Shown here in pieces: positions 1-33,582 of a stretch of DNA of 33,582 nt. Under the pieces are notes generated by a model that searched no databases, was not told the DNA's origin, and saw only the letters and a list, made by a program, of their open reading frames with translations. The number at the start of each line of letters is the position of its first letter. Position 1 is the first letter of the stretch. Position numbers and translations under genes: made by a program. The DNA is from Actinomycetes bacterium. Lineage in GTDB: Bacteria; Actinomycetota; Actinomycetes; Propionibacteriales; Propionibacteriaceae. The stretch covers positions 1-33,582 of the forward strand of contig JAJZQV010000025.1 of the NCBI GenBank assembly GCA_021803025.1, given 5' to 3'.

Positions 1-325
1 GGCCATGGGTGAAGATCGTGCGGTGGGCGGCCTCGTGGGTGATGAACGAGACCTGCGTCATGAGGATGCCCAGCGCGGCGGCGATGAGGAGCTGCCACCA
101 GGTCTGTCCCAGGAGGACGAACCCTGTGCCGGCGCCGAGGAGGCCCAGCGCGAGTGCCGCTCCCACCACGATGTAGAACCAGGGTGCTCGCTTCAGCAGC
201 CCCTGGTCACGCGCCTCGGCTGAGACCTCGAGGAACGCCTTGGCGAGGTTCGGGAACGAGGAGGCGGGGTTAGGTCGCCGCCCTGTGAGCGGGCGGCTGT
301 GGGGAGCTGGAGTTGCAACGGACAT
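1..325 (-). CDS. Fatty acid desaturase, N-terminal part (cut by window edge)
   Basis: Reading the minus strand from the ATG at 323-325 gives 108 open codons that run off the left edge. A GGGAGG ribosome-binding site lies about 8 nt upstream. The N-terminus is hydrophilic; a hydrophobic stretch follows from about residue 49, with a second segment at about 76-95 that ends in THEAAHR at 96-102. HEAAH at 97-101 fits the first histidine box (HX3H) of membrane fatty-acid desaturases, whose di-iron site inserts a double bond into acyl chains using O2 and an electron donor. Actinobacterial members share the short leader, the hydrophobic stretch and a WWQLL-like segment just before this box. The other two histidine boxes would lie outside the window, so substrate and regiochemistry cannot be judged. 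The family call is fairly secure; completeness of the gene is unknown. Confidence 0.8.
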   Translation of the reverse strand, partial: MSVATPAPHSRPLTGRRPNPASSFPNLAKAFLEVSAEARDQGLLKRAPWFYIVVGAALALGLLGAGTGFVLLGQTWWQLLIAAALGILMTQVSFITHEAAHRTIFTHG

Positions 326-491
326 GGTGCCACCCTCCCTGAGGGCCCGAAACCCGGGCTTGAAGCCAAGGGCGGACGCCGATCGCTGTCCTGAAGACTA
401 CGCGCTCGCCGCAAGAGGGCCCTTCGCAGCCGATCAGACCGGGGGATTCTCGTCTGGGCGAGGTGTCCGAGAGGCCCGTACGGTCTCCGGC

Positions 492-611
492 ATGGCCGAC
501 TTCCACCAGGAGGACCTCACCGGCTCACGGTTCGACAAGGAGCGTCTCACCGGGTCGAGGTTCACGAAGGTCCGCCAGGGTCGGCGCTGCGGTGGTGCGG
601 CCCAGGCTTGA
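492..611 (+). pseudogene. Stub of a pentapeptide-repeat protein gene
   Basis: The ATG at 492 opens 39 codons. The first 30 or so fall into pentapeptide-repeat register: FHQED, LTGSR, FDKER, LTGSR, FTKVR. This A(D/N)LXX-type pattern normally continues for many coils of a right-handed beta-helix. Here it stops after about five units and changes to unrelated RQGRRCGGAAQA before the stop at 609-611. The last 50 nt overlap the 3' end of the sigma-like gene on the other strand. A -10-like TACGGT at 479-484 sits 7 nt before the ATG, as in other genes of this window, so the start looks native. The simplest reading is a gene that lost its body by deletion. A functional 39-residue peptide cannot be excluded. 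Confidence 0.55.
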
Positions 612-1101
612 GCTGCTTGAGGACGGCCACGAGGTCGTCGTGAGGCAGCCCGCTCTTCGCCAGCCGCCCGCGGAACCGGTCGAAGGCGCGGTCGAGGCGG
701 CGGGCGACCACGACGAGGTCGACCTTGAGGACCTCGCTGATCTCCGCACGGCTCAGCTCGTCCCAGTAGGCGAGCTGAAGGATGCGGCGCTCGCGGTCGG
801 GCAGGTCGCTCAGCGCGACGAGAGCTCGTGGCCGCGTGTCGGCAGGCGCCCTGGCGAGCCAGGTCGACGGCAGCCCGAGCGGTCCTGACCCTGCGGAGGG
901 CGCGCTGTTGCGGTAGGCCCGGGCGACCTCCTGGTCGATCGCCTTGAAGATCGTCGCGAGGTCGACGCTCGTGCGAGGCTCGACATCGGCGAACACGCGC
1001 CCGGCGATGACCTCGGGATCCTCGACCCCGAAGGCGCGCCACTCGCACGCGGTCACCACGAGCGGCCAGTACCGCTGCTCGAGGTCCCCGTCCACGCCCA
1101 T
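562..1101 (-). CDS. Sigma-70 region 4-like helix-turn-helix protein
   Basis: This encodes about 179 residues. The second half reads like sigma region 4: LSDLPDRERRILQLAYWDEL, then SRAEISEVLKVDLVVVARRL, a helix-turn-helix of the ECF sigma type. The N-terminal half (ITS-like start MGVDGDLEQRYW, then a VIAGRVFADVE segment) only weakly recalls region 2, so the protein may be a divergent ECF sigma factor or a region-4-only DNA-binding regulator. The ATG at 1099-1101 was chosen over one 57 nt further upstream because a TACCGT -10 box (1108-1113) lies six bases before it, giving a leaderless transcript. No anti-sigma gene is adjacent. It lies 59 bp downstream of exonuclease III on the same strand. 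Target promoters are unknown. Confidence 0.6.
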   Translation of the reverse strand: MGVDGDLEQRYWPLVVTACEWRAFGVEDPEVIAGRVFADVEPRTSVDLATIFKAIDQEVARAYRNSAPSAGSGPLGLPSTWLARAPADTRPRALVALSDLPDRERRILQLAYWDELSRAEISEVLKVDLVVVARRLDRAFDRFRGRLAKSGLPHDDLVAVLKQLKPGPHHRSADPGGPS

Positions 1102-1160
1102 GTGTTCACGGTAGCCGCCACGCGGTGGAGAGGGCGCGCCCCTCGGCACCGAGGGCACGC

Positions 1161-1940
1161 TCAGGTGAGGTCGACGACCACGGGCGCGTGGTCGGAAGGG
1201 CTGCCCTGGCCCTGTGCCGGGTCGCGCGCGTCGCGGTCGATGAACGCGCCGGTGACCCGAGGGGCGAGGGAGGGCGAGGCGAGGACGAAGTCGATCTTGA
1301 GCCCGCGGTCGCGCTCGAACCGCTGACGGTAGTAGTCCCAGTACGTGTAGCCGGGTGCGTACGGCCTGGTCACCTCGGCATACCCGTCGTCCTGCAGCGC
1401 CGCGAACGCCGCGCGCTCCTCCGGCGTCACGTGCGTCGAGTTCCGGAACTGCGCGATGTCGAAGACGTCGGCATCCGTGGGGCAGACGTTCCAGTCGCCA
1501 ACCAGCGCCGTCGGTGCGTCGAGCCAGTGGCGAGCCGCCTCACGCAGTGCCGCCATCCAGGCCAGCTTGTACGTGTAGTGGGCGTCGTGCGGCTTCCGGC
1601 CGTTCGGCACGTACAGAGACCAGACCCGGATCCCATCGCACGTGGCCCCGACCGCCCGTGACTCCGGCGCCGCCGGCTCACCCCAGCCAGGTTGTCCCGG
1701 GAAGCCCTCGGTCACGTCCTCGAGCCCGACCCGGCTCGCGATCGCGACGCCGTTCCACTGACCGTTCCCGCAGATCGCGACGTCGTAGCCGAGCGCCGCG
1801 AGGCCCATGAGCGGCACCTGGTCGTACGTGGCCTTGACCTCCTGCATCGCCAGCACGTCGATGTCGTGCCGTTCGCAGAAGGCCTCGACCCGTCCGATGC
1901 GGGCGCGCAGCGAGTTGACGTTCCACGTTGCGAGTCTCAC
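1161..1940 (-). CDS. xthA: Exodeoxyribonuclease III (AP endonuclease family)
   Basis: A 259-residue protein of the usual length for the EEP-fold exonuclease III/AP endonuclease family, which nicks abasic sites and removes 3' blocking groups in base-excision repair. Family residues are in place: RLATWNVNSLRAR at the N-terminus (Asn7), MQEVK with metal-binding Glu34, VGDWNVCP (the GDFN-type motif), WDYYRQRF, and SPSDHAPV with Asp250-His251 near the C-terminus. The start is the GTG at 1938-1940, directly before the conserved RLATWNVNS; there is no room for more family sequence upstream. No clear ribosome-binding site was seen. The gene is followed on the same strand by the sigma-like gene. The call is secure. 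Confidence 0.93.
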   Translation of the reverse strand: MRLATWNVNSLRARIGRVEAFCERHDIDVLAMQEVKATYDQVPLMGLAALGYDVAICGNGQWNGVAIASRVGLEDVTEGFPGQPGWGEPAAPESRAVGATCDGIRVWSLYVPNGRKPHDAHYTYKLAWMAALREAARHWLDAPTALVGDWNVCPTDADVFDIAQFRNSTHVTPEERAAFAALQDDGYAEVTRPYAPGYTYWDYYRQRFERDRGLKIDFVLASPSLAPRVTGAFIDRDARDPAQGQGSPSDHAPVVVDLT

Positions 1941-2106
1941 CGGCCCAGCGTCTCACGTCCCGCCGACAGGGGACCGGACGCCAGATCGGCCCCTGGGCCC
2001 GGAACGAGAGGCCAGTTCGGGTCGCGACACGCCGCACCGACCGCGCGTGTCGTGGCCTTTCGAGGCGGGAGGGAGAGAGGTGGACGCGGGATGAGAATGC
2101 GAGGGG

Positions 2107-2751
2107 TCAGGGCTCGGGGACGTCCGGACGGCGGAGGCAGACGACCGTGTCCTCCAGGACGACCGAGCTGCCGTCCGGGCCGGTCGCCTGCCGGGGGCGG
2201 ACCTCCGCCGCCTCCACGGTCCACGTGTCCAGCCGCAGGGCCGCGACCTCCTCGGCCGGGGTGGGCAGGTCGTCGTGGTGGTGGGCGCGCGCGTCGGCCC
2301 AGGGAGGCATCTTCGCGTGCGCGATGACGAGGAGGCGGCCGCCGGGTGTCACGTGAGCCGCCGCGCGCCGGAGGATCTCCTCGCGCGGCAGGTGGACCGG
2401 CGACTGGAGGAAGCTCGCGGTGACGAGGTCGTACGCGTCGGTCGGCACCCACGTCGCCAGGTCGGCGGCCACGAAGTGGACGCGGTCGTCCGGGACGCCG
2501 GCCTGCCGAGCCGCCGCCGTGGCCCGGCGGGTCGCCGTCTCGGAGATGTCCACCCCGGTCGCCTTCCAGCCGCGCTGTGCCAGCCAGATGACGTCGCCGC
2601 CCTCTCCGCAGCCGAGGTCGAGCGCGCGCCCGGGCGCCAGGCCTGAGACCACCTGGACCAGTGCATCGTTGACCCTGCCGGACCACACGCGCTCCGATGA
2701 GGCGTACCGGTCCTCCCAGAAGTCGGTGGGGGAGATCACATCGTCAGACAT
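2107..2751 (-). CDS. Class I SAM-dependent methyltransferase
   Basis: A 214-residue protein with a single Rossmann methyltransferase domain. Motif I is ALDLGCGEGGD (about residues 40-50), followed by TGVDISETA with the acidic residue that binds the ribose of SAM, then VHFVAADLATW (motif II/III region) and GGRLLVIAH (post-motif). The FWEDRYASSERVW start resembles small thiopurine/tellurite-type methyltransferases, but no residue seen here fixes the substrate. The ATG at 2749-2751 was preferred over one 87 nt upstream: it begins just before the conserved FWEDRY segment, and a TAGCCT -10 box at 2759-2764 lies 7 nt ahead, which suggests leaderless translation. It follows the YezG-like gene by 28 bp but appears to have its own promoter. 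Confidence 0.82.
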   Translation of the reverse strand: MSDDVISPTDFWEDRYASSERVWSGRVNDALVQVVSGLAPGRALDLGCGEGGDVIWLAQRGWKATGVDISETATRRATAAARQAGVPDDRVHFVAADLATWVPTDAYDLVTASFLQSPVHLPREEILRRAAAHVTPGGRLLVIAHAKMPPWADARAHHHDDLPTPAEEVAALRLDTWTVEAAEVRPRQATGPDGSSVVLEDTVVCLRRPDVPEP

Positions 2752-2779
2752 GGTGCACAGGCTAGGCGACAGGTGAGGC

Positions 2780-3265
2780 TCACAGCCCTCCCTGGAGCCA
2801 GCGGGCGAACGTGTCCGCCGCGGAGTCGCCGCCGACACGGGTCGCGTCGAGCTTCGCCTTCAGCCATGCCGGCACCCGGCTGTCCCTGCGCCTGTAGCGC
2901 TGCAGGTCGCGGAGGTAGAGCGTCGCGTCCGGAGCGGGGTCGAAGGCGGGCTCGCTGTCGTAGTCGTACGTCGCCGTCGACGTCCCGTCGGGGTCGATGT
3001 CGAGCGTCATCGAGTACCAGGTGCCCCTGCCCGCGACGTACATGCGGTGCCGGAGCTCGTGAAGCAGGTGCAGCGCCTGGCCCTCGGCGATCGGGCCGGT
3101 GAGCGTCCTGCCAGGGGCCGTCACGGTGACCGAGCCGGACCACAGCTCGGCCGCCATGCTGACCTCGAGGTGCGCCCACGACCAGCCTTCCGGTGCATGC
3201 CGGACGACGACGTCCACCAGCGCCTCGACGAGCTTCGACTCGGACGGCGTCCACGGTTTCGCCAT
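2780..3265 (-). CDS. YezG/DUF600-like protein (possible orphan immunity protein)
   Basis: A 161-residue soluble protein with no signal peptide or membrane segment. The middle (GTWYSMTLDIDPDG, then TATYDYDSEPAF) followed by a C-terminal YLRDLQRYRR...PAWLKAKL resembles the YezG/DUF600 family, known as antitoxins of polymorphic or LXG-type toxins and also found as orphan genes. No toxin gene is nearby, so an immunity role would be for an incoming toxin or has been lost. The ATG at 3263-3265 has a TAGCAT -10 box (3272-3277) 6 nt upstream and no ribosome-binding site, another leaderless candidate. The family match is from recall of the sequence pattern, so confidence in function is low although the gene itself looks real. 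Confidence 0.5.
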   Translation of the reverse strand: MAKPWTPSESKLVEALVDVVVRHAPEGWSWAHLEVSMAAELWSGSVTVTAPGRTLTGPIAEGQALHLLHELRHRMYVAGRGTWYSMTLDIDPDGTSTATYDYDSEPAFDPAPDATLYLRDLQRYRRRDSRVPAWLKAKLDATRVGGDSAADTFARWLQGGL

Positions 3266-3363
3266 GGACCGATGCTACGGCCGGGGAGGAATCCCCGACG
3301 GCGTGGTCCAGCACCTCTGAGGGGAAGGGGCAAGCACCTTCTCAGCGCGCTGCCCACGCCTAC

Positions 3364-3392
3364 CTGACACGTGCCAGTAGATGACGTAGTCT
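3364..3392 (+). promoter_or_regulatory. Promoter and likely autoregulatory operator of the LacI-type gene
   Basis: CTGACA at 3364-3369 (5 of 6 to the -35 consensus), a 17-bp spacer, and TAGTCT at 3387-3392 form a good housekeeping promoter pointing at the LacI-family gene. The -35 box is the left end of a 14-bp palindrome, CTGACACGTGCCAG (3364-3377), symmetric in six of its seven base pairs and centred on CG as LacI-family operators are. A dimer bound there would block polymerase, so negative autoregulation is the natural inference. Confidence 0.65.
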
Positions 3393-3438
3393 TCCTCCCG
3401 AGGTGCGCCCGTACGCGCCCGTCACCCGAGGAGGCGCC

Positions 3439-4416
3439 GTGGCGAAGCCCCGCAGCACGAGCACCGACATCGCCCGCCGCGCGGGCGTGTCCCGGGCCAC
3501 CGTGAGCTACGTGCTCAACGGCCGTACCGACCAGTCGATCTCCCCTGCGACCCGCGAGAGGGTGCTGCAGGCCGCACGGGAGCTCAGCTACGTGCCGAAC
3601 GCCGCGTCGCGCGCTCTCCGCGCCGGCGAGTCCCGCCTCGTCCTTCTCATCAACTCCGGAGTCCCGTGGAGCACCAACATCACCGACTTCGAGGACGAGC
3701 TGACGCGCGTCGTCGCGGCGACCGGGCGGACGCTCATGGTGTGGCGCAGGCAGGGGCCCGACGACCTGGCGTCGACGCTGGCCCATCTCGAGCCGTGCCT
3801 CGCCATCGCCCTGAACCGCCTGAGCTCCTCCGAGGCAGCGCTGCTCGAGACCCTGCAGATCCCCCTCGTGGAGTCCGACCTCGTCGCGCCCGGATCGGAC
3901 CTCCCCGCCCGCCTCCAGGTCCAGCACCTCGTCGAGGCCGGCCATGAGCGGCTGGCGTACCTCACGACGTCGGAGGAGTCGCTGCAGCGGTTCGCCACGC
4001 CACGGACGTCCGGCTTCCTCGCCGCCTGTGCCGAGCTCGCGCTGCCGAAGCCGAGGCTCGCTGCGCTGCCGGGCGGGATGGACATCTCCTTGGCCGCTGT
4101 CACGGAGCAGCTCCGCGCGTGGCTGGAGGAGCCGGACCCGGTCACGGCCGTCGCATGCTTCAACGACTTCCACGCGGCCGTCTGCCTGGCGGCCGCGGCC
4201 GAGCTCGGGCTCTGGGTGCCCTCGGACCTGGCGGTCATGGGGCTCGACGACGACATCTTCGCGCCGCTCACGCGGCCGGCCCTCACGACCATCCGGATCG
4301 ACGCGAAGGCCTTCGCACGCCACCTGTGGGACCTGGCACGGCACCAGCTCGGTGAGGGACCCGAGCCCGAGCCGTTCCTCCAGCCGTCGCACGTCGTCGT
4401 GCGTGCGAGCGTCTAG
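3439..4416 (+). CDS. LacI-family transcriptional regulator
   Basis: A 325-residue protein, normal for the family. The N-terminal helix-turn-helix STDIARRAGVSRATVSYVLN is the LacI DNA-binding headpiece, followed by the hinge-helix region (SYVPNAASRALRAGESRLV) and a periplasmic-binding-protein-like sensor domain up to PALTTIRIDAKAFARHLWDL. The GTG at 3439-3441 is chosen because GAGGAGG lies just upstream (3428-3434) and the headpiece begins 8 residues in. A 36-nt-earlier in-frame GTG has no such site. No sugar-uptake or sugar-catabolic gene is next to it; the downstream neighbour is convergent, so it is an orphan regulator whose ligand cannot be told. A palindrome over its own -35 box suggests autoregulation. 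Confidence 0.9.
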   Translation: MAKPRSTSTDIARRAGVSRATVSYVLNGRTDQSISPATRERVLQAARELSYVPNAASRALRAGESRLVLLINSGVPWSTNITDFEDELTRVVAATGRTLMVWRRQGPDDLASTLAHLEPCLAIALNRLSSSEAALLETLQIPLVESDLVAPGSDLPARLQVQHLVEAGHERLAYLTTSEESLQRFATPRTSGFLAACAELALPKPRLAALPGGMDISLAAVTEQLRAWLEEPDPVTAVACFNDFHAAVCLAAAAELGLWVPSDLAVMGLDDDIFAPLTRPALTTIRIDAKAFARHLWDLARHQLGEGPEPEPFLQPSHVVVRASV

Positions 4417-4419
4417 CGA

Positions 4420-4432
4420 GGGCCGCCGGCCC
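4420..4432. terminator. Small GC-rich hairpin between convergent genes
   Basis: GGGCC-GCC-GGCCC forms a five-pair stem with a three-base loop directly after the LacI-type gene and before the end of the oppositely oriented oxidoreductase gene. There is no T-run. It could act as a weak two-way terminator in the 54-bp gap. Confidence 0.35.
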
Positions 4433-4470
4433 GGGACCGCACCGGATCCGGGGTGGTCGACCGGGGTCGC

Positions 4471-5493
4471 TCAGCGCCAGCCCAGACCCGGGGCCACGTG
4501 GGTGAGGATGGCCTCGAGGATGTGGGCGTTGTAGTCCACGCCGAGCTGGTTCGGCACGGTCAGCAGCAGCGTGTCCGCTGCCTCGATCGCGGAGTCGCCG
4601 GCGAGCTTCTCGACGAGCTTGTCCGGTTCCGCCGCGTACGAGCGGCCGAAGACGGCCCGGAAGTCGTCGATCACGCCGATCGAGTCCTCGGAGTCGAGGT
4701 CGTGGCCGACGTACATGCGGTCCTCGTCCGTGACGATGGGGAAGATCGAGCGGCTCACGGACACGCGCGGCTCGCGCTCGTGACCCGCCTCCCTCCATGC
4801 CGTACGGAACGCCTCGATCTGCTCGGCCTGCTGCACGTGGAACGGCTTGCCGCTCTCATCGGTCTTGAGCGTCGAGCTCATGAGGTTCATGCCCAGCCTC
4901 GCCGCCCACTCGCCGGTCGCGTTGGACGCGGAGCCCCACCAGATCCGGTCACGCAGCCCGGACGACTGCGGCTGGATCGCGAGAGGTCCCGGCCGCGGGT
5001 TGGGGAACATCGGCCGCGGGTTGGGCTCCGCGAAGCGTGCGCCGGAGATGACCTTGAGGTACGTCTCCGTGTTGGCCCGCGCGACGTCGGCCATGCTCTG
5101 GCCATCGGGCGCGTCGTAGCCGAAGTAGCGGAACCCGTCTACCACCTGCTCCGGCGATCCCCGGCTCACGCCGAGCTGGAGCCTGCCGCCGGAGATGAGG
5201 TCCGCCGCGGCGGAGTCCTCCGCCATGTACATGGGGTTCTCGTAGCGCATGTCGATGACGCCGGTACCGATCTCGATCCGGCTCGTCCTCGTACCGATCG
5301 CAGCGAGGAGCGGGAACGGCGAGCCGAGCTGGTTCGCGAAGTGGTGGACGCGGAAGTACGCGCCGTCGGCGCCGAGCTCCTCGGCCGCGACGGCCAGGTC
5401 GATGGACTGGTGCAGCACGTCCGCCGCGGACTGCGTCCGGGAGTGCGGCGAGCTCGACCAGTGACCGAAGGACAGGAACCCGATCTTCTTCAC
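4471..5493 (-). CDS. LLM-class (luciferase-like) flavin-dependent oxidoreductase
   Basis: About 340 residues of the bacterial luciferase-like monooxygenase fold, which uses F420 or FMN. Typical segments are IGFLSFGHWS at the N-terminus, AEELGADGAYFRVHHF, SRIEIGTGVIDMRYENP (the beta-barrel strand that carries the cofactor-side residues), and LISGGRLQLGVSRGSPEQVVDGF. The C-terminal part holds the LLTVPNQLGVDYNAHILEAI helix. I cannot tell the substrate, nor F420 from FMN. The track of homology starts at KKIGFLSFGHW, so the GTG at 5491-5493 is preferred over a TTG 18 nt earlier; a GAAGG lies about 12 nt before the GTG, which is a little far. The gene is convergent with the LacI-type regulator and divergent from the helicase gene. 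Confidence 0.82.
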   Translation of the reverse strand: MKKIGFLSFGHWSSSPHSRTQSAADVLHQSIDLAVAAEELGADGAYFRVHHFANQLGSPFPLLAAIGTRTSRIEIGTGVIDMRYENPMYMAEDSAAADLISGGRLQLGVSRGSPEQVVDGFRYFGYDAPDGQSMADVARANTETYLKVISGARFAEPNPRPMFPNPRPGPLAIQPQSSGLRDRIWWGSASNATGEWAARLGMNLMSSTLKTDESGKPFHVQQAEQIEAFRTAWREAGHEREPRVSVSRSIFPIVTDEDRMYVGHDLDSEDSIGVIDDFRAVFGRSYAAEPDKLVEKLAGDSAIEAADTLLLTVPNQLGVDYNAHILEAILTHVAPGLGWR

Positions 5494-5569
5494 GAGTCGT
5501 TCAACCTTCAATCAGTCTCGATATTCCGTCCCGGACACGCAGCGATTACGTCCTTGCCATCACGCAGGG

Positions 5570-5684
5570 TAGGGTCTGTCACAGCAGTCCGTGAAGTCTT
5601 GCCCCGGACTCCTGCGCGGCCCAAAGCTCCGCGCCCCTCGCTCCGGCGAGGGCACCGCCTGAATTCCTCCCGTCGCCGACGGGA
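5570..5684 (+). promoter_or_regulatory. Putative promoter and hairpin leader of the DEAD-box helicase gene
   Basis: TAGGGT at 5570-5575 could be a -10 box; the -35 region is weak (TTACGT at 5546-5551, 18-bp spacer). Between it and the start codon are two perfect seven-pair hairpins: CCCTCGC-TCCG-GCGAGGG at 5635-5652 and TCCCGTC-GCC-GACGGGA at 5668-5684. A long structured leader would fit the temperature-dependent control known for RNA helicase mRNAs, but this is inference. Nothing else was seen in the 228-bp divergent gap. Confidence 0.4.
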
Positions 5685-5721
5685 ACGGCCTGGTGAGACA
5701 CCGACCGAATCGAATGGTTCC

Positions 5722-7257
5722 TTGACCTCTTCCAACAGCTTCACCCTGCTCGGCGTGCCCGCGAACCTCGCGCAGCTGCTCGCCGACCAGGGCATCACCG
5801 ACCCGACCCCGATCCAGACCGTCACGCTGCCCGACTCCCTCGCCGGCCGCGACGTGCTCGGCCGCGGCCGTACGGGCTCCGGCAAGACGTACGCGTTCCT
5901 GCTGCCCCTCGTCGCACGCCTCACCGCCTCGCAGCACACGGTGAAGCGCGGCGCACCGCGGGCGCTCATCCTTGCTCCGACCCGCGAGCTCGTCGGTCAG
6001 ATCCACACCGCCCTGCTGCCCCTGGCTCGGGCGAACAGCCTCTCGACGATCACCGTCTTCGGTGGCGTGGGGCAGAACCCGCAGGTGGCCGCGCTGCGCA
6101 AGGGCGCCGACATCGTCGTGGCCACGCCCGGTCGGCTCGAGGACCTCATCAAGCAGGGCCATGCCCGGCTCGCCGAGATCGAGGTGACGGTGCTCGACGA
6201 GGCCGACCACATGGCCGACCTCGGGTTCCTGCCCGCCGTGAAGCGGATCCTCGACCTCACGCCGCAGAGCGGCCAGCGCATGCTCTTCAGCGCGACGCTC
6301 GACAAGGCGATCGACGGCATCGTCGCCCGCTACCTTCACAACGCGCGCACGCACCAGGCCGACTCGGCGCAGTCGCCGATCTCGACGATGCACCATCACG
6401 TGCTCCACGTCGACCGCGGCAACCGCGTCTCGGTGCTCGTCGAGCTGACCAGCGCCCCCGGACGGACGCTCGTCTTCACCCGCACCAAGCATGGCGCCAA
6501 GCAGCTCGCCCGCCAGCTCAACGCGGAAGGCGTGCCTGCGGTCGACCTGCACGGCAACCTGAGCCAGAACGCCCGTACGCGCAACCTCGACGCGTTCCAC
6601 AGCGGCAAGGTGGAGACGCTGGTCGCCACCGACATCGCCGCGCGCGGCATCCACGTCGACGACGTGGGGCTCGTGGTGCATGCCGACCCGCCGGTCGAGG
6701 AGAAGGCCTACCTTCACCGCTCCGGCCGTACGGCCCGCGCCGGCAACGAGGGCACGGTCATCACGCTGATGACCGACGACCAGGTCAGGGATGTCCGGGC
6801 GCTGACCCGCGCCGCCGGCATCCACCCCACGATCACCCGCATCGACCGTCAGCGTCACCCCATGCTGGCGACCCTCGCCCCGGGTGAGCGCGTTCTCGTC
6901 CCGGGCGGCTACGCCGACGCAGCGCCGGTCGTCGAGCAGGGACCGGGCCGCGCGCGCTCTGCGGGCGGCCGCTCTCGCAACGGCAGCGTCGGCGGTCGCG
7001 GACCCTCCAAGACCCACTCGTCGGCCTTCGACACCGACAGCGGACTACCCCGCAGCTCGTCGGGCCGGGGCACCTCCGGTGGTTCGCCCGGGAAGTCGAG
7101 CGGGGCCCGTGGCAGCTCGGCCGGGTCGCGAGGCGGCTCCGGAGGCTCGCGCAGCGGCGCTCCCCGCAAGGCGTCCGACGTGCGGAAGGTCGGCCCCTCG
7201 GGCAACGCGGTCCGTCCGCACAGCGCCGCCTCGTTCAGCTCTCGGCGCAGCGGCTGA
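5722..7257 (+). CDS. DEAD-box ATP-dependent RNA helicase
   Basis: A 511-residue RNA helicase with both RecA-like domains. In order: Q motif (FTLLGVPANLAQ...PTPIQ, residues 7-32), motif I GRTGSGKT (about 49-56), Ia APTRELVGQ, Ib TPGRL, II DEAD, III SAT, IV VFTRTK, V ATDIAARGIHV and VI HRSGRTARAG. After the core comes a basic Gly/Ser/Arg-rich tail of about 110 residues, typical of bacterial RhlE/CsdA-type helicases that bind structured RNA in ribosome assembly or mRNA turnover. The start is set at the TTG at 5722-5724 because the Q motif begins seven codons later. The frame stays open more than 1.2 kb further upstream, but that part lies over the oxidoreductase gene on the other strand and is not helicase-like. 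No strong ribosome-binding site was seen. It ends 1 bp from the convergent deacetylase gene. Confidence 0.9.
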   Translation: MTSSNSFTLLGVPANLAQLLADQGITDPTPIQTVTLPDSLAGRDVLGRGRTGSGKTYAFLLPLVARLTASQHTVKRGAPRALILAPTRELVGQIHTALLPLARANSLSTITVFGGVGQNPQVAALRKGADIVVATPGRLEDLIKQGHARLAEIEVTVLDEADHMADLGFLPAVKRILDLTPQSGQRMLFSATLDKAIDGIVARYLHNARTHQADSAQSPISTMHHHVLHVDRGNRVSVLVELTSAPGRTLVFTRTKHGAKQLARQLNAEGVPAVDLHGNLSQNARTRNLDAFHSGKVETLVATDIAARGIHVDDVGLVVHADPPVEEKAYLHRSGRTARAGNEGTVITLMTDDQVRDVRALTRAAGIHPTITRIDRQRHPMLATLAPGERVLVPGGYADAAPVVEQGPGRARSAGGRSRNGSVGGRGPSKTHSSAFDTDSGLPRSSSGRGTSGGSPGKSSGARGSSAGSRGGSGGSRSGAPRKASDVRKVGPSGNAVRPHSAASFSSRRSG

Positions 7258-7258
7258 C

Positions 7259-8098
7259 TCAGGTCGCGAACACGTCGCGCAGCGTGACGGTACGCAAGCC
7301 TCGCTGCACGACGAGATCGACCAGGTGCTGCATCGCGCCGATCACTCCCGGGTGGTTCGCATGCCCGATGACGATCCGCCCCGCGCCGAACCACTGGTCC
7401 GCGAACGCGGACACCTGGTCGGGCGTCAGGACGCTCGAGTCGGACAAGGACCCGTACCAGAGGGTCGGTGCGGTGAACCCGATCGCCGCCGCCGCGCTTC
7501 GTACGCTCGCGTTGATCGCTCCGAACGGGGGCCGGTAGAACGGCTTCGAGCTCACCCCGTACGTGGACTGGATGAAGTCCTCGTTGCGCTGCAGCTGGTC
7601 CTGGACCCCCTGCGCAGACAGGCTCCGGAGGTCCGGGTGCGACCACGTGTGGTTGCCGATCTGGATCTGGCCGGACTGGACCATCGGCCGCAGCCGCTGC
7701 GCGTGCATCGTCCAGGCCGGCTGGTTCCCGTTGAGGAAGAACGTCAGCCGGTTGCCCGTCTGCTCGGCCATCTGCGCATAGGCCGCGACGACCGTCGGGT
7801 CCGTGCCGTCGTCGATGGTCCACGCCATGTACGGGCCGGGGATGGGAATCTTCGTGATCGCCTTGCCGACCGGGATGGCGCCCTTGGTCGTCGGGAGCGG
7901 AGGTGCTGGGCTCGTGGGAGCGGTGAGCGGCGTCGGAGACGGCTCGGGGCCGGGCGGGGTGCGGGTGCGTTCCGTCCCGTTCGGAGACGAGGTCGGCGCC
8001 GTCACGGCTGTCGGTGCGGGGCGTGCACAGGCGCTCAGGACGCCCGCCGCCAGCGCCCCGGTGCCGCCGACCAGGAATGCCCGTCGATCCATGCTCAT
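7259..8098 (-). CDS. Polysaccharide deacetylase (NodB domain), Tat-type lipoprotein
   Basis: A 279-residue exported protein. MSMDRRAFLVGG has a twin arginine at 5-6, then a short hydrophobic stretch and the lipobox LSAC with Cys24, so it is predicted to leave by the Tat route and be anchored as a lipoprotein. A Pro/Thr/Ser-rich linker of roughly 55 residues follows. The NodB catalytic domain shows WTIDDGTD (motif 1, with Ile in place of the usual Phe of TFDDG but both Asp kept), HTWSHP (motif 2, the metal-binding His pair) and RPPFG (motif 3). Such enzymes deacetylate cell-wall glycan or chitin-like sugars with a divalent metal. GGAGG lies 6 nt before the ATG at 8096-8098, which decides the start. 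It diverges from dnaK. The substrate is not determined by the sequence. Confidence 0.87.
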   Translation of the reverse strand: MSMDRRAFLVGGTGALAAGVLSACARPAPTAVTAPTSSPNGTERTRTPPGPEPSPTPLTAPTSPAPPLPTTKGAIPVGKAITKIPIPGPYMAWTIDDGTDPTVVAAYAQMAEQTGNRLTFFLNGNQPAWTMHAQRLRPMVQSGQIQIGNHTWSHPDLRSLSAQGVQDQLQRNEDFIQSTYGVSSKPFYRPPFGAINASVRSAAAAIGFTAPTLWYGSLSDSSVLTPDQVSAFADQWFGAGRIVIGHANHPGVIGAMQHLVDLVVQRGLRTVTLRDVFAT

Positions 8099-8194
8099 CC
8101 CCTTCCTCCGACAGGTTAGGCCCTGCGTCGTCCAGGGCCGATGAGGCGCGATAAGGAGTCGGCCAAGGAGGGGAATAGCCCCTCTGCGTACCGG

Positions 8195-10136
<1,942 letters not shown>

Positions 10137-10148
10137 CGCACCAGCATC

Positions 10149-10190
10149 GAGGGCGCACCGTCCGGCCGAGAGTCGGACGGGTGCGCCCTC
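10149..10190 (+). terminator. Strong hairpin between dnaK and grpE (attenuator)
   Basis: A stem of about 16 pairs, GAGGGCGCACCGTCCG against CGGACGGGTGCGCCCTC with one bulged G, closes a short loop in the 84-bp dnaK-grpE gap. It is followed only by CTAGTCTTG, not a T-run. It may lower read-through so that dnaK is made in excess of its co-chaperones, or protect the 3' end of dnaK mRNA. TAGTCT at 10192-10197 could be an internal -10 box. Confidence 0.6.
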
Positions 10191-10220
10191 CTAGTCTTGT
10201 GACACCGATCGAGGAGAGAC

Positions 10221-10799
10221 ATGACTGAGGACTTCCCCCCCGAGGACCAGACGCCAGGTACGGACGCCACCCCGCCTGTGACGCCGGACGAGACCGCCGA
10301 CACCGACGTCGACCTTTCTGCTGCGGTCGCCGAGCTGACCGGCGACCTCCAACGCGTCCAGGCCGAGTACGTCAACTACAAGCGCCGCGTCGACCGTGAC
10401 CGCGACGTCGCGCGTCAGCGCGGCATCGAGTCCGTCATCACCGACCTGCTGCCCGTGCTCGACGGCATCGACGGGGCCAAGGCGCACGACGAGCTGACGG
10501 GCGGCACGAAGCTCATCGCCGACGAGGTCGCCAAGGTGACGGCCAAGTACGGGCTCGAGGCGTACGGAGCGGTGGGCGACGAGTTCGACCCGCAGATCCA
10601 CGAGGCGCTCATGCACGTGCACGTACCCGGCTACTCGGTGACGACCTGCACGCAGATCTTCCAGACCGGCTACCGACTCGGCGGTCGCGTGATCCGCCCC
10701 GCACGGGTGGCCGTGACCGACGCGAGCGAGGAGCCTGCCGGCGCAGCCCAGGAGCAGGACGACTCCGTACCGGACGACCCGGGATCCCTCACCGACTGA
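10221..10799 (+). CDS. grpE: Nucleotide exchange factor GrpE
   Basis: A 192-residue protein. After an acidic Pro/Thr-rich N-terminus (about 30 residues) comes a long helix ([20 protein letters not shown]) that forms the GrpE dimer coil, then [17 protein letters not shown] and the C-terminal beta domain with [12 protein letters not shown] and [16 protein letters not shown], the GrpE signature. It releases ADP from DnaK. GAGGAGAG precedes the ATG at 10221 by a few bases. The acidic tail is longer than in many homologues. Gene order and sequence make the call secure. Confidence 0.97.
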
Positions 10800-10817
10800 C
10801 GTGGAAGGAGGCGCTGG

Positions 10818-11960
10818 ATGAGCACGAAGGACTGGCTCGAGAAGGACTACTACAAGATCCTCGGCGTCTCCAAGGACGCCAAGCCGGATGACATCAAGAA
10901 GGCGTTCCGGAAGCTGGCCCGGGAGAACCATCCGGACCAGCACCCCGACGACAAGGAGTCGGAGCGCCGGTTCAAGGAGATCTCCGAGGCCAACTCGGTG
11001 CTCTCGGACCCCACGAAGCGCAAGGAGTATGACGACGCCCGGAGCATGTTCGGCGGGGGCTTCCGGTTCCCCGGCGGCGGCCAGCCCGGCCGTCCCGGCG
11101 GCGCGGGGGTCAACATCGAGGACCTGTTCCGCAACGCGGGCGAGAGCGGCTTCGGCGACATCTTCGGAGGGCTGTTCGGCGGCCAGCAGCCGCGCCGGTC
11201 GGGGCGCGGTCCTCGACGCGGCCGTGACATCGAGGGCGAGGTGACGATCCCGTTCGCCGACGCGGTGACAGGGGTGACCGTCGGCGTCCAGATGGTGTCG
11301 GAGGACGCGTGCGAGGCGTGTCGCGGCACGGGCGCGAAGGCCGGTACCGTGCCGCAGGTCTGCCCGACCTGCCAGGGCTCCGGCATGCAGGCCTCCCAGT
11401 CGGGCGGCTTCGCGTTCAGCGAGCCGTGCCGTCAGTGCCGTGGCCGGGGGCTCATCATCGAGACGCCCTGCCCGGTGTGCGCGGGTACGGGAAGGGCCCG
11501 GTCCACGCGGACCATGCAGGTACGGATCCCGGCCGGCGTCGACGACGGGCAGCGGATCCGGATCAAGGGCAAGGGCGGCGCCGGTGAGAACGGCGGAGCA
11601 GCAGGCGACCTGTACGTGACGGTGCACGTCACGCCCCACCCGGTGTTCGGCCGGAACGGGGACGCTCTCACGGTGACGGTGCCGGTCACGTACGCCGAGG
11701 CGGCGCTCGGCGCCGAGATCGACGTCCCGACGCTGGGCGACCGTACGGTTCGGCTGCGCGTCCCTGCGGGAACGCCGAACGGCCGTACCTTTCGGATCCG
11801 GGGGCGCGGAGTCGGCAAGGCGCAGGGCGCCGGCGACCTGCTGGTCACCGTCGAGGTGGAGGTGCCGCAGCACCTGTCGGCGGAGGCGCGGGCGGCTCTC
11901 GCCGAGTACCAGCGGCTGGCGGCGGAACCGAACCCTCGGACGCGTCTGATGAGGAGCTGA
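10818..11960 (+). CDS. dnaJ: Hsp40 co-chaperone DnaJ
   Basis: A 380-residue type I DnaJ. The J domain has HPD at 38-40, which stimulates DnaK ATPase. A Gly/Phe-rich segment (FGGGFRFPGGG...GDIFGGLFGG) follows, then four zinc-finger repeats of CXXCXGXG type: CEACRGTG, CPTCQGSG, CRQCRGRG and CPVCAGTG. The C-terminal substrate-binding domain contains GDLYVTVHVTPHPVFGR. The DWLEKDYYKILGV start with an extra WLEKD matches the DnaJ1 form that sits in the dnaK operon of actinomycetes. GGAAGGAGG lies upstream of the ATG. It begins 18 nt after grpE ends and is followed by hspR after a single base. Confidence 0.97.
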   Translation: MSTKDWLEKDYYKILGVSKDAKPDDIKKAFRKLARENHPDQHPDDKESERRFKEISEANSVLSDPTKRKEYDDARSMFGGGFRFPGGGQPGRPGGAGVNIEDLFRNAGESGFGDIFGGLFGGQQPRRSGRGPRRGRDIEGEVTIPFADAVTGVTVGVQMVSEDACEACRGTGAKAGTVPQVCPTCQGSGMQASQSGGFAFSEPCRQCRGRGLIIETPCPVCAGTGRARSTRTMQVRIPAGVDDGQRIRIKGKGGAGENGGAAGDLYVTVHVTPHPVFGRNGDALTVTVPVTYAEAALGAEIDVPTLGDRTVRLRVPAGTPNGRTFRIRGRGVGKAQGAGDLLVTVEVEVPQHLSAEARAALAEYQRLAAEPNPRTRLMRS

Positions 11961-11961
11961 G

Positions 11962-12369
11962 ATGGACCACCTGCCTGACCGACTCGAGCGCGACGCCCCC
12001 CTGTTCCCCATCTCGACGGCTGCGCGGCTGGCGGGCATGCACCCGCAGACGCTCCGTACGTACGACCGGCTCGGCCTCGTCGTCCCCACCCGTACGCGCG
12101 GGCGCGGGCGGCGCTACTCGCTGCGCGACGTCGCACGGCTGCGGCTGGTCCAGTACCTGTCGCAGGACGAGGGGATCAACCTCAACGGCGTCCAGCGCAT
12201 CCTCGAGCTAGAGATGCGTCTCGACGGGCTCCAGAAGCGGGTCGAGGAGCTGACCGCCGAGCTGCGGGCGGCGCACGCGGCGCCGCCGGGGAGCCGCCTC
12301 TTCACGGCCTCCACGAGCGCCGTCCACCTCGGTACCGTCGTCCGCACCCAGAGGGCCATCGGCCGGTGA
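11962..12369 (+). CDS. hspR: MerR-family heat-shock repressor HspR
   Basis: A 135-residue MerR-type regulator. The winged helix-turn-helix PISTAARLAGMHPQTLRTYD (residues 16-35) and the GRRYSLRDVARLRLVQ wing are typical HspR, followed by a coiled-coil helix (LELEMRLDGLQKRVEELTAE) for dimerisation. HspR binds HAIR repeats as repressor of the dnaK operon with DnaK as co-repressor; two matching HAIR sites lie upstream of dnaK here. The gene starts 1 nt after the dnaJ stop and ends the operon. The C-terminus is of ordinary length. Confidence 0.96.
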   Translation: MDHLPDRLERDAPLFPISTAARLAGMHPQTLRTYDRLGLVVPTRTRGRGRRYSLRDVARLRLVQYLSQDEGINLNGVQRILELEMRLDGLQKRVEELTAELRAAHAAPPGSRLFTASTSAVHLGTVVRTQRAIGR

Positions 12370-12396
12370 TGCGGGGGCTGCGGCCCGCCTCGCGGT

Positions 12397-12416
12397 CGAG
12401 CCTGGGCCCGGGCTCG
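12397..12416 (+). terminator. Candidate terminator after hspR
   Basis: CGAGCC and GGCTCG pair across TGGGCCCG, 28 bp beyond the hspR stop codon. The stem is six pairs or slightly more and lacks a T-run, which is common in high-GC actinomycetes. Confidence is limited. Confidence 0.35.
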
Positions 12417-12470
12417 GTCGTTCAGCTGCGACCGGTGTCCCAGGGGGGAGCCCGATCACCCAGAGTCCCG

Positions 12471-12645
12471 GGGTTCGACCCGGATCGGTGTCGTTCTCAC
12501 GCCCTGCGGAGTCACTGACCGCGGTCCAACCCCTCCTGGTGTCGTTATGGCGCCTCCGGACGGCCTGATACCGACACGGAACCGGGTCGGGCGTCGTGGA
12601 GTCCCATCACGCGTTCCGAGAACGACCACGAACGGGGTCGAACCC
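12471..12645. repeat. Degenerate 175-bp inverted repeat in the hspR downstream gap
   Basis: The outer 28 bp (12471-12498) match the reverse complement of 12618-12645 at about 24 of 28 positions, sharing GGGTTCGACCC and TCGTTCTC. The inner edges also match: GTGTCGTTAT (from 12539) against GTGTCGGTATC on the opposite arm. The centre has drifted. This looks like an old palindromic or head-to-head duplicated element. It lies in the 450-bp gap between hspR and the next gene, where I found no convincing coding sequence. Confidence 0.45.
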
Positions 12646-12709
12646 GGGCGCGCCTGCACCCGTCCGCCTGAGCGGCCGCCCGCCTCCAGCTGAGTCCCAG
12701 GCGCTGTCG

Positions 12710-12765
12710 GGCTTTCATGGGAAAGCCTGCACATCCCATGGCAGATTTGGTGTTGGGTGTGCAGG
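12710..12765 (+). promoter_or_regulatory. Possible structured 5' leader with competing hairpins
   Basis: GGCTTTC-ATGG-GAAAGCC (12710-12727) is a perfect seven-pair hairpin. CCTGCACA-T-CCCA (12726-12738) pairs with TGGGTGTGCAGG (12754-12765), 12 pairs with one bulge. The two helices share two bases, and CATGGG across the first loop (12716-12721) is complementary to CCCATG at 12735-12740, so alternative folds or a pseudoknot are possible. It ends 54 nt before the dehydrogenase start codon. No known riboswitch class was recognised. Confidence 0.35.
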
Positions 12766-12819
12766 TTCCCCTACCGCCCTCGATGAACCGACGGCCCCAC
12801 AGCCGAGAGGAGAGCCACG

Positions 12820-14163
12820 ATGAACGACCTCATCTCGCGGGCACTGCTGGTGGCCTCGGACACCGACGTCGTCGAGGTGGGCCGAGGTGTCCTGGCCGCC
12901 AGCGGCACGATCCTGCGCGAGGCGCTGTTCAGGGACGCCGGACCGGCGCTGGTGGTGGCCGACGATCGTACGTGGGCAGCCGCCGGCCAGGCCGTGTACG
13001 ACGCCCTCGCCGCTGCCGGCGTCGAGATGGTGGAGCCGATGGTCTTCCCGGGCCACCCCGTGCTGTACGCCGCCCTCGACAACTGCGACCTCATCACCCA
13101 GCGGCTCGAGGAGACGGGCGCCGTCGGCGTGGCCGTGGGTTCCGGCACGATCAACGATCTCGTCAAGCTCGCCTCGGGGCGTCGCCGCCAGCCGTACGGT
13201 GTCGTCGGCACAGCGGCCTCCATGGACGGCTACTCCGGCTTCGGCGCCCCGATGAGCTCCGAAGGCGTCAAGGTGACGATGCCGTGTCCGGCGCCCCGCG
13301 TCGTCATCATCGACCTCGACGTCGCGGCGGCGGCACCGCCCGCCATGGTCGCCTCCGGCTACGGCGACCTCTCGGCCAAGATCCCCGCCGGTGCCGACTG
13401 GATCCTCTCGGACGCCATCGGCCTCGACCCCATCCATCCCTTCGCCTGGGAGCTCGTACAGAGCGGCGTGTACGACGCGCTGTCCCGGCCCGAGTCGCTG
13501 GCAGCCGGCGATCCGGACGCGTACGAAGGCCTGGTGTCCGGGCTCGTCCTCTCGGGGCTCGCGATGCAGGTCTACCGGGGTACCCGCCCGGCCTCCGGCG
13601 CGGAGCACTACTTCAGCCATCTCTGGGAGCTCGACCACCTCGGTGCCGACCTCGACCCGCCCCTGTCACACGGACACAAGGTGGCGATCGGCACGCTCGC
13701 GATGTCGATGTTCTACGAGAGATTCCTGGCCCGCGACCTCGCGGCGCTCGACGTCGATGCCGCGGTCGCGCACTGGGCCCCCTGGGAGCAGGTCGAGGTC
13801 GATATCCGCGCGCGGTTCAGCGGGGCGCTCGCCGACCACGCTGTCGCCGAGACGAGGGTGAAGTACGTGGCCGGGGAGGGGCTGAGACACCGGCTCGAGA
13901 CGTTCATCGCGGGCTGGGCCGGTCTGCGGGAGCGGATCATCGCCCAGCTCACGCCCGCAGTGACCCTTCAGCAGATGCTCGGTGCGGCCGGAGCGCCGAC
14001 GACTCCCGAGGACATCGGCCTCACAGCGGACGACGTCAAGGCGACGTTCCCCAGGGCCATGTACTACCGCTCGCGCTACACCGTCCTCGACCTCGCCCGC
14101 GAGGCCGGCTGGTTCTCCGGGCTCGTCGACGAGGTGTTCAGCCCGGGCGGCCTGTGGACCTAG
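12820..14163 (+). CDS. sn-Glycerol-1-phosphate dehydrogenase-like protein (AraM/EgsA family)
   Basis: A 447-residue protein of the iron-type alcohol dehydrogenase superfamily, close to AraM/EgsA enzymes that reduce dihydroxyacetone phosphate to sn-glycerol-1-phosphate. The dinucleotide-binding loop AVGSGTINDLVKLAS (about 106-119) is clear, and TAASMDGYSGFGAP follows. Likely metal ligands are Asp183 in GYGDLSAK, His263 in SGAEHYFSH and His284 in LSHGHKVAIGT, as in glycerol dehydrogenases. GAGAGGAGA just before the ATG at 12820 sets the start. Bacterial members are known from Bacillus; in actinomycetes the role is unclear and the true substrate may be a sugar phosphate. No lipid- or sugar-pathway gene is adjacent. 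It stands alone, with a possibly structured leader. Confidence 0.75.
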   Translation: MNDLISRALLVASDTDVVEVGRGVLAASGTILREALFRDAGPALVVADDRTWAAAGQAVYDALAAAGVEMVEPMVFPGHPVLYAALDNCDLITQRLEETGAVGVAVGSGTINDLVKLASGRRRQPYGVVGTAASMDGYSGFGAPMSSEGVKVTMPCPAPRVVIIDLDVAAAAPPAMVASGYGDLSAKIPAGADWILSDAIGLDPIHPFAWELVQSGVYDALSRPESLAAGDPDAYEGLVSGLVLSGLAMQVYRGTRPASGAEHYFSHLWELDHLGADLDPPLSHGHKVAIGTLAMSMFYERFLARDLAALDVDAAVAHWAPWEQVEVDIRARFSGALADHAVAETRVKYVAGEGLRHRLETFIAGWAGLRERIIAQLTPAVTLQQMLGAAGAPTTPEDIGLTADDVKATFPRAMYYRSRYTVLDLAREAGWFSGLVDEVFSPGGLWT

Positions 14164-14189
14164 CGTCCTTCGGGGACCGGGCAAACTGC

Positions 14190-14232
14190 AGGTCCTCTCC
14201 CCGAGCGGATAGGTCCTCTCCCGGAGCAGCGG
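14190..14232. repeat. Tandem 21-22 bp repeat resembling a ribosome-binding region
   Basis: AGGTCCTCTCCC starts two back-to-back units (14190-14210 and 14211-14232) that continue CGAGCGG and GGAGCAGCGG. On the minus strand each reads GGGAGAGGACC, much like GGAGAGGACC in front of the small acidic gene's own start at 14424. It lies just past that gene's stop codon. Confidence 0.45.
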
Positions 14233-14424
14233 CTACGACGAGGTGGGGAGGCCGTCTCGGGACACGTCCGGGTCGACGGCGTACGTCTTGCCGGGGTTGA
14301 ATCCCTCGGGCATGACCTCGTCCTCCGGGAGCTTCGTGGTGTCGATCTCGATCTCGCTGCCCTGGTGGATCGCGTCCGACGGCGCGTCAGCGTAGACGTC
14401 CTCGATGTCGGAATACGTGGCCAT
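14233..14424 (-). CDS. Small acidic hypothetical protein (63 aa)
   Basis: MATYSDIEDVYADAPSDAIH begins a 63-residue, strongly acidic protein without cysteine, signal peptide or membrane segment. I do not recognise the family. The gene looks real: GGAGAGG stands at good distance before the ATG at 14422-14424 and the composition is plausible for a soluble peptide. It is divergent from the thioredoxin gene (90 bp) and convergent with the dehydrogenase gene. The C-terminal part (PEGFNPGKTYAVDPDVSRDG) has several Pro/Gly turns and may be disordered. No function can be assigned. Confidence 0.6.
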   Translation of the reverse strand: MATYSDIEDVYADAPSDAIHQGSEIEIDTTKLPEDEVMPEGFNPGKTYAVDPDVSRDGLPTSS

Positions 14425-14514
14425 GCGTGGTCCTCTCCTGATGTCGGAACGCTAGTACCCAGCGACCGTCGCTCCCATCCATCATGCGCGGGACTCGCCG
14501 TCTAGGATCGGATC

Positions 14515-14943
14515 GTGACTGATCCCGTCGTCGCCTGCCCGTCCTGCGGCACCAAGAACCGTCTCCCGGTCGCCTCGACCGGGCTGCCCCGATGCGCCTC
14601 CTGCGGCGCCGACCTGCCGTGGCTCGTCAGCGCGGGGGACGACGACTTCGACGAGGCCGTACGGTCGAAGTCCCTCGTCGTCGTCGATCTCTGGGCGACC
14701 TGGTGCCCGCCCTGCAAGGCCATCGCACCGGTTCTTGAGTCGCTGAGCAGGGACCTTGCCGGCCGGTTGAAGGTGGTCAAGGTCGACGTCGACAGCTCGC
14801 CGGGGATCGCCCGTCGCTATGACGCCCGCAGCATCCCGATGCTGCTCCTCATCGACGACTCCACGGTCGTCGACACGATCGTCGGCGCTCTGCCGAAGCC
14901 GGCGCTGAGAGCGCGGATCGACGCGGCGCTGGCCCGCCGCTGA
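14515..14943 (+). CDS. Thioredoxin with N-terminal zinc ribbon (Trx2/TrxC type)
   Basis: A 142-residue protein. Residues 8-30 hold two Cys pairs, CPSC (8/11) and CASC (27/30), which form a zinc ribbon as in E. coli thioredoxin 2. The thioredoxin domain follows: VVVDLWATWCPPCKAIAPVL with redox motif CPPC at 64-67 (CGPC in most thioredoxins), VDVDSSPGIARRYDARSIPM with the cis-Pro, and a final helix. It is a cytoplasmic disulfide reductase, and zinc-ribbon forms are often linked to oxidative stress. The start is the GTG at 14515: TAGGAT (14503-14508) lies six bases upstream and no ribosome-binding site is present, so it is probably leaderless. It lies 140 bp before hemA, separated by a hairpin. 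Confidence 0.88.
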   Translation: MTDPVVACPSCGTKNRLPVASTGLPRCASCGADLPWLVSAGDDDFDEAVRSKSLVVVDLWATWCPPCKAIAPVLESLSRDLAGRLKVVKVDVDSSPGIARRYDARSIPMLLLIDDSTVVDTIVGALPKPALRARIDAALARR

Positions 14944-14959
14944 CGCCTGTCCTCGTCCG

Positions 14960-14992
14960 CCCTGCCGATGGCCGGCCCCGCAGGGGGTTCTT
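14960..14992 (+). terminator. Candidate terminator after the thioredoxin gene
   Basis: CCCTGC (14960-14965) pairs with GCAGGG (14980-14985) around a GC-rich loop, followed by GGTTCTT. It lies 17 bp past the thioredoxin stop and before the hemA promoter. Confidence 0.45.
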
Positions 14993-15070
14993 AGCGGGAA
15001 CATAGCCGTTGCTTGACGCAGAAGAAGACGCTCGCCCGTGGGCGATGACGTGGTTGAAAGATCGCTGGAC

Positions 15071-15076
15071 TACCCT
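15071..15076 (+). promoter_or_regulatory. Likely -10 box of the heme operon (leaderless hemA)
   Basis: TACCCT lies seven bases before the hemA GTG at 15084, the same geometry as six other genes in this window. No convincing -35 hexamer was seen at 16-19 bp spacing. If correct, the heme operon transcript starts at or next to the hemA start codon. Confidence 0.45.
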
Positions 15077-15083
15077 GCCTTGC

Positions 15084-16316
15084 GTGCCGGTAACAGCAGT
15101 GGGCTTGAGCCACCACCTCGCAGCGCCGGAGGACCTCGCCCGCATCGGTGATGCCGCCGACGCCGTGGAGGCGTGTCTCGCGAGCTGTTCCACCGTCGCG
15201 GGCTGGGTGCTGCTGAGCACGTGCAACCGGTTCGAGCTGTACCTCGACGGGCCGACCTTCCACGCCGTCGTGGACGCCGCCGTCGATGCCGTACGAGAGG
15301 CGCTCGCTCCCGACCGTCGCGACCTCGCCGACCAGTTCGAGGTGTACGTGGGCCAGTCGGCGGTCGAGCACCTGCTCGAGGTGGCTTCGGGACTCGACTC
15401 CATGGTCGTCGGCGAGGCGGAGATCATCGGGCAGGTACGAGCGGCGATCTCTTCCGGCGCCGACCATGCCACGGCCACCCTGCACAGGCTGTTCCACGCG
15501 GCGCTCACGACCGCCAAGGCCGTCGTGTCGGACACTGACCTCGGCGCCGCGGGACGTTCCGTCGCCGGCGTCGGCCTCGACCTCGTCGAGCAGCGCCACT
15601 TCCCGCTTGCGGGTCGCCGCGCCCTCGTCGTGGGGACGGGGAGCTACGCCCGGGTCGTCACGGCCGCACTCGTCCGGCGAGGCTGCGTCGACATCGACGT
15701 GTACTCGCCGACGGGCCGAGCCGACGCGTTCGCCGAGTCCCACCCCGTGGTCCCCGTGGCCGACCTGGCCCCCGCCGTCCGTGGAGCGGACCTCATCGTC
15801 ACGTGCAGCGGCTCGTCCGGCGACCCGACGATCGGACGGGACCTTCTCGAGGCCGCCCGGGACGACCGTCCGCTGCTTCCCGTCCTCGACCTGTCCCTGT
15901 CCGGAGACGTCTCACCCGACGCGGCGGACCTGGTCGGCGTCGACCTCATCGACCTCGAGGAGGTCGGCGCGCACGCGCCCGCCGACCAGGGCACTGCTGT
16001 CCTCGAGGCCCGTGAGCTCGTCAGCCGCGGGGTCGAGGCGTACCTGCACCTCGAGTCGGGGCGCGTGGCCACGCCCGCCGTCACCGCGATGCGCGCCCAC
16101 GTCAGCCAGTTCATCGAGAAGGAGATCGAGGTGGCGAGGCGTCGCTACGACCCGGAGACGGCCGAGGCCGTCGCACGCTCGCTGCGCCGCGTCTCCAACT
16201 CGCTCCTCCACGCGCCGTCGCTGCGCGCGGCGGAGTTCGCCCGTACCGGCGAGCTCGCCGACTACCAGCAGGCCCTCCGCACCCTGTTCGGTATCGACGT
16301 CGAGGTCCAGGGTTGA
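15084..16316 (+). CDS. hemA: Glutamyl-tRNA reductase HemA
   Basis: About 410 residues. It reduces glutamyl-tRNA with NADPH to glutamate-1-semialdehyde, the first committed step of C5-pathway tetrapyrrole synthesis. VTAVGLSHHLAAPEDL opens the catalytic domain; the nucleophilic Cys47 is in STCNRFELY, and AVEHLLEVASGLDSMVVGEA holds His96 and the conserved Glu of the active site. VVGTGSYARVVTAAL is the NADPH-binding loop. Where many homologues have DLAVPRDVEP this one has DLSLSGDVSP. The C-terminal dimerisation helices end in ALRTLFGID. The GTG at 15084 was chosen because homology begins there and a TACCCT box precedes it. First gene of the heme operon; its stop overlaps the hemE start (TTGA). 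Confidence 0.93.
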   Translation: MPVTAVGLSHHLAAPEDLARIGDAADAVEACLASCSTVAGWVLLSTCNRFELYLDGPTFHAVVDAAVDAVREALAPDRRDLADQFEVYVGQSAVEHLLEVASGLDSMVVGEAEIIGQVRAAISSGADHATATLHRLFHAALTTAKAVVSDTDLGAAGRSVAGVGLDLVEQRHFPLAGRRALVVGTGSYARVVTAALVRRGCVDIDVYSPTGRADAFAESHPVVPVADLAPAVRGADLIVTCSGSSGDPTIGRDLLEAARDDRPLLPVLDLSLSGDVSPDAADLVGVDLIDLEEVGAHAPADQGTAVLEARELVSRGVEAYLHLESGRVATPAVTAMRAHVSQFIEKEIEVARRRYDPETAEAVARSLRRVSNSLLHAPSLRAAEFARTGELADYQQALRTLFGIDVEVQG

Positions 16317-17359
16317 CCGAGTCGGCTCTCGACACGGCGCCGCTCCTCGAGGCGTACCGCGGACGCAGGCCCGCGCACCGGCCTGTGTGGTTCATGCGCC
16401 AGGCAGGACGCTCGCTCCCCGAGTACAAGGCCGCTCGCGCAGGCACCGCGATGCTCGACGCGTGCCTGACGCCGGAGCTCGCGGCGGAGATCACCTGCCA
16501 GCCCGTACGGCGCCACCACGTCGACGCCGGCATCTTCTTCTCCGACATCGTCGTCCCGGTGCGCCTCGCCGGAGTGCGTGTCGAGATCGTGCCCGGGGTC
16601 GGACCCGTGGTGGCCGAGCCGGTCCGCAGCCTGGCTGACGTCCTACGACTGCCCGAGCTCGACCCTGCCGCCCTCGACCCCATCCGCGAGGGCGTACGGC
16701 TGTCCGTCGCCGAGCTGGGACACATTCCCCTCATCGGGTTCGCCGGGGCGCCTTTCACCGTGGCCTCCTACCTCGTGGAGGGCGGTCCCGACCGCGACCT
16801 GCCACGGACACGTGCCCTGCTCGCGGAGGAGCCGGAGACCTGGCGTCGGCTGCTCGAGTGGGTCGCCGCGACGACCACCGCCTTCCTGCGTGCCCAGGCT
16901 GAGGCCGGCGTGCAGGCGCTCCAGCTCTTCGACTCGTGGGCGGGCCGGCTCGACGCCGGCACGTACCGCTCGGTCGTCCGTCCCTACTCCGCCATGGTCC
17001 TCGCGGGGGTGGCCGACCTCGGCCTGCCCCGGATCCACTTCGGCACGCAGACGCGGGACCTCCTCGTCGACATGCACACCGCGGGCGCTGACGTGGTCGG
17101 CGTCTCCACCGACATCGGCCTCGCGGAGGCCAGCGCACGTCTCGGCCACAGGGTGCCGCTCCAGGGGAACCTCGACCCGGAGCTGCTGTCGGCCGACTGG
17201 GACGTCCTGGAGGCCGCCGTACGCGACGTGTGCCGCCAGGGCGAGGTTGCGCCGAGCCACGTCGTCAACCTCGGGCACGGCGTGCCGCCCACCACAGACC
17301 CGGACGTGCTCACGAGGCTCGTCGAGCTTGTCCACACCATCCCGCAGGAGAACGCATGA
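16313..17359 (+). CDS. hemE: Uroporphyrinogen III decarboxylase HemE
   Basis: A 348-residue cytoplasmic enzyme that removes four acetate carboxyls from uroporphyrinogen III to give coproporphyrinogen III. PVWFMRQAGRSLPEYK (residues 24-39) is the family signature with substrate-binding Arg29 and Arg33. Other landmarks are IFFSDIVVP, GFAGAPFTVASYLVEGG, LQLFDSWAG, QGNLDPELL and NLGHGVPPTTDPD. The start is a TTG whose last two bases begin the hemA stop (TTGA), so translation is coupled. No ATG or GTG gives a complete N-terminus. The end overlaps the next gene by ATGA. The length is normal. Confidence 0.96.
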   Translation: MTESALDTAPLLEAYRGRRPAHRPVWFMRQAGRSLPEYKAARAGTAMLDACLTPELAAEITCQPVRRHHVDAGIFFSDIVVPVRLAGVRVEIVPGVGPVVAEPVRSLADVLRLPELDPAALDPIREGVRLSVAELGHIPLIGFAGAPFTVASYLVEGGPDRDLPRTRALLAEEPETWRRLLEWVAATTTAFLRAQAEAGVQALQLFDSWAGRLDAGTYRSVVRPYSAMVLAGVADLGLPRIHFGTQTRDLLVDMHTAGADVVGVSTDIGLAEASARLGHRVPLQGNLDPELLSADWDVLEAAVRDVCRQGEVAPSHVVNLGHGVPPTTDPDVLTRLVELVHTIPQENA

Positions 17360-18480
17360 CCCACACTGCCGCCCGTCCCGCCCACGGCATCGGCTCCGTG
17401 AAGCCGGTCGGCTGGGCGTACGACACGGCGCCGATGATCGTCTACTGGGAGCTCACGAACGCCTGCGGGCTGGCCTGCCGCCACTGCCGCGCCACCGCGA
17501 TGCCCGACCCCGCCCCGGGGGAGCTCTCCACCGAGCAGGCGATCGCGCTCCTCGACGACATCGCCGGGTTCGCGGGCCCCGGAGAGCCGCTCCCGCACAT
17601 CGTCATGACCGGTGGCGACCCGCTGCGGCGACCCGACCTCGCCCGGCTCGTCGGGGAGGCCACAGGCCGCGGCATCGGCGTGTCCCTGGCCCCCGCGGTG
17701 ACGGGGCTGCTCACCCGCGAACGGATGGAGTGGATGAAGAGCGCCGGTATCCAGGCGATCTCGCTCTCCCTCGACGGGTCGACGGCCGGGCTCCACGACG
17801 GCGTCCGCATGGTGCCGGGCACGTTCGACGCGACGCTGGAGGCTCTCGACCTCGCCGCGGAGGTCGGGCTGCCGGTCCAGGTGAACACGCTCGTCACGGA
17901 GACGACCGCGAGCGACCTGCCCGCCGTGTACGAGCTGCTCCGCGGCCACACGCTCATGCAGTGGAGCCTGTTCTTCCTCATCTCGATCGGCCGCGGCTCC
18001 GAGCTCACGGAGCTGAGCCCCGGCGAGGCGGAGAAGGTGCTCCTCTGGGCGCAGCGGGTGGGCCGCGACGCGCCCTTCCGCGTGAAGACGACCGAGGCGA
18101 TGCACTACCGCCGACTCGGGGCGGCGGCGCTGCTGCGCGCCGGGAAGACCCGAGAGGAGGTCGAGGCGCACCCGATGTCGAGGGCCTTCGGGATCCGTGA
18201 CGGCAACGGCATCGTCTTCGTGTCGAACACCGGCGACGTGACGCCCTCCGGCTTCCTCCCGCTCAGCGTGGGCAACGTCAAGGAGTCGTCGATCGTCTCG
18301 CTCTACCGCGACGACCCCCTCATGCGGTCGCTGCGCGACCCCGACACCTTCCTCGGACGCTGCGGCCGGTGCGAGTACCGCGACTGGTGCGGCGGGTCGC
18401 GTGCCCGTGCGTACGCGTGGACGGGCAACGCCCTGGAGTCCGACCCGCTCTGCCCGTACCAGCCGAAGGTCGGCGCGTGA
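17356..18480 (+). CDS. Radical SAM/SPASM protein in the heme operon (AhbD/NirJ-like)
   Basis: A 374-residue iron-sulfur enzyme. The radical SAM motif is CGLACRHC (Cys37, Cys41, Cys44), followed by IVMTGGDPLRRPDL (SAM-binding GGD/E) and ISLSLDGST. The C-terminus has a SPASM-like domain with Cys336, Cys339, Cys345 and Cys366 (CGRCEYRDWCGG and LCPYQP) that should hold an auxiliary 4Fe-4S cluster. It resembles the radical SAM proteins that accompany heme genes in actinobacteria and archaea and, more distantly, AhbD (coproheme decarboxylase) and NirJ. It overlaps hemE (ATGA) and cgoX (GTGA), so it is co-translated with coproporphyrin-stage enzymes. A role in an oxygen-independent porphyrin step is inferred, not shown; peptide or cofactor modification is the alternative. 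Confidence 0.8.
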   Translation: MTHTAARPAHGIGSVKPVGWAYDTAPMIVYWELTNACGLACRHCRATAMPDPAPGELSTEQAIALLDDIAGFAGPGEPLPHIVMTGGDPLRRPDLARLVGEATGRGIGVSLAPAVTGLLTRERMEWMKSAGIQAISLSLDGSTAGLHDGVRMVPGTFDATLEALDLAAEVGLPVQVNTLVTETTASDLPAVYELLRGHTLMQWSLFFLISIGRGSELTELSPGEAEKVLLWAQRVGRDAPFRVKTTEAMHYRRLGAAALLRAGKTREEVEAHPMSRAFGIRDGNGIVFVSNTGDVTPSGFLPLSVGNVKESSIVSLYRDDPLMRSLRDPDTFLGRCGRCEYRDWCGGSRARAYAWTGNALESDPLCPYQPKVGA

Positions 18481-19925
18481 GGCTGCTCGTCGTCGGCGGC
18501 GGGATCACGGGACTGGCGGCGGCATGGGAGGCCACCCGTCGTGACGAGGTCGTCGAGGTCGTCCTCCTCGAGGCGAGCGACCGGCTCGGAGGCAAGCTGA
18601 GGACCGAGCACGAGGACGGCGTCCTGTACGAGCACGGGCCCGACTCCTTCGTCTCGTACAAGCCTGCCGGCGTCCAGCTCGTCAAGGAGCTCGGGCTGGA
18701 GGACCAGCTGATCCGCATCCGTGGCGCCCGGTCGGTGTCGCTGCGCGCCCGGGGCCGGCTGCGGCCGCTGCCGCAGGGGATGGGCATGGTCCTGCCCACG
18801 CGGCTGTGGCCCTTCGTGACGACGCGGATCCTCTCTCCCCTCGACAAGGTGCGGGCGGCGCTCGACCTCGTGCTGCCTCGCCGGCTGACGCCCGGCCGCG
18901 ACGAGGCGATCGGGACCCTGCTGCGCAAGCGGCTCGGTGCGGGCGTCGTCCACCGCTTCGCCGACCCGATGGTCGGCGGCATCTACGGGGCGAGCGTCGA
19001 CGACCTCAGCCTCGACGCCGTCCTGCCGTCGCTGCGCGCCGACGAGACCGCCCACAGGAGCCTCATGCTGGCAGCCCTCGCGCAGGGCCGGAAGGCGCGT
19101 GCGGCCGGTCGCGGTCCCTCGTCACCGTTCGCGACCCTGCGCGAGGGCCTCGGCAGTCTCGTGGACGCGCTCGAGGAGCAGCTGGGTGCGGCCGGTGTCA
19201 CGGTTCGTACAGGCGCCTCCGTCGAGAGGCTCACCCCCACCGAGGCCGGCGGCGTGACGGCGACCCTGTCCGACGGGGAGGAGGTCAGCGCCGATGCCAT
19301 GATCCTCGCGGGAGGCGTGGCGGCCTCGGCGAGGCTCCTGGCCGACGTGGCCCCGGCGGCGTCGGTCGCGCTCGACGCGGTCCCGCTCGCCACGTCGACG
19401 GTAGTGAACCTCGTCTATCCCCTGTCCGCCTTCCCCGAGCCGCCGACCGGCCAGGGCTGGCTCGAGGGCGAGCCGGCGCCCATCAGCGGAGTGACGATCA
19501 GCTCGTCCAAGTGGGAGGGCAGGGCTCCCGAGGACCGGGTGCTCATCCGGGCGTCCGTCCCGCAGCGTCTCGCCCCGGCGGCGTTCGCGCCCGACGACGA
19601 GCTCGTGAGCGACGTCACGTCCCACCTCGCCCAGGTCATGGGCATCCGGGCGGCACCGGTCGCGACGAGGGTGATGCGGTGGCGCTCGGTGATGCCGATC
19701 TACACGGTGGGCCACCTCGACCGCGTCGCGACCGTCGAGCGTGCCCTCGCCGAGCTGCCCTCGTGGCGTGTCGCCGGGTCGGCGGTACGGGGCGTGGGCA
19801 TCCCCGACTGCATCGCCGACGGCCGTCGTCAGGCCGTCCTGGCCCTGGACGCCGCAAGGATGGCGGGGCCGTCCGCGAGTACGTTCGACTCCGTACCGTC
19901 CGAGAGTGAGCGCAGCCATGCCTGA
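18477..19925 (+). CDS. cgoX: Coproporphyrinogen III oxidase CgoX (HemY family)
   Basis: A 482-residue FAD enzyme. The N-terminal RLLVVGGGITGLAAAWEA is the dinucleotide-binding motif, then VVLLEASDRLGGKLRT. FADPMVGGIYGASVDDLSLD and the C-terminal AGSAVRGVGIPDCIADGRRQ are typical of the HemY/protoporphyrinogen oxidase family. With ChdC and CpfC in the same operon it should oxidise coproporphyrinogen III to coproporphyrin III, as in other Gram-positives, rather than act on protoporphyrinogen. The GTG at 18477 overlaps the preceding stop (GTGA) and puts the FAD motif at residue 4, so it is the natural start. The 3' end overlaps chdC by 8 bp. No transmembrane segment was seen; peripheral membrane association is likely. 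Confidence 0.93.
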   Translation: MRLLVVGGGITGLAAAWEATRRDEVVEVVLLEASDRLGGKLRTEHEDGVLYEHGPDSFVSYKPAGVQLVKELGLEDQLIRIRGARSVSLRARGRLRPLPQGMGMVLPTRLWPFVTTRILSPLDKVRAALDLVLPRRLTPGRDEAIGTLLRKRLGAGVVHRFADPMVGGIYGASVDDLSLDAVLPSLRADETAHRSLMLAALAQGRKARAAGRGPSSPFATLREGLGSLVDALEEQLGAAGVTVRTGASVERLTPTEAGGVTATLSDGEEVSADAMILAGGVAASARLLADVAPAASVALDAVPLATSTVVNLVYPLSAFPEPPTGQGWLEGEPAPISGVTISSSKWEGRAPEDRVLIRASVPQRLAPAAFAPDDELVSDVTSHLAQVMGIRAAPVATRVMRWRSVMPIYTVGHLDRVATVERALAELPSWRVAGSAVRGVGIPDCIADGRRQAVLALDAARMAGPSASTFDSVPSESERSHA

Positions 19926-20574
19926 CACCTTCCACTACACCTGCTACGTGGCACTGGGCCGCCGGAGCCCTGCACCGGAGAACGTCGCAGCGGCGGCTGA
20001 GAGCTTCGGCGAGGATCTTGCCCGTCACGGCGTGACCCTGCGGGGCATGTACGACGTCGCCGCCATGCCCGCGTCGGCCGACCTGCTCGTCTGGCTGGTG
20101 GGGACCTCCCCCGAGGCGCTCCAGGACGCCGTCCGGACGCTCACCCGCGACGTGCTCGCCGGCACGGCCGAGCTCGTGTGGACCGCGTTCGGCGTCCACC
20201 GCGAGGCAGAGTTCAGCAAGAGCCACGCCCCCGCCTTCATGTCCGGCGCCGCGCCGAAGCGCTGGCTCACGGTCTACCCGTTCGTCCGCTCCTACGAGTG
20301 GTACCTGCTGCCGGAGCAGGAGCGGCGCGACATGCTCTCCGAGCACGGGCTCATGGGTCGCGACTACCCCCAGGTGCAGGCCAACACCGTCGCCGCGTTC
20401 GCGCTCGGCGACTACGAGTGGCTGCTGGCGCTCGAGGCCGACGAGCTGGTCGACCTCACCGACCTCATGCGTCATCTGCGCAGCGCCGAGGCGCGGCGGC
20501 ACGTACGTGTCGAGACGCCGTTCTTCACCGGCCACCGGATCGAGCCGCGGGACCTGCCGAGGGTCCTGCGATGA
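19918..20574 (+). CDS. chdC: Coproheme decarboxylase ChdC (HemQ)
   Basis: A 218-residue chlorite-dismutase-like protein that turns coproheme into heme b with H2O2. Its residues match those known from the Corynebacterium diphtheriae enzyme at a constant offset of 15: distal His103 (His118), catalytic Tyr120 (Tyr135) in TVYPFVRSYEWYLLP, Trp128 (Trp143), and proximal His143 (His158) in SEHGLMGRDYP. This marks it as an actinobacterial-type ChdC and probably active. The ATG at 19918 gives FHYTCYVALGR near the N-terminus and lies inside the end of cgoX; no upstream start makes sense. Its stop overlaps cpfC (ATGA). Confidence 0.94.
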   Translation: MPDTFHYTCYVALGRRSPAPENVAAAAESFGEDLARHGVTLRGMYDVAAMPASADLLVWLVGTSPEALQDAVRTLTRDVLAGTAELVWTAFGVHREAEFSKSHAPAFMSGAAPKRWLTVYPFVRSYEWYLLPEQERRDMLSEHGLMGRDYPQVQANTVAAFALGDYEWLLALEADELVDLTDLMRHLRSAEARRHVRVETPFFTGHRIEPRDLPRVLR

Positions 20575-21629
20575 CCCTCGCCTACGACGCGCTCGTCGTC
20601 GTGGGGTTCGGCGGCCCCGAGCACGTCGACGAGGTCGTCCCGTTCCTCGAGCGGGTCACCGCCGGCCGGGGCATCCCCACGGAGCGGCTGCTCGAGGTCG
20701 GGCAGCACTACATCACGCTGGGTGGCGTGAGCCCCATCAACGCCCAGAACCGGGCGTTCACCACTGCTCTCGCCGACGCCCTCGCGTCCCGCGGGCTGGA
20801 CCTGCCCGTCGTGCTGGCCAACCGCAACTCGCCCCCGTACGTGCCGGACGTGCTCGCCGGCCTGGCGGCCGAGGGGCACCAACGCATCCTTGCCGTCGCC
20901 ACCGCGGCCTACTCCGGCTACTCGAGCTGTCGCCAGTACCGCGAGGACCTCGGCGTGGCGCTGGAGACGACCGGTCTCGACCTGGACGTACGGAAGCTGC
21001 CGCCCTTCTACGACCTGCCCGCCTTGGTGGACGCCGTGGCGAAGCTGGCCCAGGAGGCACTGCCCTCCGATCTCGAGCTCGCGGCACCGTCGAGCGCGCT
21101 CGTGTTCACGACCCACTCCATCCCGGAGAGCGCGGCGCGCGCGGCCGGACCGGACGGCGACGCGTACGTCGCCCAGCACCTCCTCGTCGCCGACGGCGTC
21201 GCCGCACGGCTGTCCGCTGTCGCGGGTGAGCAGCTCGGCTGGCACCTCGTGTACCAGTCCCGGAGCGGCCCGCCCGGCGTGCCGTGGCTCGAGCCTGACG
21301 TCAACGACACGCTCCGGGCCCTCGCCGAGGACGAGGTCACCGACGTCGTCCTGGTCCCGATCGGCTTCCTCAGCGACCATGTCGAAGTCGTCTGGGACCT
21401 CGACACGCAGGCGCGGGCCACGGCGGCCGAGGTGGGGATCCGGCTCGTCCGTACCCCGACGGTCGGCACCGACCCGGCGTTCGTCGCCGCGCTCGCCGAC
21501 CGGGTCGCCGCCGAGCTCCGTACAGGGTCGGCCGAGCCCGCGCCCGGCCAGCTCTGTGGAGGCGCCTGCTGCTCGAACCCGCGGGGGAACAGGGCGACCG
21601 TCCCCGGTCTCGCCCCTGTCGTGGCATGA
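20571..21629 (+). CDS. cpfC: Coproporphyrin ferrochelatase CpfC (HemH)
   Basis: A 352-residue ferrochelatase that inserts Fe(II) into coproporphyrin III. Landmarks: ALVVVGFGGPEHVDEVVPFL, NRNSPPYVPDVL, ATAAYSGYSSCRQYREDL, TTHSIPESAA with His182, and IGFLSDHVEVVWDLD with Glu272; His and Glu form the metal-insertion site. The tail LCGGACCSNPRG carries Cys329, Cys333 and Cys334. With internal Cys120 that makes four possible ligands for the [2Fe-2S] cluster known in actinobacterial ferrochelatases, though the tail spacing (CX3CC) differs from the wider spacing I recall from Mycobacterium. Start and stop overlap the neighbouring genes as ATGA. Confidence 0.95.
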   Translation: MTLAYDALVVVGFGGPEHVDEVVPFLERVTAGRGIPTERLLEVGQHYITLGGVSPINAQNRAFTTALADALASRGLDLPVVLANRNSPPYVPDVLAGLAAEGHQRILAVATAAYSGYSSCRQYREDLGVALETTGLDLDVRKLPPFYDLPALVDAVAKLAQEALPSDLELAAPSSALVFTTHSIPESAARAAGPDGDAYVAQHLLVADGVAARLSAVAGEQLGWHLVYQSRSGPPGVPWLEPDVNDTLRALAEDEVTDVVLVPIGFLSDHVEVVWDLDTQARATAAEVGIRLVRTPTVGTDPAFVAALADRVAAELRTGSAEPAPGQLCGGACCSNPRGNRATVPGLAPVVA

Positions 21630-23257
21630 GGATCCGTCTCGCCACACGGGGCTCGACCCTCGCCCGGACGCAGTCGGGGCTGGTGGCCGACGCCCTGCGG
21701 GCCCAGGGCCACGAGGTGGAGCTGGTCAGGGTCACGACCCACGGCGACGTGAGCGGCGCTCCTCTGACCGCGCTCGGGGGTGCGGGGGTGTTCGTCGGAG
21801 CGGTACGGGAGGCTGTCCTCGCCGGGACCGCCGACATCGCGGTGCACTCGTTCAAGGACCTCCCCACGGCTGGGTCGCCCGGTCTCGTGCTCGGCGCCGT
21901 GCCGGAGCGGGAGGACGCCGCGGACGCGCTGTGCAGCCGCGACGGCCTCGCTCTCGCAGACCTGCCCCCGGGGGCGACGATCGGTACGGGCTCGCCTCGC
22001 CGGGCCGCGCAGCTCCTCGCCCTGCGCCCGGATCTCGAGATCGTCGAGATCCGCGGGAACGTCGAGACCCGCCTCGCCCGGACGAGCTCCGACCTCGACG
22101 CGGTCGTGCTCGCCGCAGCGGGTCTGCGGCGTCTCCGGCTCGCCGACCGCATCAGCCAGCTGTTCGACCCCTCCGACGTCCTCCCGGCGCCCGCGCAGGG
22201 CGCTCTCGCCGTGGAGTGCCGCGCCGATGCGCCGGCTGAGCTCGTCGAGGCGCTCGCGGCTGTCGACCACCTCCCGTCGCGGCTGGCGGCGCTCGCCGAA
22301 CGGGCTGTCCTCGAAGGGCTCGAGGCGGGGTGCGCCGCGCCCGTGGCGGCGTACGGCCGCGTCGAGCAGGGCAGGCTCGTGGTCACCGCCCGCGTCGTCG
22401 CCACGGACGGCTCGACTCGGCTCGAGGAAGCGCGCTCGGGCGCTCTCGCCCCTGAGGCCGCCGTCGCGCTCGGCCGCAGCCTGGCGGACGCGCTGCTCGC
22501 GCAGGGTGCCGCAGCCGTCGTCGACCTCGGCGCGGGCTCCCGGCCGCTCGCAGGACGACGGGTCATCGTGCCCGACCGGTCCCCGGAAGGCCTTCCCGAC
22601 CTGCTCGCGCGGGCGGGCGCGCACGTGGTCACGGCTGCGTTCACGCGCATCGAGCCGCTGGCGGAGAGCGACCTCGACGCCGCGTGGGGCGAGGGTTTCG
22701 ACTGGCTCGTGGTGACGTCCGCCGCGACGGCCGGCCTCCTGGGCGGGCGCACGGTGCCCGCTGGCGCACGCGTGGCCGCCGTCGGTCCCGCGACGGCGTC
22801 GTCCCTGGTGGCCGCGGGGTTCGCGGTCGACCTCGTCGCCCGCGGCGGAGGGGCCGCGCTGGCAGCCGAGCTCGGCCCGGGGCCCGGGCGTGCGCTCCTG
22901 CCGGGTCCTCGCCGGCGCTCCGAGGAGCCGGCGGCAAGCCTCGTGAACACCGGCTGGCGCGTGACGCTCGTCGACCTGTACGAGACGGTCCCCGAACCGG
23001 TCGGCCGGGACCTCAGGGATGCCTGGCAGGTGGCCGACGCTCTCGTCGTCACGGCCGGCTCGATGGCCCGCTCGGCCGTGGCCGGCTGCGGTCTCCCCGG
23101 TCCCCTTGCCGTCGCCATCGGAGAGTCGTCGGCGGCAGTGTGCCGTGAGCTGGGACTGCGCGTGGGAGCGGTCGCCGGGAGGCCGGACGCACCGGCCGTG
23201 AGGGATGCCGTGGTGAGTGCGCTCGCCGCGACGACGTCGAACAGAGGAGAGTCATGA
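21626..23257 (+). CDS. hemC: Fused porphobilinogen deaminase and uroporphyrinogen III synthase (HemC-HemD)
   Basis: A 543-residue two-domain protein. Residues 1 to about 300 are HemC: IRLATRGSTLARTQSGLV, VHSFKDLPT with catalytic Asp78, TGSPRRAAQLLALRPDLE, IRGNVETRL, and Cys236 in LEAGCAAPVAAYG, which carries the dipyrromethane cofactor. From about 308 (RRVIVPDRSPEGLPDL) to the end is a HemD domain with DWLVVTSAATAG, VAAVGPATASSL and ALVVTAGSMARSAV. HemD is poorly conserved, so its call rests on fold-like pattern and position. The fusion makes hydroxymethylbilane and cyclises it to uroporphyrinogen III, avoiding release of an unstable intermediate. No separate hemD is present in the operon, which supports the fusion being functional. 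Both ends overlap neighbours by ATGA. Confidence 0.93.
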   Translation: MRIRLATRGSTLARTQSGLVADALRAQGHEVELVRVTTHGDVSGAPLTALGGAGVFVGAVREAVLAGTADIAVHSFKDLPTAGSPGLVLGAVPEREDAADALCSRDGLALADLPPGATIGTGSPRRAAQLLALRPDLEIVEIRGNVETRLARTSSDLDAVVLAAAGLRRLRLADRISQLFDPSDVLPAPAQGALAVECRADAPAELVEALAAVDHLPSRLAALAERAVLEGLEAGCAAPVAAYGRVEQGRLVVTARVVATDGSTRLEEARSGALAPEAAVALGRSLADALLAQGAAAVVDLGAGSRPLAGRRVIVPDRSPEGLPDLLARAGAHVVTAAFTRIEPLAESDLDAAWGEGFDWLVVTSAATAGLLGGRTVPAGARVAAVGPATASSLVAAGFAVDLVARGGGAALAAELGPGPGRALLPGPRRRSEEPAASLVNTGWRVTLVDLYETVPEPVGRDLRDAWQVADALVVTAGSMARSAVAGCGLPGPLAVAIGESSAAVCRELGLRVGAVAGRPDAPAVRDAVVSALAATTSNRGES

Positions 23258-24228
23258 CCGAGATCAGGCCCCGCCGCCTCCGGCGGACACCAGCGCTGCG
23301 ACGGCTCGTCCGCGAGACCCGCGTCTCGCCGGGGCAGCTCATCCTCCCCGTGTTCGTCGCCGACGGTCTCGACGAGCCCCGGCCCATCTCCTCCCTTCCG
23401 GGCGTCGTCCAGCACACGCTCGACTCCGTACGGGCGCAGGCGCAGCGTGCGGCGTCGGCAGGGCTCGGCGGCATCATGCTGTTCGGCGTGCCGAGGCCCG
23501 AGGACAAGGACGCCAACGGCTCGGGGGCGTGGGCCGAGGACGGGATCCTCAACCGCGCCATCGCCGCCGTCGCGGACGAGGTCGGCGACGACCTGCCCGT
23601 CTTCGCCGACACCTGTCTCGACGAGTTCACCGACCACGGGCACTGCGGCGTCCTCGACGCCTCGGGCGCGGTGGACAACGACGCGACGGTCGCCCTGTAC
23701 GTGCAGCAGGCGCTCTCCCAGGCCGCGGCCGGCGCCGACCTCGTGAGCCCGTCCGGGATGATGGACGGCCAGGTGGCGGCGATCCGCCACGGGCTCGACG
23801 CCGCCGGGTACGGGGGGGTCGGCATCCTCGCGTACTCCGCGAAGTACGCCTCTGCCTTCTTCGGCCCGTTCCGCGAGGCGGTGGGCTCGTCGCTCGTCGG
23901 CGACCGGAAGACCTACCAGCAGGACCCGGGGAACCGCCGCGAAGGCTCGTACGAGGCGTGGCTCGACGAGACCGAGGGCGCTGACATCGTCATGGTGAAG
24001 CCGGCCGGTCCGTACCTCGACGTCATCTCGGACGTGGCCGCGCAGAGCCGGGTGCCGGTGGCCGCCTACCAGGTGTCCGGCGAGTACGCGATGATCGCGG
24101 CGGCCGCCGAGCGGGGCTGGATCGACCGGCGGGGGGCCTTCACCGAGTCGGTGACGTCGATCGTCCGGGCGGGCGCGCAGGTCGTCCTCACGTACGCGGC
24201 GCTGGAGCTGGAGGGGTGGCTGCGATGA
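23254..24228 (+). CDS. hemB: Porphobilinogen synthase HemB
   Basis: A 324-residue delta-aminolevulinic acid dehydratase that joins two ALA molecules into porphobilinogen. Schiff-base lysines are Lys197 in [13 protein letters not shown] and Lys249 in [13 protein letters not shown]. The metal-binding segment reads [14 protein letters not shown]: Cys121 and Cys131 are present but the middle Cys of the zinc type (CLCEYT) is Asp123, so it is neither the classic three-Cys zinc form nor the Asp-rich magnesium form. GRR-like positive residues at the N-terminus and RREGSYEAW are usual. The ATG overlaps the hemC-hemD stop and the stop overlaps the hemL start (ATGA on both sides). Confidence 0.96.
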
Positions 24229-25523
24229 GCGGCAACGAGCAGGCGTTCGCCCGGGCACGGGCTGTCATCCCCGGTGGCGTGTCGAGCCCCGTACGGGCGT
24301 TCGGCGCCGTCAGAGGCACGCCCGTCTTCGTGACGCGTGCCGAGGGTCCGTACGTGTACGACGTCGACGACCGCCAGTACGTGGACCTCGTCGGCTCCTG
24401 GGGCCCGGCGCTGCTCGGGCACGCGCGGCCGGAGGTCGTGGAGGCTGTGCGGGTCGCGGCGGGTCGCGGGCTCTCGTTCGGCGCGCCGACGCTGGCCGAG
24501 GCGGAGCTCGCCGAGCTGGTCCGTGAGCGCGTGCCGCTCGCCGAGAAGGTGCGCTTCGTCTCGACCGGCACCGAGGCGTGCATGACGGCGGTACGGCTCG
24601 CGCGGGGCGCCACCCGGCGCGACGTCATCGTGAAGTTCGCCGGCTGCTACCACGGCCACTCCGACGCCCTCCTCGCCGCGGCGGGGTCTGGTGTCGCCAC
24701 GGCCGGGCTGCCGGGCTCGGCGGGCGTCCCGGCCGCGGCGACCGCCCAGACGCTCGTGGTCCCGTACAACGACCCGCACGCCCTGCGCGAGGTCTTCGCG
24801 GCGCGCGGTGACGAGATCGCCGCCGTGATCACCGAGCCGGCGGCGGCCAACATGGGCGTCGTCCCGCCCGAGCCGGGGTTCAACGCGATACTCCGCGACA
24901 TCACCACCCGGCACGGTGCGCTGCTCATCTATGACGAGGTGCTCACCGGCTTCCGCGTCTCCCGATCGGGCTGGTGGGGACTCGAGCATGCCGGCGTCTC
25001 ACCGGACCTCTTCACGTTCGGGAAGGTCGTGGGCGGCGGGATGCCGCTCGCGGCTCTCGGTGGGCGCGCAGAGCTCATGGACCTCCTCGCCCCGCTCGGG
25101 CCCGTGTACCAGGCGGGGACGCTCAGCGGGAACCCCCTCGCGACGGCAGCAGGGATCGCCACGCTGAAGCTGGCGGACGCCGCGGTGTACGAGCGGGTGG
25201 ACAGCGCCGCCGCGCGTCTGGGGGACGAGGTCTCGGCCGCGCTCACCCGGGCTGGGGTCGTGCACAGGCTCCAGCGGGCCGGGTCGCTGTTCTCGGTCTT
25301 CTGGGGTGTCGACCGGGCGGTCCGCGACTACGCGTCGGCGCAGCGACAGCACACCGGCGTCTACACGGCGTTCTTCCACGCCATGCTCGACGCGGGCATC
25401 GCCCTCCCCCCGTCGGCGTACGAGGCATGGTTCGTCTCCGCGACGCACGACGACGCGGTGCTCGACCGCATCGTCGAGGCGCTGCCGGCGGCGGCCCGTG
25501 CCGCAGCGGAGGCGTCGGCCTGA
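24225..25523 (+). CDS. hemL: Glutamate-1-semialdehyde 2,1-aminomutase HemL
   Basis: A 432-residue PLP enzyme that makes 5-aminolevulinate from the product of HemA. Motifs: [66 protein letters not shown] with the PLP-nitrogen Asp237, and [17 protein letters not shown] with PLP Lys267. The ATG at 24225 overlaps the hemB stop; an in-frame GTG 9 nt earlier is inside hemB and less likely. It is the last gene of the heme operon. Downstream is a gap with symmetric repeats that may terminate transcription. HemA and HemL being at opposite ends of one operon keeps the two enzymes of ALA formation under one promoter. Confidence 0.96.
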
Positions 25524-25592
25524 GCTGGCGGGCGGGTCCGCACGCCGGCGACCTGTGAGCACGACCTGACGCGCCGGCAGGTCGGCGGTCGC

Positions 25593-25761
25593 CGACTTCC
25601 GTGTTCTGGTGGTTGTAGGAGACGCCGGTGGCAGTCGTGCGCGCGACTTCCGTGTTCTGGTGGTTGTGAGGCCCGAGGAAGGCCCCATAACCACCCGTGC
25701 ACGGAAGTCGGCGCCGAGGGCTGCCGACACTCGGCTGATAACCACGTCAGCGCGGAAGTCA
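25593..25761. repeat. Symmetric array of four 24-bp repeats (two direct, two inverted)
   Basis: Copies at 25593-25616 and 25644-25667 are identical (CGACTTCCGTGTTCTGGTGG then TTGT). Copies at 25687-25710 and 25738-25761 are inverted relatives that read, when turned, GACTTCCG, six to seven variable bases, then GTGGTTAT. The start-to-start distances are 51, 43 and 51 bp, so the array is symmetric about its centre. It fills the 248-bp gap between the convergent hemL and phosphotransferase genes and could fold into nested hairpins. A lone fragment GCGGAAGTCGG recurs at 27584-27594. Confidence 0.75.
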
Positions 25762-25771
25762 GCGTGCGGGC

Positions 25772-26563
25772 TCAGCCCCCCAGCGCGGCGAGGTGGTCCG
25801 TGATCCAGCGGATGTCCGCCTCGTAGTGCTCGGCGTGCCCCTCGGCGACGTGCCGCGCGAACGCCTCGTGCCCGGCAGCGGCCGCCTCGCGCATGTGCGA
25901 GACGGTCCACGCCAGCCGGGGGACCACGGCGTGAAGGGCCTCGACCGTACCGGCCGCGTCGAGCTCGTACGCCTCGCAGAACACCCGGACCCGGGCCGCC
26001 CTCTCCGGGATCGTGCCCCACCCCTCCTCGCTCACGGTGAGCGGCGCGAACCCGTACAGGGCTGAGGCGATGTCGTACGTCCGGGGCCCCGGCCGCGCGT
26101 AGTCGACGTCGATGATCCCGACGAGCGTGGCCCCCGAGAAGACCAGGTTGTACGGGGCGAAGTCGCCGTGGACGACCACCTCGGCCTGAGGCAGTGGCGG
26201 CAGCTGCCAGGGCAGGTCGCGTCGCACGAGCGGTACGGAGGCGTCGTGGAACCGACGAAGGGTTCTCGCGACGTCGACGAGCGCCTCCTCGGTGCGGGCG
26301 GGGGAAGGGACCGGGTAGTGGGCGACCTCCCCGGGCAGGTAGTCCAGGACGTCGCGGCCGGAGTCGTCGACGCCGAGGAAGCGCGGTACGGGCAGGCCGG
26401 CGGCGTGAAGCACCGCGAGCAACTCGCGCATCGCAGGGCTCCAGGGCGCGCTGGGCCGGCGGACCTCGTCCCCGATCCGGACGACCCGGTTGATCCCGCC
26501 TCCGGCCAGCTCGATCTCCTCCACCGGGCCATGATGGTCCGGACCGGGCATTGACGAGCTCAT
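25772..26563 (-). CDS. Aminoglycoside phosphotransferase-family (APH) kinase-like protein
   Basis: About 263 residues of the APH/choline-kinase fold. The catalytic loop is VVVHGDFAPYNLVF (HGDXXXXN, with catalytic Asp and Mg-binding Asn) and the metal-binding segment is GIIDVDYARPGPRTYDIA (the usual DFD/DWE is DVD). The N-terminal lobe starts IELAGGGINRVVRIGDEVRR, where GGGxNxVxRxG serves as the nucleotide loop. Such proteins phosphorylate small hydroxyl compounds; nothing points to a specific antibiotic or metabolite. The ATG at 26561-26563 was chosen because it precedes the glycine-rich lobe and overlaps the stop of a short upstream frame (ATGA). An ATG 12 nt further in is the alternative. 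The upstream N-terminal extension that stays open looks non-coding. Confidence 0.72.
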   Translation of the reverse strand: MSSSMPGPDHHGPVEEIELAGGGINRVVRIGDEVRRPSAPWSPAMRELLAVLHAAGLPVPRFLGVDDSGRDVLDYLPGEVAHYPVPSPARTEEALVDVARTLRRFHDASVPLVRRDLPWQLPPLPQAEVVVHGDFAPYNLVFSGATLVGIIDVDYARPGPRTYDIASALYGFAPLTVSEEGWGTIPERAARVRVFCEAYELDAAGTVEALHAVVPRLAWTVSHMREAAAAGHEAFARHVAEGHAEHYEADIRWITDHLAALGG

Positions 26564-26739
26564 GCGCTCGGCGTGTGGCGGACGAGGACGAGGTGCAGCA
26601 GGACGCCGACGACGGGCGCCCAGAACACACCGCCGATGTCCAGGACCGTGACCCCTGACGCGGCGGAGTGGCGGACAGGCAGATCGCGTGGTCGATCGGG
26701 TGGGGGATGCGGGCTGTGAGCGTGCCGGGCGCGGGGCAC
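26560..26739 (-). other. Possible short membrane ORF or remnant upstream of the phosphotransferase
   Basis: A frame opening at a GTG (26737-26739) gives 59 codons. The first 30 are Pro/Arg/His-rich and look non-coding. The last 30 contain VLDIGGVFWAPVVGVLLHLV, a credible transmembrane helix, then LVRHTPSA and a stop that overlaps the phosphotransferase ATG. This could be the worn-down tail of a membrane-protein gene that once led an operon with the kinase. Its start lies only 38 bp from the divergent lipoprotein gene, so a full-length gene is not present. Confidence 0.3.
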
Positions 26740-26777
26740 CGTGGGGAAGAGCGCGGTCCGGTCCGTACGATCGGCTC

Positions 26778-27581
26778 GTGAAGATCGGGATGGCCGGACT
26801 CGTGGCCTTGATGCTCGTGCTGTCCGGCTGCAGCGGGATCGGCAACCCCGGTCAGACCAAGGCGTGCCGCGCCCTGGCCGACCAGGTGCCCAGGATCGCC
26901 GGCGTCACGGGCGCCACCTTCACCGACGCGATGGTCGGTGGGCTTCCCCGCTGTACCGGGGACGTGGCACTCACGCAGGGCCTGTCGACGACCGAGCGCG
27001 GACGGGTGGTCGGCGCCGTGTACGACGTGATCCGGACCAGGGGGGTCAAGGAGGTCGAGTTCGCCACGAGCTTCGCGCTGGGCGGCTCGACACTCAGCGT
27101 GGCGAGCGGCTTTCCGACGGCGGAGCAGGCGACGCGGGTGGTGGAGATCGCGGACTCGTCCCACGCCGGCCCCGTGGAGATCGCCTACTCGCGGGGGAGC
27201 CTGCTCGCGACCCTCCACGCGCCGCTGTCGAGCACGACCCCCGCCGCGTCGCTTCGTGAGGGCATCGCGCTGCTGCGCACGCAGCCGCCAGCGGGGTTCG
27301 TCGAGCTCGACTGGTACCTGGGCCAGAACGTCATCGTCGCGCCCACGCTCACCGCAGGCGACGCCTCCCGTCTCGACGCGCTGGCCTCGTGGTTCCAGAC
27401 GAACCCTGCCGTCACCTCGTACACGCTGAGGATCCAGGCGGGCGTTCAGACGTGGACGCTCGTGACCTCGGAGGAGGTGCCCGAGGTCGTCCGGGACTTC
27501 GGCACTGCAGCCGGAGCCGGTGCCACCGTGAAGGTCTCGGCCTCCCTACCGGGCAAACCGCCGTACCTCACCTTCCCCTGA
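26778..27581 (+). CDS. Predicted lipoprotein of unknown function
   Basis: A 267-residue secreted protein. KIGMAGLVALMLVLSGC is a lipoprotein signal with Cys18 in the lipobox LSGC. The mature part has Cys pairs around KACRALADQV and LPRCTGDVAL, and otherwise mixed alpha/beta sequence without a motif I can name; segments such as GGSTLSVASGFPTAEQATRV and ALASWFQTNPAVTSYTLRI recall small repeated beta-alpha units. The GTG at 26778 is taken as start: TACGAT (26766-26771) lies six bases upstream, no ribosome-binding site is present, and the signal peptide begins there. It is divergent from the phosphotransferase unit. The role is unknown; a surface or cell-envelope protein is likely. Confidence 0.75.
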   Translation: MKIGMAGLVALMLVLSGCSGIGNPGQTKACRALADQVPRIAGVTGATFTDAMVGGLPRCTGDVALTQGLSTTERGRVVGAVYDVIRTRGVKEVEFATSFALGGSTLSVASGFPTAEQATRVVEIADSSHAGPVEIAYSRGSLLATLHAPLSSTTPAASLREGIALLRTQPPAGFVELDWYLGQNVIVAPTLTAGDASRLDALASWFQTNPAVTSYTLRIQAGVQTWTLVTSEEVPEVVRDFGTAAGAGATVKVSASLPGKPPYLTFP

Positions 27582-27618
27582 TCGCGGAAGTCGGCCCCCC
27601 GGCGAGCATCCCGGGCTG

Positions 27619-27712
27619 GTCGGTTCACCATGTTAAGTAGGTGAACCGGATGTTCTCATGGCAAATCCGCCATGAGAACATCCAACTTGCCTACTTAACA
27701 TGGTGAACCGAC
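27619..27712. repeat. 94-bp near-perfect palindrome, AT-richer than its surroundings
   Basis: Two 44-bp arms (27619-27662 and 27669-27712) are inverted copies with five mismatches, all clustered in one six-base block, around the loop AAATCC. The inner 15 bp, GGATGTTCTCATGGC, pair perfectly. The left arm can also fold alone (CGGTTCACC against GGTGAACCG, 27621-27648). Flanks beyond GTCGG/CCGAC do not match, so the borders are sharp. It is part of the 418-bp gap between the lipoprotein and bkd genes. Confidence 0.85.
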
Positions 27713-27786
27713 GGCGCTTCTGCGGCGTCGCCGGGGCGCGCGGTCCGTACGTCTGGATAGTCCTCCGGTACGGGCCCAGTTTGAGC

Positions 27787-27825
27787 CCCTTCGACCGTGA
27801 CCCCCGCACAAGGGGTGCCGAAAGG
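27787..27825. repeat. 39-bp direct repeat, copy 1
   Basis: Starts CCCTTCGACCGTGACCCCCG and ends GGTGCCGAAAGG; identical to copy 2 at 27861-27899, with a 74-bp period. Inside, CCCC-GCACAA-GGGG and CCTTCG/CGAAAGG allow a stem-loop, so it has the form of a repetitive extragenic palindrome. Confidence 0.8.
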
Positions 27826-27860
27826 CGGGTCGGGCACGCGACGATCACGGAGATCACCCG

Positions 27861-27899
27861 CCCTTCGACCGTGACCCCCGCACAAGGGGTGCCGAAAGG
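27861..27899. repeat. 39-bp direct repeat, copy 2
   Basis: Identical over all 39 bases to 27787-27825. The 35-bp spacer between the copies itself begins CGGGT and ends ACCCG. This copy ends 30 bp before the -35 box of the following operon, so a role as a regulator-binding site is possible as well as a mobile palindrome. Confidence 0.8.
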
Positions 27900-27929
27900 G
27901 GCATGCCCGTGGTTCGATGCGGGGAGTAG

Positions 27930-27960
27930 TTGACCTGGCCCGGATCGTTCCGGGTAGGCT
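27930..27960 (+). promoter_or_regulatory. Promoter of the bkd-type operon
   Basis: TTGACC (27930-27935) and TAGGCT (27955-27960) with a 19-bp spacer. The -35 box is good and the spacer is slightly long. The -10 box overlaps the first of two operator-like sites. Confidence 0.55.
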
Positions 27961-27988
27961 ACGCAACCGTAACCTACGGAACCGTAGG
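27958..27988 (+). promoter_or_regulatory. Tandem TetR-like operators in the bkd promoter
   Basis: CCTACGGAACCGTAGG (27973-27988) is a perfect palindrome of 7-bp arms around AA. GCTACGCAACCGTAAC (27958-27973) is a relative at 15-bp spacing with 5 of 7 arm pairs kept. The CTACGnAACCGTA core resembles operators of TetR-family repressors of acyl-CoA and fatty-acid genes. It lies over the -10 and early transcribed region, as expected of a repressor site. The regulator is not encoded in this window. Confidence 0.65.
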
Positions 27989-27999
27989 AAGGGAGACGC

Positions 28000-29145
28000 G
28001 TGACCGCGACGAACGCCTGGACCCCCCGGATCGTCGGCCCCGCAAGCGAGCCGCCTGACGACCCCTTCGCTGGGGAACCCGCCGACGGGATCGAGACCGT
28101 ACAGCTCCTCGACCCGGATGCGCGGCCCCGTCGTCACCACACGTACAGCCCGCAGCTGACCGTCGACGAGGTGCGCGAGGCGTACCGGACGATGTTCCTG
28201 TCCCGGCGCCTCGACACCGAGGGCACGAACCTCCAGCGCCAGGGCCAGCTCGCGCTGTGGGCTCCGGCCAAGGGCCAGGAGGCGGCGCAGATCGGCGCGA
28301 TCAGCGCCCTCCGCGCCACGGACATGGTCTACCCCTCGTACCGCGAGCTCTCGATGGTGATGCACCGCGGCCTCGACCCGATCGGCGTCTTCCAGATCAT
28401 GCGCGGCATCACGCACGCCACGTGGGACGTCGAGGCGCACCGGATGGGGGTCTTCGCGTTCGTCGTGGGCGCTCAGACGCTGCAGGCCGTGGGGTACGGC
28501 ATGGGCATCACGCTCGACGGCTCCGACGAGGTCGTCCTCGCCTGCCTCGGCGACGGTGCGACGAGCGAAGGGCACGTCAACGAGGCGCTGAACTTCGCGG
28601 CCGTGTACAGGGCGCCCGTGATCTTCCTCGTGCAGAACAACCAGTACGCGATCTCCGTACCCACCGCCCAGCAGTTCCGCGGCGCTCCCGCAGCACGAGC
28701 CGCGGGATTCGGGATGCCGGGCGTACGCGTCGACGGCAACGACCTCTTCGCGGTTCACGCCGTGGTCGCCGAGGCCGCGGCGCGCGCTCGTGCCGGGGAG
28801 GGCCCGACACTCGTCGAGGCGATGACCTACCGGATCGGGGCTCACACCACCGCGGACGACCCCACCCGCTACCGCACCCGCGCGGAGGAGGACCTCTGGG
28901 TGGGTCGCGACCCGCTGGTACGGACGGAGCGCTGGCTGCGCGAGCAGGGGACCACGGACGACTGGTTCACCGGCCTCGCCGCCGAGGCCGACGAGGTCGC
29001 CACCGACCTGCGGGCCCGGGTCCTCGCGCTCGAGCCCCAGGGCATCACGGACCTGTACGACTTCGTGCTCGCCGAGCCTTCCGCCGCGCTCGCCGAGGAG
29101 CGCGAGCAGGTGGCCGCGTACATCGCCGGGCTGGAGGGCCGCTAG
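28000..29145 (+). CDS. Branched-chain 2-oxoacid dehydrogenase E1, alpha subunit
   Basis: A 381-residue thiamine-diphosphate subunit. The TPP-binding motif runs from GDGATSEG (GDG at 184-186) to VQNNQYAIS (NN at 213-214). KGQEAAQIGA and VYPSYRELSMVMHRGLDP belong to the E1-alpha family that decarboxylates 2-oxoacids. The layout (separate alpha, beta and E2 genes) and the long N-terminus favour a branched-chain 2-oxoacid dehydrogenase, which turns keto acids of Val, Leu and Ile into acyl-CoA primers; a pyruvate or acetoin role cannot be excluded. It starts at the GTG at 28000 after AGGAAGGGAG. It is preceded by tandem TetR-like operators. E1-beta begins directly after its TAG stop. Confidence 0.87.
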   Translation: MTATNAWTPRIVGPASEPPDDPFAGEPADGIETVQLLDPDARPRRHHTYSPQLTVDEVREAYRTMFLSRRLDTEGTNLQRQGQLALWAPAKGQEAAQIGAISALRATDMVYPSYRELSMVMHRGLDPIGVFQIMRGITHATWDVEAHRMGVFAFVVGAQTLQAVGYGMGITLDGSDEVVLACLGDGATSEGHVNEALNFAAVYRAPVIFLVQNNQYAISVPTAQQFRGAPAARAAGFGMPGVRVDGNDLFAVHAVVAEAAARARAGEGPTLVEAMTYRIGAHTTADDPTRYRTRAEEDLWVGRDPLVRTERWLREQGTTDDWFTGLAAEADEVATDLRARVLALEPQGITDLYDFVLAEPSAALAEEREQVAAYIAGLEGR

Positions 29146-30126
29146 ATGGTGCAGCTCACGATGGCGAAGGCCATCACCGCGGGTCTCACGCGCGCCATGG
29201 ACGGCAACGAGCACGTGGTGACGATCGGGCAGGACATCGGCCGACTCGGCGGGGTCTTCCGGATCACCGACGGGCTCCAGGAGCGGTTCGGCGCACGTCG
29301 GGTCATGGACTCGCCCCTCGCCGAGGCCGGCATCGTGGGTACGGCGCTCGGCATGGCCCAGCGCGGGTACGTGCCGGTGTGCGAGATCCAGTTCGACGGC
29401 TTCGTGTTCCCGGCGTTCGACCAGATCGTCAACCAGGTGTCGCGGCTCCGATTCCGCACCCAGGGCCGGATCACCGCACCCATCGTCATCCGGCTCCCGT
29501 ACGGCGGCAACGTCGGCTCGATCGAGCACCACGGCGAGTCGCCCGAGGCCTACTTCACCCCGACGCCGGGCCTGCGGATCGTCACGCCCAGCACGCCGGT
29601 CGACGCGTACGAGCTCATCCAGCAGGCGGTCGCGTCCCCGGACCCGGTCATCGTCCTCGAGCCGAAACGGCTGTACCACTCGCTCAAGGGCGAGGTCGAC
29701 CTCGACGCACCGGCGTCGGGCGAGCTCGACCGTGCCCGGGTCGTACGGCTGGGGACCGAGATCACGCTCATGGGGTACGGGCCCATGATGTCCACGCTGC
29801 TCAGCGCGGCCAAGGTCCTCGCCGACGAGGGCCACTCCGCCGAGGTCGTGGACCTCCGCTCGATCGCCCCGATCGACTGGGTGACCGTCGAGGCGTCGGC
29901 CCGCAAGACCGGCCGCGTGGTCGTGGCGCACGAGGCGCCGCGGACCTCCGGTGTCGGCGCCGAGCTCGCTGCGCGGATCCAGGAGCGCTGCTTCTTCGCC
30001 CTCGAGGCGCCGGTCCTTCGAGTCACGGGCCTCGACATGCCGTACCCGCCGTCGCGGGTCGAGACCGACTACGTCCCCAGCGTCGACAGGGTGCTCCAGG
30101 CCGTCGACCGCGCGCTCGCGTACTGA
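29146..30126 (+). CDS. Branched-chain 2-oxoacid dehydrogenase E1, beta subunit
   Basis: A 326-residue partner of E1-alpha, forming the heterotetramer that decarboxylates the oxoacid. It shows VVTIGQDIGRLGGVFRITDG, SPLAEAGIVGTALGMAQRGY, CEIQFDGFVFPAFDQIVNQV, then the C-terminal transketolase-like domain with VVDLRSIAPIDWVTVEASAR and VVVAHEAPRTSGVGAELAA. Length and motifs match the BkdB/PdhB family. The ATG at 29146 abuts the alpha stop with no gap, so translation is coupled. The E2 gene follows 9 bp later. Confidence 0.9.
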   Translation: MVQLTMAKAITAGLTRAMDGNEHVVTIGQDIGRLGGVFRITDGLQERFGARRVMDSPLAEAGIVGTALGMAQRGYVPVCEIQFDGFVFPAFDQIVNQVSRLRFRTQGRITAPIVIRLPYGGNVGSIEHHGESPEAYFTPTPGLRIVTPSTPVDAYELIQQAVASPDPVIVLEPKRLYHSLKGEVDLDAPASGELDRARVVRLGTEITLMGYGPMMSTLLSAAKVLADEGHSAEVVDLRSIAPIDWVTVEASARKTGRVVVAHEAPRTSGVGAELAARIQERCFFALEAPVLRVTGLDMPYPPSRVETDYVPSVDRVLQAVDRALAY

Positions 30127-30135
30127 GAGGCAGCC

Positions 30136-31416
30136 ATGGCCCTGCAGCACTACCGCCTGCCCGACGTCGGTGAGGGGCTCACCGAGGCGACGGTCATGAC
30201 CTGGCTCGTCGCCGAGGGGGACACCGTCGCGGTGAACGACCCCGTCGTCGAGGTCGAGACCGCCAAGTCGGTCGTCGAGCTGCCCTGCCCGTACGCCGGT
30301 GTCGTGGCGGCTCTCCTCGTGGAGCCCGGCAAGACCGTGGAGGTCGGTACGGCGCTCATCTCCGTCGAGGACGGGGTCGCGGCCGAGTCCGTGCCGGAGG
30401 ACGCTCCTGCGGCGGACGAGTCTGCGCCCCACGCCGAGGCGTCCGCCTCGCAGGCGACGCTCGTCGGCACCGGCCCGCGTGAGCTCAAGCAGACCCGCCT
30501 GCCGCGCAAGACGGCGGAGAACACACTCCTCGTCGCTCCGCCGAGGGATGCCGACACGAGGACGCTCGCCAAGCCCAGCGTCCGCAAGCTGGCGCGCGAT
30601 CTCGGCGTCGACCTGGCCTCGCTGACGCCGACCGGCCCCGACGGTACGGTCAGCCAGGACGACGTGACCGCCGCGGCCACGCAGCAGGGGGGCTGGACCG
30701 GATTCCTGGCCGAGCGGGGCGAGACCCGCATCGACGTCACGGGCATCCGCCGAGCCACCGCGCGCGCGATGGTCGAGAGCGCGTTCACCGCCCCGCACGT
30801 CACGGAGTGGACCGACGTGGACGTGACCCGCACGATGGAGCTCCTCGAGCGCATGAAGACGATGCGGATGTTCCGCGACGTACGGATCACACCCACGGTC
30901 CTCATCGCGCGCGCCGTGTGCGTGGCGCTGCGCCGCAACCCGGAGCTCAACTCGAGCTGGGACGAGAAGAACTCCCAGATCGTGCGGAAGTCCTACGTCA
31001 ACCTCGGCTTCGCCGCGGACACCCCACGGGGCCTCGTGGTGCCGGTGGTCCACGACGCGGACGCGATGAGCACGTACGACCTGGCCGCCGCGCTCAACGC
31101 GCTCACGCACACGGCCCGTGAGGGGAAGTCGACGCCGGCCGACCTGTCCGGCGGCACGTTCACGATCACGAACATCGGCGTCTTCGGCATCGACGCGGGC
31201 ACACCGATCCTCACGCCGGGCCAGGCGGGGATCCTCGCGGTCGGCCAGATCACGAAGCGCCCGTGGGTCGTCGAGGACCGGGTCGAGCCGCGCTGGGTGA
31301 CGACGCTCGCCCTGAGCTTCGACCACCGCATGGTCGACGGCGCCGAGGGGTCCGCGTTCCTGGGCGACATCGCCGAGATCCTGCGCGACCCGGGGTCCAC
31401 CCTCATCATGACCTGA
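30136..31416 (+). CDS. Dihydrolipoamide acyltransferase E2 of the 2-oxoacid dehydrogenase
   Basis: A 426-residue core subunit. One lipoyl domain at about 1-78 carries lipoylated Lys44 in VEVETAKSVVELP. A Glu/Ala/Ser-rich linker follows, then the E1/E3-binding domain PSVRKLARDLGVDLASLTPT (about 153-172). The catalytic domain includes TGIRRATARAMVESAFTAPH, TPRGLVVPVVHDAD, GGTFTITNIGVFGIDAGTPI and SFDHRMVDGAEG with His397 and Asp401 of the HXXXDG motif. SD-like GAGAGGCAG precedes the ATG. No E3 (lipoamide dehydrogenase) gene follows, so the complex must use one encoded elsewhere. A 13-bp inverted repeat begins 8 bp after the stop. Confidence 0.92.
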   Translation: MALQHYRLPDVGEGLTEATVMTWLVAEGDTVAVNDPVVEVETAKSVVELPCPYAGVVAALLVEPGKTVEVGTALISVEDGVAAESVPEDAPAADESAPHAEASASQATLVGTGPRELKQTRLPRKTAENTLLVAPPRDADTRTLAKPSVRKLARDLGVDLASLTPTGPDGTVSQDDVTAAATQQGGWTGFLAERGETRIDVTGIRRATARAMVESAFTAPHVTEWTDVDVTRTMELLERMKTMRMFRDVRITPTVLIARAVCVALRRNPELNSSWDEKNSQIVRKSYVNLGFAADTPRGLVVPVVHDADAMSTYDLAAALNALTHTAREGKSTPADLSGGTFTITNIGVFGIDAGTPILTPGQAGILAVGQITKRPWVVEDRVEPRWVTTLALSFDHRMVDGAEGSAFLGDIAEILRDPGSTLIMT

Positions 31417-31424
31417 CCCCGGCA

Positions 31425-31494
31425 CCATTCAGTGGCAGATTCCGGGTCGCCTGTCGCTCTAGCCACCGGCGGCCGTCCAGGTGCCACTGAATGG
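31425..31494. repeat. 70-bp element with perfect 13-bp terminal inverted repeats
   Basis: CCATTCAGTGGCA (31425-31437) and TGCCACTGAATGG (31482-31494) are exact inverted copies around 44 bp of GC-rich sequence. No target-site duplication is visible. It could act as a terminator hairpin for the bkd operon, or be a miniature inverted-repeat element. Confidence 0.6.
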
Positions 31495-31508
31495 AGACGA
31501 ACGGGCCC

Positions 31509-31650
31509 TCAGCCGTCGTAGTGGCCGGCGGCGATGTCGTCGAGCAGCCCCGGGTGCAGGGGCTCCCATCGCAGCAGGGCACGGGTCTTCGTCGACGCTC
31601 TGCATGAAGCCGAAGAAGCCGAGGGCGTCCGGCCCGACCGACCTCGTCGC
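31509..31650 (-). pseudogene. Frameshifted 3' remnant of an NAD-dependent short-chain dehydrogenase/epimerase gene
   Basis: On the minus strand the last 28 codons before a TGA at 31509-31511 read [18 protein letters not shown] then [10 protein letters not shown], the typical tail of NAD(P)-binding SDR/epimerase-type proteins (a TRALLGWxPxHPGLL...GHY pattern). Just upstream, in a different frame, [12 protein letters not shown] gives the preceding helix. The two frames meet at 31588-31595, which implies a small frameshifting deletion. Everything further 5' is missing, replaced by the end of the ABC-transporter ATPase gene. No complete homologue is present, so this is gene decay at a rearrangement edge. 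The family name is from pattern recall. Confidence 0.6.
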
Positions 31651-31661
31651 CGCGCAGGGGC

Positions 31662-32480
31662 TCAGGCGGGGGGAGACGCGGCGTGGTCGTCCGGTGTCTC
31701 GACGTGGGTCGGGTCGAGGACGCGCCGCAGGAACGAACGGGTCCTCTCCTCGGTCGGGTTCCCGATGACGTCCTCGGGCGACCCCTGCTCGACGATGACG
31801 CCGCCGTCCATGAAGATCACCCGGTCGGCGACCTCGCGGGCGAACGCCATCTCGTGGGTGACGACCATCATCGTCATGCCGTCAGCTGCGAGGTCACGCA
31901 TGACAGCCAGCACGTCGCCGACGAGCTCCGGGTCCAGCGCCGACGTGGGCTCATCGAACAACATGAGCTCGGGGTCCATCGACAGGGCGCGCGCGATGGC
32001 GACCCGCTGCTGCTGGCCCCCGGAGAGCTTGAGCGGGTACGAGTCGGCCCGGTCGCCCAGACCCACGAGGTGCAGGTTCTGCATGGCGATCTCCTTGGCC
32101 CTGGCCGGGGACATCTTCTTGACCTGCGTCAGCGCGATCGTGCAGTTCTCGAGCGCGGTGAGGTGAGGGAACAGGTTGAACGACTGGAACACCATCCCCA
32201 TGAGCGTGCGGAGGCGGTCGATGTCCGCGTCCGGGTCGGTGATCTCCTCGTTGAGGATGAAGATGCGCCCCTGCGTCGGCGTCTCCAGCAGGTTCACGCA
32301 GCGCAGCAGCGTCGACTTCCCCGACCCCGACGGGCCGATGACGCACACCACCTCCCCCCGGTGGACGGTCAGGTCGATGCCCTTGAGCACCTCCAGGTCC
32401 CCGAAGGACTTGTGCAGGTTGTAGATCTGGATCTCGTCCTCACGGTTGCCCGTGGGGATCCTTGCTGCTGTGACGCTCAC
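31662..32480 (-). CDS. Polar amino-acid ABC transporter, ATP-binding protein
   Basis: A 272-residue ATPase of the GlnQ/HisP family. Walker A GPSGSGKS (49-56), Q-loop [16 protein letters not shown], signature [15 protein letters not shown], Walker [15 protein letters not shown], and the switch His in [15 protein letters not shown] are all intact. [20 protein letters not shown] is the typical A-loop region. The GTG at 32478-32480 overlaps the permease stop codon, so the two are coupled; the apparent longer frame upstream lies over the permease gene and is not real. It energises uptake of an amino acid or similar small polar solute with the adjacent permease and binding protein. The substrate is not determined. 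Confidence 0.93.
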
Positions 32481-33298
32481 TTCGACCTCGCCTGTCTGGC
32501 CTCCATCTTCCTGACCAGGAAGGTGAGAGGCAGTGTGACCACCAGATAGCTCAGCCCCGCGATGACGAGGGGCGTGATGTTCGCGTACGTGTTCGACATC
32601 GCACGCCCGTACTTCGTGAGGTCGTACGCATCGGCGGTGAGACCGATGACGTACACCAGGGAGGAGTCCTTCGTCAGCGCCACGAACTCGTTGGTGAGCG
32701 GGGGCGTGACGATGCGGAACGCCTGGGGCAGGACGATACGGCGGGTGGCGAGACCGGACGACATGCCCAGCGACCGTGCCGCCTCCACCTGCCCCTTCGG
32801 CACCGCCTGGATGCCCGCGCGGATGGTCTCGGCCATGTAGGCCGCGGACACGAGGCCGAGGCCGAGCCAGACCGAGCCGTACGGGTCGAACGGGATCCGC
32901 AGACCCGGCAGTGCGAGCGGCATGAGGCTGAACGCGATGAGCACGATGATCGCCGGGACGCCGCGGAAGAACTCGATGTAGATCGTGGCCAGCCACCGGT
33001 ACGGGGCGACCTGGGAGAGCCTCATGAGTGCGAGCACGGTGCCGAGGAGGAGGCCGACGGCGAACGCCCCCGCGGTGTACGCAACCGTGTTGAGGAACGC
33101 GAACGGCAACCCTTGGGTGAGCGCCTTCTGGACCATGTCCGGCCGGAAGAACGTGCTCGTCACCGCGCGACCGTCGATGAACAGCACGGCGAGGACGACG
33201 AGGAGCGCCAGCACCCCGTACTGGACCATGCGGATCCGCTGCGCGCGCTGACGAGGAGACCGCTTCGCGCGGGGGGCCACTGCTGTCGCTGTCGTCAT
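32477..33298 (-). CDS. Polar amino-acid ABC transporter, permease
   Basis: A 273-residue inner-membrane protein of the HisM/GlnP type. A basic N-terminal segment precedes the first membrane helix ([15 protein letters not shown], about residue 27). Further helices include [20 protein letters not shown] and a C-terminal [20 protein letters not shown]. The EAA-type loop that docks with the ATPase is [18 protein letters not shown], and [15 protein letters not shown] is another family segment. AAGGAGC lies before the ATG at 33296-33298. It follows the binding-protein gene after a hairpin and overlaps the ATPase gene. With only one permease gene visible it is presumably a homodimer, unless a second one lies outside the window. 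Confidence 0.93.
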
Positions 33299-33320
33299 GC
33301 GGAAGCTCCTTCATGCGAAC

Positions 33321-33348
33321 GGCCGCCGGCCCCGAAGGACCGGCGGCC
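33321..33348 (-). terminator. Hairpin between binding-protein and permease genes
   Basis: GGCCGCCGG and CCGGCGGCC form a perfect nine-pair stem around CCCCGAAGGA in the gap after the binding-protein stop. There is no T-run on the minus strand. This position is typical for a partial terminator or mRNA-stabilising hairpin that lets the binding protein be made in excess over membrane subunits. Confidence 0.6.
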
Positions 33349-33359
33349 GGTGCCGCTGC

Positions 33360-33582
33360 TCACTTGGGTGCGTCGACTCCGAACCACTTCTTGTAGATCG
33401 TGTTGTACGTGCCGTCGGACTTCGCGGAGCTCAGGACGCCGTTGACGACCGACTGGAGCGCCGTGTTGTCCTTGCCCATGCTGAACCCATAGCTCTCGTT
33501 CGTGGTGAACTCCTTCGCCACGGTGGTCTTCGGGTTGTCCTTGGCGAAGTTGTACACCACGCCGTTGTCGTTGATGGCCGCG
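33360..33582 (-). CDS. Polar amino-acid ABC transporter, substrate-binding protein (C-terminal part)
   Basis: The last 73 residues of a family 3 solute-binding protein; the rest lies beyond the right edge. The frame reads AAINDNGVVYNFAKDNP, EFTTNESYGFSMGKDN, SVVNGVLSSAKSDGTYNTIY and KKWFGVDAPK. The final segment, with GTYNTIYKKWFG, is the classic ending of these periplasmic-type receptors. The protein would be secreted and probably lipid-anchored in an actinomycete, but the N-terminus is not visible. It is the first visible gene of the transporter unit, followed by a strong hairpin and the permease gene. Confidence 0.88.
   Translation of the reverse strand, partial: AAINDNGVVYNFAKDNPKTTVAKEFTTNESYGFSMGKDNTALQSVVNGVLSSAKSDGTYNTIYKKWFGVDAPK

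Follow-up and report, generated by a model that had tools for sequence, protein, structure and literature searches.

The palindrome and its surroundings

In the window, that is, the whole stretch of 33,582 nucleotides that was analysed from a Propionibacteriaceae-type MAG, a palindromic element lies in the gap between a lipoprotein-like ORF and a dehydrogenase E1 component gene. It begins 37 bp beyond the stop codon of the former, and the latter starts 287 bp after it. The features are listed below, with the column entropies taken from the alignment of genus copies described in the next section.

26688–27581, + strand: lipoprotein-like ORF (297 aa) upstream of the element, no Pfam match
27619–27712, no strand: the palindromic element in full, 94 bp; the window genome has 33 such loci
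27619–27662, + strand: left arm, 44 nt
27621–27648, + strand: inverted repeat CGGTTCACC...GGTGAACCG nested in the arm; the outer module is thus quasi-palindromic in itself
27622–27635, + strand: conserved outer motif GGTTCAYCAYGTTA, mirror at 27696–27709, mean column entropy 0.18 bits (alignment columns 4–17 and 78–91)
27642–27652, + strand: hypervariable block with all five arm differences inside, mirror at 27679–27689, mean column entropy 1.11 bits
27653–27662, + strand: conserved inner motif TTCTCATGGC, mirror at 27669–27678, mean column entropy 0.17 bits
27663–27668, no strand: centre, 6 nt, AAATCC (family consensus NRATYN)
27669–27712, − strand: right arm, 44 nt
28000–29145, + strand: downstream neighbour, dehydrogenase E1 component gene (PF00676, E = 4e-67)

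The original prediction of a 94-bp palindrome, AT-richer than its surroundings and with a second self-pairing unit in its left arm, describes the locus correctly. The arms are 89% complementary over 44 nt around a 6-nt loop, and 40 of the 47 symmetric positions match, while the runner-up in the window has 31/47 and a symmetry of 28/47 was reached by 24 of 2522 random windows. The predicted RNA fold is very stable (−88.2 kcal/mol, z = −13.2), none of 200 shuffles being equally good, and the palindrome is far beyond chance. Its GC content is 0.48, as compared to 0.71 for the window and 0.70–0.72 for the 500-bp flanks. The nested unit, as read from the letters, pairs CGGTTCACC at 27621–27629 with GGTGAACCG at 27640–27648. 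All five arm mismatches (arm positions 24, 25, 27, 28 and 29) are confined to one six-base block, as had been noted, but the replaced or converted tract proposed to account for them is not needed, since this block is the part that is hypervariable throughout the repeat family (1.11 against 0.17–0.18 bits). The runner-up palindromic stretch, at 16118–16211, is GC-rich, probably coding and dissimilar to the element. Between the palindrome and the dehydrogenase E1 gene there is also a perfect direct repeat of 39 bp (27787–27825 and 27861–27899, spacing 74 bp), whose sequence is not related to that of the palindrome.

A dispersed family of fixed length

Copies were looked for in the window genome (G000) and in other actinomycetes, and the sequence is not unique. 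The window genome has 33 dispersed loci, three sister species have about 25–30 copies each, and two others have fewer. The genus copies that were aligned (n = 87) are all exactly 94 bp long and gap-free, and they follow one plan, in which the hypervariable block (entropy 1.11 bits) is framed by an outer GGTTCAYCAYGTTAAG and an inner TTCTCATGGC motif (about 0.18 bits). At their ends the genus copies have the conserved sequence GGTTCAYCA; outside the genus the ends differ. GTDB records with the same pattern come from MAGs labelled Propionibacteriaceae, Propionibacteriales or Actinomycetota and from two Nocardioides strains. Early blastn searches pointed to a confinement to one genus; this was a limit of sensitivity, as the GTDB pattern scan and a covariance model made clear. 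None of the plasmids and phages searched matched either the palindrome or the protein described in the next section. Two contigs of the window genome break inside or beside palindrome copies, C43 at its start and C190 at its end.

Most copies are found 10–60 bp beyond stop codons, and convergent gene pairs outnumber divergent ones at the copies by 36 to 7, in counts based on gene calls made by a simple script. Roughly every second copy of the window genome has a counterpart in the corresponding intergenic region of one to three other species, and this conservation of position shows most copies to be old rather than freshly moved. In the distant pair G000–G004 the similarity of orthologous copies is 0.784 and that of paralogous copies 0.783; for the close pair G000–G003 the corresponding values are 0.868 and 0.815. 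Columns 10/85 (C:G or T:A) are switched nearly genome-wide between species. The sites thus persist between species, and the sequence of the palindrome changes in concert.

The suggestion that the palindrome is a miniature transposable element goes in the right direction as regards dispersal in the window genome and in three sister species; no target duplication was seen. No consistent flanking repeat was found at the genus copies, nor at the near-identical copies of a further genome, G202. Old copies would have lost their target duplications, but the G202 copies are without them too. Orthologous candidates for empty sites were aligned and gave blurred junctions, none of them clean. One-sided partial duplications of about 18–27 bp, holding one element end together with flank, adjoin the element at several loci (L028, L029, L030, L036, L037, L039, L041 and L058), and are perhaps remnants of earlier copies or the result of slippage at the palindrome.

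The structured RNA considered in the original prediction gained no support from covariation. The arms of a copy pair at 85.1% of positions, compared with 84.1% when partners are shuffled between copies, and the number of pairs with two-sided change is 19 against 18.3 after shuffling. A fold with three hairpins gives 82.1% against 81.3%, so that neither this fold nor the long hairpin is clearly beyond the shuffles as a covarying RNA. RNAalifold supported few pairs, and no Rfam family matches the palindrome. Since own arms pair hardly better than arms from different copies, what is conserved appears to be two sets of DNA half-sites, as for recognition by a protein, and not a covarying RNA.

A nuclease gene bracketed by palindromes

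In G002 and G003 a 313-aa gene is bracketed by two inverted copies of the palindrome. In G004 one bracketing copy is seen, and of the other only a short piece of its end is left. The window genome contains, at one locus (L034, G000:C175:44371-44592), a remnant of this gene with residues 240–313 only, the rest being deleted, and the remnant sits between two palindrome copies 262 bp apart. The cognate gene of the window genome has thus decayed to its last ~74 codons. The system is probably dead in this genome and its copies, the one in the window included, are probably orphans now because of that decay; the window copy is likely a relic of the system, which relatives still have in intact form. 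The same arrangement of gene and palindrome, with different arms, is found in G238, from another family.

The AlphaFold model of the 313-aa protein (pLDDT 92) was compared with known structures. The N-terminal half of this predicted model has an AbiEi-antitoxin fold (6y8q, Z 10.8), and the C-terminal half has the fold of the homing endonuclease I-Bth0305I (3r3p, Z 12.3, 96/97 residues) and is also Vsr-like (1cw0, Z 10.3). The protein gives weak matches to PF13338 and to the AbiEi model of PADLOC, and a sequence search against solved structures gave nothing significant. The residues E204, D237, E248, D250 and K254 are invariant, and these acidic residues and the lysine suggest that the protein would be an active nuclease. 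The AbiE type IV toxin-antitoxin system shares the N-terminal fold, but the AbiEi-Vsr protein, unlike the AbiEi antitoxin, bears a nuclease domain, and its gene stands alone between the palindromes. No gene for an AbiEii nucleotidyltransferase toxin was found beside the gene in the loci checked (the neighbours at L062 and L086 are unrelated), and identity with an AbiE toxin-antitoxin system is ruled out for want of this partner.

The protein was searched in 391 genomes of the order Propionibacteriales, 28 of which form a clade whose proteins are about 49% or more identical to it, and the palindromes of the cassettes were located by a scan independent of sequence. An upstream palindrome of ~94 bp with its centre at −150 to −192 is present at 21/28 clade genes, and a downstream one at +81 to +133 past the stop at 18/28, comparable palindromes occurring in about 1% of random windows. 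Seven of the 28 genes are without a full upstream palindrome at the threshold used, which weighs against the explanation preferred below; several of the remaining genes have shorter or rearranged hairpins at the expected place. More distant relatives also show matched hairpins, among them G600, from another actinomycete family, where a palindrome copy lies downstream of the gene (G600:C1:519134-519200). The downstream value for locus L327, which is truncated at one end, is discounted. In two cassettes, L228 (G352) and L230 (G363), the outer 26-bp module is direct (flipped) instead of inverted, and the long hairpin is therefore not strictly required.

Each gene seems to have its own palindrome code. 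The palindrome upstream of a gene and the one downstream are 84% alike if taken from one genome and 57% alike if taken from different genomes, and the best-matching palindrome is the own partner in 18/20 cases. The similarity of the palindromes tracks that of the proteins (Mantel r = 0.63), a correlation that is partly confounded by shared phylogeny. With composite queries, the own palindrome code was found dispersed in each of twelve genomes. In G412, which has two clade genes, two codes are dispersed. The second of these codes is located upstream of the second gene; that gene shares 92.5% identity with the one in G388, a genome that bears this second code. Palindromes are present in 23 of the 28 genomes with a clade gene and in 26 of the 363 without (p = 5e-19). 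These 26 sampled genomes have palindrome matches and no clade gene, and paralogues with hairpins of their own exist. The cognate pairing of gene and palindrome appears well supported by these comparisons. In G202 (L341–L360), palindrome copies at roughly 20–30 places are 92–98% identical, and it is from this identity that their spread appears to be recent. They are built of the palindrome and a central palindrome, to which a second outer palindrome is added in most copies; they have a constant starting edge, and the outer module is a perfect palindrome. Such copies make G202 well suited for catching insertion junctions.

Interpretation and comparison with known systems

A family of fixed length, its dispersal, a gene bracketed at fixed distances and one code per gene appear well supported by the sequence comparisons. 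The reading we prefer, with a probability of roughly two in three, is that the palindrome is a non-autonomous copy of an element that has the AbiEi-Vsr-type nuclease as its cognate protein, the gene for this protein being located elsewhere on the chromosome, with an inverted pair of element copies around it. Mobilisation of the palindromes by this nuclease is what we infer from the arrangement. The N-terminal winged-helix half would bind the arms as repeated half-sites, and the C-terminal nuclease half would nick or cut at the palindrome or at the target. Repair or replication could then place copies of the palindrome in intergenic sites, in most cases shortly beyond a stop codon; the gene itself would stay where it is. 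The nuclease half may perhaps also drive the concerted change of old copies. Against this reading stand the target duplications and clean empty sites that were looked for and not found, the genomes with palindromes but no clade gene, the clade genes short of a full upstream palindrome, the share of phylogeny in the protein–palindrome correlation and the age of most copies.

REP elements have puzzled researchers for decades, and RAYT is, to our knowledge, the only enzyme class known to accompany REP-type repeats. The element described here is best read as part of a system that resembles REPIN/RAYT but has an enzyme of unrelated type. Every RAYT gene has an inverted pair of REPs at its sides, and a stationary gene between two inverted palindromes is common to both systems (PMC2817692). 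RAYT genes are single-copy and vertically inherited, and REPIN/RAYT persists over long times; many dispersed intergenic palindromes, a species-specific sequence and long persistence are likewise shared (PMC8049555). The enzyme of REPIN/RAYT is a Y1 (HUH) transposase, whereas the AbiEi and Vsr-type nuclease protein has another fold, and none of seven genus genomes matches the Y1 transposase family (PF01797), with positive controls. The element also differs from REP in the absence of the REP tag (GTAG/CGTC) from its end, and from REP/REPIN in its fixed length of 94 bp in the genus clade. Membership of REPIN/RAYT is therefore excluded.

The most serious competing view, though an unlikely one, is regulation without mobility, in which an AbiEi-type protein would bind the bracketing palindromes as operators and the dispersed copies would be co-evolving sites maintained by the host, as a regulon or as chromosome-organising sites. 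AbiEi antitoxins do bind inverted repeats and autoregulate in this way (PMC7319586), and arms conserved as half-sites, as well as sites that are held across species while their sequence is altered genome-wide, would be in line with it. Such a regulator does not require a nuclease domain, however, the copies are mostly downstream of genes rather than at promoters, and the identity of the G202 copies implies recent copying. An ordinary MITE moved by some DDE transposase, with the AbiEi-Vsr gene as a frequent passenger between two copies, seems improbable to us. The element shares with MITEs that it is short and non-coding with long inverted repeats and many dispersed copies; it differs in that no target duplication was seen, at genus and G202 copies alike, and in its unusually strict length. 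None of the loci read showed a parental DDE element, with one such end on either side of a transposase gene; what was found between palindrome copies was the AbiEi-Vsr gene. In most genomes of the clade, moreover, this gene is framed by palindromes that match each other and stand at fixed distances, and every genome has a code of its own. Least probable is a structured RNA or 3'-end hairpin acting only as a transcription terminator and spread by chance or by selection at gene ends, which would suit the position of the copies past stops, the convergent bias and the very stable fold, but not the arms, which do not covary clearly beyond shuffled ones, nor the exact length and species-wide code, which a terminator does not need; the nuclease cassette would also be left unexplained.

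The preferred reading, of an element with a cognate AbiEi-Vsr nuclease, can also be set beside two other groups. Among free-standing EDxHD/Vsr homing endonucleases, I-Bth0305I shares the C-terminal fold; unlike it, the AbiEi-Vsr protein has an AbiEi-like N-terminal half and accompanying dispersed palindromes, and neither an intron or intein nor an allelic target site came to light. The double-hairpin or palindromic elements of fungal and algal mitochondria are dispersed and apparently mobile, in genomes with homing endonucleases; they are organellar, unlike the 94-bp element, and we know of no palindrome-bracketed gene among them.

The whole has the look of a selfish DNA system not described before, present across many actinomycetes, similar to the REP elements of E. 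coli and with an unrelated enzyme. The open-access literature, to which our search was limited, held no description of such a protein together with palindromes, and a prior description is possible. We give somewhat better than even odds to the broader proposal of a widespread selfish or domesticated DNA of actinomycetes, in which a Vsr-type nuclease, guided by its AbiEi part and without relation to known transposase families, copies its own species-specific palindrome to other places on the chromosome and drives the concerted evolution of that palindrome. If true, this second, unrelated enzyme would mean that the architecture of a stationary gene plus dispersed palindromes evolves repeatedly, and it would suggest a role for the large family of unexplained actinomycete AbiEi/Vsr-type proteins. 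The cassettes would also provide a natural set of matched protein–DNA codes, two of them side by side in one genome, for the study of how DNA specificity evolves. A distant AbiEi/nuclease paralogue (27–29% identity) is present in the window genome as well (L047, 1488–2611), with the same palindrome just upstream.
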